Under the pieces are notes generated by a model. That model was given only the letters and a program-made list of their open reading frames with translations, had not been told where the DNA came from and made no database searches. Both the position numbers and the translations under genes were made by a program. 64,000 bases of DNA from Flavobacterium sp. Root420 (GTDB lineage Bacteria > Bacteroidota > Bacteroidia > Flavobacteriales > Flavobacteriaceae): the NCBI RefSeq assembly GCF_001427905.1, contig NZ_LMEF01000033.1, positions 1 through 64,000 of the forward strand, in the 5' to 3' direction. How positions within the stretch are numbered: position 1 is the first letter of the stretch; each line of letters starts with the position of its first letter. Shown here piece after piece: positions 1 through 64,000 of this stretch.

Positions 1-331
1 AAGCATTGGTAAAAGCATTGGTAAGTCCAATTGACTCATCCTTTTTGATCCTGTTTCTGTGATTATAAAGGTTTATTTCACTGCTGTCCTGAATACACAA
101 AACAGATTTATCTTCAACGCAGCTTACACAATTAAAAGACATGTTCTTTATAATATCAGCTTCACTAACATTATCATTTTGTAAAAATCGGTAAATCACT
201 TTGGCTTCAGCGTCACTTTCTGCTAATTGTCTTATCGAATAAATACTATTAGCAAACAAGCGATTGAGAATAGAATTACCTCTATTCAACAATCGCTTGT
301 CTTTTAAATTTTTAAAATATCTAGTCTGCAC
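1..331 (-). CDS. IS4-family transposase, N-terminal part (runs off window)
   Basis: About 110 residues read on the minus strand from a GTG start; the rest lies beyond the left edge. Three codons upstream of the GTG is an in-frame TGA, so this is the only plausible start. The segment has the look of the Tn5/IS50-type DNA-binding region (KDKRLLNRG, then AEAKVIYRFLQND) followed by CIQDSSEINLYNH. That last stretch matches the region of the first catalytic Asp of the DDE triad in IS4-family enzymes. Whether the element is intact cannot be judged because the other end is not in the window. The terminal inverted repeat should lie between this start and about position 380, but I could not identify it without the second end. 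Confidence 0.75.
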   Translation of the reverse strand, partial: MQTRYFKNLKDKRLLNRGNSILNRLFANSIYSIRQLAESDAEAKVIYRFLQNDNVSEADIIKNMSFNCVSCVEDKSVLCIQDSSEINLYNHRNRIKKDESIGLTNAFTNA

Positions 332-347
332 TTTTTCTCAAATATAA

Positions 348-842
348 TTAAAAAAAAATATTTGTGTCCAGACGGTAGGCTAAAAAACCTTGTTTTTCTA
401 AATCGGGAGATACCGCTGCTATCCCTAACGCAGACTTGGGTAAATTGAGGTTTTCGGTATCTATTTTTCTATCTTATGCTCTGCCAACCAAACAGAATCA
501 TTTGCTTTTGTTGTATAATTCCATAAAATCTCTCTGTTAATATTTCTAGATACAAGCAATTTGCCATTTTGGACTTTCCATTCTTCATTATAAAATTTTA
601 AAACATGGATAACATTTTGAACATGAGTCTTAGAAAGTAAATCTGGCGCATCGATAAGTTCATCTTGTTGAAAAACAATTAGGAATGTATTTTACATATT
701 TATAATTTGATATTCTTTTATTCCATGTTTCTTCTCGTCTTTCATGAATTCTATCTGAATTAAAATACCATTTTTGAAAAAGAAATTTTCCTACTATAAT
801 TAAAACAAAAGCTAAAAATATAATTACTAGTTTTTTCTTCAT
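348..842 (-). pseudogene. Decayed small membrane-anchored protein, two frameshifts
   Basis: The reading opens with MKKKLVIIFLAFVLIIVGKF, an N-terminal membrane anchor or signal. It stops in frame 1 after 60 codons (TGA at 660-662). A second frame takes over without a gap of sense (FQQDELIDAPDLL through NDSVWLAEHKIEK) and ends at 461-463. A third frame carries on to TAA at 348-350 (NLNLPKSALGIAAVSPDL). The three pieces read like one protein of about 160 residues broken by two indels. The start overlaps the stop of the DUF1444 gene by four bases (ATGA), as expected for a coupled gene pair. The transposase starts only 16 bp beyond the last stop, so the 3' end may also have been cut by the insertion. 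Family not recognised. A sequencing error is possible for either shift. Confidence 0.55.
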
Positions 843-1621
843 AACACTTCAAACTTTCCATTTCGCAATTCAAATATTTTATCAGAAACGATATGATTAC
901 CAGTTTCATTAATGTTTTTTACCGAATCATAAAGTCGATGCAAATTCTTAGAGTCTTTACTTCCTGTTATTAATAATACATCTCTTGAAGGAATTCCAAT
1001 AACAATATTACCAGCTACCAAAAAATTCTCATGATTCCAAATATTTAATAAAATTAAACTTGATTCATAATTTCCACCAGCTGTCAACATAAAATATCCA
1101 TTTTCGCCATGACGTTTCATTTCGAAGTTATTTGAAAGATTTTCAAGTGCCTTTTCTCTTAAATTTTCAATTGAAAAATTTATCTCTTCTAAATTATCTT
1201 TGGAGATATAATGAATTGAATTTTCACGGTCTTCAACGTAGAAAATAATTAATTCTTCATTGTAAAATTCGTAAATGTGATTTTTTTCAAAATCAGTATT
1301 TATCTCTTCTAAACTTTGTATAAATCTTCTGTCCTTAACAACAGGTAGAATTCTTTCTTCATCTAACAGTTCTTTTGGCAGAAACATTGCAGATAGACCA
1401 TTTACATATTTTTCAATAATCTCTTTAATAAATTTTGAGTCATTTATGTATTCTGAATAGGCATTATTTAAAAAGTGCTGATGTTTGCCTTCATTAAATT
1501 CACTTTCAACATCAAGTTCATTTATTAAAGTAATTTTTAATCCTTTGACTTTTTTAGCCAATTGCTTAGCAAATTTTGTAGAAAACTCAGTTTCAGAAAG
1601 TAACTTCTTTTTAAAAAACAT
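839..1621 (-). CDS. DUF1444 family protein (YtpQ-like)
   Basis: A 260-residue soluble protein without signal peptide. The C-terminal half has the pattern I associate with DUF1444/YtpQ: a TAGGNYESSLIL stretch near residue 185, then a hydrophobic beta segment and PSRDVLLITGSKD near residue 212. The biochemical role of the family is not established. It overlaps the following decayed gene by four bases, suggesting the two were translated together. No obvious -7 element stands out immediately upstream. The nearest upstream structure is the long hairpin at 1657-1688, which separates it from cydB. Confidence 0.7.
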   Translation of the reverse strand: MFFKKKLLSETEFSTKFAKQLAKKVKGLKITLINELDVESEFNEGKHQHFLNNAYSEYINDSKFIKEIIEKYVNGLSAMFLPKELLDEERILPVVKDRRFIQSLEEINTDFEKNHIYEFYNEELIIFYVEDRENSIHYISKDNLEEINFSIENLREKALENLSNNFEMKRHGENGYFMLTAGGNYESSLILLNIWNHENFLVAGNIVIGIPSRDVLLITGSKDSKNLHRLYDSVKNINETGNHIVSDKIFELRNGKFEVL

Positions 1622-1656
1622 AAATTATTAATACTTTTAAATTGTATTTATCTATT

Positions 1657-1688
1657 GACCAGCGGTTGGTTTTAACCAACCGCTGGTC
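1657..1688. terminator. Perfect 15-bp inverted repeat between cydB and DUF1444 gene
   Basis: Two perfect 15-base arms (gaccagcggttggtt and its complement) around a 2-base loop. The element lies about 150 bp beyond the cydB stop and 36 bp before the DUF1444 start. It could be a terminator for read-through from cydAB or a mobile palindrome. A T-run is weak on both sides. Confidence 0.55.
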
Positions 1689-1761
1689 AAAAATTTTCTC
1701 TCTCCTTTAGTCAAATATAATAACATTTTTACTAAAGCTACTTCAATCTAAAATTAAAAAA

Positions 1762-1781
1762 CCGTTGATTAAAACCAACGG
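1762..1781 (-). terminator. Likely intrinsic terminator of cydAB
   Basis: On the minus strand the arms ccgttg and caacgg (6 bp) enclose an 8-base loop, followed at once by a run of six T and then AATTTT. It lies 56 bp past the cydB stop codon, the right place to end the cydAB transcript. Confidence 0.6.
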
Positions 1782-1836
1782 CTATTCATATAAATTAATT
1801 CGTGAAAATTTGTGTAATTCGTGGCAAAAAAACATT

Positions 1837-2913
1837 TTAATGCTCTCCATACCCAACATCATCCATCTTCCCGTTAAAAACACGATATTGAATAATAAAA
1901 TAAATAATTACCAAAAACAAAGCGATAAAAAACCAACTCAGACCAGCGTTCAAACCATATTCTCCAGCAGCAGTATTATAAATTGTTAAGGACGGATTTA
2001 CATTATTCGTCGAAGGCAAAACATTCGGGAAAATGGAAACAGCAGTTGAAGCAAATCCTCCAACCAAAAACAAAGTGGAGAATATAAAGGCCTGGCCGTC
2101 TTTTTTGAAGGAACGCACTTTGAATAATCCTAAAATACCAACAAAAGTCATGATTGGGAAAAACCAAAGAATTGGGTTTTCAATAAAATTACGAAACGGT
2201 TGAGGTTCGATAAAGTGCCAAATTCCTAAAGAGATGAAAACTAAAATAAGTAAGACAATATTCAGTTTAAAAACGATATTTTTAAGTTGTTCATTTAAAG
2301 ATGAATTGGTTTTAAAAATAATCCAGTTCGCACCGTGAATCGTTAAAGCCACAACACTAACAATCCCGAGGAAAAGCGTAAACCAATCTATAATTCCCAA
2401 TTCATTTGCCTGCGGGCTGAAGGTTGGATTCCATAAAGGCAAAAAGAAAAAATGGGGTTCCTGCGTTGAAACTCCGTTTTGCACCATTCCAAGGTTGACA
2501 CCGCGAACAATATTTCCCAAAGCAATTCCGAAAAACAAAGCCAAAAGCAAACTCGCAATTCCGAATGCTTTATCCCAAATCGCTTCCCACATCGGGTGAT
2601 GCACCTGTCCGCGCATTTCTAATCCGATCGCACGGAAAATCAAAAGCCATAAAATCATTATCAACGGCAAATAAAATCCGCTGAAAGAGGAGGCATATAA
2701 AGTTGGAAAAGCAAAAAACAAAACACCCCCGGCGGCGATAATCCAAACTTCATTGGCATCCCAAAACGGACCAATCGCGTTTGTTATTGCTTTTTTATCT
2801 TTTTCTGTATTGGCAAAAAACAAATGAATAATTCCTGCTCCAAAATCATAACCGTCCAATACAATATAAACGGCCAAAATTCCCATTAAAACTACGTACC
2901 AAAAAAATTCCAT
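1837..2913 (-). CDS. cydB: Cytochrome bd ubiquinol oxidase subunit II
   Basis: A 358-residue, highly hydrophobic protein that starts MEFFWYVVLMGILAVYIVLD and continues GYDFGAG, the characteristic opening of CydB. It also has the conserved NEVWIIAAGG segment near residue 54. CydB pairs with CydA in the inner-membrane cytochrome bd oxidase, which reduces oxygen to water with electrons from quinol without pumping protons. It helps respiration at low oxygen or under nitrosative and sulfide stress. Its start lies 2 bp after the cydA stop, so the two form a bicistronic operon. No small third subunit (CydX-like) was visible downstream. Length is normal for the family. Confidence 0.96.
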   Translation of the reverse strand: MEFFWYVVLMGILAVYIVLDGYDFGAGIIHLFFANTEKDKKAITNAIGPFWDANEVWIIAAGGVLFFAFPTLYASSFSGFYLPLIMILWLLIFRAIGLEMRGQVHHPMWEAIWDKAFGIASLLLALFFGIALGNIVRGVNLGMVQNGVSTQEPHFFFLPLWNPTFSPQANELGIIDWFTLFLGIVSVVALTIHGANWIIFKTNSSLNEQLKNIVFKLNIVLLILVFISLGIWHFIEPQPFRNFIENPILWFFPIMTFVGILGLFKVRSFKKDGQAFIFSTLFLVGGFASTAVSIFPNVLPSTNNVNPSLTIYNTAAGEYGLNAGLSWFFIALFLVIIYFIIQYRVFNGKMDDVGYGEH

Positions 2914-2915
2914 AC

Positions 2916-4304
2916 CTATATTTTTTCTGTTGAAAGGTCCACATTATGAGGTCCTTTATTGATAATTTTTCCAATCAAAAGCAAAAACAGCATTCCGAGT
3001 AAAAGGTACAATCCGATAAAACCTAATAAAGTAAACAAGGTATTTCCGGACGAAACGGTGGGTGATGCGCCTGCTGCAGTTCGCATTAAATTGTAAACCA
3101 GCCATGGTTGTCTTCCTAACTCGGCAGTATACCAGCCTGTAGTATTCGCGATATACGGAAACGGCATCATAAACATAAGCGACCATAAAATCCATTTGGT
3201 CTCAAACAATTTTCCTCTGATTAATTGAAAAAGAGAAAGGACCATCAAACCAATAAATACCGTTCCAAGTCCCACCATAATATGATAGGCATAATACAAA
3301 CCTGAAATATTAGTTGGATGCAGATCTTCTTCAAACTGATCTAAACCCTTAATTTCCTGATCCCAATTTCCATACGTCAGGAAACTTAAAATATTCGGAA
3401 CCGCGATTTTATTGTCCAGTTTTTTATCTTTTACATCGGGCTGACCGATTAAGACAATTTCAGAACCTTTTTTCTCGGTATGAAAAATCCCTTCCATCGC
3501 AGCAAAAGTTACAGGTTGGTATTTCACCACATTTTTCGCCAATAAATCTCCCGTTGGAACGGCCACAATTATACTCGAAATCAATCCGAAAACAACACCT
3601 GTTTTAAGAAATAATCTCCCGAAGGAAACATTCTTCTGACTCAAAATATAAAAAGCACCAATTCCGGCCACAACAAAAGAACTCGTAACCAAAGAAGCAG
3701 CCTGATTGTGCAAATAAGAAGGCCAAAGCCACGGATTCAGGAATAAAGCTTTAAAATTCGTCAGTACAAATTTTCCGTTTTCGAGAATTTCATATCCCAC
3801 CGGATTCTGCATCCAGGAATGTGTGGCTATAATTAAATAACCGCTGGCCCAGGAACCAATCATGATTAGCACGCCGGTTACAAAATGCCATTTATGTCCG
3901 AGGAGTTTCTCTCCAAATAAAAATATACCCAAAAATGAAGATTCTAAGAAGAAAGAGAACATTCCTTCCATCGCTAAAGTCTGACCAATAATGCCACCGG
4001 TTAATTCAGAAAATTTAGCCCAATTGGTTCCGAATTGAAACTCCATTGGAATTCCGGTAACCACGCCCATTGCAAAATTCAGGGCAAAAATTTTCATCCA
4101 GAAATGTGTGGCGTGATTGTATTGTTCGTTTTGAGTTTTAAGATATTTCCATTTGAAATAAACAATGATCAAAGAAAGACCCATTGTAAGTTGCGGAAAA
4201 AGATAGTGAAAGGTAATAGTGAAGGCAAATTGCATTCGGTCATAAAAAAGCATTTCTTCCATTATAGTGGTATTTGTTTTATGAAGTTCCACAAATTTAC
4301 CCAT
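2916..4304 (-). CDS. cydA: Cytochrome bd ubiquinol oxidase subunit I
   Basis: A 462-residue membrane protein. It carries H33 in TFHYLFP (equivalent to the heme-ligand His19 of E. coli CydA), E113 in AMEGMFSFFLESSF, H199 in PSYLHNQAAS (the His186 equivalent) and the GRQPW motif near the C-terminus. It is about 60 residues shorter than E. coli CydA, as in the short Q-loop type of bd oxidase. It forms the quinol-oxidising, heme-bearing half of the complex with CydB. The start shown gives 14 extra residues; Met15 (ATG at 4262) puts MEEMLFYDRMQFA at the N-terminus and may be the true start. An AAAGGAGGAG stretch lies 16 bases before the upstream ATG, too far for normal Shine-Dalgarno use. Confidence 0.95.
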   Translation of the reverse strand: MGKFVELHKTNTTIMEEMLFYDRMQFAFTITFHYLFPQLTMGLSLIIVYFKWKYLKTQNEQYNHATHFWMKIFALNFAMGVVTGIPMEFQFGTNWAKFSELTGGIIGQTLAMEGMFSFFLESSFLGIFLFGEKLLGHKWHFVTGVLIMIGSWASGYLIIATHSWMQNPVGYEILENGKFVLTNFKALFLNPWLWPSYLHNQAASLVTSSFVVAGIGAFYILSQKNVSFGRLFLKTGVVFGLISSIIVAVPTGDLLAKNVVKYQPVTFAAMEGIFHTEKKGSEIVLIGQPDVKDKKLDNKIAVPNILSFLTYGNWDQEIKGLDQFEEDLHPTNISGLYYAYHIMVGLGTVFIGLMVLSLFQLIRGKLFETKWILWSLMFMMPFPYIANTTGWYTAELGRQPWLVYNLMRTAAGASPTVSSGNTLFTLLGFIGLYLLLGMLFLLLIGKIINKGPHNVDLSTEKI

Positions 4305-4422
4305 TAAAACCCGAAATCTCCTCCTTTAAAAAAAGTTTATATGCTTGTATTTGTTAAACTTTTCAACAATTTGAAAAGTAAAATTCACACTTGTAGTTTG
4401 AGACAACTTTGTCAAAGTTTAT

Positions 4423-4519
4423 CATTTCGACCTACGGAGAAATCCTCGCAAATAACTCCGCAAAGAGAAGCCAATCTTTGTCGAGCTTCTAACGAGGATT
4501 TCTCCTTCCTCGAAATGAC
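4423..4519. repeat. Imperfect inverted-repeat element with catttcga ends
   Basis: Two arms of about 27 bases (starting catttcgacctacggagaa and ending ttcctcgaaatgac) are near-complements around a loop of about 40 bases. The arrangement resembles REP-like intergenic palindromes common in Bacteroidota. It sits between the divergently placed cydA start and the HD gene stop. No gene is visible in 4305-4722. Confidence 0.6.
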
Positions 4520-4591
4520 AAGATTGAGTATAGGAATATTTTTTTTAGACAAAAATCAAAAATATTTTCTCAAAATAAATATGCGTATGTC

Positions 4592-4724
4592 AAACATAGC
4601 CCGCGGTTTCAACCACGGGGACACAATGCATATATCCCGTTTCTCCCTGACGTACGGTTCCAACCTCGGGAACGCATGCGTAATTACCATACGTTTCCCA
4701 CGGTTGAAACCGTGGGCTATGTTT
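4592..4724. repeat. Pair of 28-base palindromic units in inverted orientation
   Basis: A 28-base unit at 4592-4619 (aaacatagcccgcggtttca...) recurs inverted at 4697-4724 with three mismatches. Each unit is itself hairpin-forming (cccacggttgaaaccgtggg in the right copy). The right copy ends on the stop codon of the HD gene. This is the layout of a REPIN-like doublet. No REP-associated transposase is seen in the window. Confidence 0.65.
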
Positions 4725-5316
4725 AATCATCTTTCAAAATTCCTTTTTCAACACTTTCATTTATCAAACCTTCAGCGTAATTCCATAAAGTTGTGGAGCC
4801 TTCTTTTATGATGCTCTTTTTTTCGTAAACCTTTTTATAAGACACACCAAACTCTTTCCAGGTTCCTCCGTCGTTGGAGGTATTTTGCAATAAGGGTTCT
4901 AATCTGTCCATTGATTTTGCGAATTTGGCTTCGTTGGTTTCGCCTGCTTCAAATTCTTCCCAAATGGCGATCATATCCTCAGCCTGTTTCTTTGGAAGCA
5001 AACCAAAAATACGGTTCGCCGCTAATCGTTCTTCATCTGTATTCAAATGATTTTTTACTGTATCGTAAATAAACACATCGCCAGCATCGATTTCTACTAT
5101 ATCATGGATCAAAACCATTTTTACTACTTTCAAAACATCAATCGGTTGATCGGAATGTTCAGCCAGAACAATCGCCATTAAAGCCAAATGCCAGCTGTGT
5201 TCGGCATCATTTTTATTTCGGTCGCTATTAAAGAGTTTCGTTTTTCGCTGAATGTATTTTACTTTATCAATTTCTTTTATAAAAGCAATTTGATCTAATA
5301 AGTCTGCTGTGTTCAT
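4723..5316 (-). CDS. HD-domain hydrolase, HDDC2/YfbR-like
   Basis: A 197-residue cytosolic protein. The metal-binding pattern of the HD superfamily is visible: H40 in NDAEHSWHLALMA, then the HD pair in VLIHDIVEIDAGD near residue 71. Spacing and length fit the YfbR/HDDC2 branch, whose characterised members are 5'-deoxynucleotidases. Substrate here is inferred only from the branch. The stop codon is embedded in the inverted repeat at 4697-4724. The gene appears monocistronic, with a 300-bp repeat-rich space before the sulfur gene cluster on the other strand. Confidence 0.8.
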   Translation of the reverse strand: MNTADLLDQIAFIKEIDKVKYIQRKTKLFNSDRNKNDAEHSWHLALMAIVLAEHSDQPIDVLKVVKMVLIHDIVEIDAGDVFIYDTVKNHLNTDEERLAANRIFGLLPKKQAEDMIAIWEEFEAGETNEAKFAKSMDRLEPLLQNTSNDGGTWKEFGVSYKKVYEKKSIIKEGSTTLWNYAEGLINESVEKGILKDD

Positions 5317-5359
5317 AATGTTTAGTGTAGAGTCGTAAAATTACGCAGATTTTTTTTTC

Positions 5360-5510
5360 ACCATATAAGTTATATAAGTTCATTTAATTGCGGTGCGTTA
5401 TAATTGCTTATATAACTTATATGGTAAAAAAAACATAACGATTTATGATCTCATATAATTTCAGCACGATTTAGACTCCAACTTATAATTACTTATATGA
5501 CTTATATGGT
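5360..5510. repeat. Three copies of an A+T-rich 19-bp word, two forming a hairpin
   Basis: The 19-base word accatataagttatataag at 5360-5378 is perfectly complementary to 5407-5425, giving a long hairpin. A third copy with one change lies at 5492-5510 in the same orientation as the second. The stretch 5317-5618 holds no gene otherwise. Confidence 0.7.
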
Positions 5511-5585
5511 AAAACCCGCCAAATGTTTTTCCGCAAAAAGTGAATTTCTGTAACATTAGTCACTTATTTTCCGAAAAAACAAAGT

Positions 5586-5593
5586 TACCTTTG
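5586..5593 (+). promoter_or_regulatory. Bacteroidota -7 promoter element for the sulfur cluster
   Basis: TTACCTTTG contains TAccTTTG, matching the Bacteroidota -7 consensus TAnnTTTG. It lies 25 bp before the ATG of the metallo-beta-lactamase/rhodanese gene, a normal leader length. Confidence 0.6.
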
Positions 5594-5618
5594 TGGAACT
5601 TATTTTAGATTTCATATC

Positions 5619-7034
5619 ATGAAAATTGAACAAATTTACACCGGATGCCTTGCGCAGGGTGCCTACTATATAACGTCAAACGGAGAAGCTGCGATAATTG
5701 ATCCGCTTAGAGAAATTCAGCCTTATTTGGATCGTTTGGAACGCGATGCCGTTAAGCTGAAATACATCTTTGAAACGCATTTCCATGCTGATTTCGTTTC
5801 TGGTCATATTGATTTAAGCAAAGAGACCGAAGCTCCAATTGTTTACGGACCAAATGCGGCCTGTGAATTTGATTGTATTTCTGCTAAAGACGGACAAGAA
5901 TTTAAAATCGGGAAAATTACAATCAAAGCGTTACATACTCCAGGTCACACCATGGAAAGCACGACTTATTTATTGATTGACGAAAACGGAAAAGATCATG
6001 CGATTTTTTCTGGAGACACTTTATTTATAGGCGATGTTGGCCGTCCGGATTTAGCACAAAAAGCAGCCGGAATGACACAGGATCAATTGGCGGGAATTTT
6101 ATTTCATTCTTTAAGAGATAAAATAATGACTTTGGCTAATGACATAATCGTTTATCCGGCGCACGGTGCGGGAAGTGCCTGCGGAAAAAACATGAGCAAA
6201 GAAACGGTTTCGACCATCGGAAATCAGAAAGCAACGAATTATGCTTTGCGTGCCGATATGACCGAAGCCGAATTTATCGAAGAAGTTACCGATGGATTAT
6301 TACCTCCTCCAGCTTATTTCAGCATGAACGTAGCCATGAATAAAGGCGGTTACGAAAGCTTCGAATCGGTTTTGCATAACGGAATGAAAGCAATTGATGT
6401 TAAAGATTTTGAGGCTGTCGCCGAAGAAACCGGAGCATTGATTTTAGATACCCGAAAAAGCGGTGACTTTTATAAAGGATTTATTCCGCAATCTATTAAT
6501 ATTGGAGTCAACGGCGATTTTGCACCCTGGGTTGGAACTTTAATTGCCAATGTAAAACAACCAATTATATTAGTAACCGAAAATGGTTTGGAAGAAGAAA
6601 CTGTAACCCGTTTAAGTCGTGTGGGTTTTGATTCGATTATCGGACATTTGAATGGAGGTTTTGAAGCCTGGCAAAAAGCAGGTTTTGAAGTGGATACGGT
6701 TAACCGAATCTCAGCAGAACAATTTGCCAGTAAATTTAATATCAAAGAAGATAAAGTTGTGGATGTTCGTAAAGAAACGGAATATGAAGCAGAACATATC
6801 GAGGATGCTTACAGTAAACCTTTAGCCTATATTAATGATTGGGTAAAAGATATTAATCCGAACGAGCATTTTTACCTGCATTGCGCTGGTGGATACCGAA
6901 GTATGATTGCAGCGTCAATTTTACAAGCGCGCGGTTTCAGAAATTTTACCGAAATTGACGGAGGTTTTGGAGCCATTGCAAAAACAAATATCCCAAAATC
7001 AGATTTCGTTTATCAAAGCAAAGTATTAAAATAA
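5619..7034 (+). CDS. CstB-like persulfide dioxygenase-rhodanese fusion
   Basis: 471 residues in three parts. Residues 1-250 form a metallo-beta-lactamase domain with THFHADF (H54, H56, D58), HTPGHTME, GDTLFIGDVGRPDL and YPAHGAGSACG, as in ETHE1-type persulfide dioxygenases. Residues about 255-360 form a rhodanese-like domain without a catalytic Cys. Residues about 365-465 form a second rhodanese domain with C422 in HCAGGYRS. This order of dioxygenase, inactive rhodanese and active rhodanese is that of staphylococcal CstB, which oxidises persulfide and makes thiosulfate. The HxHxDH motif here ends in Phe rather than His. Two YeeE/YedE-type permease genes follow, supporting a role in reactive sulfur handling. 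No sulfide:quinone reductase gene is nearby. Confidence 0.88.
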   Translation: MKIEQIYTGCLAQGAYYITSNGEAAIIDPLREIQPYLDRLERDAVKLKYIFETHFHADFVSGHIDLSKETEAPIVYGPNAACEFDCISAKDGQEFKIGKITIKALHTPGHTMESTTYLLIDENGKDHAIFSGDTLFIGDVGRPDLAQKAAGMTQDQLAGILFHSLRDKIMTLANDIIVYPAHGAGSACGKNMSKETVSTIGNQKATNYALRADMTEAEFIEEVTDGLLPPPAYFSMNVAMNKGGYESFESVLHNGMKAIDVKDFEAVAEETGALILDTRKSGDFYKGFIPQSINIGVNGDFAPWVGTLIANVKQPIILVTENGLEEETVTRLSRVGFDSIIGHLNGGFEAWQKAGFEVDTVNRISAEQFASKFNIKEDKVVDVRKETEYEAEHIEDAYSKPLAYINDWVKDINPNEHFYLHCAGGYRSMIAASILQARGFRNFTEIDGGFGAIAKTNIPKSDFVYQSKVLK

Positions 7035-7172
7035 AGGTTCTGAGTTGCTAAGATTCTAAGGTTCTAAGATTTTTTGACCTTAAAGCTTAATAATTCATAA
7101 CCTAAAAAAAATAAAACGACAAAGGTTTTTACCTTAGTAACTTAGAATCTTAGCACCTTAGAACCTTAAAAA
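7035..7172. repeat. Long imperfect hairpin built from 8-bp CTAAGNNT repeats
   Basis: Bases about 7037-7071 repeat an 8-bp unit (gttctaag, attctaag). Bases about 7128-7168 carry the reverse complement (cttagaat, cttagcac, cttagaac). The arms face each other across about 55 bp, so the transcript could fold into one long hairpin between the dioxygenase and the first permease gene. The last unit ends just before the start codon at 7174. Confidence 0.7.
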
Positions 7173-7173
7173 T

Positions 7174-7737
7174 ATGCTAGAAATTATAAAAGAACCTTGG
7201 CCTTGGTACGTTGCGGGGCCGTTAATTGGACTGACTGTTCCTATTTTGTTGATTATCGGAAATAAATCTTTCGGGATTAGTTCATCCTTGCGACATATTT
7301 GCGCAGCTTGTATTCCCGCAAATATTTCGTTTTTTAAATACGACTGGAAAAAAGAAAGCTGGAATTTATTCTTCGTTTTCGGAATTTTCCTTGGTGGAAT
7401 TATCGCAGGTTATCTTTTATCCAATCCAAATGCGGTTGAAATTACACCACAGCTTTCTGAACAATTGGCTTCTTATGGAATAACAGATCATTCGGGATTG
7501 TTGCCGAAAGAACTTTTTTCATGGGAAAGTTTATTCACGCTTCGTGGTTTTATCATGATTGTGGTGGGTGGATTTTTAGTTGGTTTCGGAACGCGTTACG
7601 CGGGCGGATGCACGAGCGGACATGCGATTATGGGAATTTCAAATTTACAATGGCCTTCATTGGTAGCGACAATCTGTTTTATGATTGGCGGTTTTATTAT
7701 GGCGAATTTGATTTTACCTTATATTCTATCACTTTAA
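7174..7737 (+). CDS. YeeE/YedE family permease, first half
   Basis: A 187-residue membrane protein with about five hydrophobic segments and the family signature GTRYAGGCTSGHAIMG near residue 140. YeeE/YedE (DUF395) proteins move thiosulfate or related sulfur compounds through the inner membrane, with conserved cysteines thought to relay the substrate. Here the permease is encoded as two half-length genes; the second starts 10 bp after this stop. The cluster with a persulfide dioxygenase supports sulfur transport. Direction and substrate are not evident from sequence. Confidence 0.87.
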   Translation: MLEIIKEPWPWYVAGPLIGLTVPILLIIGNKSFGISSSLRHICAACIPANISFFKYDWKKESWNLFFVFGIFLGGIIAGYLLSNPNAVEITPQLSEQLASYGITDHSGLLPKELFSWESLFTLRGFIMIVVGGFLVGFGTRYAGGCTSGHAIMGISNLQWPSLVATICFMIGGFIMANLILPYILSL

Positions 7738-7747
7738 AATTTCAAAA

Positions 7748-8227
7748 ATGAATACTTTAGAAAATAAAAATATTGATACAGAAGGAATCAATGGAAGTCA
7801 AATTAAAGATTCGGGATTCTCAAACCTAAAATATCTTTTGGTGGGCATCTTTTTCGGAATTGTATTCGTAAAAGCCGAAATCATCAGCTGGTTCCGTATA
7901 CAGGAAATGTTTCAATTACAGTCTTTCTTTATGTATGGCGTGATTGGAAGTGCCGTTGTGGTTGGAATAATTTCAGTACAGATCATTAAAAGATTTAATA
8001 TTAAAACCATTCAGGGCGAAAAAATCGAAATTCAGCCAAAGGTTTTTAGTAAAGGTCAAATTTACGGTGGATTAATGTTCGGATTTGGATGGGCCATTAC
8101 CGGAGCTTGTCCTGGACCTTTGTTTGCGCAAATAGGAACTGGAGTTACTGTTATTGTGATTACTTTATTAAGTGCGATTGCAGGAACCTGGTTTTATGGT
8201 TTGATTAAAGACAAATTGCCTCATTAA
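7748..8227 (+). CDS. YeeE/YedE family permease, second half
   Basis: 159 residues. About 25 polar N-terminal residues precede four or so hydrophobic segments. The family motif appears as GFGWAITGACPGPLFAQIG near residue 115, including the conserved Cys of the second half of fused YeeE proteins. It presumably pairs with the product of the gene 10 bp upstream to make one transporter. It is the last gene of the persulfide/sulfur cluster; a GNAT gene follows after 28 bp and may be co-transcribed. Confidence 0.87.
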   Translation: MNTLENKNIDTEGINGSQIKDSGFSNLKYLLVGIFFGIVFVKAEIISWFRIQEMFQLQSFFMYGVIGSAVVVGIISVQIIKRFNIKTIQGEKIEIQPKVFSKGQIYGGLMFGFGWAITGACPGPLFAQIGTGVTVIVITLLSAIAGTWFYGLIKDKLPH

Positions 8228-8255
8228 TTCCTAATATCATAGTTAGACTTCAAAA

Positions 8256-8771
8256 ATGACCTCAACAGAATTACAATTAAGAAAAGCAACTCTTTCAGAA
8301 GTACCTCAAATTTGGGAAATTCTGCAAGACGCTATTGAACAAAGACGATTAGAAGGAAGCAAACAATGGCAAGACGGTTATCCCAACGAACTTTCCATTG
8401 AAAATGATATCAATAATGGTTTTGGATATGTACTTATAGAAAACGAATCTATTTTATGTTATGCTGCTATTATTTTCGATAAAGAACCGGCTTACGAAGA
8501 AATCGAAGGCAAATGGCTTAGTGATGGCGATTATGTTGTGGTACATCGCGTAGCAGTTTCAAAATTGGCAAAAGGAAAAGGCGTTGCTACCAAACTTTTT
8601 CAAAAAATAGAAGATTTGGCTGTTCAACAGCATGTCGACAGTATTAAAGTAGATACCAATTTTGATAATGTCCCAATGTTGAAGATTTTAGACAGATTAA
8701 ATTATACGTATTGTGGCGAAGTCTATTTTAGAGGCGGAGCACGAAGAGCGTATGAGAAAAAGTTAGCTTAA
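8256..8771 (+). CDS. GNAT-family N-acetyltransferase
   Basis: A 171-residue soluble protein with the GNAT layout: LQLRKATLSEVPQIWEIL at the N-terminus, a central beta strand VVVHRVAVS, the acetyl-CoA pyrophosphate-binding loop LAKGKGVATKLF near residue 108, then VDTNFDNVPMLKILDRLNY near the end. The acceptor is unknown. It lies 28 bp after the second permease gene and before a clear terminator, so it may be the last cistron of the sulfur operon, though no functional link is evident. Confidence 0.85.
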   Translation: MTSTELQLRKATLSEVPQIWEILQDAIEQRRLEGSKQWQDGYPNELSIENDINNGFGYVLIENESILCYAAIIFDKEPAYEEIEGKWLSDGDYVVVHRVAVSKLAKGKGVATKLFQKIEDLAVQQHVDSIKVDTNFDNVPMLKILDRLNYTYCGEVYFRGGARRAYEKKLA

Positions 8772-8781
8772 ATTACGAATC

Positions 8782-8814
8782 AAACCCGATAGGTTTTAAA
8801 AACCTGTCGGGTTT
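8782..8814 (+). terminator. Hairpin with AAACCCGA arms
   Basis: The arms aaacccgataggtttt and aacctgtcgggttt pair with one mismatch, 10 bp after the GNAT stop and followed by a T-rich stretch. The same AAACCCGAC core recurs in hairpins at 14474 and 14714, so this is a repeated terminator type. It may also serve the convergent glpR gene. Confidence 0.7.
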
Positions 8815-8864
8815 ACTTTTTAAATCTGATAAAACTTATTTTTACCATTATTTAAAAAAGAATT

Positions 8865-9638
8865 TTAATTAGTGGAGGCAATTATCACTTCGATACCTAT
8901 TTCTTCTAGTTTCGTTTTGGTTTCGATATCGATACCATCATCTGTAATCAAAACATCAATCTTATCCAGATTACATATTTTACCAAAGCCCCTCACATTC
9001 ATTTTTGTAGAATCTACCAAAACAATAACCTTTTCTGCCACCGAAATCATGGCTTGATTAAGATGAGCTTCTAATGCATTTGAAGTACTTAATCCAAAAT
9101 CTAAATGAAGTCCGTCTGCACCTAAAAACAGTTTATTGCAAGAAAACTGACTTAAAATCGCTTCTGAAATAGGACCAACAGCCGAGTTTGAGCTCTTACG
9201 AATATCACCACCCAATTGTATCGTATCTACATTTGCTTCCTTACTTAATTCTAATGCCACTTTTAAAGATGGCGTAATCACAGTTAATTTCTGAAAACCC
9301 GAAATAATCTGAGCCAGATAATGAACATTTGATCCGGAACCTAATATGATATAATCAGAGTTGCTAATATACTTTAATGCTTCTTTTGCTATTTGCTTTT
9401 TTTGCTCTACCTGCATTCCTTCTTTATCACTTAAATCTCTTTCGAAAGCATAAATAGGCTGTTTGCTTGCACCGCCATGCGTACGGTGCAGTAAGTTTTC
9501 ATTTTCTAAAAAGTTCAAATCCTTTCTTATTGTTACGGTTGAAACATTAAGACTTTCGCACAAATCAGCCACATTTACATGTCCATTTTTATCCAGTTCT
9601 TTCAGTATTTCTTCTTGTCTTTTATTTATAATAACCAT
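8865..9638 (-). CDS. glpR: DeoR/GlpR-family transcriptional repressor
   Basis: 257 residues. A DeoR-type winged helix occupies residues 1-57 (RQEEILKELDKNGHVNVADL, then STVTIRKDLNFLE). The C-terminal sugar-phosphate-sensing domain includes LGSGSNVHYLAQII near residue 98 and KLFLGADGLHLDFGLST near residue 168. Divergent placement from glpD-glpK-glpF and the operator at 9724-9759 point to a glycerol-3-phosphate-responsive repressor of glycerol use. The effector is inferred from the family and neighbours. Length is typical. Confidence 0.87.
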   Translation of the reverse strand: MVIINKRQEEILKELDKNGHVNVADLCESLNVSTVTIRKDLNFLENENLLHRTHGGASKQPIYAFERDLSDKEGMQVEQKKQIAKEALKYISNSDYIILGSGSNVHYLAQIISGFQKLTVITPSLKVALELSKEANVDTIQLGGDIRKSSNSAVGPISEAILSQFSCNKLFLGADGLHLDFGLSTSNALEAHLNQAMISVAEKVIVLVDSTKMNVRGFGKICNLDKIDVLITDDGIDIETKTKLEEIGIEVIIASTN

Positions 9639-9718
9639 AATAGCGTAATAATATTAAGATTTTTAAAGCTATAAATGTACGATAAAATAATAATTCAAAA
9701 AAAACCTTATTTTATTAC

Positions 9719-9759
9719 TTTGATTTCGTTTAGTTTCGTTAATTTTGCTTTAACGAAAC
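9719..9759 (+). promoter_or_regulatory. glp operon promoter overlapped by a palindromic operator
   Basis: TTTG at 9719-9722 and TAatTTTG at 9740-9747, 17 bp apart, form a textbook Bacteroidota promoter. A perfect 10-bp inverted repeat (gtttcgttaa at 9733-9742, ttaacgaaac at 9750-9759) spans the -7 element. A further half-site TTTCGTT lies at 9724-9730 inside the promoter spacer. GlpR bound here would block RNA polymerase directly. Confidence 0.75.
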
Positions 9760-9793
9760 AAAAAAGAAGAAAAGAAACAAAAACAAACACTAA

Positions 9794-11371
9794 ATGAAAC
9801 GTTCAGAACAATTATCGAAACTAAAAAACACTGAAAAGTGGGATGTAATTGTAATAGGAGGCGGAGCAAGCGGTCTTGGAACTGCTCTTGATGCTGCAAG
9901 CAGAGGTTATAAAACAATTTTAGTCGAAGCAGTAGACTTTGCCAAAGGAACTTCAAGCCGAAGCACAAAATTAGTTCATGGTGGTGTACGTTACTTGGAA
10001 CAAGGAGATGTGCATTTGGTAAAAGAAGCCCTTAAAGAAAGAGGCCTTATGGCACAAAATGCCGGTCATTTAGTCAAAAACCAATCCTTTGTAATCCCTA
10101 ATTACAATTGGTGGGGCGGCTATTTTTATACCATTGGTTTAACCATTTATGATTTATTGGCCGGACGTTTAAGCTTAGGCCGTTCCAAATATATTTCGAA
10201 AAGAAAAACAATCGAAATGCTTCCTAATGTAGAGGAAAAAGGTTTAAAAAGTGGTGTTATTTATCATGACGGACAATTTGATGATTCTCGTCTTGCTATA
10301 AATATTGCTCAGACTGCAGCAGAAAAAGGCGCTTGTATTTTAAATTACTGCAAGGTGGTAAACTTATTAAAAGACGACAACAATCAGGTTATTGGTGTGC
10401 AGGTTCTGGATCAGGAAACAGGAGAAAAATATGATTTAAAAGGATCTGCTGTTATTAATGCAACGGGAGTTTTTACAAATGCCATAATGAAACTAAACGA
10501 TACTGTTTATAAAAAATATATCGTTCCAAGTCAGGGAATTCACCTGGTGTTCGATAAATCATTTTTACCAGGCGATCATGCGCTAATGATTCCTAAAACA
10601 AGTGACGGAAGAGTTTTATTTGCTGTGCCTTGGCATAATCGAATTGTAGTAGGAACAACAGATACATTAATCAAAAAACAAAGCTTAGAGCCTATTGCCT
10701 TAGAAAGCGAAATTGAATTTGTACTGGAAACAGCACAACGCTTTTTAGCAAAAAAACCAACCAGAGCCGACGTTCTGTCTGTTTATGCAGGTTTACGTCC
10801 TTTGGCAGCACCTGCAGAAGAAGGGAAAAGTACTAAAGAGGTTTCAAGAAGTCATAAAATCATTGTTTCTGAAACCGGCTTAATAACTATTACAGGCGGA
10901 AAATGGACCACTTACAGAAAAATTGCCGAAGACATTATAGACAAAGCAATTAAAACACGAAAAATACCTGCAAAAGGCTGTAATACAGAACATCTTGCTA
11001 TTCATGGCAATCAACCTACTACAACTTTGGACAGAGAAAATCACTTGTATATCTATGGAACGGATATTCCTAAAATAAAAGAATTGCAGCAAAATGAGCC
11101 TGAATTAAAAGAAAAGATACATCCAGATCACGAATTTACAATGGCAGAAGCAGTTTGGGCCATTCGATACGAAATGGCAAGAACTGTAGATGATATTTTA
11201 GCCAGACGCGTTCGTTTACTATTCTTAGATGCCCGAGCCGCAATTCAGTCCTCTGAAAAAGTAGCACGATTACTCGCTAAGGAACTAGGACATGATGAAG
11301 CCTGGATAATTCAGGAAATTTCAAATTTTAAAGAAATTTCAAAAGGATTTCTGTTGTCAGAATTTCAATAA
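9794..11371 (+). CDS. glpD: Glycerol-3-phosphate dehydrogenase/oxidase (FAD)
   Basis: 525 residues. The FAD dinucleotide-binding motif [20 protein letters not shown] is near residue 20. It is followed by [20 protein letters not shown], a strongly conserved GlpD segment, and a C-terminal DAO-type domain ([20 protein letters not shown] near residue 448). The enzyme oxidises glycerol-3-phosphate to dihydroxyacetone phosphate and passes electrons to the quinone pool or oxygen. First gene of glpDKF; glpK starts 31 bp downstream. Controlled by the promoter/operator at 9719-9759. Confidence 0.95.
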
Positions 11372-11402
11372 AACTTTATTACTTAACTATATACTATCAG
11401 CC

Positions 11403-12899
11403 ATGCAAAACAAACTAATCTTAGCTCTTGACCAGGGAACAACTTCCTCCAGAGCTATTCTATTTAATCACGAAGGAGAAATTGTGAGTATCTCTCAAAA
11501 ACCGTTTGAGCAAATTTTTCCCACACCAGGATGGGTAGAACATGACCCTAACGAAATCTGGTCTTCGCAAATAAGTACAGCTGCAGAAGTAATTGCCAAA
11601 GTAGGAATCTCAGGACGCGAAGTCGCAGCAATTGGAATAACCAATCAACGTGAAACTACTATTGTATGGGACAGAGAAACCAGCGAACCTATTTATAATG
11701 CTATTGTTTGGCAAGATCGCAGAACAGCAAAATTCTGTGACGAATTAAAAGCACAAGGTCATGCTGATATGATTCAGAAAAAAACGGGTTTAATTCTCGA
11801 TGCTTATTTCTCCGGAACAAAAGTAAAATGGATTTTGGATAACGTTCCCGGAGCACGCAAAAAAGCAGAAGAAGGGAAACTTTGTTTTGGAACTGTTGAT
11901 ACGTGGTTAATATGGAAATTAACCCGTGGCAAATTGTTCATGACAGATGTTTCTAATGCCAGCAGAACTTTATTATTCAATATTCATACTTTAGAATGGG
12001 ATAATGATTTATTAGAATTATTTGATATTCCAAAAGCCATGCTGCCTGAGGTAAAAGAAAGCAGTACTATTTACGGAGAAACCAGCACTACCCTATTTGC
12101 TACAAAAATTCCTATTGCCGGAGTTGCCGGAGACCAGCAAGCTGCGCTTTTTGGCCAATTGTGTACCAATTCGGGAATGGTAAAAAACACTTATGGAACA
12201 GGTTGTTTTATGCTAATGAATACAGGCGAAAAACCAATTCAATCTACCAACAATTTATTAACTACGATCGCCTGGAAAATCAACGGAAAAACAACCTATG
12301 CTTTAGAAGGCAGTGTTTTTGTTGGAGGAGCCGCTGTACAATGGTTACGAGACGGAGCAAAAATGATCAACTCATCAGAAGAAATAGAAGCTCTTGCGTC
12401 TAGTGTTCCTGATAACGGCGGGGTTTATTTTGTTCCTGCATTAACCGGCTTAGGGGCTCCTTACTGGGATCAATATGCGAGAGGTGCAATGTTCGGAATC
12501 ACCAGAGGAACTACCAATGCACATATTGCCCGTGCAACTTTAGAAGGAATTGCTTATCAGGTAAACGATTTGGTTAAAGCTATGGAAGCTGATTTTGGCG
12601 ACAAAGGAAAAGAACTAAGAGTTGACGGAGGTGCTGCGACAAATAATTTACTGATGCAATTTCAATCAGACATTTTTGGGTCTACCGTTACACGACCAAA
12701 AACACTCGAAACCACAGCTCTTGGTGCTGCTTATCTGGCCGGACTTGCGGTAGGATATTGGGCAGATTTAGATGATTTAAAAGAACAATGGTCTATAGAC
12801 AAGGTGTTTTCGCCAGAAATGGAAGAAAAACAAGTAAATACACTTGTAAAAAACTGGGATAAAGCTGTTAGCCGAGCATCAAACTGGATTGAAGAATAA
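11403..12899 (+). CDS. glpK: Glycerol kinase
   Basis: 498 residues, normal for GlpK. It opens with the FGGY-kinase motif [16 protein letters not shown]. Further landmarks are NQRETT near residue 82, [21 protein letters not shown] near residue 242 and [19 protein letters not shown] near residue 402. It phosphorylates glycerol with ATP to glycerol-3-phosphate, the substrate of the GlpD encoded just upstream. Together with GlpF it completes uptake and entry of glycerol into glycolysis. Confidence 0.97.
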
Positions 12900-12914
12900 C
12901 TAAAAACGAATAAT

Positions 12915-13646
12915 ATGACTCCTTTTATAGCAGAAATTTTAGGTACTATGATAATGATTTTATTAGGAAATGGCGTTGTTGCAAACGTTAATCTTAAAGG
13001 TACAATTGGTAATAATTCAGGTTGGATTGTAGTTACCAGCGCTTGGGCATTTGCGGTTTTTGTAGGCGTAACTATTGCAGGACCTGTTAGCGGGGCACAT
13101 TTAAATCCGATTGTTACTCTTGGTTTAGCCCTTATCGGAAAATTTAGTTGGGATTTAGTTCCTATCTATATATTAGGCGAAATGATTGGGGCAATGTTAG
13201 GTGCTTTTTTAGTATGGCTATCGCATAAAGATCATTTTGCTGCAACAGAAGACGAGGGCGCTAAGCTTGCTTGTTTTTCTACAGGACCAGCTATTAAAAA
13301 TAACGTTTCGAATATTATCAGCGAAGCAATTGCCTCTTTCGTATTGATTTTTTCGATCTTTTATATCGCAGGACCAAGCCTCAAAATTGCGAGTGATACC
13401 AATGCAACAATTGGATTAGGAACCATTGGCGCACTTCCTGTTGCCATAGTCGTATGGGCAATTGGTTTATCATTAGGAGGAACAACAGGATATGCTATAA
13501 ATCCCGCAAGAGATTTAGGCCCAAGGATTATGCATGCTATTTTACCCATAAAAGGAAGTAGTAACTGGGGATACGCCTGGATACCTATCGTAGGCCCTGT
13601 AATAGGAGCTTCACTGGCTGCTGCATTATACCTCACTCTTAATTAA
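12915..13646 (+). CDS. glpF: Glycerol facilitator (MIP/aquaporin family)
   Basis: 243 residues with six hydrophobic helices and two half-helices. The two pore motifs are SGAHLNPIVTLG near residue 58 and AINPARDLGPR near residue 195. The first is NPI where most family members have NPA; the second is canonical. The Asp after the second NPA-Arg (ARD) is typical of glycerol facilitators rather than water-specific channels. It lies 15 bp after glpK and feeds glycerol to it. Confidence 0.93.
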   Translation: MTPFIAEILGTMIMILLGNGVVANVNLKGTIGNNSGWIVVTSAWAFAVFVGVTIAGPVSGAHLNPIVTLGLALIGKFSWDLVPIYILGEMIGAMLGAFLVWLSHKDHFAATEDEGAKLACFSTGPAIKNNVSNIISEAIASFVLIFSIFYIAGPSLKIASDTNATIGLGTIGALPVAIVVWAIGLSLGGTTGYAINPARDLGPRIMHAILPIKGSSNWGYAWIPIVGPVIGASLAAALYLTLN

Positions 13647-13674
13647 CAACATCTTCTTTTAATCTAAGAATTTT

Positions 13675-14442
13675 ATGAAAAATATTTTTCTTTCTATGAT
13701 ATTAATCATAGGACTAGCTGGCTACGCTCAGAAAACAACGCCGGAAAGCACTACTAGTAAAGAACCAAGCCGATTAAATTTTAATGTTACTCTTGCAACA
13801 AGTCATCTCTGGAGAGGACTAATCATTAGCCCAAGTATGACTGCTATGGGAGATATGCATTATACTTTTGATAAAAAACGGAACTTTTCGGTTGGCCTTT
13901 GGGGCGGTAACGGGTTTGATGGAAAATATACTGAGATAGATTATTACATCCAATACAAGCATAAAGGACTCACAATTGGTTTATGGGATTTATTCAACAC
14001 TACAAATGTTGAACACCCGGAAGTTTTCAATTATGATAAAAACACTACAACACATCTTATTGATTTGAGAACTTCTTATCGCTTTTCTGAGGAATTTCCT
14101 TTACGAATTGAAGCTGACATTATTCTTTATGGAAATGACAAAGAACTAAAACCTGATCTTGATTATAAAAACAGATACTCCACTTACATAGAGTTAGGAT
14201 ATCCTTTGATAAAAAATGAACAAATTACGTTAGACACTTATATAGGTGCAGGATTTTCACTTGACGGGAAATCGAATCTGTATTCTTCTAATACAGATCA
14301 TAATGTCAATATCGTCAATGCAGGTTTTAAAGCTTCTAAGGATATTTCAATATTTCAATATAAGCTTCCTGTTTTTGCAGTCATTATGTGGAATCCGGCT
14401 GAAAAATATACCCGTATGCAATTAGGAGTTTCGTTATTTTAA
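13675..14442 (+). CDS. Outer-membrane beta-barrel protein of the glp operon (TorF-like)
   Basis: 255 residues with a signal peptide (MKNIFLSMILIIGLAGYAQ). The rest alternates in short beta strands: FNVTLATSHLWRGLIISPSM, YTEIDYYIQYKH, STYIELGYPL. It closes with RMQLGVSLF, ending on Phe as many outer-membrane barrels do. The overall look resembles the TorF-type putative porin family. As the last gene of the glp operon, 28 bp after glpF, it is a candidate outer-membrane pore for glycerol or glycerophosphodiesters. That role is inferred from position only. Confidence 0.65.
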   Translation: MKNIFLSMILIIGLAGYAQKTTPESTTSKEPSRLNFNVTLATSHLWRGLIISPSMTAMGDMHYTFDKKRNFSVGLWGGNGFDGKYTEIDYYIQYKHKGLTIGLWDLFNTTNVEHPEVFNYDKNTTTHLIDLRTSYRFSEEFPLRIEADIILYGNDKELKPDLDYKNRYSTYIELGYPLIKNEQITLDTYIGAGFSLDGKSNLYSSNTDHNVNIVNAGFKASKDISIFQYKLPVFAVIMWNPAEKYTRMQLGVSLF

Positions 14443-14473
14443 GCTAACTTTTATTCTATTATTTTACAAATTA

Positions 14474-14506
14474 AAACCCGACAAGTTTTTAAAATCTGTC
14501 GGGTTT
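14474..14506 (+). terminator. Terminator hairpin of the glp operon
   Basis: The arms aaacccgaca and tgtcgggttt (10 bp, perfect) lie 31 bp after the last gene of the glp operon. The arm core matches the hairpins at 8782 and 14714. Confidence 0.75.
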
Positions 14507-14520
14507 GTCGTTTTGTGTAC

Positions 14521-14637
14521 TTGCGTGAGGGATAGAAGCTATCCGCCGCAGCGGAGCGGATAGCCCGACAGCATCCTGATGAGAGGGCGTATATGCACAA
14601 AGTAAATTTGCCCTCTCATCAGGATGGTGGCACGCCC
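14521..14637. repeat. G+C-rich palindromic intergenic element
   Basis: Two nested structures in a G+C-rich island inside A+T-rich DNA. One is gctatccg...cggatagc at 14538-14564. The other is a perfect 17-bp inverted repeat at 14572-14588 and 14610-14626 (catcctgatgagagggc). The outer parts gcgtgagg and gcacgcccc may pair as well. It looks like a REP-type element; no protein-coding frame is visible. Part of the 530-bp gene-free stretch before marR. Confidence 0.6.
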
Positions 14638-14642
14638 CTATT

Positions 14643-14711
14643 GATTTTAGATTTTAGATTTTAGATTTTAGATTTTAGATTTTAGATTTTAGATTTTAGA
14701 TTTTAGATTTT
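14643..14711. repeat. Tandem array of GATTTTA, about ten copies
   Basis: A 69-base run of the 7-base unit GATTTTA, essentially perfect throughout. It sits directly between the G+C-rich palindromic element and another hairpin. Copy number of such arrays usually varies between strains. Confidence 0.9.
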
Positions 14712-14713
14712 GT

Positions 14714-14747
14714 AAACCCGACCGGGTTTAAAAAACCGGTCGGGTTT
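14714..14747. terminator. Hairpin with AAACCCGACCGG arms
   Basis: Perfect 12-bp arms with a 10-base A-rich loop. Same AAACCCGAC core as the glp and GNAT terminators, here with no gene immediately upstream. Confidence 0.55.
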
Positions 14748-14765
14748 AAACTTGGCGTACAATAA

Positions 14766-14794
14766 CTTTATCAAAGTTTTAAACTTTGATAAAG
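14766..14794. repeat. Perfect A+T-rich inverted repeat
   Basis: ctttatcaaagttt faces aaactttgataaag with a one-base loop. It lies 120 bp upstream of the marR operators. Function not clear. Confidence 0.5.
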
Positions 14795-14912
14795 ATGAGC
14801 TGAGCTTTCATTTATAAATCAAAATTTTTCTATTATATTTACACTAATTACATAGACTAAGTATAGTTATTAAATAAGCGTTAACTGAATTAACGAAAAT
14901 TTAACACAACAT

Positions 14913-14955
14913 TTGTATATACAACTATTAAAAAGCTATACATTTGTATATACAA
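14913..14955 (+). promoter_or_regulatory. Double MarR operator and promoter
   Basis: The perfect 12-bp palindrome TTGTATATACAA occurs twice, at 14913-14924 and 14944-14955, centres 31 bp apart (about three helical turns). A -7 element TAcaTTTG at 14939-14946 overlaps the second copy. The translation start of the MarR gene lies 17 bp beyond. The arrangement indicates autoregulation by the MarR protein of the whole three-gene unit. Confidence 0.75.
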
Positions 14956-14972
14956 ATTATACACTTACGACT

Positions 14973-15434
14973 ATGACAATTGAAGAGGTTATAAAAAGTA
15001 CAGTTAAGATGGATAATGCGAAAAAAGTTATTCTGAATATCATGTACACGCAAAACGTAATTCAGGATCATTTCAGCGAGTTGATGAAACCGTATGATTT
15101 ATCCGGAGAACAATATAATGTGTTACGTATATTAAGAGGACAAAAAGGAAATCCTGCTAATATGTGTATCATACAGGAACGTATGTTGGCAAAAACCAGT
15201 AATACAACCCGATTAGTTGACAAACTTTTATTGAAGGATTATGTAACGAGAAATGTTTGCCCGGGCAATCGAAGAAAAATTGAAGTTTCGATAACTCAAA
15301 AAGGGTTAGATGTTTTAAAAGAATTAGATCCCAAGGTAGATGAACACGAGCGTTTTTTTGCCAAAAATATAAGTCAGGAAGAATTAGAATTATTAAATCA
15401 ATTATTAGAAAAATACCGAACCCAACAAAATTAA
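14973..15434 (+). CDS. MarR-family transcriptional regulator
   Basis: The start is placed at ATG 14973, which gives 153 residues beginning MTIEEVIKSTVKMDNAKKV. An upstream in-frame start would put coding sequence across the operators and promoter. The winged helix is visible (LSGEQYNVLRILRGQKG, then MLAKTSNTTRLVDKLLLKDY, then the wing RKIEVSITQKGLDVLKEL). Regulators of this type are released from DNA by phenolic, quinone or oxidant ligands. It sits 4 bp before a nitroreductase gene and then a YceI gene, and probably controls both through the two TTGTATATACAA sites. Confidence 0.88.
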   Translation: MTIEEVIKSTVKMDNAKKVILNIMYTQNVIQDHFSELMKPYDLSGEQYNVLRILRGQKGNPANMCIIQERMLAKTSNTTRLVDKLLLKDYVTRNVCPGNRRKIEVSITQKGLDVLKELDPKVDEHERFFAKNISQEELELLNQLLEKYRTQQN

Positions 15435-15438
15435 TATT

Positions 15439-16071
15439 ATGAGTACACTATTAGAAAATCTAAATTGGAGATACGCAACCAAAAAATTTGATGCAACTAA
15501 AAAAATCTCTGCTTCAGATTTAAATACTTTAAAAGAAGCGGTTAGACTAAGTGCTTCTTCATACGGATTACAACCTTATAAGGTTATCATCGTAGAAAAT
15601 CCTGAAATCAGAGAAAAATTAAAAGCTGCTGCTTACGGTCAAACTCAAATTACAGACGCTTCACAATTGTTTATTTTTGCGAACGATTTAAATCTTGGCG
15701 CGGTTTCTGTAGATAATTACATCGCTAATATCAGCGAGACAAGAGGTGTTCCTGTTGATGCTTTAGGCGGATTCAGCGATATGATGAAAGGCACAATTGC
15801 CAATTTATCTGATGATGCTAAAAACATCTGGACAGCAAAACAAACCTATATTGCTTTAGGAACTTTATTAAGTGCTGCCTCTGAACTAAAAATCGATGCA
15901 ACTCCAATGGAAGGTTTCAACGCAGCTCAATTTAATGAAATCTTAGGTTTCGATAAATTAGGTTTAAATGCTTCAGTTATTGCAACTGTTGGTTACAGAC
16001 ATGATGAGGACGACGCTCAGCATTACAAAAAAGTTAGAAAATCTCACGAGGAATTATTTATCACTATATAA
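15439..16071 (+). CDS. NAD(P)H-dependent nitroreductase-family oxidoreductase
   Basis: 210 residues with the nitroreductase FMN-binding layout: NWRYATKKFDATKKIS at the N-terminus, RLSASSYGLQPYKVIIVEN near residue 36, and a C-terminal ATVGYRHDEDDAQHYKKVRK. Such enzymes use FMN to reduce quinones, nitroaromatics or similar electrophiles. Start lies 4 bp after the marR stop, so the pair is certainly co-transcribed, which fits a response to reactive organic compounds sensed by MarR. Confidence 0.9.
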   Translation: MSTLLENLNWRYATKKFDATKKISASDLNTLKEAVRLSASSYGLQPYKVIIVENPEIREKLKAAAYGQTQITDASQLFIFANDLNLGAVSVDNYIANISETRGVPVDALGGFSDMMKGTIANLSDDAKNIWTAKQTYIALGTLLSAASELKIDATPMEGFNAAQFNEILGFDKLGLNASVIATVGYRHDEDDAQHYKKVRKSHEELFITI

Positions 16072-16101
16072 TTATTATTAATCCAAAATCAATTTTACAA
16101 C

Positions 16102-16671
16102 ATGAAAAATTTAAAAACAATTGCAATAGCATTATTCGTAGCAGCGGCTAGTATTTCAGTAAATGCTCAAACTAAAAAAATCGACGTATCTTCAAGTACT
16201 ATCAAATGGGTAGGTAAAAAAGTAACAGGAGAACATTCAGGAACTGTAAACTTCAAAGACGGATCTATTATTTTCAAAGGAAAAAAATTAACTGGCGGAA
16301 GTTTTGTAGTAGATATGACTTCATTGACTTCTACAGATTTAACTGGTGAATACCAAGGAAAATTAAACGGACACTTAAAAGCTGATGATTTTTTTGGAAC
16401 TGACAAATACCCAACTTCTAAATTAGTATTCAAAAAAATTGGAACTACTAAAACAGCTAATGTTTATGCAGTTACTGCAGATTTAACTATCAAAGGAATT
16501 ACTAAACCAGTAACTTTTGATTTAACTGTAAATCCAAACAGTGCTACAACTGCATTCAAAGTTGACAGAACTAAATATGGTATTAAATATAACTCTGGGA
16601 ATTTCTTCGAAAACTTAGGAGACAAAACGATCAGCGACGATTTCGAATTAACAGTAGCTTTAAAATTCTAA
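16102..16671 (+). CDS. YceI-family secreted lipid-binding protein
   Basis: 189 residues with a signal peptide (MKNLKTIAIALFVAAASISVNAQ), then the lipocalin-like YceI barrel: KIDVSSSTIKWVGKKVTGEH, GTVNFKDGSI, LTSTDLTGEYQGKLNGHLK, FFGTDKYPTSKLVFKK and a final strand. YceI proteins bind isoprenoid-type ligands in the periplasm. Third gene of the MarR unit, 30 bp after the nitroreductase gene and followed by a strong terminator. YceI next to MarR and nitroreductase suggests handling of quinone-like molecules (inference). Confidence 0.9.
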   Translation: MKNLKTIAIALFVAAASISVNAQTKKIDVSSSTIKWVGKKVTGEHSGTVNFKDGSIIFKGKKLTGGSFVVDMTSLTSTDLTGEYQGKLNGHLKADDFFGTDKYPTSKLVFKKIGTTKTANVYAVTADLTIKGITKPVTFDLTVNPNSATTAFKVDRTKYGIKYNSGNFFENLGDKTISDDFELTVALKF

Positions 16672-16700
16672 TATTTAAGACTTACTTATTCTTATATTCA

Positions 16701-16740
16701 GAAAACCCCAAAAGCTTAGGCTTTTGGGGTTTTCTTTTTT
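16701..16740 (+). terminator. Intrinsic terminator after yceI
   Basis: Perfect 15-bp arms (gaaaaccccaaaagc and its complement) around a 4-base loop, followed by T-rich sequence. It lies 29 bp past the YceI stop. Confidence 0.88.
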
Positions 16741-16827
16741 GTTATTTCTTTTCAAAAACATAACATTCTTAATCTTAAAATAACACTTTCATAATAACTA
16801 TCCCCGTATTGATTAACATGCGGGCTC

Positions 16828-16835
16828 TAATTTTG
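16828..16835 (+). promoter_or_regulatory. -7 promoter element
   Basis: TAatTTTG, matching TAnnTTTG, 42 bp before the start of the secreted beta-helix-like protein. A G+C-richer flanking palindrome-like stretch (ccccg...cgggc, 16802-16825) just upstream may be a regulator site. Confidence 0.5.
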
Positions 16836-16877
16836 AGAAAAAATAAAAATCAAAAACTAGAAATTTAAATTATAGTT

Positions 16878-18158
16878 ATGAAAGCACAATTACACGTTAC
16901 ACTTATTACACTTTTAAGCACTTTTTTTCTACAAGCACAACAACAGCCAAAAGGAATTATTGGCAACACCAACTGGATGAACAACTGGACTAATTTTAAA
17001 CCAGCCAGTGTCGAATATAACGAAGCTACCAACATTATCGCAGGAACTATTGATAAAGACACCCGATTAACAAAACGCAATACTTACCAATTGGTTGGTG
17101 TGGTTTATGTAACCAATAATGCTACTTTAACTATTGAACCCGGAACCGTAATTCGCGGTGACGATAAAACTTGCGGAACACTTGTTATAACAAATGGGTC
17201 TAAAATTATGGCTGAAGGCTTAGAAACTGATCCTATCGTTTTTACATCAAACAAAGAAACAGTAGAAAGAAAACCCGGAGATTGGGGAGGAATTATTATC
17301 CTTGGCAAAGCTCCTATAAATACACTTGGTGGTTTACATACACTACCTTTTGATCTGGAACCAATGTTAAATCATTACGGAGGTCAGGATCCTGAAGACA
17401 ATTCAGGAATTCTAAAATATGTTAGAGTTGAATATGCAGGTCGAAAACTAAGTTCACTAAAAGAACTTAACGGAATTTCGTTAGCAGGAGTTGGAAGAAA
17501 AACTGTTTTAAGTAATATTCAGGTTAGTTATTCAAATGATGATTCTTTTGAAAGTTATGGTGGAGATTTAGTTATGAACAACTTAATCTCATACCGAACT
17601 ACAGATGATGATTTCGATTTTACACAAGGCGTTCAATGCAATATAAGTAACAGTATCGCCATTCGTCACCCCTTCTCATCTGACGTTTCAGGATCAAGAT
17701 GTTTTGAAGTTGATTCTTATGATAAAATTGGAAATACCGATATGAGCAAGAAATTGACTAAAATTGATGCGACCAATATTACTTTGGTAAATCTCGAAGA
17801 AAACAGTCAGGGACTGGTTAGAGAATCTGTTTATGTTAGGGAGAACACGTACTTTAATTTATCAAATAGTATCATTTCAGGCTTTACTCCCTTTGTTTTA
17901 TTAGAAGGGAATATTGGAGATGGTGATGTTAATTTATCTAAAATAACATTCAAAAACCTTGTAATTAACAATTGTAATGGCGGAATTACAAGCGAATCCG
18001 GAAGCGGAAATCCATCAATTCAAAAATTTTATGGAAATCCAATATTCTTTTTAGATTATACCAGACTTAAAAACAGCGAACTGTTCTCAATGCCTAATAT
18101 TAAAGGGAATCCAGACTTCAGAATGAATGTAAACAACACGCTTGCTATTGGAAATTAA
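16878..18158 (+). CDS. Secreted protein, probable right-handed beta-helix
   Basis: 426 residues with a signal peptide (MKAQLHVTLITLLSTFFLQAQ). The body shows repeated short strands and turns: VTNNATLTIEPGTVIRGD, GTLVITNGSKIMAEG, DWGGIIILGKAPIN, LKYVRVEYAG, YSNDDSFESYGGDLVMNNLI. This is the pattern of parallel beta-helix surface proteins of Bacteroidota, including the GTVIRGD phrase common in them. No C-terminal type IX secretion tag is evident. It stands alone between the MarR unit and the trp operon with its own promoter. Role unknown. Confidence 0.65.
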   Translation: MKAQLHVTLITLLSTFFLQAQQQPKGIIGNTNWMNNWTNFKPASVEYNEATNIIAGTIDKDTRLTKRNTYQLVGVVYVTNNATLTIEPGTVIRGDDKTCGTLVITNGSKIMAEGLETDPIVFTSNKETVERKPGDWGGIIILGKAPINTLGGLHTLPFDLEPMLNHYGGQDPEDNSGILKYVRVEYAGRKLSSLKELNGISLAGVGRKTVLSNIQVSYSNDDSFESYGGDLVMNNLISYRTTDDDFDFTQGVQCNISNSIAIRHPFSSDVSGSRCFEVDSYDKIGNTDMSKKLTKIDATNITLVNLEENSQGLVRESVYVRENTYFNLSNSIISGFTPFVLLEGNIGDGDVNLSKITFKNLVINNCNGGITSESGSGNPSIQKFYGNPIFFLDYTRLKNSELFSMPNIKGNPDFRMNVNNTLAIGN

Positions 18159-18256
18159 GGATTTAAAAACGATCTTTTCAGTTGAAATTTAACAAATTTC
18201 TAAATTAAGAAAAGATTTTTTTGAAATTTTATGTCTCCCATTCCAAATTACATTTA

Positions 18257-18264
18257 TATATTTG
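18257..18264 (+). promoter_or_regulatory. Promoter of the trp operon
   Basis: TAtaTTTG at 18257-18264 matches the -7 consensus and lies 18 bp before the leader-peptide ATG. Transcription would start near 18270, giving a very short lead into the leader peptide, as attenuation requires. Confidence 0.6.
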
Positions 18265-18282
18265 CCATATCAAAATAAGAAA

Positions 18283-18339
18283 ATGAAAACATTAATGAAC
18301 AATACTTGGTGGTGGAAGAATTTACGTCAAACGTCGTGA
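18283..18339 (+). CDS. trpL: trp operon leader peptide
   Basis: An 18-codon reading frame encoding MKTLMNNTWWWKNLRQTS, with three consecutive Trp codons (18307-18315). It ends 36 bp before the 5' arm of a strong intrinsic terminator, which is followed by trpE. A run of Trp codons in a tiny ORF between a promoter and a terminator ahead of trp genes is the hallmark of ribosome-mediated attenuation: stalling at the TGG codons when Trp-tRNA is scarce lets the operon be read. The peptide itself has no further role expected. Confidence 0.88.
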   Translation: MKTLMNNTWWWKNLRQTS

Positions 18340-18410
18340 ACAAAGCTTCCTATGGTATTGTAAAACTATAAATATAAAAGGCTTGTCATCACGACAAGCC
18401 TTTTTTTTTT
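18312..18410 (+). promoter_or_regulatory. trp attenuator (leader RNA with alternative pairings)
   Basis: Segment 1 GGAAG (18314-18318, overlapping the last Trp codon) can pair with segment 2 CTTCC (18346-18350). ACAAAGC (18340-18346), beside segment 2, can pair with GCTTGT (18382-18386 plus neighbours) in the 5' arm of the terminator, with one bulged base. A ribosome stalled on the Trp codons covers segment 1 and frees the antiterminator. A ribosome reaching the TGA at 18337 covers the antiterminator and lets the terminator form. The alternative helices are short; the terminator itself is certain. Confidence 0.7.
18376..18410 (+). terminator. trp attenuator terminator hairpin
   Basis: The arms AAAAGGCTTGTC (18376-18387) and GACAAGCCTTTT pair perfectly over 12 bp with a 5-base loop, followed by a run of T to 18410. 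It stands between the leader peptide and trpE. Confidence 0.92.
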
Positions 18411-18458
18411 GGTCAAAAGTAAATTGAAAATATTCTAAAAATTAAAAAACTATATACA

Positions 18459-19859
18459 TTGAAACCTTTTATACTCAACACACACTACAAACAAATTCTG
18501 GCAGACACCATCACGCCGGTAAGTATTTATTTTAAAATCAGAGATAAATTCCCAAATAGTCTATTATTGGAAAGTAGTGATTATCACGGAAATGACAACA
18601 GTTTCTCGTACATCTGCTGCAATCCAATCGCGACGATTAAAATCGAAAACGAAATCATTTCAAAAACTTTCCCTGACGGAACTACGGAGCAAATTGCTAT
18701 TGATGCTTCAACAAATATTCCGCAAGTAATTCAGGAATTTTCAAGTCAGTTTAAATCGGAGAAAAACGATTTTAAATTCATCAATAATGGTTTATTCGGA
18801 TACATTTCTTATGATGCCGTTCGTTATTTTGAGAAAGTTTCGATTGCTAAAAAAGACACTGCAACTTTAATTCCAGATGTTTTTTATGCGGTTTATCAAA
18901 ATATCATTGCTATCAATCACTTTAAAAATGAAGCATACATTTTTTGTCATAGTGTTGATGGAAAAAACAATATCTCAGAAATTGAGCAATTATTACAATC
19001 AAGAAATATTGCATCTTATAAATTTACCAAAGAAGGCCAAGGTTTCTCTAACTTAACCGATGAAGAATTCAAACACAATGTGGCTTTGGCTAAAAAACAT
19101 TGTTTCCGCGGAGACGTTTTTCAATTGGTTTTATCCCGTCGTTTTACGCAAGGTTTCAAAGGCGACGAGTTTAATGTTTACAGAGCTTTACGTAGCATAA
19201 ATCCTTCTCCTTATTTATTCTTTTTTGATTATGGAGATTTCAAAATTTTTGGGTCTTCGCCAGAAGCACAAATTATCGTAAAAGACAGAAAAGCCGAGAT
19301 ACACCCAATCGCAGGAACTTTCAAAAGAACCGGAAATGATGAACATGATGCGGTTTTAGCCAAACAGCTTTCAGAAGATAAAAAAGAAAACAGCGAGCAC
19401 GTTATGTTGGTCGATTTGGCCAGAAACGATTTAAGCCGAAACGGTCACGATGTAAACGTGGAGAAATACCGAGAAGTTCAGTTTTTCTCTCACGTAATTC
19501 ACCTGGTTTCTAAAGTTACAGGACATTTACACGACAAAGCCACAACAATGCAAGTGGTTGCCGATACCTTCCCTGCAGGAACTTTAAGCGGTGCGCCAAA
19601 ACACAGGGCCATGCAATTGATTGAAGATTATGAAAAAACAAATCGTAATTTCTACGGAGGAGCGATCGGTTTTATGGATTTTGAAGGAAACTTTAACCAC
19701 GCGATTATGATTCGAACTTTCTTAAGTAAAAATCACCAACTGCATTGTCAGGCCGGAGCCGGAATCGTTGCCAGCTCCGACGAAGAAAGCGAAATGCAGG
19801 AAGTTTATAATAAATTAAGAGCTTTGAATACAGCGCTGGAAATGGCGGAACAAATTTAG
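18459..19859 (+). CDS. trpE: Anthranilate synthase component I
   Basis: 466 residues from a TTG start; no ATG lies in frame between the attenuator and the first conserved residues. The chorismate-binding domain is clear: DEEFKHNVALAKKHCFRGDV near residue 202, SPEAQIIVKDRKAEIHPIAG, FKRTG, LVDLARNDLSRNG near residue 318, and TFPAGTLSGAPKHRAMQLIE near residue 370. The N-terminal region has the LLESSDYHGND stretch seen in feedback-sensitive TrpE proteins (the LLES element). With TrpG it converts chorismate and glutamine to anthranilate. It lies 48 bp after the attenuator terminator. Confidence 0.95.
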   Translation: MKPFILNTHYKQILADTITPVSIYFKIRDKFPNSLLLESSDYHGNDNSFSYICCNPIATIKIENEIISKTFPDGTTEQIAIDASTNIPQVIQEFSSQFKSEKNDFKFINNGLFGYISYDAVRYFEKVSIAKKDTATLIPDVFYAVYQNIIAINHFKNEAYIFCHSVDGKNNISEIEQLLQSRNIASYKFTKEGQGFSNLTDEEFKHNVALAKKHCFRGDVFQLVLSRRFTQGFKGDEFNVYRALRSINPSPYLFFFDYGDFKIFGSSPEAQIIVKDRKAEIHPIAGTFKRTGNDEHDAVLAKQLSEDKKENSEHVMLVDLARNDLSRNGHDVNVEKYREVQFFSHVIHLVSKVTGHLHDKATTMQVVADTFPAGTLSGAPKHRAMQLIEDYEKTNRNFYGGAIGFMDFEGNFNHAIMIRTFLSKNHQLHCQAGAGIVASSDEESEMQEVYNKLRALNTALEMAEQI

Positions 19860-19860
19860 T

Positions 19861-19920
19861 TTCAGGTTTTCTTTGTTTCAGGTTTCAAGTTGTTGGAACA
19901 TGAAACCTGAAACAATTAAA
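19861..19920. repeat. CAGGTTTCA / TGAAACCTG inverted repeat after trpE
   Basis: tttcaggtttcaagttgttg and its near-complement (catgaaacctgaaacaa) form a hairpin between trpE and the lipoprotein gene. A close relative of the whole segment lies at 22607-22672 between trpD and trpC. Confidence 0.7.
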
Positions 19921-19945
19921 CAAACTAAAAAAACCATAAATAACG

Positions 19946-20389
19946 ATGAAAAAAGCAATTTCAATTTTATTTTTAATCATTGGCGTTACAGCTTGTAATT
20001 CAGAAAAAAAAGAAAAGTCAATTGAAGGAACCTGGCGTTTGATATCAGCTGAAACGACAGAAAAAGATTCGACTTTCTCTACTTTCAATCCAAAAACAAA
20101 AATGATTAAAATTATAAATGATACCCATTTTGCTTTTTTCAATCATGATTTGAATAACGGGAAAGACAGCACAGCAGCAGTATTTTTTGGCGGAGGCGGA
20201 AAATATACTTTGAAAGACAGCGTTTACACCGAAAACCTGGAGTATTTCAATAACCGTCAATGGGAAAATGGGAAATTTGAGTTCGTCGTAAAAATCAAAA
20301 ATGATACACTAACTCAAAAAGGAATCGAAAAAGTAGAAAAATTAGGAATCAACCGAATTATTACAGAAAAATACGTTCGCGAAAAATAA
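19946..20389 (+). CDS. Lipocalin-like lipoprotein inside the trp operon
   Basis: 147 residues. The lipobox is visible as IIGVTAC with Cys17, followed by charged residues, so the product is a lipoprotein. After that comes SIEGTWRLISAE, the typical opening strand of lipocalin-like domains, and alternating strands ending in GINRIITEKYVREK. Proteins of this kind are frequent in Bacteroidota and mostly uncharacterised. It sits between trpE and trpG and is probably co-transcribed, but a role in tryptophan synthesis is not suggested by the sequence. Confidence 0.75.
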   Translation: MKKAISILFLIIGVTACNSEKKEKSIEGTWRLISAETTEKDSTFSTFNPKTKMIKIINDTHFAFFNHDLNNGKDSTAAVFFGGGGKYTLKDSVYTENLEYFNNRQWENGKFEFVVKIKNDTLTQKGIEKVEKLGINRIITEKYVREK

Positions 20390-20427
20390 AAAAAGTTTTC
20401 AGTCGCAGTTTTCGGTCACAGATAAAA

Positions 20428-20463
20428 ACTTAGCAACTCAGAACCTTAGCAACTTAGCACCTC
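20428..20463. repeat. 8-bp CTTAGNAN repeat leader before trpG
   Basis: The units cttagcaa, ctcagaac, cttagcaa and cttagcac run head to tail and stop 6 bp before the trpG start. Confidence 0.75.
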
Positions 20464-20469
20464 AAAAAA

Positions 20470-21036
20470 ATGAAAAAAATATTAGTTATAGACAATTACG
20501 ATAGTTTCACTTATAATTTAGTGCACTATTTAGAAGATTTAAACTGCGAAGTTACCGTTTACAGAAACGATGAATTTGATATTGACGAAATCGCAACTTT
20601 TGATAAAATATTACTTTCTCCAGGACCAGGAATTCCGGATGAAGCTGGATTATTAAAAGAAGTAATTCAGAAATACGGGCCAACGAAAAGCATTTTAGGT
20701 GTTTGTTTGGGCCAGCAAGCAATTGGAGAAGTTTTTGGCGGAACACTTTCAAACCTTGATAAAGTATATCACGGTGTGGCCACAAATGTAAAAACGGTAG
20801 TTTCTGATGAAATTTTATTCGAAGGCTTAGGAAATGAATTCGAAGTAGGAAGATACCATTCATGGGTTGTTGATGCCAATTTACCAGACGTTTTAGAAGC
20901 CACTTCAATAGATGAAAACGGTCAAATTATGTCATTAAGACACAAAACATTTGATGTTAGAGGCGTTCAGTTTCACCCAGAAAGTGTTTTGACACCAAAA
21001 GGGAAATTGATCTTAGAAAACTGGATAAAAAGTTAG
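20470..21036 (+). CDS. trpG: Anthranilate synthase component II (glutamine amidotransferase)
   Basis: 188 residues. Class I glutamine amidotransferase with nucleophile C79 in GVCLGQQAIGEVFGG, oxyanion region LLSPGPGIPDEAG near residue 48, and the His-Glu of the triad in VQFHPESVLTP near residue 168. The RYHSWVVD stretch is also family-typical. It supplies ammonia to TrpE; in many bacteria the same subunit also serves aminodeoxychorismate synthase, which cannot be excluded here. It is separated from trpE by the lipoprotein gene. Confidence 0.94.
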   Translation: MKKILVIDNYDSFTYNLVHYLEDLNCEVTVYRNDEFDIDEIATFDKILLSPGPGIPDEAGLLKEVIQKYGPTKSILGVCLGQQAIGEVFGGTLSNLDKVYHGVATNVKTVVSDEILFEGLGNEFEVGRYHSWVVDANLPDVLEATSIDENGQIMSLRHKTFDVRGVQFHPESVLTPKGKLILENWIKS

Positions 21037-21070
21037 TATAAAGTCTCAGTTTACAATCACAATCCAAAAA

Positions 21071-21105
21071 CTTAGTCACTTAGAATCTTAGCAACTTAGA
21101 ACCTT
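21071..21105. repeat. 8-bp CTTAGNAN repeat leader before GNAT gene
   Basis: The units cttagtca, cttagaat, cttagcaa, cttagaac and cttatg. The last unit runs into the start codon at 21106. Confidence 0.75.
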
Positions 21106-21510
21106 ATGATTACTATTTCAGATACAAAAGAAATCAACATTGAAGACATCTTGATTTTATACAAAGCCAACGAATGGAGTTCGGCCAATAAACCAAATGA
21201 ATTGTATAATGCTCTTTTAAATTCGGAGACCTTAATTACAGCATGGGAAGGAAAAAAATTAGTCGGACTTGGCAATGCGATTTCTGATGGATTTTTAACC
21301 GTTTATTATCCGCATTTATTGGTACTTCCGGACTATCAGGGAAAAGGAATTGGAAAATTGATCATGGATAAAATGCAGGAGAAATATGGTCACTTTCACA
21401 TGCAAATGTTAACCGCCGATGGAAGATCAGTTGACTTTTATAAAAAAAACGGATTTGAAAGAGCCGGAAAAACAGAACCTATGTGGATCTATCAGGGAAA
21501 TGAACATTAA
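21106..21510 (+). CDS. GNAT-family N-acetyltransferase inside the trp operon
   Basis: 134 residues. The typical GNAT core is visible: LYKANEWSSANKPNELYNAL, the strand ITAWEGKKLVGLGNAISDG, PHLLVLPDYQGKGIGKLIMD near residue 78 (acetyl-CoA loop QGKGIG) and VDFYKKNGFERAG near the end. The acceptor is unknown. It lies between trpG and trpD, flanked on both sides by CTTAG repeat leaders, and looks like an insertion into an ancestral trpGD pair. Confidence 0.85.
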   Translation: MITISDTKEINIEDILILYKANEWSSANKPNELYNALLNSETLITAWEGKKLVGLGNAISDGFLTVYYPHLLVLPDYQGKGIGKLIMDKMQEKYGHFHMQMLTADGRSVDFYKKNGFERAGKTEPMWIYQGNEH

Positions 21511-21551
21511 AAACAAGTAGGCAGTTTCAGTTTTAAGTGCCAGTTTAAAAA

Positions 21552-21590
21552 ACTTAGAACCTTAGTACCTCAGCAACTTAGAACCTTAAA
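21552..21590. repeat. 8-bp CTTAGNAN repeat leader before trpD
   Basis: The units cttagaac, cttagtac, ctcagcaa, cttagaac and cttaaaaa, ending 6 bp before the trpD start. Confidence 0.75.
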
Positions 21591-21595
21591 AAAGA

Positions 21596-22588
21596 ATGAA
21601 AAATATATTAAATAAATTAATCAATCACGAAGTGCTTTCTAAAGAAGAAGCAAAAGACGTATTGATTAATATTTCAAGCGGAAATTACAATCCAAGTCAG
21701 ATTTCGGCATTTTTGACTGTGTTTATGATGCGCAGTATTACTATTGACGAACTTTCTGGTTTTCGTGAAGCTTTGTTGGAATTATGCATTCGCGTTGATT
21801 TATCAGCTTATAACACCATCGATTTATGCGGAACGGGTGGCGATGGAAAAGATACTTTCAATATTTCAACTTTAGCTTCATTCATTTCAGCCGGAGCGGG
21901 AATAAAAGTGGCGAAACACGGAAATTACGGTGTTTCGTCAATTTCAGGATCGAGCAACGTGATGGAAAAAATGGGAATTAAATTCAGTAATGATCCTTCC
22001 TTTTTAGAGAAATGTATCGACAAAGCAGGAATCTGCGTTTTGCACGCTCCCCTATTTCACCCGGCGATGAAAAATGTTGGACCAATCAGAAAAGAATTAG
22101 CGGTAAAAACATTCTTTAATATGCTGGGACCAATGGTAAATCCGTCGTTTCCACAAAATCAATTAGTTGGTGTATTCAATTTGGAATTAGCCCGAATGTA
22201 TGCTTATTTATACCAAAACACGGATATCAATTTCACCATTTTGCATTCGCTTGACGGCTATGACGAAATTTCTTTAACTGGTCCAACCAAAACGATAACA
22301 TCGCACATGGAAGGTATGTTGAAACCAGAAGATTTTGGTGTTCGTCTTTTATCTCAATCCGAAATTGAAGGTGGAAAAACAATCGAGGAATCAGCAGAAA
22401 TGTTCATTAACATTATTTCAGGAAAAGGAACAGAAGCTCAAAACAATGTGGTTCTGGCCAACGCCGCAATGGCAATTGCAACGGTTACAAAATGTTCCCC
22501 GCTGGAAGGATTTGAATTGGCGAAAGAAAGTTTATTTTCTGGAAAAGGCCTAAAGGCATTACAAACATTACAGGAATTAAGTAGGTAA
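21596..22588 (+). CDS. trpD: Anthranilate phosphoribosyltransferase
   Basis: 330 residues. Characteristic motifs: DLCGTGGDGKDTFNISTLAS near residue 77 (phosphoribosyl pyrophosphate binding), KHGNYGVSSISGSSNVMEKM, and RKELAVKTFFNMLGPMVNPS near residue 166. It transfers the phosphoribosyl group to anthranilate. Length and motif order match free-standing TrpD, with no TrpG fusion. Preceded by a CTTAG leader and followed by a CCTGAAA repeat before trpC. Confidence 0.96.
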   Translation: MKNILNKLINHEVLSKEEAKDVLINISSGNYNPSQISAFLTVFMMRSITIDELSGFREALLELCIRVDLSAYNTIDLCGTGGDGKDTFNISTLASFISAGAGIKVAKHGNYGVSSISGSSNVMEKMGIKFSNDPSFLEKCIDKAGICVLHAPLFHPAMKNVGPIRKELAVKTFFNMLGPMVNPSFPQNQLVGVFNLELARMYAYLYQNTDINFTILHSLDGYDEISLTGPTKTITSHMEGMLKPEDFGVRLLSQSEIEGGKTIEESAEMFINIISGKGTEAQNNVVLANAAMAIATVTKCSPLEGFELAKESLFSGKGLKALQTLQELSR

Positions 22589-22606
22589 AAAATAGTTTTA
22601 AGTTTT

Positions 22607-22672
22607 CTTTGTTTCAGGTTTCACGTTGTTGGAACGAACCTGAAACTTGAAACCTGAAACCTGAAACAAATA
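22607..22672. repeat. 7-bp CCTGAAA repeat and inverted partner before trpC
   Basis: cctgaaacttgaaacctg and further CCTGAAA units (7-bp period) follow an inverted arm ttgtttcaggtttcacgttg. The array stops 5 bp before the trpC start. Closely related to 19861-19920. Confidence 0.8.
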
Positions 22673-22676
22673 AACA

Positions 22677-23456
22677 ATGAACATACTAGATAAAATAATC
22701 TTCGATAAACAACGAGAAGTCGTTCTTAAAAAATCAATCATTCCGGTTTCGCAATTGGAAAGTTCTGTATTTTTTGGAAGAGAAACGATTTCTTTAAGTC
22801 AAAAATTGAGAACAAGTTCAACAGGAATTATTGCAGAACACAAACGTCGTTCTCCTTCAAAGTCAGTAATCAATCATACTTTTACGGTTGAAGAAGTTGT
22901 AAAAGGGTATGAAAATGCCGGAGCTTGTGGGATTTCAGTTTTAACTGATGGAAAATATTTTGGAGGTTCCTTAGATGATTTACTACTGGCAAGAGCGAGT
23001 GTGAATATTCCGCTTTTGCGAAAAGAATTTATAGTTGACGAATACCAGATTCTGGAAGCCAAAGCTTTTGGAGCCGATTTAATTTTATTGATCGCTGCAG
23101 TTTTAACGAGGGAAGAAATAAAATCATTATCAGAATTTGCAAAGAAATTAGGTTTAGAGGTTTTGCTTGAAGTTCACAATCAGGAAGAATTAGAAAAATC
23201 AATTATGCCGACTTTAGACATGATTGGCGTAAACAACAGAAACCTGAAAACATTTGAAGTTAGTCTGGATTTCAGCAAACAACTGGCAGGACAAATTCCG
23301 AATGATTTTGTAAAAGTCTCAGAAAGCGGAATCTCATCAATTGAAGCCATTTCAGAATTAAGGCCATACGGTTACACCGGATTCTTAATTGGAGAAAACT
23401 TCATGAAAACCGATAACGCGGGGCAAGCAGCTTTTGACTTTATTAGTCAGCTGTAA
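22677..23456 (+). CDS. trpC: Indole-3-glycerol phosphate synthase
   Basis: 259 residues forming one TIM barrel. Visible landmarks are IIAEHKRRSPSKSVIN near residue 50 (catalytic Lys), GISVLTDGKYFGGSLDDL near residue 83, LLRKEFIVDEYQI near residue 105, EVLLEVHNQEEL near residue 163, IGVNNRNLKTFEV and SESGISSIEAI near residue 216. It closes the ring to give indole-3-glycerol phosphate. The enzyme is monofunctional; TrpF is a separate gene 167 bp downstream. Confidence 0.96.
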   Translation: MNILDKIIFDKQREVVLKKSIIPVSQLESSVFFGRETISLSQKLRTSSTGIIAEHKRRSPSKSVINHTFTVEEVVKGYENAGACGISVLTDGKYFGGSLDDLLLARASVNIPLLRKEFIVDEYQILEAKAFGADLILLIAAVLTREEIKSLSEFAKKLGLEVLLEVHNQEELEKSIMPTLDMIGVNNRNLKTFEVSLDFSKQLAGQIPNDFVKVSESGISSIEAISELRPYGYTGFLIGENFMKTDNAGQAAFDFISQL

Positions 23457-23460
23457 CCCA

Positions 23461-23623
23461 TAAGCTATAGGCTGTAAGCTTTTAGCAAAAGTTAAAAAAA
23501 TCTGCGCAAAGCAAAAAGCCTAAAGCCTAAAGCCTATAGCTTAAAGCGTAAAGCATTAAAAAAAAATCAGCACAAAGCAAAAAAGCCTAAAGCTTATTGC
23601 TTAAAGCTTAAAGCATCAAAAAA
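23461..23623. repeat. Two tandem blocks of 7-bp AAAGCCT repeats before trpF
   Basis: An arm taagctataggctgtaagc (23461-23480) is followed by two successive related blocks, 23501-23566 and 23567-23623. Each starts tctgcgcaaagc or tcagcacaaagc, then AAAGCCT-type units with 7-bp period, then a poly-A end. The second block stops at the trpF start. The first arm is complementary to the repeat units. Confidence 0.8.
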
Positions 23624-24256
23624 ATGAAACTCAAAATATGCGGTATGAAATATCCTGAAAATATACTCGAAGTAGGTGCGCTCCTACCCGATTATATGGG
23701 ATTTATTTTCTGGGAGAAATCCGCTCGATACTTTAACGGAGAAATTCCCGAACTGATCGAAACCGTCAAAAAAGTGGGCGTTTTTGTCAATCAAAGTCCG
23801 GAAGAAATTCTGGATAAAGTAATTAAATATAAATTGCAAGCCGTTCAATTACACGGAAATGAAACTGTTGCATTTTGTTCGGAATTAAAAAAACAATTGC
23901 CAAAGAAAATCGAAATCATAAAAGCATTTTCTGCCGATAATGACTTTGATTTTGAAGTTTTAAAACCTTATGAAAGTGTCTGCGATTACTTTCTTTTTGA
24001 TACAAAAGGAAAATTACCCGGTGGAAACGGAACCACATTTGACTGGACCATATTAAAAAAATACAAGTCTGAAAAGCCATTCTTTTTGAGTGGCGGCATC
24101 GGAATCAATGAATTAAAAGCGATCGAAGAAATTTCAAAAACCAATTTACCTATTTATGCTATCGATGTAAATAGTAAATTTGAAATCGAAGCGGGGCTGA
24201 AAAACAAAAATCTATTTAGCAATTTCAAACGAAAATTTGATGTTGCCAACTTTTAA
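23624..24256 (+). CDS. trpF: Phosphoribosylanthranilate isomerase
   Basis: 210 residues. It starts MKLKICGMKYPENI, with the catalytic Cys of the KICG motif, and continues with YMGFIFWEKSARYF, VGVFVNQSPEEIL near residue 50, LQAVQLHGNET near residue 75, FDTKGKLPGGNGTTFDW near residue 125 (catalytic Asp) and FFLSGGIGINELKAIEE near residue 150. It isomerises phosphoribosylanthranilate for TrpC. trpB starts 12 bp after its stop. Confidence 0.95.
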   Translation: MKLKICGMKYPENILEVGALLPDYMGFIFWEKSARYFNGEIPELIETVKKVGVFVNQSPEEILDKVIKYKLQAVQLHGNETVAFCSELKKQLPKKIEIIKAFSADNDFDFEVLKPYESVCDYFLFDTKGKLPGGNGTTFDWTILKKYKSEKPFFLSGGIGINELKAIEEISKTNLPIYAIDVNSKFEIEAGLKNKNLFSNFKRKFDVANF

Positions 24257-24268
24257 ACTTTAAACGAA

Positions 24269-25450
24269 ATGAACTTTAACGTTAACGAAAAAGGATATTA
24301 CGGAGAATTTGGAGGAGCTTATATTCCCGAAATGCTGTATCCGAATGTAGAAGAATTACGTCAGAATTATTTAAAAATAACAAGCGAACCCGATTTTAAG
24401 GCAGAATTCGATCAATTGCTGAAAGATTACGTTGGGCGCCCTAGTCCGCTTTATTTTGCAAAGCGTTTATCTGAGAAATACAATACAAAAGTATATCTAA
24501 AAAGAGAAGATTTAAATCATACCGGAGCACATAAAGTCAACAATACAATTGGGCAAATTTTGGTAGCAAAACGTTTAGGCAAAAAAAGAATTATTGCTGA
24601 AACCGGCGCTGGTCAGCATGGTGTTGCAACCGCAACAGTTTGCGCTTTAATGGGCTTGGAATGTATCGTTTATATGGGCGAAATCGACATTGCGCGTCAG
24701 GCACCAAATGTGGCTCGTATGAAAATGTTAGGTGCTGAAGTTCGTCCGGCACTTTCGGGTTCAAGAACATTGAAAGATGCAACAAACGAAGCAATCCGCG
24801 ACTGGATTAATAATCCGGTTGACACTCATTATATTATTGGATCTGCAATTGGACCACATCCTTATCCGGATATGGTGACACGTTTTCAAAGTGTTATTTC
24901 AGAAGAAATAAAATGGCAGTTAAAAGAAAAAGAAGGTCGTGAAAATCCTGATTATGTAGTCGCTTGTATCGGTGGTGGAAGTAACGCAGCCGGAACGTAT
25001 TACCACTTTTTGCACGAGCCAGAAGTTGGAATTATTGCCGTTGAAGCTGCCGGGAAAGGTGTCGACAGTGGTCACAGCGCGGCGACAAGTAAATTAGGAA
25101 AAGTGGGTGTAATTCACGGTTGCAAAACCCTTTTGATGCAAACGCCAGACGGACAAATTACAGAACCGTATTCGATTTCTGCAGGTTTAGATTATCCGGG
25201 CGTTGGTCCAATGCACGCGCATTTGGCACAAACCGGACGTGGCGAATTTTTCTCTGTTACGGATGACGATGCGATGAACGCAGGTTTACAATTAACAAAA
25301 TTAGAAGGAATTATTCCAGCTATTGAAAGTGCGCACGCATTTGCGGTTTTAGATCAAAAGAAATTTAAACCAACTGATATTGTGGTTATAAGCCTTTCGG
25401 GACGTGGCGATAAAGATTTAGACAATTATATTGATTATTTTAAGTTGTAA
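24269..25450 (+). CDS. trpB: Tryptophan synthase beta chain
   Basis: 393 residues. The PLP lysine is K89 in NHTGAHKVNN; AETGAGQHGVATATVCALMG (near residue 111), CIGGGSNAAGTYY (near residue 232), SAGLDYPGVGPMHA and the C-terminal SLSGRGDKD are all present. It joins indole and serine to make tryptophan, channelled from TrpA. The trpA gene is not adjacent: two unrelated small genes and a 245-bp repeat region intervene. Confidence 0.97.
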   Translation: MNFNVNEKGYYGEFGGAYIPEMLYPNVEELRQNYLKITSEPDFKAEFDQLLKDYVGRPSPLYFAKRLSEKYNTKVYLKREDLNHTGAHKVNNTIGQILVAKRLGKKRIIAETGAGQHGVATATVCALMGLECIVYMGEIDIARQAPNVARMKMLGAEVRPALSGSRTLKDATNEAIRDWINNPVDTHYIIGSAIGPHPYPDMVTRFQSVISEEIKWQLKEKEGRENPDYVVACIGGGSNAAGTYYHFLHEPEVGIIAVEAAGKGVDSGHSAATSKLGKVGVIHGCKTLLMQTPDGQITEPYSISAGLDYPGVGPMHAHLAQTGRGEFFSVTDDDAMNAGLQLTKLEGIIPAIESAHAFAVLDQKKFKPTDIVVISLSGRGDKDLDNYIDYFKL

Positions 25451-25473
25451 AATAAAACGAGAAAATCATAATT

Positions 25474-25791
25474 ATGGAAAAGTTATTCTCTTACGGAACA
25501 TTACGGTCGAAAGAAATTCAAAGGCAGGTTTTTAATAGAATCTTAACCGGAACTCCAGACCAACTTTTAGGACATAAACTAAAAAGTCTTCAAATTGAAG
25601 AAGAATTTGGAATGGCAGATTATGTCGTGGTAATACCAAGTCCGGATCCATCAGACATTATACATGGTGTAGTTTTTAATGTTTCTGCTGCAGATTTAGG
25701 TAAAGTAGATTTATTTGAATCTAATGCCTATAAAAGAGTTGAGGTTACCCTGAATTCTGGAACAGTTGCCTGGATTTATATGGAAAATTAA
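25474..25791 (+). CDS. Gamma-glutamylcyclotransferase-like (AIG2) protein
   Basis: 105 residues. The start KLFSYGTLRSKEIQRQVFN carries the YGTLR motif of the gamma-glutamylcyclotransferase fold. HGVVFNVSAADLGKVDLFE near residue 68 and YKRVEVTLNSG follow, with Glu in LFESNAY as the likely general acid. Members cleave gamma-glutamyl or related amides; the substrate here is unknown. It lies 23 bp after trpB and 12 bp before a nitrilase-family gene, so the two amide-acting enzymes travel together. Confidence 0.82.
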   Translation: MEKLFSYGTLRSKEIQRQVFNRILTGTPDQLLGHKLKSLQIEEEFGMADYVVVIPSPDPSDIIHGVVFNVSAADLGKVDLFESNAYKRVEVTLNSGTVAWIYMEN

Positions 25792-25803
25792 TAAAATTAA
25801 ATA

Positions 25804-26541
25804 ATGATTCTAGCAGCAGCGCAAACAAAACCAACACGAGGAGATATTGAAGCTAATTTAGCAGATCATTATCATCTTATCGGATTGGCTGTGCAAAACA
25901 GAGCACAATTAATCGCATTTCCTGAAATGTCTATTACAGGTTATGAAAGAGAAAATGCTCAAAAATTAGCTTTCAAAAAAGACGATTCACGGTTGGATTA
26001 TTTGAAACAATTGGCTTCTGAAAATAATATTATCATTATTGCCGGTGCGCCAATTCAAATAGAATCTGAATTGTTTATTGGAGAATTTGTTATTTCTCCG
26101 GACAATTCTGTTTCCATTTATACGAAGCAATTTTTGCATGAAGGCGAAGATGAGTTTTTTCAATCTTCATTTGATTATAATCCGATGATTACAATTGAAA
26201 ACAAAAATGTTTCGTTTGCAATTTGTGCCGATATTGACAATCCGCTGCACCCGGAAAATGCCTGCAAAAGAGCGACTGATATATATATCGCCAGTATTTT
26301 CTTTACACCAAACGGCATTCCGAATGCGTATAGCCATTTGCAAAGCTATGCTGAGAAACATAAAATGAATGTTTTAATGTCTAACTTCAGTGGTGAATCC
26401 TGGGGATATCCTTCAGCCGGACAAAGTGTTTTTTGGAATAACAAGGGAGAATTGGTTGGTCAAATGAACGATTCAGATTCAGGACTTTTATTGGTGGAGA
26501 ATAAAAACGATAATTGGACGAGTCGGATTGTGAAATTTTAA
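25804..26541 (+). CDS. Carbon-nitrogen hydrolase (nitrilase superfamily)
   Basis: 245 residues. The catalytic Glu-Lys-Cys triad is visible: E in AFPEMSITGYE near residue 42, K in YTKQFLHEGEDEFF near residue 108, and C in FAICADIDNPLHPENA near residue 141. It hydrolyses a non-peptide C-N bond of unknown substrate. A clear paralogue is encoded at 45098-45826 with the same opening (AAAQTKPTRGDIEANL here, AIAQIKPVKGDIPANI there) and the same LMSN...GE...S end section. It is embedded between trpB and trpA. Confidence 0.88.
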   Translation: MILAAAQTKPTRGDIEANLADHYHLIGLAVQNRAQLIAFPEMSITGYERENAQKLAFKKDDSRLDYLKQLASENNIIIIAGAPIQIESELFIGEFVISPDNSVSIYTKQFLHEGEDEFFQSSFDYNPMITIENKNVSFAICADIDNPLHPENACKRATDIYIASIFFTPNGIPNAYSHLQSYAEKHKMNVLMSNFSGESWGYPSAGQSVFWNNKGELVGQMNDSDSGLLLVENKNDNWTSRIVKF

Positions 26542-26556
26542 AAAATAATGGCACAG

Positions 26557-26700
26557 ATTTCAAAGATTAGAAAGATTTTTTTTCACGCAGATTTGGCAGA
26601 TTAGAGCAGATTTAAAAAGATCTGCGCAAATCAGCTTAAATCTATTTTAAATCTGCATGAAATAAATTTCCAGCAATAATCAGTGAAAATCTTTTATCCA
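26557..26700. repeat. GCAGATT-type degenerate repeat between nitrilase gene and trpA
   Basis: gattttttttcacgcagatt leads into GCAGATT units about 8-10 bp apart, then inverted units (gatctgcgc, aaatctgcatga). The same phrase and layout recur at about 49374-49530. No coding frame is apparent. Confidence 0.65.
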
Positions 26701-26742
26701 GATAGCTCTATCGGGAGTGGCAAAAAAATAACTTAATAAATA

Positions 26743-26769
26743 CCTACAAGGTTTTGGAAACCTTGCAGG
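26743..26769. repeat. Palindrome CCTaCAAGGTTT / AAACCTTGcAGG
   Basis: 12-base arms with one mismatch around a 3-base loop, 17 bp before the trpA ATG. It could affect translation of trpA or act as a weak terminator. Confidence 0.6.
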
Positions 26770-26786
26770 ATAAAAACATAAAAGAA

Positions 26787-27548
26787 ATGAACAGAATAAC
26801 TCAAAAATTACAAGAAGATAAAAAGATACTTTCTATTTATTTTTCAGCAGGATATCCTAACTTAAATGATACGGTTCAGATTATTCAGGATTTAGAAAAA
26901 AATGGCGTTGATTTAATCGAAATTGGTTTGCCTTTCAGTGATCCTTTGGCAGATGGACCAACAATTCAGGCGAGTTCAACAACGGCGCTTCATAACGGAA
27001 TGACGACGCAAATTCTTTTTGACCAGCTGAAGAACATCCGCGAAAGCGTAAAAATTCCGTTGATTATTATGGGGTATTTTAATCCAATGTTGCAATACGG
27101 AGTTGAGGCGTTCTGTAAAAAATGTGCTGAGATTGGTATCGACGGTTTAATTATTCCGGATTTACCAGTTGATGTGTATGCAGACGAATACAAAGCTATT
27201 TTCGAAAAATACGGATTAATAAATGTGTTTTTGATTACACCACAAACTTCAGACGAACGTATCCATTTTATCGACAGCGTTTCAAACGGATTCATTTATA
27301 TGGTAAGTTCGGCGAGTGTTACAGGTTCTCAATCTGGTTTCGGGAATATTCAGGAAAGTTATTTCGAAAGAATTGGAAACATGAATTTGAAGAATCCACA
27401 AATCGTTGGTTTCGGAATTTCAAATAAGGAAACTTTTAATCAGGCTACGAAATTTGCAAAAGGCGCGATTATTGGAAGTGCTTTTATTAAACATTTGAGT
27501 GAAAGTGGTTCTGGAAAAATTTCAGATTTTGTTGGAGCGATTAGATAA
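26787..27548 (+). CDS. trpA: Tryptophan synthase alpha chain
   Basis: 253 residues from ATG 26787 (MNRITQKLQEDKKILSIYF). An earlier in-frame TTG at 26754 would put coding sequence inside a hairpin and is less likely. Motifs: SIYFSAGYPNLND, VDLIEIGLPFSDPLADGPTI (catalytic Glu in LIEIG) and GLIIPDLPVD near residue 118 (catalytic Asp), then FIYMVSSASVTGSQSGF. It cleaves indole-3-glycerol phosphate to indole and glyceraldehyde-3-phosphate. Last trp gene of the cluster. Confidence 0.95.
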   Translation: MNRITQKLQEDKKILSIYFSAGYPNLNDTVQIIQDLEKNGVDLIEIGLPFSDPLADGPTIQASSTTALHNGMTTQILFDQLKNIRESVKIPLIIMGYFNPMLQYGVEAFCKKCAEIGIDGLIIPDLPVDVYADEYKAIFEKYGLINVFLITPQTSDERIHFIDSVSNGFIYMVSSASVTGSQSGFGNIQESYFERIGNMNLKNPQIVGFGISNKETFNQATKFAKGAIIGSAFIKHLSESGSGKISDFVGAIR

Positions 27549-27595
27549 TTAAATGTAATTTACTCAGGTTTTAAAATCAATATAAAATCTGTGTG

Positions 27596-29281
27596 ATGCC
27601 AAAAAAATCAATATTTATTAAAAAAACATATTTTTTTCTGATTCTAAATTTGATATTTAACTCGGCGCAGGCTCAGAAAAATGTAACGCTGAATATCCCA
27701 ACCAAACAAGACACCTTGAATGGTTCGATCACTCCAGAACGAATTTGGTGGGATATTCAGCATTATGCCTTAAGTATTATACCTGATTATACTAATAAAA
27801 CAATAACAGGTAAAAATATAATTGAATACAACGTTACTAACAAAAAGCATTCAGACTTAATGCAGATTGATTTAGTAAGTCCTCTTAAAATTGACAGTGT
27901 ATTTCAAAAAGATAAAAAAGTTGACTTTACACAAAATCAGAATATCTGGTATCTAAAATTACCTCAAAATCAAACTTCAAAAAAAAATAAAATCACGATT
28001 TATTATTCCGGTAAACCAACTGAATCTATAAAACCTCCCTGGGATGGTGGTTTAGTATGGGCAAAAGATTCATTAAACAGACCTTGGATTTCAGTAGCCT
28101 GCCAGTACAAAGGGGCCAGTTTATGGTATCCTTGTAAAAACACCATGTATGATGAACCTGATAATGGAGCTTCGATCGCGATTACAGTTCCGGACTCCTT
28201 AATGGCAATCTCAAACGGGCGATTAAAAAATAATGTAAAAAATCCTGATAATACCCAAACTTATAATTGGGAAGTTAAAAATCCGATAAATCATTATGGA
28301 ATTTCATTTTATATTGGAAATTACATTAACATAAGTCAAGTTTATAAGGGTAAAAAAGGAAAACTGTCCATGGATTACTGGGTTCTTGATTATAATAGGT
28401 CAAAGGCTGAAAAACACATGATTCCGGAAGCCAATAATACCATGAAATCATTAGAACATTGGTTTGGTCCTTACCCTTTTTACAAAGATGGTTTTAAAAT
28501 GGCAGATGCACCTTATATTGGCATGGAACATCAAAGTGGCCTTGCTTATGGTGGCGGTTATAAAAAAGGAACAAATAAAAAAGGCGGTGATATCTCAAAC
28601 ACTGGTTGGGGTAAAAAAACAGATAAAATTGTCGTGCATGAAATGGCTCACGAATGGTTTGGAAACAATATTACAGCCGCCGATATTGCAGACAGATGGA
28701 TTCAGGAAGGATTTGCTGGTTTAGCGGAAGAGCTTGTAATTGCGGACATATCAGGAAAACAAGCAGGGAACGAATTCATGGCTGGCAGGTTCAGGACGAT
28801 AGAAAATGATAAACCTATCATTGCACGATATGGAATAAATGAAGATGGAAGCCAGGATAATTATATAAAAGGATGGGCTATCCTGCATATGATTAAAAGC
28901 ATTATCAATGACGATTCAAAATTCACAGAAATCTTACAGGGTTTAAATCGCAATTTCTATCATAAAGTTGTGACTACAAATCAAATTGAGAATTATATCA
29001 GTTTAAATTCAAAAATTGATTTCAAATATTTGTTTGATCAATATTTAAGAACAAATCTTATTCCCGTTTTAGAATATAAAATAAATAGTCGCAATGAACT
29101 GCTTTACCGTTATACCAATTGTAATGATAATTTTTCGATGCCAATTAAAACCAATTTTACCAAAGATATTTGGATTTACCCCACAATTAACTGGAAATCA
29201 ACAAACATAGCTAAATCAATAGGAGAAGAAAAATTTAAAATTGATATTAACTTCTATTTGAATACAAAAAAAGCGGAATGA
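27596..29281 (+). CDS. Secreted M1-family metallopeptidase
   Basis: About 561 residues from ATG 27596, one codon after an alternative GTG. A signal peptide (hydrophobic core YFFLILNLIFNSAQAQ) precedes the mature protein. The zinc motif is HEMAHEWFGN with H348, E349, H352 and the third ligand E371 in WIQEGFAG, exactly 18 residues after the second His. The M1 exopeptidase motif GxMEN appears as IGMEHQSG. The C-terminal helical domain of classic M1 aminopeptidases is short. It probably trims peptides in the periplasm or at the surface. It starts 47 bp after trpA, perhaps by read-through. Confidence 0.9.
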   Translation: MPKKSIFIKKTYFFLILNLIFNSAQAQKNVTLNIPTKQDTLNGSITPERIWWDIQHYALSIIPDYTNKTITGKNIIEYNVTNKKHSDLMQIDLVSPLKIDSVFQKDKKVDFTQNQNIWYLKLPQNQTSKKNKITIYYSGKPTESIKPPWDGGLVWAKDSLNRPWISVACQYKGASLWYPCKNTMYDEPDNGASIAITVPDSLMAISNGRLKNNVKNPDNTQTYNWEVKNPINHYGISFYIGNYINISQVYKGKKGKLSMDYWVLDYNRSKAEKHMIPEANNTMKSLEHWFGPYPFYKDGFKMADAPYIGMEHQSGLAYGGGYKKGTNKKGGDISNTGWGKKTDKIVVHEMAHEWFGNNITAADIADRWIQEGFAGLAEELVIADISGKQAGNEFMAGRFRTIENDKPIIARYGINEDGSQDNYIKGWAILHMIKSIINDDSKFTEILQGLNRNFYHKVVTTNQIENYISLNSKIDFKYLFDQYLRTNLIPVLEYKINSRNELLYRYTNCNDNFSMPIKTNFTKDIWIYPTINWKSTNIAKSIGEEKFKIDINFYLNTKKAE

Positions 29282-29344
29282 TTTATTATCAAAAATTAAC
29301 AAAAAACAACTACACCGTTTTATGTTAATTTTTTGTTAAACAAA

Positions 29345-29384
29345 AATTAAACGATCGTTTAATTTAAACACTTGTTTAATTTTG
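29345..29384 (+). promoter_or_regulatory. Two TetR operators and promoter of the efflux operon
   Basis: TTAAACGATCGTTTAA (29347-29362, perfect, extendable to 20 bp) and TTAAACACTTGTTTAA (29364-29379) lie side by side. The second overlaps the -7 element TAatTTTG at 29377-29384. The TetR start codon follows 21 bp later, so the repressor controls its own operon. Confidence 0.78.
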
Positions 29385-29405
29385 TACCCGATTAGAAACA
29401 CTACT

Positions 29406-30035
29406 ATGTCGAACATCGAATTAAACGATAAAAAAATTCAGATTCTGGAGGTTGCTGAAAAGCTATTTTCTGAGAAAGGATTTGAGGGTACATCGATAAG
29501 GGATATCTCAAAACATGCAAAAATTAATATTGCAATGGTCTCGTATTATTTTGGCTCAAAAGAAAGGCTACTGGAAGCTTTAATTCTTTACAAAACTTCT
29601 GATTTAAAATTACAACTCGAAAATTTATTACAGGAAAATCTGGAACCGATTGAAAAAGTCAATAAATTAATCGAAATTTACATTAACAGAATAAGTTGTA
29701 ATAAAGGTATTTTCAGGGTTTTACATTTTGAACTCAATTCAGAAAAGAGAGAAAAAAGCATGATTGCCTTTACCGAATTAAAAAAAGGAAATTTAAAATC
29801 TGTAGAAAGCATTATAGCGCAAGGCCAATCAAAAGGCGTATTCAGAAAAGATGTTATAATTCCGCTTCTTACACCGACCATAATCGGAACCTTTTTTCAC
29901 TTTCACATGAATAAATCTTTTTTTGTGGAATTACTGAATTTAAAAACCGAAGAAATGTATAATAATTACATTAAAACCAGTCTTACAAAGCACATTCAAC
30001 AAACTATAAAAGCACTACTTGTTTATGAAAATTAA
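29406..30035 (+). CDS. TetR/AcrR-family repressor of the efflux operon
   Basis: 209 residues from ATG 29406; an upstream TTG in the -7 element is not a start. The TetR helix-turn-helix is clear at residues 9-55: IQILEVAEKLFSEKGFEGTS, then SIRDISKHAKINIAMVSYYF. The all-helical C-terminal region should bind the inducing compound. It overlaps the next gene (tolC-like) by 11 bp. The twin palindromes at 29347 and 29364 are its likely targets. Confidence 0.9.
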   Translation: MSNIELNDKKIQILEVAEKLFSEKGFEGTSIRDISKHAKINIAMVSYYFGSKERLLEALILYKTSDLKLQLENLLQENLEPIEKVNKLIEIYINRISCNKGIFRVLHFELNSEKREKSMIAFTELKKGNLKSVESIIAQGQSKGVFRKDVIIPLLTPTIIGTFFHFHMNKSFFVELLNLKTEEMYNNYIKTSLTKHIQQTIKALLVYEN

Positions 30036-31353
30036 TCCATTATTGCTCTTTGGTATTTTCTTCATTGGAATCTCATCAATAGAAGCACAAGAAAAAACAA
30101 GTTTAACCTTAGACGAAGCCGTAAAACTGGCTTGGGAAAAAAGTAACGAAGTTACGCTTGCCAACACTAAGGTAAACACGAAAAAATACGAATTACAAGA
30201 CGTTAAAAACAATCAGTATCCTGATTTAAAAATTTCCGGTCAATACCAAAGATTGACAAAAGCCTCGATTGATATGCACAATAACGGCGACGAAGCAAGT
30301 GCTGAACCAATGCCATCTCCGGATCGTGCAATGTTTGGTCAGGCAAGTCTTAGCCTGCCTATATTTGCAGGATTTAAAATCCAAAACAGCATAAAAGCAT
30401 CAGATAATTTATATGAAGCCGAAAATGCGTATGCCGCTAAAACAAAAGAGGATGTTGCTTTACGTGTAATCACCTATTACACTGCTTTATACAAAGCACA
30501 AAAAACGTTGGATCTTCTAAATGAGAATCAAAAGCAAGCTAAACAGCGTGTTACTGATTTTACGGAGTTAGAGAAAAACGGAATCATTCCAAGAAATGAT
30601 TTATTAAAAGCGCAATTGTTAGTTTCAAAAACGCAATTATCTATTGATGAAGCAAATAACAACATCAACAATATTAATTATTATCTGACGACTTTGCTAA
30701 AATTAGATCCAAGCGTTAAACTGAGTGTTAATGAAGCTGACTTTTTTAATTTAAAAACAACCAATGCTCCAACATCTGATGTGTTGGCACTTGAAAACAG
30801 AAAAGATTTAGAGGCGATTCGTTTCCAGCAAAAAGCGAGTGAAGCCAACATTAAAATTGCAAAAGCAGGTTATTATCCGTCTCTTGCTTTATTAGGAGGT
30901 TACACTGCTTTAGATCTTAAAGACATAATAACTGTAAAATATGCGATGAACTTTGGGTTAGGTTTAACTTATGATTTATCCGGAATTTACAAAAATAATG
31001 CTCACGTAAGAGAAGCTGAAAGCAGAGCTTTAGAGGTAAAAAATACAGAAGCTATCATGACAGATCGTATTAAAATTGAAGTTCAGAAATCTATTGAAGA
31101 TTATGACTTAGCGATCAATCAAAGTGTAGTTTACGATGAAGCACTTCAGCAAGCCTCTGAAAATTACAGACTTGTAAAAGATAAATTCGACAACGGCTTA
31201 TCAGATACTAATGATTTGGTTGAAGCTGATGTTGAGCACTTAAGCGCTAAAATCAACACTGCATTATCAAAAGCGACTATAATTCAAAAATATTACGAAT
31301 TATTATCAGTATCAGGACAATTATCACAATCATTCAATCTTTCTAAAATATAA
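30025..31353 (+). CDS. TolC-family outer-membrane efflux protein
   Basis: About 442 residues from ATG 30025, with signal peptide MKINPLLLFGIFFIGISSIE ending before AQ. It has two related halves of long helices and strands: LTLDEAVKLAWEKSNEVTLA near the start, YPDLKISGQYQRL, FGQASLSLPIFAGFKI, then the second repeat YYPSLALLGGYTALD and MNFGLGLTYDLSGIYKNNA. It forms the outer-membrane exit duct for the HlyD/DHA2 pump encoded next. Its start overlaps the tetR stop, so translation is coupled. Confidence 0.92.
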   Translation: MKINPLLLFGIFFIGISSIEAQEKTSLTLDEAVKLAWEKSNEVTLANTKVNTKKYELQDVKNNQYPDLKISGQYQRLTKASIDMHNNGDEASAEPMPSPDRAMFGQASLSLPIFAGFKIQNSIKASDNLYEAENAYAAKTKEDVALRVITYYTALYKAQKTLDLLNENQKQAKQRVTDFTELEKNGIIPRNDLLKAQLLVSKTQLSIDEANNNINNINYYLTTLLKLDPSVKLSVNEADFFNLKTTNAPTSDVLALENRKDLEAIRFQQKASEANIKIAKAGYYPSLALLGGYTALDLKDIITVKYAMNFGLGLTYDLSGIYKNNAHVREAESRALEVKNTEAIMTDRIKIEVQKSIEDYDLAINQSVVYDEALQQASENYRLVKDKFDNGLSDTNDLVEADVEHLSAKINTALSKATIIQKYYELLSVSGQLSQSFNLSKI

Positions 31354-31365
31354 TCGATCGCTCTC

Positions 31366-32445
31366 ATGGAAAAGAAAAAAACAAATACTAAATTCATCAT
31401 TATACTAACCGTTTTGGTTTTATTGGGGGGAACTTACGGAATATCTAAATACTTACACGGACAGGCTCACGAAGAAACGGATGATGCTCAGATTGAGAAA
31501 AAAATGAATCCAATTATTCCGAGAGTATCTGGATATATTAGTAAGGTGTATGTAAAAGATAACGACTTTGTAAAAAAAGGAGATACTTTATTTACTATCG
31601 ATAAAAGAGATTATCAATTGAAGATTGACGAAGCAAATGCTGCATTATTAGGAGCTGAAGGACAATACGAAGCTGCCAAAGCGGATATTGGAAGTGCCTA
31701 TGCAAGTATCTCCGTTTCTGATGCCAATATGAGATCTGCAAGTGGTTCTATCGAAAGTGCAAAAATCAGATTGAGACAACTTACAAACGATTTTAACCGT
31801 TACAATAATTTGTATAAAACACATACCATTACAAAACAACAATTTGAGCAGGCTCAGACTGCAAAAGAAGAAGCTGAAAATCAAGTACGCGTTTTAGAGC
31901 AACAACAAAGAGCAAGTTCTTACCAAAAAACGGTAATTGAATCTAAATCAAAAGCTTCTGACAAACAAACAGAAGTTGCTGCAGCAAACATCAAGAAGGC
32001 AAAAACAATGTTGGATGTTGCTCACTTAAATCTTAGTTATACAGTAGTAACAGCTGCAATTGATGGTCAGGTTTCTAAAGTTGATATTCAGCCAGGGCAA
32101 TTGGTTCAGCCAGGACAATCTTTATTTTATATCATTAATAATAACGAAGCCTGGGTTGTTGCTAACTTTAAAGAAACACAATTAAACAAAATGATTGTGG
32201 GACAAAAAGTAAGCTTAAAAGTAGATGCTTATCCTAACTATGAGTTTAAAGGAATTGTAACTTCTTTCTCTCCTGCTACAGGATCTCGTTTTTCATTATT
32301 ACCACCGGATAACGCAACAGGTAACTTCGTAAAAACAATTCAGAGATTACCGGTAAAAATTAGTTTAGACCCATCGAATGACCCTGAGAAAGTAAAATTA
32401 TTGAGACCAGGAATGAATGTTGATGTAGACGTACATTTAAAATAA
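31366..32445 (+). CDS. HlyD/EmrA-family membrane-fusion protein
   Basis: 359 residues with one N-terminal membrane anchor (FIIILTVLVLLGGTYGISKY). Then come the biotinyl-lipoyl-like motif PRVSGYISKVYVKDNDFVKKG, a long coiled-coil hairpin of about 120 residues (Glu-, Gln- and Ala-rich, through QQRASSYQKTVIESKSKASD), and a closing half-motif TAAIDGQVSKVDIQPGQLVQ. Beta-barrel segments follow. It links the inner-membrane pump to the TolC duct. Lies 12 bp after the tolC-like gene and 4 bp before the pump gene. Confidence 0.93.
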   Translation: MEKKKTNTKFIIILTVLVLLGGTYGISKYLHGQAHEETDDAQIEKKMNPIIPRVSGYISKVYVKDNDFVKKGDTLFTIDKRDYQLKIDEANAALLGAEGQYEAAKADIGSAYASISVSDANMRSASGSIESAKIRLRQLTNDFNRYNNLYKTHTITKQQFEQAQTAKEEAENQVRVLEQQQRASSYQKTVIESKSKASDKQTEVAAANIKKAKTMLDVAHLNLSYTVVTAAIDGQVSKVDIQPGQLVQPGQSLFYIINNNEAWVVANFKETQLNKMIVGQKVSLKVDAYPNYEFKGIVTSFSPATGSRFSLLPPDNATGNFVKTIQRLPVKISLDPSNDPEKVKLLRPGMNVDVDVHLK

Positions 32446-32449
32446 ATAA

Positions 32450-34039
32450 ATGGCAACAGCAGTACAAGCAGACGACGATTTAGTAGAATACGGTTACAGA
32501 CGTGTCATAATCACGATTACAGCAGTACTTTGTGCCTTGTTGGAAATCGTTGATACGACCATTGTAAACGTAGCGCTAACAGACATGCGAGGTAGCCTTG
32601 GCGCTACCCTGACAGATGTGGCCTGGGTAATTACAGCATACGCAATTGCGAATGTAATTGTAATTCCGATGACGAGCTGGCTATCGCAGCAATTTGGAAG
32701 ACGTAATTATTTTGTGGCTTCTATCATAATATTTACGGTCTGCTCCTTTTTATGTGGTAATGCAAGCAATATTTGGGAATTGGTGGCTTTTAGGTTTGTT
32801 CAGGGTATGGGTGGAGGCGCCCTACTTGTAACAGCCCAAACCATTATTACCGAAAGTTATCCGGTAGCAAAGCGCGGTATGGCGCAGGCTATTTACGGAA
32901 TGGGTGTAATTGTAGGACCAACTCTAGGACCGCCCTTGGGAGGTTATTTAGTTGATAATTACTCTTGGCCTTATATATTTTATATCAATATTCCTTTAGG
33001 AATTATCGCTACTATTTTGGCATTGACTTTTGTTAGAAGTCCAAAGTACGGAGAAAAATTAAAAGCCAATCAGGTTGACTGGTGGGGAATTATATTGTTA
33101 TCCGCTTTTATTGGATCATTACAATTCGTTTTAGAGCATGGTCAACAAGATGACTGGTTTAACGATTCGACAATTGTAACCTTAAGTGTTGTAACTGTTC
33201 TTGGATTGGTACTTTTCATCTGGAGAGAGCTAACCTATAAACATCCAATCGTAAACTTAAGTGTTTTAAAAGATGGAAATTTAAGAATCGGAACCGTAAT
33301 GTGTTTTATTCTTGGTTTCGGATTGTACGGATCAACTTTAATTATCCCAATTTACACGCAATCTATTTTAGGATGGACAGCAACTGATGCCGGATTATTA
33401 TTGATTCCAGGTTCTATAACAACGGCTATTATGATGCCGTTTGTGGGTAACATGATCCAGAAAGGAGTTCCACAAGGATATATGGTCGGAATCGGATTTT
33501 TAGTTTTCTTCTTCTTTACTTTTATGATGCAAACTCGTATGACGCCTGACACCGGTGTAGAACATATGTACTGGCCATTGATTTTAAGAGGAATTGGTTT
33601 GGGATTGCTTTTTGTACCTATTACAACCCTTTCTCTTTCAACATTAAAAGGAAAACACATTGGTGAAGGGGCAGCTTTTACCGGAATGATGAGACAATTA
33701 GGAGGATCATTTGGTATTGCGATTATTACCACTTTTATTACCCGTTTAAGCCAGGAACACAGAGTTAATTTATTAACGAACTTAGATCCTGCAAAATATG
33801 ATGTTCAACAACGTATTCAAGGAATGCAAAGAGCTTTTATGGCGAAAGGATATAGTGCCGATGTTGCCCTTAAAAAATCGTATCAAGCGATAGATTATGC
33901 TGTGCTAAAACAAAGTACCGTAATGTCATACATTGATATTTTCATGTATTTAGGCATCATGTTCTTATGTTGTATTCCAATTATCTTCTTTATAAAAAGA
34001 AGCAAAAACAAGATTAATCCTGCTGATGCAATGCATTAA
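32450..34039 (+). CDS. DHA2-family (EmrB/QacA) drug:H+ antiporter
   Basis: 529 residues with about 14 membrane helices. Motifs: LLEIVDTTIVNVALTDMRG in helix 1 (DHA2-type motif D1), WLSQQFGRRNYF (motif A in loop 2-3), RFVQGMGGGALLVTAQTII, and VIVGPTLGPPLGGYLVDNYS (motif C in helix 5), typical of antiporters. With the HlyD- and TolC-like proteins it makes a three-part pump expelling hydrophobic toxicants from cell to exterior. The substrate is unknown. Last gene of the operon, followed by a clear terminator. Confidence 0.93.
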   Translation: MATAVQADDDLVEYGYRRVIITITAVLCALLEIVDTTIVNVALTDMRGSLGATLTDVAWVITAYAIANVIVIPMTSWLSQQFGRRNYFVASIIIFTVCSFLCGNASNIWELVAFRFVQGMGGGALLVTAQTIITESYPVAKRGMAQAIYGMGVIVGPTLGPPLGGYLVDNYSWPYIFYINIPLGIIATILALTFVRSPKYGEKLKANQVDWWGIILLSAFIGSLQFVLEHGQQDDWFNDSTIVTLSVVTVLGLVLFIWRELTYKHPIVNLSVLKDGNLRIGTVMCFILGFGLYGSTLIIPIYTQSILGWTATDAGLLLIPGSITTAIMMPFVGNMIQKGVPQGYMVGIGFLVFFFFTFMMQTRMTPDTGVEHMYWPLILRGIGLGLLFVPITTLSLSTLKGKHIGEGAAFTGMMRQLGGSFGIAIITTFITRLSQEHRVNLLTNLDPAKYDVQQRIQGMQRAFMAKGYSADVALKKSYQAIDYAVLKQSTVMSYIDIFMYLGIMFLCCIPIIFFIKRSKNKINPADAMH

Positions 34040-34066
34040 TAATAATTGATTTATAATTTATAATAC

Positions 34067-34102
34067 GAAAAAGCCGGGTAATTCATTTAACCCGGCTTTT
34101 TC
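34067..34102 (+). terminator. Intrinsic terminator of the efflux operon
   Basis: gaaaaagccgggt and acccggctttttc pair perfectly (13 bp) around a 10-base loop, 28 bp after the pump gene, with a T-rich end. Confidence 0.85.
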
Positions 34103-34202
34103 ATTTTTATAATTAATCTTTTTCGCATAGATTACAGGATTGATAACGAAGCCTTTGGGCCTTGCTACAATATGAATGGAGTCTTCGATTCTCTAGCAAA
34201 AA

Positions 34203-34239
34203 TCTTAGTGCCTTAGCAACTTAGAATCTTAGTACCTTT
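34203..34239. repeat. 8-bp CTTAGNAN repeats beyond the yaaA stop
   Basis: The units cttagtgc, cttagcaa, cttagaat and cttagtac lie in the space between the convergent efflux and yaaA genes. Read on the minus strand they begin 9 bp after the yaaA stop. Confidence 0.7.
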
Positions 34240-34247
34240 AAAAAAAC

Positions 34248-35006
34248 CTATCTTGTAAAAACCAAATGATTTCCCTTAGACAGATTCGCATCAAACTGAT
34301 AGCCTTCGTAATTGAAACCTTTTAAGTCGTCAATAGTTTCGGCATTGGTATCGATGATATAACGAACCATCATTCCTCTCGCCTTTTTTGCGAAGAAACT
34401 GATTATTTTTAATTTTCCGTCTTTATAATCTTTAAAGCCCGGAGTGACTACCGGAACTTTTAATGCTTTTACATCAACAGCCGAAAAATATTCGTTACTG
34501 GCTAAATTCACAAACAACTCCCCTTTTTTCAATTCTTTATTTAACGCTTTTGTAACAGTTGGTTTCCAAAACTCATGTAGATTTTTATATTCTCCAACAG
34601 GCATTTTTGTTCCCATTTCTAAGCGATAGGCCTGCATTAAATCCAATGGTTTTAACACACCATAAAGTCCCGACAAAATTCTAAGTTTATCTTGCAAAAC
34701 TTCTAACTTTTCCAGCGGAATTGTATAAGCATCTAAACCAGTGTAAACATCACCATCAAAAGTATAAACTGCCGGACGGGCATTTTCCGGAGAAAAGGGT
34801 GTTTTCCATTTTTGATTACGCTCCCAGTTTAAATCAGATAATTTTTCTGAAATCGACATTAATTCAGATAAATCTTTTGGCTTTTTAGTTTTTAAAATTT
34901 TGTGAACCTGACGCGCTTCTTTCAAAAAAGAAGGTTCAGTATATTTTGTAGTTGGCAATTCTTTTTCGAAATTCAGTGACTTCGCTGGCGATATAACAAT
35001 TTTCAT
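34248..35006 (-). CDS. yaaA: YaaA-family peroxide stress protein
   Basis: 252 residues, standard length. It starts MKIVISPAKSLNFEKELP, the conserved opening of the DUF328/UPF0246 family. Further matches are LSDLNWERNQKW near residue 72, AVYTFDGDVYTGLDAYTI near residue 92, LRILSGLYGVLKPLDLMQAY near residue 128 (with RLEMGT) and KARGMMVRYIIDT near residue 208. E. coli YaaA limits free iron and oxidative DNA damage during peroxide stress. It is monocistronic here, with a repeat-filled 416-bp region upstream. Confidence 0.93.
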   Translation of the reverse strand: MKIVISPAKSLNFEKELPTTKYTEPSFLKEARQVHKILKTKKPKDLSELMSISEKLSDLNWERNQKWKTPFSPENARPAVYTFDGDVYTGLDAYTIPLEKLEVLQDKLRILSGLYGVLKPLDLMQAYRLEMGTKMPVGEYKNLHEFWKPTVTKALNKELKKGELFVNLASNEYFSAVDVKALKVPVVTPGFKDYKDGKLKIISFFAKKARGMMVRYIIDTNAETIDDLKGFNYEGYQFDANLSKGNHLVFTR

Positions 35007-35107
35007 TTGTACATTTTTCTATGACTCAAAAATACAAATTGAAATTTTAAAAATGAGGTATCAGAATTGATTTGTTTGATAACCGCATAAAAGCAAAATA
35101 TAATAAA

Positions 35108-35255
35108 GTCCCAGCGGGACAAAATGTTTATAAAACAGATAAACGTCCCGCTTTCCAAAACCCTAGCGGGGTGAAATAATAATTTTATATCACTCCGATG
35201 GAGCTTTAATCAGAATCAAAATAAATTTAACTATAAATATTCTGCTCCGCTGGAG
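35108..35255. repeat. Cluster of small palindromes (gtcccagcgggac, ctccgctggag type)
   Basis: Short G+C-rich palindromes gtcccagcgggac (35108-35120), ctccgatggag (35193-35203) and ctccgctggag (35245-35255), plus an inverted relative near 35143, are spaced through an A+T-rich 416-bp gap (35007-35422). No gene is visible there. The pattern resembles intergenic repeats of Bacteroidota. Confidence 0.55.
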
Positions 35256-35422
35256 CTTTAAATCTTATTAAATGCTATTTTGACAAAAATTGATACTCGA
35301 AAGTATTAATTTCTACAAAAAAGTGAGTCATAGATTATAAAAGGCATTTTCTATGTTGTAAATTTGCACACGTTTCATTCGTCTTCAAGAAAGAAACTCA
35401 TTATTTAAAAATTCGTGAATTC

Positions 35423-36853
35423 GTGGCTATACAAACAAATTATAAAACAGCTTTACAACATAAAATCTTCGGAATTATTTCGCAGGCATCTCAGGAACTA
35501 AACGTGGACAGTTACGTAATTGGAGGTTTTGTGCGTGACTTGCTTTTAAAGCGGGGTTCTAAAAAGGATATCGATGTTGTTGCCGTTGGAAGCGGAATCG
35601 AATTGGCTTTGAAAGTTTCTGAATTGCTTCCAAAAAAACCTAAAGTACAGGTTTTTAAAACATACGGAACTGCAATGCTTCGTTTTGAAGATACTGATAT
35701 CGAATTTGTCGGTGCCAGAAAAGAATCTTATAATTTCGACAGCCGAAACCCGATTGTAGAAAACGGAACACTTGAAGATGATCAAAATCGTCGTGATTTC
35801 ACCATTAATGCTTTGGCGTTATCATTAAACGAAAAAACATTTGGAAATCTTTCTGATCCTTTTGATGGATTGGCCGATTTGGAGAATAAAATCATAAAAA
35901 CGCCTTTAGATCCAAGCATTACTTATTCTGATGATCCTTTGCGAATGCTTCGTGCCATTCGTTTTGCGAATCAGTTAGGTTTTGAAATTGAGAAAAATTC
36001 TCTAGACGCAATCACTAAAAATGCAGAGAGAATTAAAATTATTTCGGGAGAAAGAATTGTAGATGAATTGAATAAAATTCTTTCAACAGATAAACCTTCA
36101 ATTGGATTTTTGCTTTTATATCAAACCGGACTTTTAGACATTATTCTTCCTGAATTAACTGCTCTAAATCAGGTAGAAGAAATTGAAGGTCATACGCATA
36201 AAAACAACTTTTATCACACGCTGGAAGTTGTCGATAATATTTGCCCTAATACAGATGATGTTTGGTTACGCTGGTCTGCTTTATTACACGATATCGGGAA
36301 AGCGCCAACAAAACGTTTCAATAAAAAACAGGGCTGGACTTTTCACGGTCATGAATTTTTAGGTGGGAAAATGGCTAAAAAAATATTTGAACGCCTTCAT
36401 ATGCCATTGAATCATAAAATGAAATTTGTACAAAAAATGGTGATTATGAGTTCGCGTCCAATTGTTTTGGCACAGGATATTGTAACCGATAGCGCTGTTC
36501 GTCGTTTGGTTTTTGATGCTGGTGAAGATGTAGAAAATCTAATGACTTTATGCGAAGCAGATATTACCACTAAAAACCCTTCGAAATTCAAGAAATACCA
36601 TAAAAACTTTGAAATCGTCCGCAAGAAAATTGTTGAAGTTGAAGAACGCGATCATGTGCGTAATTTTCAACCGCCAATTTCTGGTGAAGAAATAATGGAA
36701 TACTACAATTTAAAGCCTTCACGAGAAATTGGAGTTTTGAAAGAAGCCATTAAGGAAGCGATTTTAGAAGGTGAAATTCCAAATGAATATGATGCTGCTT
36801 TTGAGTTTATGCAGAAGAGAGCGGAAAAAATGGGTTTAAAAAAAGGTGCATAG
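35423..36853 (+). CDS. cca: CCA tRNA nucleotidyltransferase-type protein with HD domain
   Basis: 476 residues from a GTG start. The class II nucleotidyltransferase motif is at residues 34-52 (GGFVRDLLLKRGSKKDIDVV, acidic pair D49 and D51). Then come RRDFTINALALSLNEKT near residue 120, RMLRAIRFANQLGF near residue 173 and an HD domain (WSALLHDIGKAPTKR near residue 287). It adds or repairs the 3' CCA of tRNAs; the HD part may act as phosphohydrolase. The 3' end of the gene is partly repeated 340 bp downstream (see the direct repeat at 36832). Confidence 0.9.
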   Translation: MAIQTNYKTALQHKIFGIISQASQELNVDSYVIGGFVRDLLLKRGSKKDIDVVAVGSGIELALKVSELLPKKPKVQVFKTYGTAMLRFEDTDIEFVGARKESYNFDSRNPIVENGTLEDDQNRRDFTINALALSLNEKTFGNLSDPFDGLADLENKIIKTPLDPSITYSDDPLRMLRAIRFANQLGFEIEKNSLDAITKNAERIKIISGERIVDELNKILSTDKPSIGFLLLYQTGLLDIILPELTALNQVEEIEGHTHKNNFYHTLEVVDNICPNTDDVWLRWSALLHDIGKAPTKRFNKKQGWTFHGHEFLGGKMAKKIFERLHMPLNHKMKFVQKMVIMSSRPIVLAQDIVTDSAVRRLVFDAGEDVENLMTLCEADITTKNPSKFKKYHKNFEIVRKKIVEVEERDHVRNFQPPISGEEIMEYYNLKPSREIGVLKEAIKEAILEGEIPNEYDAAFEFMQKRAEKMGLKKGA

Positions 36854-37230
36854 TAACAAAGGCACAGAGCAGCAAAGGTTTAAAACTTTACTTTAAAATT
36901 GTAAGAAAATTTACTTAATTTTGTTGAAAATGTAAATCATGACAACATCCGAATTAAGTCCTCTTTAATAACAGAATATTAAAAACTATTGATATTGATC
37001 TTGCGACTGATAAGGTACAATTTTTAACAAATGAAAAAATACGTGTCTTTTCGCCAGAAGAACAAAAAAAGATAAATCAGGCATTAAGAGAATACGAAAA
37101 TGGAGAATGTATTTCTGATGAAGAAGCTCAAATTGAAGTAGAAAAGTGGTTCAAAGAGCAAGAAGATAGTTAAAATTGGTTTTAAAAAAAAAGGTGCATA
37201 TTAACAAAGGCACAAAGCAACAAAGGTTTA
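36832..37230. repeat. Direct repeat of about 52 bp flanking an antitoxin remnant
   Basis: Copy 1 (36832-36882) contains the last codons and stop of the cca gene plus following sequence; copy 2 (37177-37230) repeats it with few changes (shared phrases ggtgcata, taacaaaggcaca, gcaaaggttta). The stretch between holds the frameshifted antitoxin-like reading frame. The duplication suggests the cassette was inserted or copied between the two. Confidence 0.6.
36939..37173 (+). pseudogene. Antitoxin-like small gene with frameshift near its start
   Basis: ATG at 36939 opens MTTSELSPL and meets TAA at 36966. A frame offset by one base takes over (LFNNRILKTIDIDLATD and so on) and ends EYENGECISDEEAQIEVEKW, then FKEQEDS. 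The second frame has no start codon of its own. The SPEEQKKINQALREYENGE / ISDEEAQ pattern is that of small antitoxin-like proteins usually paired with RelE/ParE toxins, whose central motif is followed by 'NGxxISxEEA'. No toxin gene is present on either side. The repaired protein would be about 78 residues. Confidence 0.55.
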
Positions 37231-37271
37231 TTAAAATTTAAAATATTAATGTTTCAAATCAAGTGTTCCAA

Positions 37272-37312
37272 TCCTTTGAACCTCTGCAACTTTGAAACTT
37301 TGCAACTTTAAA
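37272..37312. repeat. 8-bp CTTTGNAA repeat leader before ctaA
   Basis: The units ctttgaac, ctctgcaa, ctttgaaa, ctttgcaa and ctttaaaa stop 8 bp before the ctaA start. The complementary word (caaaggca, caaagcaa, caaagg) lies in the two direct repeats at 36855 and 37203. Confidence 0.7.
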
Positions 37313-37319
37313 AAAAAGA

Positions 37320-38345
37320 ATGAAAAAACATTTCCCTATAATCGCAAAAACAGCATTAGTTTTAGTTTATTTAGTAATTGTCGCAGGAGCTTTGGTTCGT
37401 ATGACAGGATCTGGAATGGGTTGTCCGGATTGGCCAAAATGTTTTGGATATTATATTCCGCCAACAGACTTAAAGGAATTGACCTGGGAATCAAACCGTA
37501 TTTTTGAAAAAGGACAGGTAATTATTAAAGATGAAAGCCTTCTGGTAGCAAAAGATAATTTTACAACTGAAACTTCTTTTGATGCTTCACATTGGGAAAA
37601 ATATACCAAACATGATTATGCGATTTTTAATCCCCTCCACACCTGGATCGAATACATCAACAGACTTTGTGGCGCTTTAGCGGGAATGGCGTGTTTTTTC
37701 ATGGCAATTACCTCTTTCAGATTTTGGAAACAAAATAAAAAAATCACTTTACTTTCGTGGTTAGTTGTTTTTATGATGGGTTTTCAGGCCTGGCTTGGTG
37801 CAAAAGTAGTTTACTCTGTATTAAATCCAATAAAAATAACCGTTCACATGGTTATGGCTTTGGTAATCGTTGCCGTAATTTTATATATTATTCAATTGGC
37901 CAGACCAAAATTAGCCACGGTAAAATACAATTCAACTTTTAGAAACGTACTTTTATTTTCTCTTTTACTGACTTTAATTCAGGTAGCCATTGGAACACAA
38001 GTGCGTCAGTTTGTAGATGAACAAGTTAAAAATGGTTTGACTGCAAGCGTCCTTTGGTTACAAAACCCGTCGATTACTTTTTATGTTCACCGTTCCTTTT
38101 CTATTTTGGTCTTACTGGTAAATGTTTACTTATACATTAAAAACACCAAATTTGGCTTAGGGTATTCAAAAATAAACTGGGTACTTACTATAATTGGAAT
38201 TGAAATTCTAACCGGAATGGCGATGGCATATCTTGATTTCCCAATAGGAAGTCAGGCAATACATTTGGTATTGGCTTCTATCTTATTCGGAATTCAGTTT
38301 TATATGATTTTGGAGGCTAAAAAGTCTAGTCCAGCCAACTCTTAA
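37320..38345 (+). CDS. ctaA: Heme A synthase (CtaA/COX15)
   Basis: 341 residues with about eight membrane helices. Conserved landmarks: ALVRMTGSGMGCPDWPKCFG near residue 23, FNPLHTWIEYINRLCGALAG near residue 101 (heme-binding His and Glu), QAWLGAKVVYS near residue 156, HMVMALVI near residue 173, and TFYVHRSFSILVLLVNV near residue 258. It converts heme O to heme A for aa3-type oxidase. No ctaB or oxidase genes are nearby. The last 20 bp overlap the convergent LytTR gene. Confidence 0.93.
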   Translation: MKKHFPIIAKTALVLVYLVIVAGALVRMTGSGMGCPDWPKCFGYYIPPTDLKELTWESNRIFEKGQVIIKDESLLVAKDNFTTETSFDASHWEKYTKHDYAIFNPLHTWIEYINRLCGALAGMACFFMAITSFRFWKQNKKITLLSWLVVFMMGFQAWLGAKVVYSVLNPIKITVHMVMALVIVAVILYIIQLARPKLATVKYNSTFRNVLLFSLLLTLIQVAIGTQVRQFVDEQVKNGLTASVLWLQNPSITFYVHRSFSILVLLVNVYLYIKNTKFGLGYSKINWVLTIIGIEILTGMAMAYLDFPIGSQAIHLVLASILFGIQFYMILEAKKSSPANS

Positions 38346-39093
38346 AATCCTGTACTTTTTCACGACTTACAACTACCTCATCTTCTTTGTACGAAGGTAA
38401 AATTACTTTTAAACGGGAATTGGTATAAACCTGAATTTCTTTTATCGCCTGAAGAGGCACTATGAATTTCCTGCTTACGCGGAAGAAATCTTTCATGTCC
38501 AATTCCTGCTCCAGAATTTCTAAAGTCGAATCGATTAAATAATTTCTGTTATCGAAAGTATGGATATAAGTTCCTTTGTTTTCACTGAAAAAACATTCAA
38601 TTTCATCAGTAGTAATGACTTTTAAATGTTGACCAATTTTAACGGTAAATCGCTTTTTATAATTCTTTTCAAAAGGATTTGAAAGCATTCGGCGAATTTG
38701 TTCGAAATCAAGCTGCAGATTTTGATTTTCTGAATTTGATTTCGGCAAACGTGACTTAAATTTTGTTACAGCAATTTCTAAATCATCTTCGTCAATTGGT
38801 TTTAAAAGATAATCTATGCTGTTTAATTTGAAAGCTTTTAAAGCATATTCATCATAAGCTGTTGTAAAAATAATAGCGCTTTTAATATCTATTTTTTCAA
38901 AAATCTCAAACGATAAACCGTCAGACAATTGAATATCCAAAAATATCAAATCGGGATGTTCATTGTTAGTAAACCAATCTACAGATTCTTCTACAGAGTG
39001 CAACATGGTTTCTACGGCAATCTCTAACTTTTCAAGCTTTCGCTGCAATAATCTTGCTGCCGGTTTCTCGTCTTCTATAATTAATGTGGTCAT
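38326..39093 (-). CDS. LytTR-family response regulator
   Basis: 255 residues. Receiver domain 1-120 has IIEDEKPA (acidic pocket), phosphorylation site D53 in LIFLDIQLSDGLSFE, T in IFTTAYDEYALKAF and K in DYLLKPID. The C-terminal LytTR DNA-binding domain spans about 155-255 (RFTVKIGQHLKVITTDEIEC, FRVSRKFIVPLQAIKEI). The partner is almost certainly the LytS-type kinase encoded at the head of the same minus-strand run, four small 2TM genes away. It is the last gene of the run and overlaps the end of ctaA by 20 bp. Confidence 0.93.
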   Translation of the reverse strand: MTTLIIEDEKPAARLLQRKLEKLEIAVETMLHSVEESVDWFTNNEHPDLIFLDIQLSDGLSFEIFEKIDIKSAIIFTTAYDEYALKAFKLNSIDYLLKPIDEDDLEIAVTKFKSRLPKSNSENQNLQLDFEQIRRMLSNPFEKNYKKRFTVKIGQHLKVITTDEIECFFSENKGTYIHTFDNRNYLIDSTLEILEQELDMKDFFRVSRKFIVPLQAIKEIQVYTNSRLKVILPSYKEDEVVVSREKVQDFKSWLD

Positions 39094-39132
39094 GTATTAA
39101 ACTGAAAAAATTGAAAAAAAAATAATTTAAAA

Positions 39133-39501
39133 TTACTCCCATTTATTGGTATTTGAAGCTTCCTTATCCATATATTTTTGAATTTTTCTTTGCTCCCAAT
39201 CTCCGTTGAAAAAAATGTCCGGTCCAAACACTGTAAAGGCGTGAATCACTACAGCTATTCCCCAATAAAATGCTGTTGAATATATTTCCCAATTTTGAAA
39301 TCCCCTTATTTCCAAGTGATCTCCAATATAAATTCTGTTCAAACTTGAAACAATGATAATGATATTCACCATAATATAAACCTTCAAATGCGAGTAAAAA
39401 CCTTTTATTCTTTTTACTTTTTTGTATGCCATTTCAAAGTGTTCGTCATTATTAAATTCCTGCCCGTAATCTTCGTACATGCGTCTTCTATAACGTCCCA
39501 T
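39133..39501 (-). CDS. 2TM-domain membrane protein (copy 4 of 4)
   Basis: 122 residues with two hydrophobic hairpin helices: KVYIMVNIIIIVSSLNRIYI near residue 40 and the segment around YWGIAVVIHAFTVFG near residue 82. A charged lead AYKKVKRIKGFYSHL and tail DWEQRKIQKYMDKE are the conserved edges of the 2TM domain. This copy has an extra N-terminal stretch (MGRYRRRMYEDYGQ) and a longer loop than its siblings, so it is the most divergent. Function unknown; encoded between a kinase with the same domain and its response regulator. Confidence 0.8.
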   Translation of the reverse strand: MGRYRRRMYEDYGQEFNNDEHFEMAYKKVKRIKGFYSHLKVYIMVNIIIIVSSLNRIYIGDHLEIRGFQNWEIYSTAFYWGIAVVIHAFTVFGPDIFFNGDWEQRKIQKYMDKEASNTNKWE

Positions 39502-39519
39502 TTTATTTCGATTTAAAAG

Positions 39520-39825
39520 TTATTGCCATTTACTTTGGTTCTCTTTTTCTTTATCCATGATCTCTTTGATCTTTCTTTCTTCCCAGCCTTTTCCTAAAAC
39601 CGGAAATATTTCAAAAACCTTCAAACCATGAAAAACAACTCCAACTCCCCACCATATTAATGGCCAATAAAACCATAAATGATGTGGTGTTGTATATAAA
39701 TTGATAAAAATCAAAACTATATTAACACCAATATAAGATGTTAAATTACCATAAAACCCTTTTATATTCTCGACTTTCTTTTTAGCCAGATAATATTTAT
39801 CTTCTTCATTAAAATTAATTTCCAT
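39520..39825 (-). CDS. 2TM-domain membrane protein (copy 3 of 4)
   Basis: About 101 residues from ATG 39825, 2 bp beyond the previous stop (TAATTATG junction). The layout is short acidic start, AKKKVENIKGFYGNLTSY, a first helix IGVNIVLIFINLY, aromatic loop HHLWFYWPLIWWG, a second helix GVGVVFHGLKVFEI, then the conserved WEERKIKEIMDKE tail. Strongly similar to copy 1 and to the C-terminal domain of the kinase. An upstream in-frame start would add four residues overlapping the previous gene. Confidence 0.83.
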   Translation of the reverse strand: MEINFNEEDKYYLAKKKVENIKGFYGNLTSYIGVNIVLIFINLYTTPHHLWFYWPLIWWGVGVVFHGLKVFEIFPVLGKGWEERKIKEIMDKEKENQSKWQ

Positions 39826-39827
39826 AA

Positions 39828-40163
39828 TTACTCCCATTTTTGTGTTTTTGTTTTTTTCTCTAATATGCTTTTCAGCTTACGTTCTTCCCACTCCTGCCCA
39901 AAAAGTTTAAAAGAAGCGAATAAATCTACTGCAGAAACTAAAAATGCAGTTGTCCAGATGCACATTACAAATCCGTTAAGATATCGAAAGGGGAAAAAAT
40001 TTAACGGAACTCCAAAGTACTCTTTCAAAATATAGATGATCACACCCACAATATAAATGAACATATGAGTATAAAATGCTTTGAGTTTTACTACTTTTTT
40101 GGTTGCCATTTCCTGCAATTGTAACTCTAACTCTTTCTGGCCATTATCAAAATCTCTTTCCAT
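39828..40163 (-). CDS. 2TM-domain membrane protein (copy 2 of 4)
   Basis: About 111 residues from ATG 40163, again separated from the previous stop by 2 bp. The N-terminal half (LQEMATKKVVKLKAFYTHM) and tail (EWEERKLKSILEKKTKTQKW) match the other copies. The helices differ more: MFIYIVGVIIYILKEYFG, and FVMCIWTTAFLVSAVDLFAS in place of the usual His-bearing second helix (no H before GLK or AFK). So this copy lacks the conserved His of the second helix, which may reflect a distinct role. Confidence 0.8.
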   Translation of the reverse strand: MERDFDNGQKELELQLQEMATKKVVKLKAFYTHMFIYIVGVIIYILKEYFGVPLNFFPFRYLNGFVMCIWTTAFLVSAVDLFASFKLFGQEWEERKLKSILEKKTKTQKWE

Positions 40164-40165
40164 AA

Positions 40166-40474
40166 TTATTTCCAAATTTGCTTTTTACTTTTTTCTTCTC
40201 TGTCAATGATCTCTTTTATTTTTTGCTCTTCCCATTCCTTATTAAAAAATGGAAAACAATCAAAAGCCTTCAATCCATGCAAAACAATCGGAATTCCCCA
40301 ACCCAACAAGCACCACCAAAAATATAAATAACCTGGTGAAGTCATCAAATTCACTGCAATTACAATTGGATTACAGAGAACATATACCGTTAAATGCTGA
40401 TAAAACTTTTTAATTTCCTCTACCTTTTTTTGAGCCTGATAGTAACGCTCTGTATTTGAATAATTTGGTTCCAT
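40166..40474 (-). CDS. 2TM-domain membrane protein (copy 1 of 4)
   Basis: 102 residues from ATG 40474, 2 bp beyond the kinase stop codon. An upstream in-frame start exists inside the kinase gene but would add 22 basic residues unlike any sibling. The layout is YYQAQKKVEEIKKFYQHLTV, a first helix with LCNPIVIAVNLM, loop SPGYLYFWWCLLGWGI, second helix PIVLHGLKAFDC, tail EWEEQKIKEIIDREEKSK. It is the closest relative of the kinase's own C-terminal domain. Confidence 0.83.
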   Translation of the reverse strand: MEPNYSNTERYYQAQKKVEEIKKFYQHLTVYVLCNPIVIAVNLMTSPGYLYFWWCLLGWGIPIVLHGLKAFDCFPFFNKEWEEQKIKEIIDREEKSKKQIWK

Positions 40475-40476
40475 AA

Positions 40477-41835
40477 TTATTTCCAGGTTTGCTTGTTGTT
40501 GTCTTTTTCGAGAATTTCTCTGATTTTTCGTTCTTCCCAATCTGAGCTATAACCAAAAACTTTAAAAGCATGCATTACAACCCCAAATCCCCAACCTAAA
40601 GCCGAAAACCAAAACCACTGAAATCCAGGAGAATACCTCAAATTTATAAAAATTAAAAACGGAATTACACAACAATACGAAATTACATTTCCGTAAAATC
40701 CTTTTAATTCTTCTACTCTTTTTTTAGCTCTGAAATAAGCTTTATTTTCATCGCTATAGTCTGCATTTGTTTCCATAACTGTTATTTGTTTTGTTAAAAT
40801 CGGAATCTTAACCGTGAATGTTTGTTCATTTTGTTCAATCAATACTTTTCTGTTGGTTACAATTCCGTAACGGTTTACGATATTTTGTAGTCCAACTCCT
40901 TGTCTGTCTTGTAAAACTTCTTTCTTCTGAAAATCATTTTGAATCGCTAAATAATCTCCATCAATAAAAATTCGAATATGCAACGGTTTTTGTTCGCTTA
41001 CCACATTGTGCTTTACAGTGTTTTCAAGTAAAAGCTGTAATGACAGCGGAACCACTTTTGCGTCCGGATTAATTGGTGTCGTTGGCAATTCGTAAAACAA
41101 ACTATTTTCGAAACGCATTTTAAGCAGATTCATATAGGTTTTTGCAAACAACAATTCATCATCAACAGAAACCAATTCTTTATCCTTTTGTTCTAAAACA
41201 TAACGATAGATTTTAGATAAAGAAGTAGTAAATCGCTGGGCATTATCCGGATTTTCTTCAATCAAAGAACTTAATACGTTTAGGCTGTTAAAAAGAAAAT
41301 GCGGATCAATCTGATTTTTTAAACTTTCGAATTTGGCGTTTGCCGTTCCCGCAATAATCTTTTGTTGTGTTATTTCAAATTTTGATGCCTGTTTCCATTT
41401 TACCATAAAACTTCTGGCCTGCATGAAAGTTGAAACAGCTAAAGATAAAATGATGTAAAACAGATGTATCCAAATCATTCTTTCACTAAAAAAATTCTCT
41501 ATCGGGAAATTTTGAAGGATAACATAAACGTAATAATTTATTCCTAGAACAATTGGTACCGTATACAAAATCGTCACCATGATTCCATAATAAACCCTTA
41601 AGTTTGTCTGCTCTAACCAATCCCATTTTTTGTCTAAAAGAACGTTGATATATCCATTTCCAAAACCTACTCCAAAGGAATAAAGACAACTTATAAAAAA
41701 GGTTATCAGAACGTTTCGGAACGTTAAATCATCTCCTAAAAAAGCTGAAAATATTACAGTAAAAATCATAGAAATCTTAAACGAAACTATTGTTCCGCTT
41801 TTTAAATCTGCATATGTATTTCTATTATCTTTCAT
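40477..41835 (-). CDS. LytS-type histidine kinase with C-terminal 2TM domain
   Basis: 452 residues. Residues 1-145 hold about four membrane helices. Residues 165-345 form the His_kinase/HATPase unit: phospho-acceptor H179 in KNQIDPHFLFNSLNVLSS, N-box LLENTVKHN near residue 270 and GVGLQNIVNRYG near residue 313. Residues 354-452 are a full 2TM domain starting at an internal Met (METNADYSDENKAYF), with RAKKRVEELKGFYGN, loop YSPGFQWFWFSALGWGFG and tail DWEERKIREILEKD. The domain boundary falls exactly where the free-standing copies have their start codon. It signals to the LytTR regulator encoded at the end of the run. Stimulus unknown. Confidence 0.92.
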   Translation of the reverse strand: MKDNRNTYADLKSGTIVSFKISMIFTVIFSAFLGDDLTFRNVLITFFISCLYSFGVGFGNGYINVLLDKKWDWLEQTNLRVYYGIMVTILYTVPIVLGINYYVYVILQNFPIENFFSERMIWIHLFYIILSLAVSTFMQARSFMVKWKQASKFEITQQKIIAGTANAKFESLKNQIDPHFLFNSLNVLSSLIEENPDNAQRFTTSLSKIYRYVLEQKDKELVSVDDELLFAKTYMNLLKMRFENSLFYELPTTPINPDAKVVPLSLQLLLENTVKHNVVSEQKPLHIRIFIDGDYLAIQNDFQKKEVLQDRQGVGLQNIVNRYGIVTNRKVLIEQNEQTFTVKIPILTKQITVMETNADYSDENKAYFRAKKRVEELKGFYGNVISYCCVIPFLIFINLRYSPGFQWFWFSALGWGFGVVMHAFKVFGYSSDWEERKIREILEKDNNKQTWK

Positions 41836-41856
41836 TATAATCAGCTTAAATTAGTT

Positions 41857-42480
41857 TTATTTTTTGCAATTTTTTTGTGCTTCTAAAGCTCTTTCTAATC
41901 CCCATTTTGGAGAAAAAGGTGTTTCTGGTTTAAAAGTAGCAAAAAGTTCGACAGCTTTATCAACTTGTACGCAAAGTGGTTTTGTATCAACTCCTGTCCA
42001 TTTTGCTCCTCCCAATTGATAATCGGCTTCTCCAAAAACAATTCTTGGATTGTTTGGGTCTATCGCTTTTCCTTTTGCGTAAGCTTCCATCACTTTAGAT
42101 GAATATTTCATACTGTTTGTCATCGGATCTGCAACTACCCAGGCTGTATAAATCAAAGCCTGCATTGCATAAAGTTCCGCATTGTTTTGGTCCTTAATTA
42201 GTTCGATGTCTAAAGCGTCTTGTGCTTTTGTCAATAACAAATCGATTTTGGTTTTGTCTTTTTCAGAAAAAGCCGATGTAGTGTTGATTAAAGCTACATA
42301 ATAATTTGGCAAATAACTTGTTTTCTCTGCCGCTGCGATTCTTTCGAACATTGCCGAAGCGTCAGTATTTTTTCCTTCTTTCCAAAGCCCAAAAGCTTTT
42401 CCCATTCCTTGTTCAAATTGTGTTTGTGCAGATAATAAACTGCAGATAAATAACGTGGTAATTGTAATAATTTTGGTCAT
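41857..42480 (-). CDS. Exported helical-repeat (TPR-like) protein
   Basis: 207 residues with a signal peptide (MTKIITITTLFICSLLSAQ). The mature part is alpha-helical with TPR-like spacing: FEQGMGKAFGLWKEGKNTDA, YLPNYYVALINTTSA, DQNNAELYAMQALIYTAWVV and AKGKAIDPNNPRIVFGEADY, in which 'AIDPNNPR' is a classic TPR turn. It lies 21 bp upstream of the kinase gene on the same strand, so it may be a periplasmic partner of that sensor or of the TonB receptor on its other side. Confidence 0.72.
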   Translation of the reverse strand: MTKIITITTLFICSLLSAQTQFEQGMGKAFGLWKEGKNTDASAMFERIAAAEKTSYLPNYYVALINTTSAFSEKDKTKIDLLLTKAQDALDIELIKDQNNAELYAMQALIYTAWVVADPMTNSMKYSSKVMEAYAKGKAIDPNNPRIVFGEADYQLGGAKWTGVDTKPLCVQVDKAVELFATFKPETPFSPKWGLERALEAQKNCKK

Positions 42481-42495
42481 GATTTCTTTTTTTTA

Positions 42496-42785
42496 AGGTT
42501 CTAAGATTCTGAGTTACTATCCCGAAGCTTCGGGACTAAGTTTTTTTTTATTGATGATTAAAACTCTGTGATTAATTATACTTCAAAAGTATAGCTGTTT
42601 TTACTGTTTTAAAATTAAATGATACTGAGTTGTCGAATTTGATGACTGAATTGTTTTTTTTGAGGTTCTGAGATACTAAGATGCTGAGGTTCTAAGGTTT
42701 TCCCCCTTTTGTGTCTTTTTAAAACTTCTAAAATTTGAGCTGCTAAAAAAACCTTAGCATCTTAGTATCTCAGAACCTTAGCACC
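42496..42785. repeat. Inverted 8-bp CTAAGNNT / CTTAGNAN blocks with embedded palindrome
   Basis: The 309-bp gap 42481-42789 holds no gene. It has one block near 42496-42540 (aaggttctaagattctgag, interrupted by the palindrome tcccgaagcttcggga at 42520-42535), a second near 42661-42700 (gaggttctgagatactaag), and an inverted block near 42752-42785 (ccttagcatcttagtatctc). The second and third face each other across about 55 bp, the same layout as at 7035-7172. Confidence 0.7.
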
Positions 42786-42789
42786 TTTT

Positions 42790-44955
42790 TTAAAGATTCT
42801 TCAACTGATTCTCATTTTTATTCTTACTGATTGTCCAGAAGAAACCTATGAAGAAAAATCGATCTGCGGTTGGTACAACAGCTTGTCTTTGATACACTCC
42901 GCTGGCGTCTGGAAGTTTGGCGTAATCGTATCCGAATACGTTTTGACTTCCTAATACATTGGAAACGGAGAAATACAAGATTTTTTGAGTTGTTAATAAA
43001 TACGCCCAGTTAAAACTCAAACTGTTATACGATTTTGTTTTTCCGTTCATAAACTGTGTTTGGTTTGGATCATTGTACGGACGACCTGAACTGTAACTGT
43101 TGGTGAAACCAATTTGCGATTTCCAGTCGGTAATGAAATATTTTGTTACAATTGATAAACTATGATTGGCAATAAAACTTGGCGTCGCCATTGTTGGAAA
43201 ATTCTTGTATTGTCTTTCAGAATCGATATAAGAATAAGAAATCCAGTATTCTAAGTTTTTATATAAGTTGCTGTCTCTCCAAAATATATCCAAACCTTTT
43301 GCATATCCCGAACCATTATTGTTGAAAACCGAATTATAAGCAATATCTCTTGTGTCGTATTGAACCAAATTGCTGTAATCTTTATAGTAAGCTTCGGCTC
43401 TAAGCGTCTGTCCTGGTTTTGTAAATTGATAGTTTAAAATATAGTGTCTTGCTTTTTCACTTTCAAATTGATGGTATTTTGAATATTTAATATAATCTAC
43501 AACAGGCGTTTGAGAGAAATCTCCGTAAGCGAAAGAAAACTGACTGCTTTTTGAAACTTTATACGCAATTGAAGCTCTTGGTGCGATATTAGTTTCATTC
43601 AACAAACTATTATTCGAAAGTCTAAAACCTACTTTTGCTGCTAAATTTTTTGAGAATAAAATATCTCCTTCGGTATAAAAAGCGGCAATGTTTGAATCGT
43701 AACCGTTTGAAACCTGAATAGAAGCATTATCATCGAAATTTTCATTGAATTTGGTAATGAAATAATCAGCACCAAAAGACAATTTAAAATGATCAGAAAC
43801 ATTTTTTCTCAGTTTTAACTTCAATTGTGCGGCGTTTTCGTTGCTGTCAACATCATTAATATCATATTTTATTTTATTGTTGTTGTAGCCATAACTGATT
43901 CCGGATGTTAATTGCCATCCTGTTCCAAAAGTTCCTTTGTAAGAAGCGTTCAAATAGAAATTATTATTGTTTAAATCGGTTCTGATTTTATCTTCGAAGT
44001 TTATATTTTTCTGATTCAAATCAAATTTCTCCGAATCAAATGCAGCGTATAATTTGAAAATTCCGTTTGTAAAATGATAACGATAAACCGTTTCACCAGA
44101 CAACGATTGGTATGGGTTATTCCAATCTACATTTTGCGGAATCACAGCCTGATAAGGAGCCAAATTAATATAAGCTGTATTTACGCTTAAAGAGCTTTTT
44201 TCCCATTTTTGTGTATTTCCCAACCCAAAACCAACAGTCATTAAAGCGATATCAGTTTTGTTCATATCTGGTTCATCTTGTGTGTTCAATAATAAAACAC
44301 TCGATAAAGCTTCTCCATATTCAGCTGAATATCCTCCTGTTGAAAATGCAATTCCGCTGAATAAAAATGGAGAAAATCTCCCTCTGGTTGGTAAATTATT
44401 GGTTGTAGCTCCGTACGGTTGTGCGACACGAATTCCGTCAACAAAAGTCTGCGTTTCGCTGGCTTCTCCCCCACGAACGAACAAACGTCCGTCTTCGCCA
44501 ACAGTTTGTGTTCCCGGCAAAGTTTGTAAAGCTGCAATAATATTTCCGGCTGATCCTGCGGTGGTTACAATATCTAAAGGTTTAAGAACCGAAACTCTTG
44601 CTTTATCTCCAGATTCTAAGGTTCCTGCAGTGATTACAACGGCATCCAGTGCATTTACATTTTCTCTTAATTTTACCGTTTGATCTTTAAAATTAGTAAC
44701 ATCAATTTCTTTTTTGAAAGTATCATAAATTAAAAAACTTACTATTAAAAATTGATTTCCTGTTGCTGTAGTTTCAAAAGAGAATTCTCCAGTTTCAGAA
44801 CTTGTAGCGCCATCGTAAGTTCCATCTATATAAATATTGGCGCCCGGAACTGGTTTTCCTTTTTCGTCAACCACTTTTCCAGAAATGGTGTTTTGAGCAA
44901 AAATAAAAGCTGTTAAAAATAAAAAGGCAATTGTAAAAAATAATTTGGTCTTCAT
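42790..44955 (-). CDS. TonB-dependent receptor with carboxypeptidase-regulatory-like domain
   Basis: 721 residues. Signal peptide MKTKLFFTIAFLFLTAFIFA. Residues 22-105 form the CarboxypepD_reg-like domain (ISGKVVDEKGKPVPGANIYI, GEFSFETTATGNQ). The plug domain follows, with LDAVVITAG, LQTLPGTQTVGEDGRLFVRG and TQTFVDGIRV, then a 22-strand barrel whose late strands include NYQFTKPGQTLRAEAYYKDY. It ends in a KNENQLKNL tail. It imports an unknown ligand across the outer membrane with TonB energy. It heads the minus-strand run that continues with the TPR-like protein and the 2TM two-component system. Confidence 0.92.
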   Translation of the reverse strand: MKTKLFFTIAFLFLTAFIFAQNTISGKVVDEKGKPVPGANIYIDGTYDGATSSETGEFSFETTATGNQFLIVSFLIYDTFKKEIDVTNFKDQTVKLRENVNALDAVVITAGTLESGDKARVSVLKPLDIVTTAGSAGNIIAALQTLPGTQTVGEDGRLFVRGGEASETQTFVDGIRVAQPYGATTNNLPTRGRFSPFLFSGIAFSTGGYSAEYGEALSSVLLLNTQDEPDMNKTDIALMTVGFGLGNTQKWEKSSLSVNTAYINLAPYQAVIPQNVDWNNPYQSLSGETVYRYHFTNGIFKLYAAFDSEKFDLNQKNINFEDKIRTDLNNNNFYLNASYKGTFGTGWQLTSGISYGYNNNKIKYDINDVDSNENAAQLKLKLRKNVSDHFKLSFGADYFITKFNENFDDNASIQVSNGYDSNIAAFYTEGDILFSKNLAAKVGFRLSNNSLLNETNIAPRASIAYKVSKSSQFSFAYGDFSQTPVVDYIKYSKYHQFESEKARHYILNYQFTKPGQTLRAEAYYKDYSNLVQYDTRDIAYNSVFNNNGSGYAKGLDIFWRDSNLYKNLEYWISYSYIDSERQYKNFPTMATPSFIANHSLSIVTKYFITDWKSQIGFTNSYSSGRPYNDPNQTQFMNGKTKSYNSLSFNWAYLLTTQKILYFSVSNVLGSQNVFGYDYAKLPDASGVYQRQAVVPTADRFFFIGFFWTISKNKNENQLKNL

Positions 44956-45097
44956 GGTTTTTGATTTTGATGAAGCAAATATATTTTAACAATTCTTGTT
45001 AAAAAATATTAAATAACCCAATTGTAGAATTTCGGGGATGAGTTGTAAAATACTTATTTGTATCTTAGCTTTTGTTTCTTTCTAATAAAAAAAACCA

Positions 45098-45826
45098 ATG
45101 AACATTGCCATTGCACAAATAAAACCAGTTAAAGGAGATATTCCGGCTAACATAGAAAAACACATTAAATTTATTGACCTTGCTTCTATATTAAAAGCTG
45201 ATTTCATTTTTTTTCCGGAACTTTCATTAACAGGTTATGAACCCGAACTTTCAGAAAAACTTGCCGTAAATATAAATGACAACAAATTCGATGTATTGCA
45301 AGAGACCAGCGACCAGAAAATGATTGCCTTTGGAGTTGGAGTGCCAACTATACATCAAAACGAAATTCGTATCAGCATGATTATTTTTCAGCCCAAACAG
45401 CCAAGACTTGTTTATTCAAAGCAACAGCTTCATGAGGACGAATTGCCTTATTTTAAAAATGGAAATGAACAAATTTTAATCACTCTTAAAAATCAAAAAA
45501 TCGTACCTGCAATTTGCTACGAGAGCTTACAAATCGATCATGTGGATGAAGCTGTTAAACTTGGAGCCCAAATTTATATCGCAAGCGTTGCAAAGTCACA
45601 AAACGGAATAGACAAAGGGTATGTTCATTATCCAAACATCGCTAAAAAATATAAAATACCTGTTTTAATGTCAAATTGTATTGGAGAATGTGATAATTTC
45701 ATTAGTACTGGTTTTAGTTCTGTTTGGAATAAAGAAGGAGAATTAGTCCTTCAATTTGATAGTCAGGAAGAAGGTCTAATAATTTTCAATACTGAAACAG
45801 AGAAAGCTAAGAAACAAATTATTTAA
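45098..45826 (+). CDS. Carbon-nitrogen hydrolase (nitrilase superfamily), paralogue
   Basis: 242 residues. The triad is E in FFPELSLTGYEPE near residue 42, K in VYSKQQLHEDELPYF near residue 108, and C in VPAICYESLQIDHVDE near residue 142. It is clearly paralogous to the enzyme at 25804-26541, with the same start phrase and the same IYIAS and VLMSN sections. The substrate is unknown. Divergent from the TonB receptor, with a 142-bp intergenic region, and followed by a DinB-family gene after 51 bp. Confidence 0.88.
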   Translation: MNIAIAQIKPVKGDIPANIEKHIKFIDLASILKADFIFFPELSLTGYEPELSEKLAVNINDNKFDVLQETSDQKMIAFGVGVPTIHQNEIRISMIIFQPKQPRLVYSKQQLHEDELPYFKNGNEQILITLKNQKIVPAICYESLQIDHVDEAVKLGAQIYIASVAKSQNGIDKGYVHYPNIAKKYKIPVLMSNCIGECDNFISTGFSSVWNKEGELVLQFDSQEEGLIIFNTETEKAKKQII

Positions 45827-45877
45827 CTAGATTCATTTTTTATATCTTTAAAAGTCAAACAATTAAACAATATCACA

Positions 45878-46336
45878 ATGTCAGAAAGCAGAAGAGTTTC
45901 AAATTTATACCAATCCATTTACAATGGAAATCCATGGCTGGAGGTTACTTTAGCAAATACTTTAAAAGATGTGACTGCAGAACAGGCTTATAGAAAAATA
46001 AACCCTAATTTAAATACGATTTGGGAAATTGTTAATCATCTTATACAATGGAGAAGGAACATTCTAAGACGTGTCCAGGGAGAAACAATAGTAACCCCTG
46101 ACCATAATTATTTTGTACCTGTTTTAGATGCATCTGAAGCCGCCTGGGAGCAATCCCTTCAAAGTCTGGCAAAATCACAAGAATTATGGACTGTCTTTTT
46201 TAATGATTTTAATGATGCTGATTTTGATAAAATAGATCCAAACAACAATCATAATTTCTATGAAGATATTCATGGCATTATTCAGCATGACGTTTATCAT
46301 TTGGGACAGATTGTGATTTTAAAGAAATTACTTTAA
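45878..46336 (+). CDS. DinB-family metal-binding protein
   Basis: 152 residues, all-helical. The DinB/YfiT pattern of three spaced histidines is visible: one in NTIWEIVNHLIQWRRNILRR near residue 53, and two in IHGIIQHDVYHLGQIVILKK near residues 136-140. The latter is the typical HxxxH C-terminal helix. The N-terminal NPWLEVTLANTLKDVTAEQA is typical of this branch. Members act as thiol- or damage-related transferases or unknown metalloenzymes. Confidence 0.85.
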   Translation: MSESRRVSNLYQSIYNGNPWLEVTLANTLKDVTAEQAYRKINPNLNTIWEIVNHLIQWRRNILRRVQGETIVTPDHNYFVPVLDASEAAWEQSLQSLAKSQELWTVFFNDFNDADFDKIDPNNNHNFYEDIHGIIQHDVYHLGQIVILKKLL

Positions 46337-46347
46337 AAACATTTCAA

Positions 46348-46806
46348 ATGAAAAAATCAATATCATTATTCGCGTTTTTACTCCTAAGTGCAGTTGGATT
46401 TGCTCAGGAAACCGAAGTCAAATATGACGAAAATCTGGCTAAATCTTTGAATGCAGAACCAAACGGAATGAAAAAATATGTATTCTGCCTTTTAAAAACC
46501 GGTACCAACACTACTGCCTCAAAAGAAGAAACTCAAAAATTATTTGAAGGTCATATGGCCAATATCAACAAATTAGCCAAAGAAGGAAAATTGGTTGTAG
46601 CCGGACCGTTTATGAAAAACGATCGAAATTACAGAGGTATTTATGTTTTTAATGTTGAAACTGTTCAGGAAGCAGAAGCACTTGTCGCGACTGATCCTGC
46701 TATAAAGGCAAAATTGCTCGAAGCCGAATTAACGCCATGGTATGCGACAGCGGCTTTGCAGGAAACTGTGAAAATTCATGAAAAAATCGCTAAGACAAAG
46801 ATGTAA
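46348..46806 (+). CDS. Exported YciI-like protein
   Basis: 152 residues. A signal peptide (MKKSISLFAFLLLSAVGFAQ) is followed by a domain of about 100 residues with the YciI pattern: KYVFCLLKTG, LFEGHMANINKLAKEGKLVV near residue 68, AGPFMKNDRNYRGIYVFNVE and TVQEAEALVATDPAIKAKLL. The conserved His (EGHM) and Asp (TDPA) of the family are present. YciI proteins are ferredoxin-like enzymes of mostly unknown role. Exported versions are common in Bacteroidota. It starts 11 bp after the DinB gene. Confidence 0.8.
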   Translation: MKKSISLFAFLLLSAVGFAQETEVKYDENLAKSLNAEPNGMKKYVFCLLKTGTNTTASKEETQKLFEGHMANINKLAKEGKLVVAGPFMKNDRNYRGIYVFNVETVQEAEALVATDPAIKAKLLEAELTPWYATAALQETVKIHEKIAKTKM

Positions 46807-46848
46807 TTTAAATTTTCTCTAATTTTTAATATCAACTCCTCTTCAAAC

Positions 46849-48336
46849 ATGATGAATAAATTTGTTCTACGATTTGCTGCAATTGCATCTCTCACAACTG
46901 TCATTTTTATGTGGAGTTGTTCTGGAAAAAACACAACTGAAATATCAAATGAAACCAATTTAATCGTTAAAAAAATAGAAAAAGAAAATGTTGTTATGGG
47001 ATCTGCAGTAGGTTCTGCCGGAATTACACCAGAACAATATGAAAATTTTGAAGAATTAAAAAAGAATGCATCAAAAGAGGAACTTTTACTGCTAACGAAT
47101 CATCCTAATGGAGTGGTAAAATGTTATTCTTTCTGGGCTTTGGCATTGGATAAAAATGCAGATTTGTTTTCAATCGTAAAAAAACATATTAATGACGATA
47201 CTCCGGTAGAAACTCAATTTGGATGTATTAAATCTACAGAAAAAGTAGGTGATTTTTTTATTGATCTGGTTAATCCAAAATATGAGAATTCTGAGATTAA
47301 AAAATTAAGTCAGGCTGAATTTAATCAGTTAGACAGTCTATTAATTTACAAAAAAAACAATCTTTATGCAGGATATGATGCAATCGAAAATGCAGTTCCA
47401 ACTGAATATTTATATCCTAAGGTCAGAAATCTGGTAATAAAAAATCACAATCAAAGTGCTTTAGTTACTTTATCTAAATATAAAAATCCAAATGATATTG
47501 AACTAATTCTGAAAAACAAAGCTAAAGATGAAAACCCGGAAAGCGGTTATTACTCTACTTATCAAGCTATTCAAAATTTTCCAGATTTGCGATTTATTCC
47601 TTTTTTAGAGAAAAATCTTTACCAAACTTTAGATAATGATCATTTTTCTGGTGAATGGTTAGAATTGTACACGGCAATTGCATCGTATAAAAATCAAAAA
47701 GCAGTTGAATTGCTAAAAGTTCCGTTTACAAAAGTTCAACATCAAAATATTAAAGAATACCATATCAAATTTGTGTATGAAGCTATTTTAGCAAACAGAT
47801 GTACGCTCTATAATGATTTATTATGGAATATTTGGAAAAATGAGCATATAATTACTCTCGAAGGTTTTGAATATCTTTTAAATGTAAATGCAGGTAAAGT
47901 ACTTGAATTGAGCAAAAAAGAACTTCTACCAGCTTATCAAATAAAAACTGAAAAGATCGTGCCTAAAATAACTAAAAGCATATTCTCAGAAAATTTAGAA
48001 GAAACAATGCTAAATTTTATTTTATTAAATGACAAAGAGGTAGCATACAATATAATTAAATATAAAATCACAAGTGCTCCTGTTAATGATTTTGAAATGT
48101 ACTGTGAAAAAACCGCATCATTAAAGAATCCATATTTTAATGATGCATTATTTAAAAGATTAAAATCAGCAGATAATCCCTATATATATCTTCCAATTGT
48201 TGAAACACTAATTTCTTTTAAAGACAAGTCTATAAATAATAAAATTTTAGAAATGAGAAAGAAAAACAAAAACATGAATGAAGAATGGGGAAGTGATTCT
48301 TTAGATGAAATACTTAAAAAAAACAACATTAAATAA
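46849..48336 (+). CDS. Lipoprotein with HEAT-like helical repeats
   Basis: 495 residues. The N-terminus MMNKFVLRFAAIASLTTVIF continues to a lipobox with Cys24 (MWSC). The mature part is alpha-helical and repeated: SKEELLLLTNHPNGVVKCYS resembles a HEAT/armadillo repeat, and QTLDNDHFSGEWLELYTAIA and RLKSADNPYIYLPIVETLIS show similar spacing. No catalytic motif seen. It has a second Met (codon 2) as an equally good start. It lies 42 bp after the YciI-like gene and may share its transcript. Family not recognised. Confidence 0.6.
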   Translation: MMNKFVLRFAAIASLTTVIFMWSCSGKNTTEISNETNLIVKKIEKENVVMGSAVGSAGITPEQYENFEELKKNASKEELLLLTNHPNGVVKCYSFWALALDKNADLFSIVKKHINDDTPVETQFGCIKSTEKVGDFFIDLVNPKYENSEIKKLSQAEFNQLDSLLIYKKNNLYAGYDAIENAVPTEYLYPKVRNLVIKNHNQSALVTLSKYKNPNDIELILKNKAKDENPESGYYSTYQAIQNFPDLRFIPFLEKNLYQTLDNDHFSGEWLELYTAIASYKNQKAVELLKVPFTKVQHQNIKEYHIKFVYEAILANRCTLYNDLLWNIWKNEHIITLEGFEYLLNVNAGKVLELSKKELLPAYQIKTEKIVPKITKSIFSENLEETMLNFILLNDKEVAYNIIKYKITSAPVNDFEMYCEKTASLKNPYFNDALFKRLKSADNPYIYLPIVETLISFKDKSINNKILEMRKKNKNMNEEWGSDSLDEILKKNNIK

Positions 48337-48360
48337 AGAAATTACTTTTACTGAAATATT

Positions 48361-48936
48361 ATGAAAACAGAAAAAGAAAAAATGATTTCGGGAGAATATT
48401 ACAATGCAGGTGATCCTGTTTTAGTAAAAGAACGTCGAAAAGCCAAGAATTTATTACATCGCTTAAACGTAATCGAATATCGTTTGACTAAGAAAGCCAA
48501 AGAAATTATAGCCGAATTAATTCCGAATACTGGTAAAGGTTTTTATATAGAACCACCATTTCATTGCGATTATGGATACAATATTACTTGTGGCGACAAC
48601 GTTTATTTCAATGTCAATTGTGTCGTCTTAGATTGCGCGCCGGTCATTATTGGCTCCAATGTGTTTTTTGCACCGAATGTTCAAATCTACACAGCGACTC
48701 ATCCTCTTGATGCCGAATTGCGAAAATCATTAGAAAATGCTTTGCCCGTTTCTATTGGAGACGATTGCTGGATTGGTGGAAACTCTGTAATTTGTCCAGG
48801 AGTAACTATCGGAAAAGGCTGTGTTATTGGGGCAGGATCTGTCGTTACAAAAGACATTCCTGACAACTCATTGGCTGTTGGAAATCCGGCGAAAATAATT
48901 AGAAAATTAAATCAAGAACCTGAATTAAACACATAA
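48361..48936 (+). CDS. Sugar O-acetyltransferase (maltose/galactoside type)
   Basis: 191 residues. An N-terminal helical segment (EKEKMISGEYYNAGDPVLVK, typical of the MAC domain of Maa and LacA) precedes a left-handed beta-helix of hexapeptide repeats: ITCGDNVYFNVNCVVLDCAP, VFFAPNVQIYTATHPLDAEL (catalytic His near residue 119) and CWIGGNSVICPGVTIGKGCV. The reaction is transfer of acetyl from acetyl-CoA to a sugar hydroxyl. The trimer binds acetyl-CoA in the groove between subunits. Its stop overlaps the VOC gene start by one base. Confidence 0.93.
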   Translation: MKTEKEKMISGEYYNAGDPVLVKERRKAKNLLHRLNVIEYRLTKKAKEIIAELIPNTGKGFYIEPPFHCDYGYNITCGDNVYFNVNCVVLDCAPVIIGSNVFFAPNVQIYTATHPLDAELRKSLENALPVSIGDDCWIGGNSVICPGVTIGKGCVIGAGSVVTKDIPDNSLAVGNPAKIIRKLNQEPELNT

Positions 48937-49325
48937 TGCTTACCTTAAATAAAGTTCATCACATTGCCATTTTATGCTCGGATTATCAAAAATCTAAAAC
49001 TTTTTATACTGAAGTTTTGGGATTAACTATTATTAGAGAAATTTATCGTGAAGAACGTCAATCTTACAAACTTGATTTAGCCTTAAACGGCACTTATATT
49101 GTCGAATTGTTTTCGTTTCCAAATCCACCGAAACGCCCGTCGAGACCAGAAGCAGTTGGTTTGCGACACCTGGCTTTTGAAGTAATTAATTTAGATGAAA
49201 CAATTGCTTTTCTGAATTCCAAAAAAATAGAATCAGAACCTATCAGAATTGATGAAACCACTGAAAAACGATTTACTTTCATCGCTGATCCGGATGAATT
49301 GCCGATTGAGTTTTATGAGAGATAA
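48936..49325 (+). CDS. VOC-family (glyoxalase-like) protein, SMU1112c/YaeR type
   Basis: 129 residues. One VOC domain: VHHIAILCSDYQKSKTFYTE at the start (metal-binding His in VHHIA), IIREIYREERQSYKLDLAL, RLEA-like stretch RPEAVGLRHLAFEVINLDE near residue 70 (second His) and TFIADPDELPIEFYE at the end (Glu ligand). It resembles the SMU1112c/YaeR group. Reaction unknown. Overlaps the acetyltransferase gene by one base. Confidence 0.88.
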   Translation: MLTLNKVHHIAILCSDYQKSKTFYTEVLGLTIIREIYREERQSYKLDLALNGTYIVELFSFPNPPKRPSRPEAVGLRHLAFEVINLDETIAFLNSKKIESEPIRIDETTEKRFTFIADPDELPIEFYER

Positions 49326-49332
49326 AAAATAA

Positions 49333-49593
49333 TCTCGCAAAGTCGCAAAGTCGCGAAGTCGCAAAGTTTTTTAGCCACAGATTAAAAGAATTAAAGGATT
49401 TTTTTTCACGCAGATTCAGCAGATTTAAGCGGATCCTACAGATTTTTTACTGATTTATTTTTTACTGATTTATCTGCGTGTATCTGCCAAAATCTCTTTA
49501 AAATCTGCGTGAAACCAAACTTTGCGGCTTCGCTTCTCTTTACGCGATTAAAACTAAATAAAAACTTAGCGCCTTTGTGTCTTTGTGGCAAAT
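49333..49593. repeat. CGCAAAGT array, GCAGATT element and CTTTGTGT words
   Basis: The 423-bp gap 49326-49748 starts with four head-to-tail 8-bp units (cgcaaagt with one cgcgaagt, 49337-49368). Next comes a GCAGATT element (about 49374-49530) closely resembling 26557-26700, with inverted ends (cacgcagatt, aatctgcgtg). It ends with gcctttgtgtctttgtggc (49572-49590). No coding frame is visible. Confidence 0.7.
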
Positions 49594-49697
49594 ACCTTTT
49601 CGCTATATCAATAAAAACACACTGAAAGATTTTTCCTATATTCTCAATTTTAACATAATATAATGACTATTTTTTAGCAAAAACCGATTTTGATCTC

Positions 49698-49705
49698 TAA
49701 TTTTG
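49698..49705 (+). promoter_or_regulatory. -7 promoter element of the ClC gene
   Basis: TAatTTTG, 43 bp before the ClC start codon, matches the -7 consensus. No matching -33 TTTG at the usual spacing was seen. Confidence 0.5.
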
Positions 49706-49748
49706 TAATCCGCATAAAAATATTGCGGTTTACAAATTTAACTTTCTG

Positions 49749-51029
49749 ATGAACAAAACGGCGCAAATCAAAAAAAATCATCAATTTATTAAATTCCGAA
49801 AATTAGTTATTGTTTCTATTTTAATTGGCTTTCTCTCTGCCTTTCTTGGAATCTCACTAAAAAAAATTACGGAATATTACGAAGAAATCTTCTTTCATGA
49901 AGTTTCGGTAAATCCGATTTTTTACATCATTTTTCCTGTTTTTGGATTATCTGTAATTTATTTCCTGCGACAATATCTTTTCAAAAAGAAGGAAAACAAA
50001 GGCATCAAAGAAGTTTTTGAAAGTACAGAATCAAAAACAAAACATTTGCCTTCATACAAAATTCCATCACACTTTATAAACGGATTATTAACTGTAATTT
50101 TTGGAGGATCAACAGGAATAGAGGTTTCCACCGTTGTTGCCACAGCCACAATTGGTTCTGTAGCACAACAAAAAGAAAATATTTTTCGCCAATACAAAAC
50201 CGAATTAATCTGTGCGGGTGTTGCCGCGGGAGTTACCGCTTTATTCAGCAGCCCAATCGCCGGAATTTTATTTGCTTTGGAAGTTATTTCACGAAAAGTG
50301 ACACGCGCTTTTATTATATCTAATGTTATCGCCGTTTCAGTAGCTTTTGGTTTGCTTACTATTTTAAAAGAAGAACCCTTGTTTGCTGTTACGATTACAA
50401 CCTGGCATTTAAAAGCAATTCCGTATTTTATTCTTTTGGGGATTTTGGCCGGAATGAATTCCGTTTATCTTACTCGTTGTGTTTTATTCTTTAAATCTCA
50501 ATTTGGAAAAATTGGAGTTCATTATTACAAAATTATTTTGGGATCAGCAGTTTTGAGCATTTCACTATTTATTTTCCCTCAATTATACGGAGAAGGTTAT
50601 CATGCTATAAAAGCAATTTTTGCCAATTCTTCAGAAATTCCATTAACAATAACGCTGGCTCTTACCTTTGTTGGAATTCTACTTTTAAAACCAATCGTAA
50701 CTTCAATTACATTAGCTTCTGGCGGTGACGGCGGGGTTTTTGCCCCTAGTTTATTTATCGGAGCATTTTTAGGATTACTATTGGCTTCAATCTTAAATAC
50801 CTTCTTTCATGTAAATGTAATTCCTGTAAACTTTATGATTATCGGAATGGCAGCTGTTCTAAGCGCAAGTATTCACGCACCCTTTACAGCAATATTCTTA
50901 GTTTGTGGATTAACAAACGATTACACTTTATTTTTCCCAATTTTGGTAGTTTGCCTAATTTCTAAATACACAGCGAAAATGATCTACCCACACACGGTTT
51001 ATACCTACGCTCCGAGTTTATTAAAGTAG
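49749..51029 (+). CDS. ClC-family chloride channel/antiporter
   Basis: 426 residues with about ten membrane helices. The gating-Glu segment reads FGGSTGIEVSTVVATATIGS near residue 119, with E in the GIEVST loop, where classic ClC has GREGP. Another conserved loop is GGDGGVFAPSLFIGAFLG near residue 325 (GxFxP signature). The final helix contains PVNFMIIGMAAVLSASIHAP. No CBS domains. It moves chloride in exchange for protons or as a channel; the gating Glu favours the antiporter type. Has its own promoter and is followed by the HPP gene after 103 bp. Confidence 0.9.
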   Translation: MNKTAQIKKNHQFIKFRKLVIVSILIGFLSAFLGISLKKITEYYEEIFFHEVSVNPIFYIIFPVFGLSVIYFLRQYLFKKKENKGIKEVFESTESKTKHLPSYKIPSHFINGLLTVIFGGSTGIEVSTVVATATIGSVAQQKENIFRQYKTELICAGVAAGVTALFSSPIAGILFALEVISRKVTRAFIISNVIAVSVAFGLLTILKEEPLFAVTITTWHLKAIPYFILLGILAGMNSVYLTRCVLFFKSQFGKIGVHYYKIILGSAVLSISLFIFPQLYGEGYHAIKAIFANSSEIPLTITLALTFVGILLLKPIVTSITLASGGDGGVFAPSLFIGAFLGLLLASILNTFFHVNVIPVNFMIIGMAAVLSASIHAPFTAIFLVCGLTNDYTLFFPILVVCLISKYTAKMIYPHTVYTYAPSLLK

Positions 51030-51132
51030 AAAAGATATTTTTCACTAATTAGACAGATTATTAATTTTTTTTTGAGTAATTAAATCTGTAGCAAAAATTA
51101 GGGCCGAAGTTTATTAAAAATAGAAATACCAC

Positions 51133-51735
51133 ATGCCTGTTCAAAAAATAAAAAGAGGATATCGCAAAACACGTTATATTCTTTACAAAGAAACTTTAGT
51201 AGATTATAAAGAACATTTTTGGTCATTTTTGGGATCATTCGTCGGTATCGGAATTCTGGCTTACATTCAGTCAATACATTTTTCAGGAAATGACGCGGTT
51301 TATTTAATTGGTTCTTTTGGAGCTTCTAGTGTTTTAGTTTACGGAATTATTCAGAGCCCTTTTTCACAACCCCGAAATTTAATTGGCGGACATTTAGTTT
51401 CAGCACTTATAGGGGTTACAGTTCATAAACTAGCTCCGGATATTATCTGGATTGCTGCACCTCTTGCTGTTTCACTCGCTATTATTTTAATGCAAATTAC
51501 CAAAACCCTGCACCCGCCCGGAGGAGCAACGGCTCTTATTGCTATTATTGGTTCTGATAAAATAAAAGCTTTGGGGTATATGTATGTGCTTTCTCCAGTC
51601 TTAGTTGGCTGTTTAATTTTGTTTCTAACGGCTTTAATCTTTAATAATATGACTTCGAGCAGAACTTATCCGAGTCATAGTACTTACCATAAACATTATC
51701 ATAAGATTAGAAAACGATTGGGTAAAAAAAAATAA
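51133..51735 (+). CDS. HPP-family membrane protein
   Basis: 200 residues. A basic N-terminus (MPVQKIKRGYRKTRYILYKE) precedes four or five membrane helices. The signature KTLHPPGGATALIAIIG is near residue 122, giving the family its name. The FGASSVLVYG loop near residue 70 is also conserved. In cyanobacteria and plants, HPP members import nitrite into plastids or cells; the substrate here is not evident. The tail is rich in His, Lys and Arg. Confidence 0.9.
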   Translation: MPVQKIKRGYRKTRYILYKETLVDYKEHFWSFLGSFVGIGILAYIQSIHFSGNDAVYLIGSFGASSVLVYGIIQSPFSQPRNLIGGHLVSALIGVTVHKLAPDIIWIAAPLAVSLAIILMQITKTLHPPGGATALIAIIGSDKIKALGYMYVLSPVLVGCLILFLTALIFNNMTSSRTYPSHSTYHKHYHKIRKRLGKKK

Positions 51736-51809
51736 TTTTTCTATAAACACAAAAGAAAAATCTTTTCAACAAATCACAATTCCTAATTCGTAAATCATTA
51801 ATTATATTT

Positions 51810-51817
51810 TACCTTTG
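51810..51817 (+). promoter_or_regulatory. -7 promoter element
   Basis: TAccTTTG, 23 bp before the PRiA4_ORF3-like gene start, matches TAnnTTTG. Confidence 0.55.
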
Positions 51818-51840
51818 ACCTTTCAATAAAAACAGAGATT

Positions 51841-52380
51841 ATGGTTTATAAATTTAGAGTAATTCTAGACGCCGAAGAAGATATTTTTAGAGACATTGCA
51901 ATTCTTGAAGATGATACGCTTGAAGATTTACACAATGCAATCTTCAACGCTTTTGGTTTTGACGGAATGGAAGTAGCTTCGTTTTATACCTGCGATGAAA
52001 CTTGGAATCAGGAAGATGAAATTGCACTTTTTGATACCGGCGACATTCCGGGAGAACAGAGAACCATGAGCGATTACAAATTATCTGATCTCTTAGATGA
52101 ACAAAACACTAAAATAATCTACGTGTACGACTTCATCAATATGTGGACTTTCTTAGTTGAATTAGCCGCTATTGAAGACCAAATTGCCGGAGTTCCGTAT
52201 CCTGAAACTTTATTCTCTCACGGAGAAATGCCTGACGAAGCCATCGAAAAAAACTTTGAAGCCGATATGCACGACGATATCTACGGCGAATTTGAAGATG
52301 ATCTGGACGAAGACGACTTAGACATGTTCGAAGGCGACGACAGCTTTGAGGATTATGGGTTTGAGGAGAATTGGAATTAG
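51841..52380 (+). CDS. PRiA4_ORF3-like (IS1096 passenger-type) protein
   Basis: 179 residues. The fold family shows YKFRVILDAEEDIFRDIAIL at the start, then DTLEDLHNAIFNAFGFDGME near residue 27, and KIIYVYDFINMWTFLVELAA near residue 96. These match the pRiA4b ORF-3-like domain. The C-terminal 60 residues are extremely acidic (DDDLDEDDLDMFEGDDSFED-like). Many such proteins are chromosomal and of unknown function; no transposon ends are seen here. Confidence 0.8.
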   Translation: MVYKFRVILDAEEDIFRDIAILEDDTLEDLHNAIFNAFGFDGMEVASFYTCDETWNQEDEIALFDTGDIPGEQRTMSDYKLSDLLDEQNTKIIYVYDFINMWTFLVELAAIEDQIAGVPYPETLFSHGEMPDEAIEKNFEADMHDDIYGEFEDDLDEDDLDMFEGDDSFEDYGFEENWN

Positions 52381-52385
52381 TTTTT

Positions 52386-52866
52386 GAGGTTCTAAGGTTC
52401 TAAGGGTTTTGTTTTGAAAGTTTTTTCTTATTATTTTATTAATTTTACAGATTAATAAAATATAAAAAAATGAGTATTTTAGAAGCCTGCTTATCTGGCA
52501 AAAATCAATGGCCTTGACGACCAAAATTTACTTTTCAACAAATAATTTTCCAAAAGAAGAAATTTTTGGATTAACTTCACAAATTAGACGTAGTTCGATT
52601 TCTATTCCCAGTAATATTGCAGAAGGATTTGGAAGAGAAAGTGATAAAGAGTTTTTACGCTTTTTAAACATTTCCGTTGGATCTTTATTCGAAATGCAAA
52701 CCCAATTAGAAATTGCAAAAAACATATCTTATTTAAAAGAATACGATTTTAATAACTTATATGAGGACAGCCGCGAAGTAGAAAGAATGTTAGTTTCTTT
52801 TATTAAAAAAATAAAAGACAGAAACTAAACCTCAGTACCTTAGCATCTCAGAACCTCAGTACCTAA
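52386..52866. repeat. Inverted 8-bp CTAAG repeat arms flanking the four-helix gene
   Basis: gaggttctaaggttctaagg (52386-52405) faces ccttagcatctcagaacctc and cagtacct (52839-52866), one arm on either side of the four-helix-bundle gene. The second arm ends 6 bp before the nucleoid-associated protein start. Confidence 0.65.
52508..52828 (+). CDS. Four-helix bundle protein (23S IVP family), frameshifted start
   Basis: 106 residues from an internal ATG. The family core is clear: NNFPKEEIFGLTSQIRRSSI and PSNIAEGFGRESDKEFLRFL, then QTQLEIAKNISYL. The family usually begins about 14 residues earlier with an IWQK-type motif. That sequence is present upstream in the same frame (RSLLIWQKSMALTT), but the only ATG at the right place (52470) is out of frame by one base. 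So either one base was lost near 52475, or translation begins at the internal ATG and the first helix is shortened. Often encoded inside or near rRNA or standing alone; function poorly known. Confidence 0.75.
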   Translation: MALTTKIYFSTNNFPKEEIFGLTSQIRRSSISIPSNIAEGFGRESDKEFLRFLNISVGSLFEMQTQLEIAKNISYLKEYDFNNLYEDSREVERMLVSFIKKIKDRN

Positions 52867-52872
52867 AAAAAT

Positions 52873-53931
52873 ATGATCAACCTTTTCAACACCCACATCG
52901 AGACGCTTGCGATACACCGCGTAGGAAACAAAAGCAGAAACGAAGCGATTTTTTTATCGGAACAGCCTTTTAATTTGAATGATGAAATTGTGCCTCTGAT
53001 AAAAGAGTACTTTTTTAAACCTTTTAGAGAGAAAGAAGAAAACTATTATCAGTTTGCGCACGAAGTCGATTTGGATTATAACGACATGTTTAAATATGCC
53101 ACTGAGATTTTTAACAATCCGGGGAATTTACAAGAAATCTCAAAAAAAATTACGACACATTTATTTGAGCAGTCCAACCATCCGCACATTAAAAATGGAG
53201 AGGTTTATGTGACTTATCTAACAAATTTAGGTATTGATAACAATGTTGTTGATGCTATCGGAATTTTTAAAAGTGAGTTACAAGCGGACTTTTTACAATT
53301 TGAAGAAAAAGACAGCAACCTTGAAATGATTTTACAACAAGGAATCAACCTAAGCAAATTAGACAAAGGATGTTTGATTTTTAACTATAAAAAAGAGGAA
53401 GGCTATAAAATCTTAACCGTAGACAGCAACCGTTACGATGCGCGTTATTGGTTAGAGCACTTTTTATCTGTTGATGCTTTTGAAGACGAAAACTTCATCA
53501 CAAAAAAATATTTAAAATTCTGTCAGGGCTTTGCAAAAGATGTTGTTTTGCCAGCAGAAGACAAGAAAGAGGAAGTAATGTTTATGAACCGATCTGTGAA
53601 TTATTTCGCTAAAAATGATCAGTTTGAGGAACAAAATTTCCTGAATGAAGTATTAGATAATCCAGACTTAATTCCTGAATTCAAAAACTATAAAGTTGAT
53701 AAAGGAGAAAAATACAGCATCGAAGATGTAACCTCATTCCCTATTGCCAACGCAGCTGTTTCTGACGCCAGAAAATCGATTAAAAACGTTATTAATCTGG
53801 ATACTCATATTCAGATTAAAATGGATTTCATCAATCCTGAAAGTGCAGAAAAATTTGTTGAAAAAGGCTGGGATGAAGAAAAACAAATGTATTACTACTT
53901 AGTGTATTTCAATAAAGAAGAAAAAAGCTAA
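52873..53931 (+). CDS. Nucleoid-associated protein (NdpA/YejK family)
   Basis: 352 residues. It opens ETLAIHRVGNKSRNEAIFLS, typical of the Bacteroidota branch of the 37-kDa nucleoid-associated family. It continues with VYVTYLTNLGIDNNVVDAIG and KLDKGCLIFNYKKEEGYKIL near residue 165, and YDARYWLEHFLSVDAFEDEN near residue 195. It is expected to bind DNA in the nucleoid; its precise action is not known. A CTTAG repeat leader lies directly before it and a strong terminator after it. Confidence 0.87.
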   Translation: MINLFNTHIETLAIHRVGNKSRNEAIFLSEQPFNLNDEIVPLIKEYFFKPFREKEENYYQFAHEVDLDYNDMFKYATEIFNNPGNLQEISKKITTHLFEQSNHPHIKNGEVYVTYLTNLGIDNNVVDAIGIFKSELQADFLQFEEKDSNLEMILQQGINLSKLDKGCLIFNYKKEEGYKILTVDSNRYDARYWLEHFLSVDAFEDENFITKKYLKFCQGFAKDVVLPAEDKKEEVMFMNRSVNYFAKNDQFEEQNFLNEVLDNPDLIPEFKNYKVDKGEKYSIEDVTSFPIANAAVSDARKSIKNVINLDTHIQIKMDFINPESAEKFVEKGWDEEKQMYYYLVYFNKEEKS

Positions 53932-53970
53932 GAAGTTATTCATTTTCTATTACTTACTTTACTAAAACAG

Positions 53971-54004
53971 AAAACGGCAATTACCTATGTAATTGCCGTT
54001 TTTT
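53971..54004 (+). terminator. Intrinsic terminator of the nucleoid-associated gene
   Basis: aaaacggcaattac and its perfect complement around a 4-base loop, followed by T residues; 40 bp after the stop. Confidence 0.9.
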
Positions 54005-54141
54005 ATTGATAATTACTTCTTTACAAAAAAATACTTGTTAATAATACATTTATTTTAATATATTCGTCAAATAAATTTTAACATTTTTTCTAAACATTAA
54101 ACAGAAATAAAGCCTATACAAAACCAATACTCCCCCCAAAT

Positions 54142-55182
54142 ATGAGAATAGTTTTCGGTCAAAGAAATTTTAAAATTAAGGAACTTAGTTCGCATGAATT
54201 TGGTTTTACTACTCAACAGGACAATCATTTCGACATAGAAATTCGTCAAAGTTATTTTCATATTTACTGGATTCCTTTTTTTGGAACAGGAAAAATATGG
54301 GCCATAAAAAAAGATGGACAATTATATGAATTACCTGCTCATTATATCTACGAAATAAAAAAAAGACAAAAAATTAGAAGCCCCTGGTATACTTATACAC
54401 TGCCGATCTTACTTTGCATAGGAGCTTTAATTTATTTTCTTGTAGAGCAAGTAAAAGAAAGTAATTATCAAAAACAAGATCTTAAATATTTTACCGAAAA
54501 AGTTCAGCTTCTTGATAACTATATTGACAATCCAGCTGTAAACGAAATCTTTACACTTCAAGATACCAAAGAAGATTCCTCTGAATCTAAAATGTATTTA
54601 AAAGTAGAAAAAGTATATGCTGATCGAATTTTATTTACGCTGATTCCGGGCTTTTTTCTTAATTCGACACAAGTAGAATTAGAAGAATGTTACAATGATA
54701 ATAAAGAAAACTTAGATACCATTTCAATATCAAAAGCGGCACTAAAAAATGCCGTTAACAAAGATTATGATGCTTCTAAAACGTATAATTACAAGGGCGA
54801 AAATCTTCTTAAATCAAATAGATTATATGTATTGGTTTCAGTAGAAAAAAAATTCCAGCCTCAAATAAACATTGCGCAAACCTATAGCGATTATAAAGTA
54901 ATTCAGATTGAGTTAACCAACTCTAGTACCGCTTTTAAAATTACATCTATTAAAAACGTTACAAACTCAATACCGTGGAATACAAAATTACCCATGGAGG
55001 TAGCTGCAGGAACAAAATCGAAACCTACAAAATTTATTCTGGAGAATACGGAAAGTGATAATTTTAGTTTCTATAATAACAAAGATTATAGTTTTCAGGT
55101 TACCATTCTGGATTCTAATAACATCGAACATTCATTTCTAATTAAAGGCAGTGGATCATCAAATTTTATCTTCTCATCTTAA
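54142..55182 (+). CDS. Unknown membrane-anchored protein
   Basis: 346 residues, not recognised. There is a cytoplasmic N-terminal part of about 90 residues (MRIVFGQRNFKIKELSSHEF, then RQSYFHIYWIPFFGTGKIWA). A single membrane helix lies at 94-112 (LPILLCIGALIYFLVEQ). The exterior part of about 230 residues looks mostly beta, ending in SFLIKGSGSSNFIFSS. The N-terminal 'HIYWIPFFGTGKIWAIKKDG' phrase looks like the start of zinc-ribbon-associated PH-like proteins but without cysteines. It forms a two-gene unit with the next gene, 12 bp away. Confidence 0.55.
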   Translation: MRIVFGQRNFKIKELSSHEFGFTTQQDNHFDIEIRQSYFHIYWIPFFGTGKIWAIKKDGQLYELPAHYIYEIKKRQKIRSPWYTYTLPILLCIGALIYFLVEQVKESNYQKQDLKYFTEKVQLLDNYIDNPAVNEIFTLQDTKEDSSESKMYLKVEKVYADRILFTLIPGFFLNSTQVELEECYNDNKENLDTISISKAALKNAVNKDYDASKTYNYKGENLLKSNRLYVLVSVEKKFQPQINIAQTYSDYKVIQIELTNSSTAFKITSIKNVTNSIPWNTKLPMEVAAGTKSKPTKFILENTESDNFSFYNNKDYSFQVTILDSNNIEHSFLIKGSGSSNFIFSS

Positions 55183-55194
55183 ATCCCCAAAATT

Positions 55195-56157
55195 ATGAAT
55201 ATTAAAAACCTAAAATGGTATTTTGTTGCCCTGATAATTCTTATTTTACCTTTCTTTTTGTTCCCTGAAACTGATTACAATTCTTTAGGATGGTCTATTG
55301 GAGTCGTAACTTCATTGTTAGTGGCATTTTTTGTTTTTCTTGGAATCACAAAAATGGATTCCATAAGCGAATTGTTTTATTTCGATTCAGATGATTCAAA
55401 CTTAAACAGTGCAACTAATTTTTTAATCCCTATTGCTATTTTTATTTTCGGGTCCATTTTTATCAACATAAATTTTAGCAAACGTCTTGAAGAAAAAATT
55501 AAAAAAGAAGGTGTTATTGCACAAGCAACTATTGATAGCGGCTTCTCTGAAACAACTCAATCCTCCAGAAGTAGTTATACAGACCATACACTTGCATTAA
55601 CTTTAACTACTGATGATAATGTGGAACATAAACTTATAGCTGAAGATATCTCAGCAGAAGCATATTCAAAAGTAGGAGTTGGTCTTGATGTCGAAATTAT
55701 TTATTTACCTAAAAATCCACAAATTTTCAGAGTTATAATTGACGATGAATCGGTAAAAAAATACAAACATATTTCTAATCGCGATATCGAATTTAAAGAC
55801 TTAGAAAAATTAATAGCTTTAAAAGAACCTGGAAAATTAGAAAAAGAATTAAATAAATTAAGCAGCGGATGGCAACCACATCAATCTGAGAATCCCGGAA
55901 TTAGTTTTGTAAATCTATTAAAAAAAGAAGCCATTTTTTTAAACACAACCGATGGAATATTAATGTATATGCATGACCAAAATAATATTACAAGTCGTTT
56001 TGAAATACCAAAAGAACGAATCTTAAAAGAACTTTCAGATTCATCTGCTGTTTCTTACGAACTTGATAAATATTTTATCCGAAAACAAACGGAATCAAAA
56101 GTTGGAGAAAGCAATCAATTTTCTGTGATCGAAAAGGTAATCATGAGAACAAAATAG
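55195..56157 (+). CDS. Unknown three-helix membrane protein, DUF3592-like middle
   Basis: 320 residues. Three hydrophobic helices lie at about 7-24, 32-51 and 82-99. A domain of about 85 residues follows with the DUF3592-like flow VIAQATIDSGFSETTQSSRS, strand HTLALTLTTDDN, and VGVGLDVEIIYLPKNPQIFR. The C-terminal 140 residues are polar and unfamiliar (LEKLIALKEPGKLEKELNKL). It directly follows another unknown membrane protein and ends at a terminator; the two probably act together. Confidence 0.55.
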   Translation: MNIKNLKWYFVALIILILPFFLFPETDYNSLGWSIGVVTSLLVAFFVFLGITKMDSISELFYFDSDDSNLNSATNFLIPIAIFIFGSIFININFSKRLEEKIKKEGVIAQATIDSGFSETTQSSRSSYTDHTLALTLTTDDNVEHKLIAEDISAEAYSKVGVGLDVEIIYLPKNPQIFRVIIDDESVKKYKHISNRDIEFKDLEKLIALKEPGKLEKELNKLSSGWQPHQSENPGISFVNLLKKEAIFLNTTDGILMYMHDQNNITSRFEIPKERILKELSDSSAVSYELDKYFIRKQTESKVGESNQFSVIEKVIMRTK

Positions 56158-56174
56158 ATTCAGATTTATGGAAT

Positions 56175-56213
56175 AAAAAACGGCAGATACCCATGTGATG
56201 TCTGCCGTTTTTT
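56175..56213 (+). terminator. Intrinsic terminator of the unknown membrane pair
   Basis: aaaaaacggcaga and tctgccgtttttt pair perfectly (13 bp). The ACGGCA/TGCCGT core recalls the terminator at 53971. Confidence 0.85.
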
Positions 56214-56233
56214 ATTTGAATGCTTCTCTAATA

Positions 56234-56815
56234 TTATAATAAACAAAACATTGCTTTTACTATATCGTCATAAACTTGTTTGTCTCTTTCGCCTGTTCTG
56301 GCCAAAACACGAATTCCCGAATAAGTATTAAAGATAAATCGCGCTAGAGTTCTGGCACCTATCTTCGTAGAAATATGTCCTGCATTTTGACCTTTCTGAA
56401 CTGCATTTGTAAAAGCCTCTTCCATAACCCGACTGTTATTTTTCACAATCTTTCCAATTTCTTCATCATGCATGGCAAGTTCTACAGACGAGTTTATCAT
56501 AAAACAGCCTTTGGTAATTCGGTCTTCGAGACTTTCTATAACAGCTTGTTTAAAGATACCCTGCAATGTTTCTTTTATATTCTCAGATTCATCAAAAAGT
56601 TTTACAATTTGATCCTGTGCATTTTTTTGATAACGTTGCAAAGATCGGGCAAAGAGTTTTTGCTTATCCCCAAAAGTATCATACAAACTAGAACGGCTTA
56701 AACCTAAATAAGTCACTAAATCCTGAGCCGAAGTTCCGTTATATCCTTTGTGCCAAAATATTTCAATTGCCTTGTCTAAAGCCTGATCTTCATTAAATTC
56801 TTTTGTCCTGGCCAT
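56234..56815 (-). CDS. TetR-family regulator of the SDR gene
   Basis: 193 residues. Helix-turn-helix at 8-52: FNEDQALDKAIEIFWHKGYN, then SAQDLVTYLGLSRSSLYDTF with GDKQKLFARSL following. The C-terminal ligand domain matches the branch that often controls short-chain dehydrogenases and similar xenobiotic enzymes. It has its own promoter on the minus strand (56839-56846) and a GGAACAATCATTCC operator, the same as at the SDR gene 830 bp upstream. Confidence 0.9.
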   Translation of the reverse strand: MARTKEFNEDQALDKAIEIFWHKGYNGTSAQDLVTYLGLSRSSLYDTFGDKQKLFARSLQRYQKNAQDQIVKLFDESENIKETLQGIFKQAVIESLEDRITKGCFMINSSVELAMHDEEIGKIVKNNSRVMEEAFTNAVQKGQNAGHISTKIGARTLARFIFNTYSGIRVLARTGERDKQVYDDIVKAMFCLL

Positions 56816-56838
56816 GATTTCAAAATTAAATTACCTTA

Positions 56839-56870
56839 CAAAGGTATAAAAAATACGGAACAATCATTCC
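56839..56870 (-). promoter_or_regulatory. TetR promoter with GGAAYRATCATTCC operator
   Basis: On the minus strand, TAccTTTG (56839-56846) is the -7 element, and GGAACAATCATTCC (56857-56870) lies just upstream of it. The sequence matches the SDR operator at 57701 in 13 of 14 bases. Confidence 0.7.
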
Positions 56871-56890
56871 TGAATTTCTGTAAAAAAAAA

Positions 56891-57643
56891 TTATACTACA
56901 GCATTTACAGTAAGTCCACCATCAACAATAATTTCAGCGCCGGTTATAAATGATGCATCATCTGAAGCTAAAAATGCTACTGTTTTTGCAATTTCTGAAG
57001 CTTGTCCAAAACGTTTTAATAAAATTTTCTCTCCTAAAATAGCTCCAAAACCTTCTACTTCTGCTTTTTCTAAACCTAATTTACCATAAAGGGGAGTTTC
57101 AACAGGACCAGGAGAAACTGCGTTTACTCTTATCTTTCTTGGTGCTAATTCTGTAGCAAAAACTTTATTTAAGGACAAAACTGCTGCTTTACTTGATGCG
57201 TACACACTTGAATTTGGCATACCAACATGAGCATTAACAGAAGTATTAAAAATAATAGAACCTCCATCATTCAATATTGGCAATACTTTTTGAACTGTAA
57301 AATAAACTCCCTTCACATTTACATTCATAATGCTGTCGTAATGTTCTTCTGACGCAGACTCAACTGGCGCAAAAGAAGCAATTCCTGCATTTAAAAATAA
57401 GATATCTATTTTACCAAATTGAGCGGCAACTTGTTCTACCAAAGAATCGATTGATTTCAAATCAGATTGATCTGATACAATTCCTTTCACATTCAATTCT
57501 TGTTCAGCCTTTGCCAAAGCTTCTTTGTTTCTTCCTGTAATAATTACTTTTGCCCCTTTCGCTGCTAATTCAGCTGCTGCTGCATACCCAATCCCGCTGT
57601 TTCCTCCGGTTACTATCGCAACTTTGTTTTCTAAACTTTTCAT
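56891..57643 (-). CDS. Short-chain dehydrogenase/reductase
   Basis: 250 residues, classical SDR. Cofactor motif TGGNSGIG at 12-19, NAG at 85-87, active-site Ser in NTSVNAHVG and Y148/K152 in YASSKAAVLSL, followed by VSPGPVETPLYG. The TGRNK after beta-2 (near residue 37) favours NADP. The substrate is unknown. It is expressed from its own promoter with a palindromic operator and probably repressed by the TetR regulator encoded next. Confidence 0.93.
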   Translation of the reverse strand: MKSLENKVAIVTGGNSGIGYAAAAELAAKGAKVIITGRNKEALAKAEQELNVKGIVSDQSDLKSIDSLVEQVAAQFGKIDILFLNAGIASFAPVESASEEHYDSIMNVNVKGVYFTVQKVLPILNDGGSIIFNTSVNAHVGMPNSSVYASSKAAVLSLNKVFATELAPRKIRVNAVSPGPVETPLYGKLGLEKAEVEGFGAILGEKILLKRFGQASEIAKTVAFLASDDASFITGAEIIVDGGLTVNAVV

Positions 57644-57685
57644 TTTATTTGTTTTTAAGTTATTGATTATTCAATCATTATGGTA

Positions 57686-57722
57686 CAAAGATATAATAAC
57701 GGAACGATCATTCCGTTATTAT
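57686..57722 (-). promoter_or_regulatory. SDR promoter with long palindromic operator
   Basis: On the minus strand, TAtcTTTG (57686-57693) is the -7 element. Immediately upstream, 57693-57722 is a 30-bp near-perfect palindrome centred on GGAACGATCATTCC (57701-57714), whose outer arms ataataac/gttattat also match. Confidence 0.75.
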
Positions 57723-57843
57723 TAGCGTTAATTTTTAGTTAAAATAATTAATCTCTTAAAAAACACCCCTAAATACAAGGCTTCTATCTATCGAACCATA
57801 AACGAAAGAAATTATAAATTGTAAAACATTCTTAATTTATGCT

Positions 57844-57851
57844 TAATTTTG
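57844..57851 (+). promoter_or_regulatory. Promoter of the GAF-protein gene
   Basis: TAatTTTG lies 19 bp before the start codon, with TTG at 57819-57821 upstream (22-bp gap), matching the Bacteroidota promoter pattern. Confidence 0.6.
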
Positions 57852-57870
57852 TAACCTAAAAACAAAAAAG

Positions 57871-60237
57871 ATGGATATTCATTTACATAACGAAAGTCCT
57901 TTTAAAACTATCATTTCTTTTCACAAGCTAATTGAATCTTTTGAAGAAATAGCTTCCTCGAATATTGATTATCGTGCAAACTATGCTAAGGCCATACTAC
58001 AACAAATTGAATCAATTCCCGAATTAAGAACAGGAATTGAGGATTATTCCATAATTAAAAATAATGAAGCTTTAATCAAATACATATTAGCTGATTTATT
58101 CCCGACGGCCTTAACTCAAAACGAAATCAAAGCGGTTACGATTCCTTTTCAAAATATTTCCTTTAATTATACGGAGCGTTTCAAAAAAATCCTGCGTAAT
58201 GCGGGTGATGAATTTTATATGGAAATTCGGGATTTTGATGATCATCAGTTTTACATTAATAACTGTTGCTTAATTCTGAGTAGTTATTACAAACAGCGTA
58301 TCGATTTTAACAAACCGTTTTTCTATGATATTCCGGATGAAGATGGGATCGAGAAACATTATAGAATCTTATACAATGCGGATTTTATGGAAATTACTCC
58401 AACAGAAAACGCTGTTCCCTTAACTCAGGATGACATTGATACATTAATTGACAACTATGATGATATTGAACTTTGGAAATCTAAATTTCCAAAAGGAAGC
58501 TGGATCTTAAAGGGATTCGGAATAGTATCCTTATTTGATGCCACGACAGAAAGTGCCATATCAAATTTGAAAAGTAATCTGTTAAAACCGGATACAAAAT
58601 CAGTTGCAACTGATGAAATTATAGCTAATATCTTTAAATCAATATTTAAAATTCCTGATTTAAGAGTAGGTTTCATTATTTATAATCCCGAAGAAGAAAA
58701 ATTTGTCAAACCTACAAAATTAGAAAGTCAGTTACAGAGTTTTTTACTTTCCCATGATCAGGAAATAGATTGTAAAAACGCCTTTTTTGGATGTTCTTTT
58801 GAGAATTTATTGAATAAGAAGGAGCCTTTTGTGATTTCGAGCGTAAGCAAATTCATAGAAGAATCACCAAACAAAAAATTGGGTGAACATTTATTAAAAC
58901 AAAATATTCAAAGTTGTGTCTTTGCACCGGTTATAAAAGAGGATCATTTATTAGGTGTTTTAGAATTAGTATCTTCAGATGTAAGAGCCTTAAACAGTGT
59001 TAATGTTAAGAAACTGGAACTAGTCTTACCGTATTTAACCGATACTATCGATCGTTATAATACAGATATGCAACACCAGATTGAGGCGATTATTCAGCGT
59101 GAATACACTACAATTCACCCAAGTGTTTATTGGAAATTCAGAAAAGAGTCTCAGAATTACTTCCAAAACAACAATCCTACAAAAGATTATATTTTTAAAG
59201 AAATCGTCTTTAAAAATGTGTATCCATTGTATGGACAGATTGATATTAAAGGTTCATCAGAACATCGAAATGAAACCGTAAAAAGAGATTTAAAAAGTCA
59301 GCTTAATACGCTTTTGGAAATTTTTGATAACCAAAAACCAAATTCGAATCTGGTTCTTTTAGAACAAAGAAAATTTGAGTTGGAATCGCTTCGTGACGAA
59401 TTGGATTTTCCATTAAAAGCAGACACAGAACAACATATTCAGAGATATATTGAAGACGAAATACATCCGATTTTAAGAAACACAAAGGGTAATGCCAAAA
59501 ACGAGAAATTAGAAGAATTGTACTTTGAAAACCTGGATGAAAAAACCGGTTTGTTTTATCAGGAAAGAAAGAAATTTGATAATGCAATGTCTATTATCAA
59601 TAAAAAATTAGCTTCTGTTTTAGATAAAAAACAATTAGAAGCACAACAAATTTATCCGCATTATTACGAACGTTTTAAAACGGATGGTGTAGAACATAAT
59701 TTATATATTGGATCTTCAATTTCTCCATCTAAACCTTTCGATATTATGTATTTGCACAACTTGCGTTTATGGCAATTACAAACTTTATGCGAAATGGAAT
59801 TAGAACATCATCAGCTTAAAGAGTCGCTTCCGTATGAATTGGATGTTACTTCTTTGATTTTAGTTTTTAGTGCGCCACTTTCAATTCGTTTTAGAATGGA
59901 TGAAAAACGTTTTGATGTTGACGGAACTTACAATGCAAGATACGAAGTCGTAAAAAAACGAATTGACAAAGCAAATATCAAAGGAACAAAAGACCGAATC
60001 ACAGAGAAAGAAAAAATCACAATCGTTTATTCTCAAAATAACGAAGAAACGGAGTATTTAAAGTATATCAAATACCTACAGCACAAAAAAGTTCTGGAAC
60101 CTGCTATAGAACAATTTGAAGTTGAAGATCTTCAGGGTGTTTCAGGACTCAGAGCAATTCGTGTCAAAGTGATCAACAATACTGCGAGTCCTGCAAAAAA
60201 AATTACCTATCAGGATTTATTAGATGAGCTCAACTAA
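57871..60237 (+). CDS. Large cytosolic GAF-domain protein
   Basis: 788 residues without signal peptide or membrane helices. The N-terminal 250 residues include a helical start (FKTIISFHKLIESFEEIASS). Residues about 260-395 read as a GAF domain: DLRVGFIIYNPEEEKFVKPT, NKKEPFVISSVSKFIEESPN, QNIQSCVFAPVIKEDHLLGV, LELVSSDVRALNSVNVKKLE. The C-terminal 390 residues are helical (RKFELESLRDELDFPLKADT) and unfamiliar. It is convergent with the HD-PycTM gene, the stops only 17 bp apart. GAF domains bind cyclic nucleotides or other small ligands; no output domain was recognised. Confidence 0.75.
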   Translation: MDIHLHNESPFKTIISFHKLIESFEEIASSNIDYRANYAKAILQQIESIPELRTGIEDYSIIKNNEALIKYILADLFPTALTQNEIKAVTIPFQNISFNYTERFKKILRNAGDEFYMEIRDFDDHQFYINNCCLILSSYYKQRIDFNKPFFYDIPDEDGIEKHYRILYNADFMEITPTENAVPLTQDDIDTLIDNYDDIELWKSKFPKGSWILKGFGIVSLFDATTESAISNLKSNLLKPDTKSVATDEIIANIFKSIFKIPDLRVGFIIYNPEEEKFVKPTKLESQLQSFLLSHDQEIDCKNAFFGCSFENLLNKKEPFVISSVSKFIEESPNKKLGEHLLKQNIQSCVFAPVIKEDHLLGVLELVSSDVRALNSVNVKKLELVLPYLTDTIDRYNTDMQHQIEAIIQREYTTIHPSVYWKFRKESQNYFQNNNPTKDYIFKEIVFKNVYPLYGQIDIKGSSEHRNETVKRDLKSQLNTLLEIFDNQKPNSNLVLLEQRKFELESLRDELDFPLKADTEQHIQRYIEDEIHPILRNTKGNAKNEKLEELYFENLDEKTGLFYQERKKFDNAMSIINKKLASVLDKKQLEAQQIYPHYYERFKTDGVEHNLYIGSSISPSKPFDIMYLHNLRLWQLQTLCEMELEHHQLKESLPYELDVTSLILVFSAPLSIRFRMDEKRFDVDGTYNARYEVVKKRIDKANIKGTKDRITEKEKITIVYSQNNEETEYLKYIKYLQHKKVLEPAIEQFEVEDLQGVSGLRAIRVKVINNTASPAKKITYQDLLDELN

Positions 60238-60249
60238 ATTAGTTGAGCT
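60227..60249. terminator. Bidirectional hairpin overlapping the GAF-gene stop
   Basis: agctcaacta and tagttgagct pair perfectly around a 3-base loop; the TAA stop of the GAF gene sits inside the hairpin. It lies between convergent genes. Confidence 0.6.
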
Positions 60250-60254
60250 TAACT

Positions 60255-61439
60255 TTATGCTCCCACTCCTTTAAAAGCAATTACAAACGCAATTACGGTT
60301 ACGATTATGCCAACCATGAAAATATTGTACGCAATTCGCAATAAATTATACTTTCGCTGTAAAACCAATCCGAGATAATATAAATCTTTGATCATTGTAG
60401 AATAAAGATAATCGCGGTCTTTCATCATTTCGTTCATTGCCCAATCATATTCTGCTAAGGGCATTTTGTAGAAATTTCCAAAAAACAATAAATTAATCTT
60501 TTTGGCCTCAATATCTTCCCGGGTAAAAATGCCTGTAGTTACTTTTGGGCGTGTAGACAGAATCGCAAAAATAATTGTCGTTACACTTGACATCAACATA
60601 ATAAAAGTTGGAATCACCAAATGAGCATTTTTAGGGCTGTCTAATTTTGGAATAATTGACGAAAGTGCAATCGAAATAATAATTGCATTTACAGACAATA
60701 AAATATTGGCTTTACTATCTGCAATACCACTTAATCGCGTATGATTACCAAGAGTTACGCGGAATAAAGTGTCAACACCACGGTCTGGTTTTTCGACTTT
60801 CTCTTTCTTTTTATTTTCTTCTTCAATTGCAGTGGCCGCCTTCAATTCTTGTTTGTCTATCTTTTTCTGAACAAGGATCAGGTTTTTCTCTTTTAGAGGT
60901 TGCCATTTTTTTAAAGCATAATCGGTATAAAAGCGGTGTTTGTTCAATAAAAAATTTAAATTTTCTTTTGTCCATTCGGCATTTGAAAAAACTGCTAATC
61001 CTGTATTTTTCATTTCCAAACGCAATAATTCACACGTTGTCACATATTCCGTTCCCATCAAATGGGCATAATCTGCATCTTTAATAATTTTCTCTAAATG
61101 CGTTTTAGGAACATATTCTTTTGAAGTTGTCAAAATCAAATTAGAAACCTTTGCAATCAATTCATCAGACTGACTTTTCTCTTTCAAAAAAGCTGTCGCA
61201 ATTCTTATGCTTTCTTTTTCATGATTTTCATAGCCCTCAATATAACCTGTATCATGAAACCATGCTGCCAACAAAAGTGCTTCTTTATCATCACCACTTA
61301 CATCTTCTTTTTTACAAAGCTCTTTTACAGCATTTACTACAGTTAAAGTATGGTTAAAATTATGATAAGAATATAAATTAGAAAGTTTATCTTTGAGTAA
61401 ATTACTGACGAAATCTTCGGATTGTTCTATTAGATTCAT
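60255..61439 (-). CDS. HD-domain protein with C-terminal PycTM (Pycsar effector-type) membrane module
   Basis: 394 residues. Residues 24-170 form an HD phosphohydrolase domain (SYHNFNHTLTVV with H30; AWFHDTGYIEGYENHEKES with H62/D63; IKDADYAHLMG with D121/D123). A charged linker (EEENKKKEKVEKPDRGVDTL) follows. Residues 225-394 match the PycTM/DUF5706 module: RVTLGNHTRLSGIADSKANI, helix 1 at 246-264, helix 2 at 273-294, FGNFYKMPLAEYDWAM and a last helix at about 370-390. In Pycsar antiphage systems PycTM is the membrane effector triggered by cCMP or cUMP. No nucleotide cyclase gene is adjacent, so this may be a housekeeping relative. Confidence 0.83.
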   Translation of the reverse strand: MNLIEQSEDFVSNLLKDKLSNLYSYHNFNHTLTVVNAVKELCKKEDVSGDDKEALLLAAWFHDTGYIEGYENHEKESIRIATAFLKEKSQSDELIAKVSNLILTTSKEYVPKTHLEKIIKDADYAHLMGTEYVTTCELLRLEMKNTGLAVFSNAEWTKENLNFLLNKHRFYTDYALKKWQPLKEKNLILVQKKIDKQELKAATAIEEENKKKEKVEKPDRGVDTLFRVTLGNHTRLSGIADSKANILLSVNAIIISIALSSIIPKLDSPKNAHLVIPTFIMLMSSVTTIIFAILSTRPKVTTGIFTREDIEAKKINLLFFGNFYKMPLAEYDWAMNEMMKDRDYLYSTMIKDLYYLGLVLQRKYNLLRIAYNIFMVGIIVTVIAFVIAFKGVGA

Positions 61440-61465
61440 AGAGATTTTTTTTATACTACTAAATT

Positions 61466-64000
61466 ATGAAATTGTTTTTGTATAACCATTTTATTACGAA
61501 GATTAAAACTTATTCTTTTGTAATAAGCATAACACTTCTGCTTAATTCCTGCGCGACACATAAAGCACAATATGGCAAAAATGTAAGTGCAAATGAAACG
61601 GAGAACGCAACAGACACCATAAAAATTGCCCATACCCTATTTTTAGTAGGCGATGCCGGAAATGCCGATGAAGAACAAGCGCAACAAACATTAGAATTAT
61701 TACACCAAAAACTTAAAAACGCGAATAAAAAATCGACTTTAATTTTCCTTGGAGATAATATATATCCAAAAGGTTTTCCTGCTGATAAAAATGATTCAGA
61801 AAAGGCTTTAGCCGAAACCAAACTTACCAATCAATTAAAATTGACGAAAGGATTTAAAGGAAAAACGATTGTAATTCCTGGAAACCATGATTGGTATAGT
61901 GGCATAAAAGGTTTAGAAAATCAGGCTGATTTTGTTACCAAATATCTTAATGACAAAAAAGCATTTCTTCCTCGAAAAAGTTGTCCTATTGAAGATGTGA
62001 AAATTGATAGCACAACTACGTTAATTACTGTTGACAGTGAATGGTTTTTAGAAGATTGGGACAACCATCCAACGATAAACGACAATTGCGATATTAAAAC
62101 ACGCGAAGACTTTTTTGATGAACTGGAAAATATTTTAAATAAAAATCAGGAAAAAACAGTTGTTCTTGCCATTCATCATCCTTTATTAAGCAACGGGTCG
62201 CATGGAGGACAATATTCATGGGAAAAACAGTTGTTTCCTTTGGAGAAAAAAATCCCACTGCCTGTAATTGGTTCTTTCATTAATCTGCTTCGAAAGACTT
62301 CCGGTGTAAGTCCGCAGGATCTTCAAAACAAACAATATACGATTTATGCCAAGCGAATTAAAACCTTATTGCAAGGCCAGAAAAATGTTATTGTAGTTTC
62401 TGGTCATGATCATAATTTGCAATTTATAAACAAGGAAAATATCACACAGATTATTAGCGGCGCCGGATCTAAATCTGAAGCAGCAAGAGCCATCAATCCA
62501 AATGATTTTTCGTATGGCGGCAATGGTTACGCAACACTGACTTTATTTAAAAGTGGTGATGTAAAAGTTACCTTCTTTGGAAATGAAAATAAGCACGAAA
62601 AAAAGCTTTTTGAACGTGAAATCATTAAGGCAAAAGAAATTAACTGGGCGGCAATTGTAGCCAATAAATTTCCGCCAACAGTTACAACTTCTATCTATTC
62701 GGCTAAAATGACAGATAAGAGTATCTTTCATAAATTCTTATTCGGGCAACATTACCGAAAGTATTACAGTATGCCAATCGAAGCCAGAACAGCTACTTTA
62801 GACACTTTAATGGGCGGTTTAAAACCTATTCGCGAAGGCGGAGGACATCAATCTGTTTCTTTAAGAATGTCTGACCCGAAAGGAAGAGAATATGTAATGC
62901 GCGCAATGAAAAAAAGTGCTACCGCATTTTTACAGTCGGTTGCTTTTAAAGATCAATATGTTGTAAATGATTTTGAACAAACCTATGCCGAAGATTTTCT
63001 ATTAGATTTTTACACCACTACGCATCCATACACTCCTTTTGCAGTAGCAAGTTTGTCTGACCACTTGGGACTTTTGCATACCAACCCGGTTTTATATTAT
63101 ATTCCGAAGCAAAATGGCCTGAAAGAATTTAATTCGAATTTTGGAGATCAATTGTACATGGTTGAAGAAAGACCCGCTGACAATCATCTTGATGGGAAAA
63201 ACTTTGGAAAACCTACTGATATTATTAGCACTGACGACATGATGGCTAATCTTCATAAAGACGAAAAATATTCGGTTGATCAAAAAGAATATATCAGGGT
63301 TCGTTTATTTGATATGCTTATTGGTGATTGGGACAGGCACAGTGATCAATGGCGTTGGGCAGAACATAAAATTGGCGATAAAGTAGTATATACGCCTATT
63401 CCACGCGATCGTGATCAGGCTTTCCCTAAATATGACGGAACTTTACTTTCCCTTTTAATGAACGTTCCTGCTATTCGTCATATGCGAACTTTTAAAAATA
63501 AAATTGACAATGTAAAATGGATTAACAGAGAACCTTATCCATTAGATTTGGCTTTCCTAAAAACTACTGAAGAAAAAGACTGGATCGAACAGGCTAAATA
63601 TATTCAGGAACATTTATCCGACAGCGATATTGATAACGCATTTAAAAATTTACCAAAGGAAGTTCAGGACGAAACAATTGAAGACATTAAACGAAAATTA
63701 AAAAACAGAAAAAAAGAGCTTCAAAAATACGCTTCAGAATATTCAGATGTGCTTGATAAAACGGTAATGCTTGCCGGAACTGACAAAAAAGACAAATTTA
63801 TTTTAAATCATAACGCTAGAAAAAACATCGAAATTCAGGTTTTCAGAATGAAGAAAGAAGGCGATGAATTGATTTACACCAAAACAGTAAATGATGACAA
63901 AACTAAAAATTTATGGATTTATGGATTAGATGATGCCGACGTTTTTCAGGTTATTGGAAAACAAAAATCTAATATTAAAATTCGTTTGATTGGTGGTCAA
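61466..64000 (+). CDS. Phosphatase-kinase-like fusion lipoprotein (runs off window)
   Basis: 845 codons from ATG 61466 to the right edge with no stop. A lipobox LLNSC (Cys30) marks it as a lipoprotein. Residues 55-350 are a calcineurin-type metallophosphatase: GDAGN (D63), GDNIYPKG (D97), GNHDWY (H141), HHP (237-239) and SGHDHN (313-318). From residue 455 a second region looks like an atypical kinase: glycine-rich GGGHQS at 458-463, a Lys in YVMRAMKK (476-483), GDWDRH at 620-625 (catalytic-loop-like) and IPRDRDQAF at 645-653 (metal-binding-like). The remainder is beta-rich and continues beyond the window. Divergent from HD-PycTM with only 26 bp between start codons. Confidence 0.78.
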   Translation, partial: MKLFLYNHFITKIKTYSFVISITLLLNSCATHKAQYGKNVSANETENATDTIKIAHTLFLVGDAGNADEEQAQQTLELLHQKLKNANKKSTLIFLGDNIYPKGFPADKNDSEKALAETKLTNQLKLTKGFKGKTIVIPGNHDWYSGIKGLENQADFVTKYLNDKKAFLPRKSCPIEDVKIDSTTTLITVDSEWFLEDWDNHPTINDNCDIKTREDFFDELENILNKNQEKTVVLAIHHPLLSNGSHGGQYSWEKQLFPLEKKIPLPVIGSFINLLRKTSGVSPQDLQNKQYTIYAKRIKTLLQGQKNVIVVSGHDHNLQFINKENITQIISGAGSKSEAARAINPNDFSYGGNGYATLTLFKSGDVKVTFFGNENKHEKKLFEREIIKAKEINWAAIVANKFPPTVTTSIYSAKMTDKSIFHKFLFGQHYRKYYSMPIEARTATLDTLMGGLKPIREGGGHQSVSLRMSDPKGREYVMRAMKKSATAFLQSVAFKDQYVVNDFEQTYAEDFLLDFYTTTHPYTPFAVASLSDHLGLLHTNPVLYYIPKQNGLKEFNSNFGDQLYMVEERPADNHLDGKNFGKPTDIISTDDMMANLHKDEKYSVDQKEYIRVRLFDMLIGDWDRHSDQWRWAEHKIGDKVVYTPIPRDRDQAFPKYDGTLLSLLMNVPAIRHMRTFKNKIDNVKWINREPYPLDLAFLKTTEEKDWIEQAKYIQEHLSDSDIDNAFKNLPKEVQDETIEDIKRKLKNRKKELQKYASEYSDVLDKTVMLAGTDKKDKFILNHNARKNIEIQVFRMKKEGDELIYTKTVNDDKTKNLWIYGLDDADVFQVIGKQKSNIKIRLIGGQ

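Follow-up and report, generated by a model that had tools for sequence, protein, structure and literature searches.

The window, i.e. the whole stretch of 64,000 nucleotides that was analyzed, carries a row of trp genes preceded by a compact leader region. As outlined in Table 1, this region comprises, from 5' to 3' upstream of the trp genes, the box TATATTTG, an open reading frame (ORF) of 18 codons, a hairpin region, a terminator and finally trpE. Non-trp ORFs are interspersed between the trp genes (19946-20389, 21106-21510, 25474-25791 and 25804-26541). The frame of trpE contains no ATG upstream of the TTG at 18459, and TTG is likewise the conserved start in 74 of 80 relatives, namely in 73 by direct count and in L132, where the match starts one codon later; the other six start with ATG. 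The closest named TrpE records originate from Flavobacterium and are at most 98% identical.

Table 1 Features of the leader region and of the trp genes in the window (positions are those of the window).
Feature	Position	Strand	Basis and remarks
-7 promoter box TATATTTG (TAnnTTTG)	18257..18264	+	sequence; 18 nt 5' of the leader ATG
Leader peptide ORF, MKTLMNNTWWWKNLRQTS	18283..18339	+	ATG to TGA; stop 18337-18339
Three Trp codons (TGG x3), proposed sensor	18307..18315	+	sequence; conserved in relatives
Stem 1, outer part	18299..18306	+	partner 18354-18361; minimum-energy fold; 80.7% of cells paired in 47 relatives
Stem 1, middle part GGAAG	18314..18318	+	partner CTTCC 18346-18350; minimum-energy fold; 66.2% of cells paired
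Stem 1, inner part TTTACG	18321..18326	+	partner CGTGAA 18335-18340; 95.1% of cells paired
Region 2, 5' half of the antiterminator, GUCGUGAACAAAGCUU	18333..18348	+	overlaps the stop codon; masked folding
Antiterminator 3' half (part of arm 3, terminator loop, start of arm 4)	18379..18395	+	masked folding
Intrinsic terminator hairpin	18376..18404	+	arm 3 18376-18387, loop 18388-18392, arm 4 18393-18404
T run of the terminator, ten T	18401..18410	+	sequence
trpE, TTG start	18459..19859	+	best family NCBIfam TIGR00564, 441.2 bits, below cut-off 517.7
trpG, likely in the controlled operon	20470..21036	+	TIGR00566 above cut-off
trpD, likely in the controlled operon	21596..22588	+	TIGR01245 above cut-off
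trpC, likely in the controlled operon	22677..23456	+	NF001377 above cut-off
trpF, likely in the controlled operon	23624..24256	+	phosphoribosylanthranilate isomerase models; best NF002295, 134.3 bits, below cut-off
trpB, likely in the controlled operon	24269..25450	+	TIGR00263 above cut-off
trpA, last trp gene	26754..27548	+	TIGR00262 above cut-off

The terminator hairpin is formed by 12 perfect pairs, five of them G-C, and closes on the loop ATCAC. An earlier note on this DNA had described a promoter, a WWW leader ORF, an antiterminator candidate and a 12-bp terminator with a T run before a trpE starting with TTG, and all of these elements were confirmed. Folding of the leader, likewise put forward there, gave for 18270-18412 a structure better than 200 out of 200 shuffles (z -3.98). 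Upon scanning both strands of the 64 kb exactly one leader-plus-terminator pair was found.

The box TATATTTG follows the motif TAnnTTTG, which is given as a Bacteroidetes promoter in PMC6414381. In the 120 nt preceding the WW codons this motif occurs in 170 of 177 related loci, versus 22 of 177 after shuffling (one shuffle each), these 177 loci having been collected in several, partly overlapping searches. A sigma-70-type scan yielded no site at the box, and four sites in the region versus 8.2 in shuffles.

The Rfam family RF01692 ('Bacteroid-trp') matches 18263-18387 with 74.1 bits (gathering cut-off 49) over model positions 1-131 of 131, and in agreement with a placement before a trp gene in Bacteroidota the match is followed by trpE (18459) and the further trp genes. 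It is the single RF01692 match in the whole 5.6-Mb genome of the window. With model R1, 11 matches were obtained in this genome at E <= 0.1, the second being the reverse strand of the trp terminator and nine others having E values of 0.01-0.09; models R1 and R2 (the latter based on 25 trp copies alone) also match plain terminators, as seen for the false loci L422 and L479 and for reverse-strand matches of up to 41.2 bits.

Conservation and reach of the trp leader

Relatives were picked from named genomes by TrpE alone, taking the best 80 of 578 loci, with 89-98% TrpE identity and nearly all of them carrying Flavobacterium in their titles. All 80 of these best-matching loci have, in the 450 nt upstream of trpE, a WWW leader together with a terminator. 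For a wider view a class sample was used, in which 91 of 295 genomes yielded TrpE, at 92 places, with E <= 1e-60. A strict scan, in which a leader had to start with ATG, to hold two or more Trp within five codons and to be followed by a terminator, recognized 70 of the 87 upstream stretches that were 250 nt or longer, versus three of 87 in the antisense control; the shuffle control gave a mean of 0.8 over 85 stretches, in a run that left minus-strand loci unturned and scored 58 of the 85. The 17 class loci failing the strict scan comprise five with a WWW leader that lack the strict terminator and 12 without a convincing leader.

When loci were picked by at least two Trp in five codons, 177 of 179 were retained and 173 of the 177 contain WWW. 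The spacing from the last Trp codon to the motif TCGTGA amounts to 18 nt in 163 of these loci and to 19 nt in two, eight (all with WWW, 8/173) having no TCGTGA within 60 nt and four being without WWW. Seven residues extend from the last Trp to the stop in 151 of the 177 trp loci. The Trp leaders of L400 and L428 apparently start with TTG, not ATG. In other classes of the phylum a Trp leader and terminator were scored at 12 of 35 selected trpE loci (L299-L333; antisense 0/35), of which L326 at least looks doubtful, and in family f18 this arrangement was found at none of three trpE loci.

RF01692 itself was detected in 78 of 121 genus genomes at E <= 0.001 (77 above cut-off) and in 42 of 395 genomes of a phylum sample, and it reaches its cut-off in 10 of the 70 class leaders having a Trp leader and terminator. 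Among the 43 genus genomes without RF01692 eight possess TrpE at E <= 1e-100, the remaining ones giving TrpE matches no better than 3.1e-48 or lacking any at E <= 1e-40. All eight of these TrpE loci carry a divergent Trp leader and a terminator, and the RF01692 cut-off is reached in 0 of 8. A Trp leader followed by a terminator is the usual arrangement before trpE in the class sample, well beyond the reach of RF01692.

Furthermore, RF01692 copies were located before trpB (L140, L142 and L143; L478 likewise, by model R2) and before trpD (L169 in genome G495, and L170). Genome G479 has two Trp attenuators, L251 before trpE and L170 before trpD. In L142 and L478 (genomes G058 and G076), both before trpB, the leader frame passes through TCGTGA and ends further on, and therefore the ribosome would not stop there.

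The hairpin of the window could in principle be an ordinary terminator of the upstream gene 16878-18158, accompanied by a chance ORF, as this upstream ORF lies on the same strand and ends 217 nt before the hairpin. Yet 1.02 Mb of DNA flanking the 80 relatives (both strands) contains 0 leader-plus-terminator pairs, the loop and region 2 are conserved, and the same unit stands before trpB or trpD elsewhere, which makes this explanation exceedingly improbable. A chance terminator with a chance ORF was rejected on the basis of the flanking DNA and of the antisense control.

T-box (uncharged tRNA) and TRAP are trp controls in phyla other than Bacteroidota, which speaks for considering another trp sensor of either kind, a T-box or a TRAP-like protein, with the ORF being coincidental. 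TRAP-regulated leaders carry series of GAG/UAG triplets, whereas 18270-18412 holds 0 GAG and 0 UAG triplets; no T-box is among the seven covariance-model matches obtained at E <= 1 for 18150-18500, and the WWW ORF is conserved at 80 of 80 best-matching trpE loci. A sensor of this type is thus hardly conceivable, and a T-box or TRAP site before trpE was rejected on the grounds of the missing T-box match and triplets. TRAP is described for Bacillales (PMC3766115).

Alternative pairings and the proposed switch

For the analysis of pairing, eight odd loci of the 177 were set aside and the other 169 were thinned to 53 at ~90% identity, six more divergent ones of which were left out, resulting in 47 aligned rows. 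In these relatives 98.9% of the terminator cells are paired, and one pair is changed on both sides in four sequences. Hairpin 1:2 shows 82.7% paired cells and 20 cells with changes on both sides versus 9.8 +- 2.5 by shuffle; counted by pairs, six exhibit a both-side change versus 4.1 +- 1.1, a value of six being reached by 51 of 500 shuffles. In the inner helix of stem 1 one pair is converted from U-A to C-G, on both sides, in nine of the 47 relatives. For the antiterminator 89.0% of the cells are paired, versus at most 48.5% when slid, and within the genus (47 rows) 0 cells are changed on both sides because its sequence hardly varies.

More distant loci were compared in a swap test with 55 class loci (thinned from 70), in which own pairs gave -11.38 kcal/mol versus -8.41 kcal/mol for swapped pairs. 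The own combination of region 2 with arm 3 and loop was better in 42 of 55 cases (Wilcoxon p 2.6e-6), versus p 0.82 for a control region, which shows covariation of region 2 with arm 3 among distant loci. The comparison of trpE upstream regions that the earlier note had proposed did not refute its reading, as the Trp codons and the terminator are kept in all 80 best-matching loci and in 70 of 87 class loci.

None of the 47 aligned relatives deviates from the motif TCGTGA. Among 159 leaders with an LR tail, 11 encode a peptide stopping at a TAG located two codons earlier, and since some frames thus end before the motif or run through it, TCGTGA is kept as RNA and not merely as a stop.

In order to mimic the translating ribosome, masked folding was carried out with the ribosome footprint blocked, on a transcript ending three bases into arm 4. 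With the ribosome on the Trp codons of the window arm 3 pairs upstream with P 0.67, and with the ribosome at the stop with P 0.18. The energy of the stalled state is -17.0 versus -7.8 +- 2.3 for 200 shuffled spacers, seven of which reach the observed P. A P of at least 0.5 was obtained for 78 of the 80 best-matching relatives when stalled versus one of 80 when stopped, and for 63 of 70 versus eight of 70 class leaders, whereby the stopped state leaves less RNA free to pair, which favors this contrast. Stalled-state energies with z <= -2 were found in 73 of 80 relatives and 40 of 70 class leaders (20 shuffles each). The antiterminator is larger than the previously suggested ACAAAGC, as GUCGUGAACAAAGCUU (18333-18348) can pair with 18379-18395. 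Folding of the full-length transcript at equilibrium gives the terminator throughout, whichever state of the window is considered and also upon masking of the Trp codons, and therefore the switch must be kinetic, with the antiterminator forming before arm 4 emerges.

The locus accordingly displays what characterizes a leader-peptide attenuator, namely a short ORF with WWW, an intrinsic terminator before the first gene and an exclusive antiterminator, which in silico (truncated transcripts and swap test) becomes available when the ribosome stalls and is covered when it sits at the stop. Computation has established the anatomy, the conservation and the mutual exclusion of the pairings, and we are highly confident that the element is a ribosome-mediated transcription attenuator of the trp operon. 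The same reading had been derived from the spacing before, and it is supported by masked folding, where arm 3 changes its predicted partner between Trp codons and stop.

From these features we infer promoter use, ribosome stalling, termination and the Trp response as follows. Transcription would start just 3' of the TATATTTG box, and a ribosome would initiate translation of the leader peptide. If charged tRNA-Trp is scarce, the ribosome would stall on the three Trp codons, thereby covering stem 1; region 2 would then be accessible for pairing with arm 3 and with the loop of the terminator, and RNA polymerase would continue into trpE. If Trp is plentiful, the ribosome would cover region 2 from its position at the TGA, arm 3 and arm 4 would pair and transcription would stop in the T run. 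Without any ribosome hairpin 1:2 would sequester region 2, again resulting in termination.

TnaC is a Trp-sensing arrest peptide, and in a similar manner the leader peptide itself might sense Trp, with the RNA following the arrest instead of simple codon stalling. The residues beyond the Trp codons are indeed conserved within the genus (NNTWWWxNLRQ), but among leaders with WWW and an LR tail L is encoded by TTA in 159 of 159 and R by CGT in 158 of 159, and the LR tail is accounted for by the RNA because the TTA/CGT letters form the inner stem. Furthermore, the peptides of the class differ and have the Trp run in common (e.g. MKTLMNNIWWWHSNSFQTRM and MNKTIYNNSWWHLTKVRQPDSFVILQH), and the lysine version described below retains the LR tail with changed sensor codons. 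An arrest peptide is therefore very unlikely, and codon stalling is preferred.

A probable lysine version before lysC

A chassis consisting of TTACG...TCGTGA, a spacer and a terminator with a TC[A/G]CGAC loop is shared, in some Flavobacteriaceae, between trp leaders and leaders before lysC. In genome G072 a second RF01692 match (46.2 bits, below cut-off) precedes lysC-lysA, and its leader reads MNTWIIKKGKKQYLRRTS. A search for the chassis pattern in the genus unveiled four places outside the RF01692 trp places, all of them Lys leaders before lysC. LysC of this type (E <= 1e-80) is present in nine of 121 genus genomes, the window's own genome having none, and all nine possess a Lys leader and terminator. 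In a family sample a LysC relative occurs in 73 of 199 genomes, with a Lys leader at two of 40 loci read. The Lys leader is hence not general for LysC, being absent from 28 of 30 family loci and from ten of ten more (for L449 judged by eye and by the lack of an R2 match).

The 11 lysine copies (L365-L373, L448 and L451) use mostly AAG as Lys codon. Model R2, in spite of its origin from trp copies, scores 50.9-84.3 bits on all 11 Lys loci, the best other match over 39 loci amounting to 41.2 bits (reverse strand) and to 31.4 bits among LysC loci without leader. From the last Lys of the run to the TGA all 11 leaders have seven residues, like most trp leaders. In the stalled fold the antiterminator is favored in 11 of 11 (P 0.55-0.71), the stop state giving P <= 0.37 in ten of 11 (0.51 in L367), and the energy z is at or below -2 in seven of 11.

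Over the 121 genus genomes R2 yielded 90 places at E <= 1e-4, comprising 79 trp places, nine lysC places, one chance terminator (G065:C18) and one reverse strand (G019). They were sorted by matching to loci read and to the 79 RF01692 places of the genus, 17 of these RF01692 places lying outside the loci read. No sensors besides Trp and Lys were found in the genus, as the places outside the RF01692 list were Lys, Trp (G076) or false. Among the chassis loci of the family 66 of 67 that were read, out of about 150 matches listed, carry a Trp (64) or Lys (2) leader. An Rfam scan of the nine lysC loci gave no match at E <= 0.01.

Compared with the trp leader of the window the lysC leader shares the tail and the terminator; it differs in KKGKK-like Lys codons, which replace WWW, and in the gene, lysC (with lysA behind it in G072). 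The trp attenuator is thus probably one copy of a modular switch, the same chassis with Lys codons in the Trp slot constituting a natural change of specificity to a lysine leader-peptide attenuator. The weakest link is the role of the Lys codons, as the purine-rich run may act only as RNA: it may pair as stem 1, and its codons are mostly AAG. However, codons -11, -9 and -8 encode K in all 11 leaders, with five AAA copies among the AAG (-10 and -7 vary), so that Lys codons as sensor are favored; the codon script accepted leaders with three or more K between codons -12 and -8, a filter that had not been applied when the nine leaders of the genus were first found. The lysine version suggests that evolution re-aimed the attenuator, changing little except the sensor codons. 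A literature search covering publications apart from their supplementary files returned no described lysine leader-peptide attenuator.

Comparison with known systems

RF01692 appears as a row of Table 1 in Weinberg 2010, marked as RNA and cis-regulation and not as riboswitch (PMC2864571). It resembles the window in its position before trp genes, its Trp-codon leader and its hairpin, but the RF01692 match stops at the end of arm 3 (18387), whereas arm 4 and the loop pairing with region 2 lie outside; this loop is conserved because region 2 pairs with it. In a 2019 paper on F. psychrophilum the RF01692 element before the trp operon is likened to the leader of E. coli, and RT-PCR is reported to place trpA and an elastase gene on one transcript (PMC6414381). 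Consequently, the trp switch is not new, the element having been discussed already in F. psychrophilum, a point on which the earlier note has to be corrected.

In the 2021 transcriptome of F. psychrophilum clues for leader-peptide attenuation before amino-acid operons were reported, and pheA and hisG were found to be preceded by structured 5' elements; the main text of this paper never uses the words tryptophan, trp, lysine or lysC (PMC9723704). The authors of a 2010 paper were aware of leader-peptide systems demonstrated in Proteobacteria and Actinobacteria only, prior to their own case from Firmicutes (PMC2965389), and a gamma-proteobacterial origin of amino-acid attenuators was suggested in 2013 (PMC3766115). 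What the present analysis would add is the reach of the trp switch within the class and the lysine version.

The E. coli trpL leader peptide contains adjacent Trp codons, and its transcript forms the pairings 1:2, 2:3 and 3:4 with the stop by region 2. The window is alike in the Trp codons of the leader, in the three alternative pairings and in the stop near region 2. It differs in having three Trp codons and in an antiterminator that extends across the terminator loop into the beginning of arm 4. A further difference from E. coli concerns the Shine-Dalgarno sequences. These are described as missing in flavobacteria (PMC9723704). Since such a switch needs a ribosome close behind RNA polymerase, it lends itself to testing directly whether transcription and translation are coupled in these bacteria.
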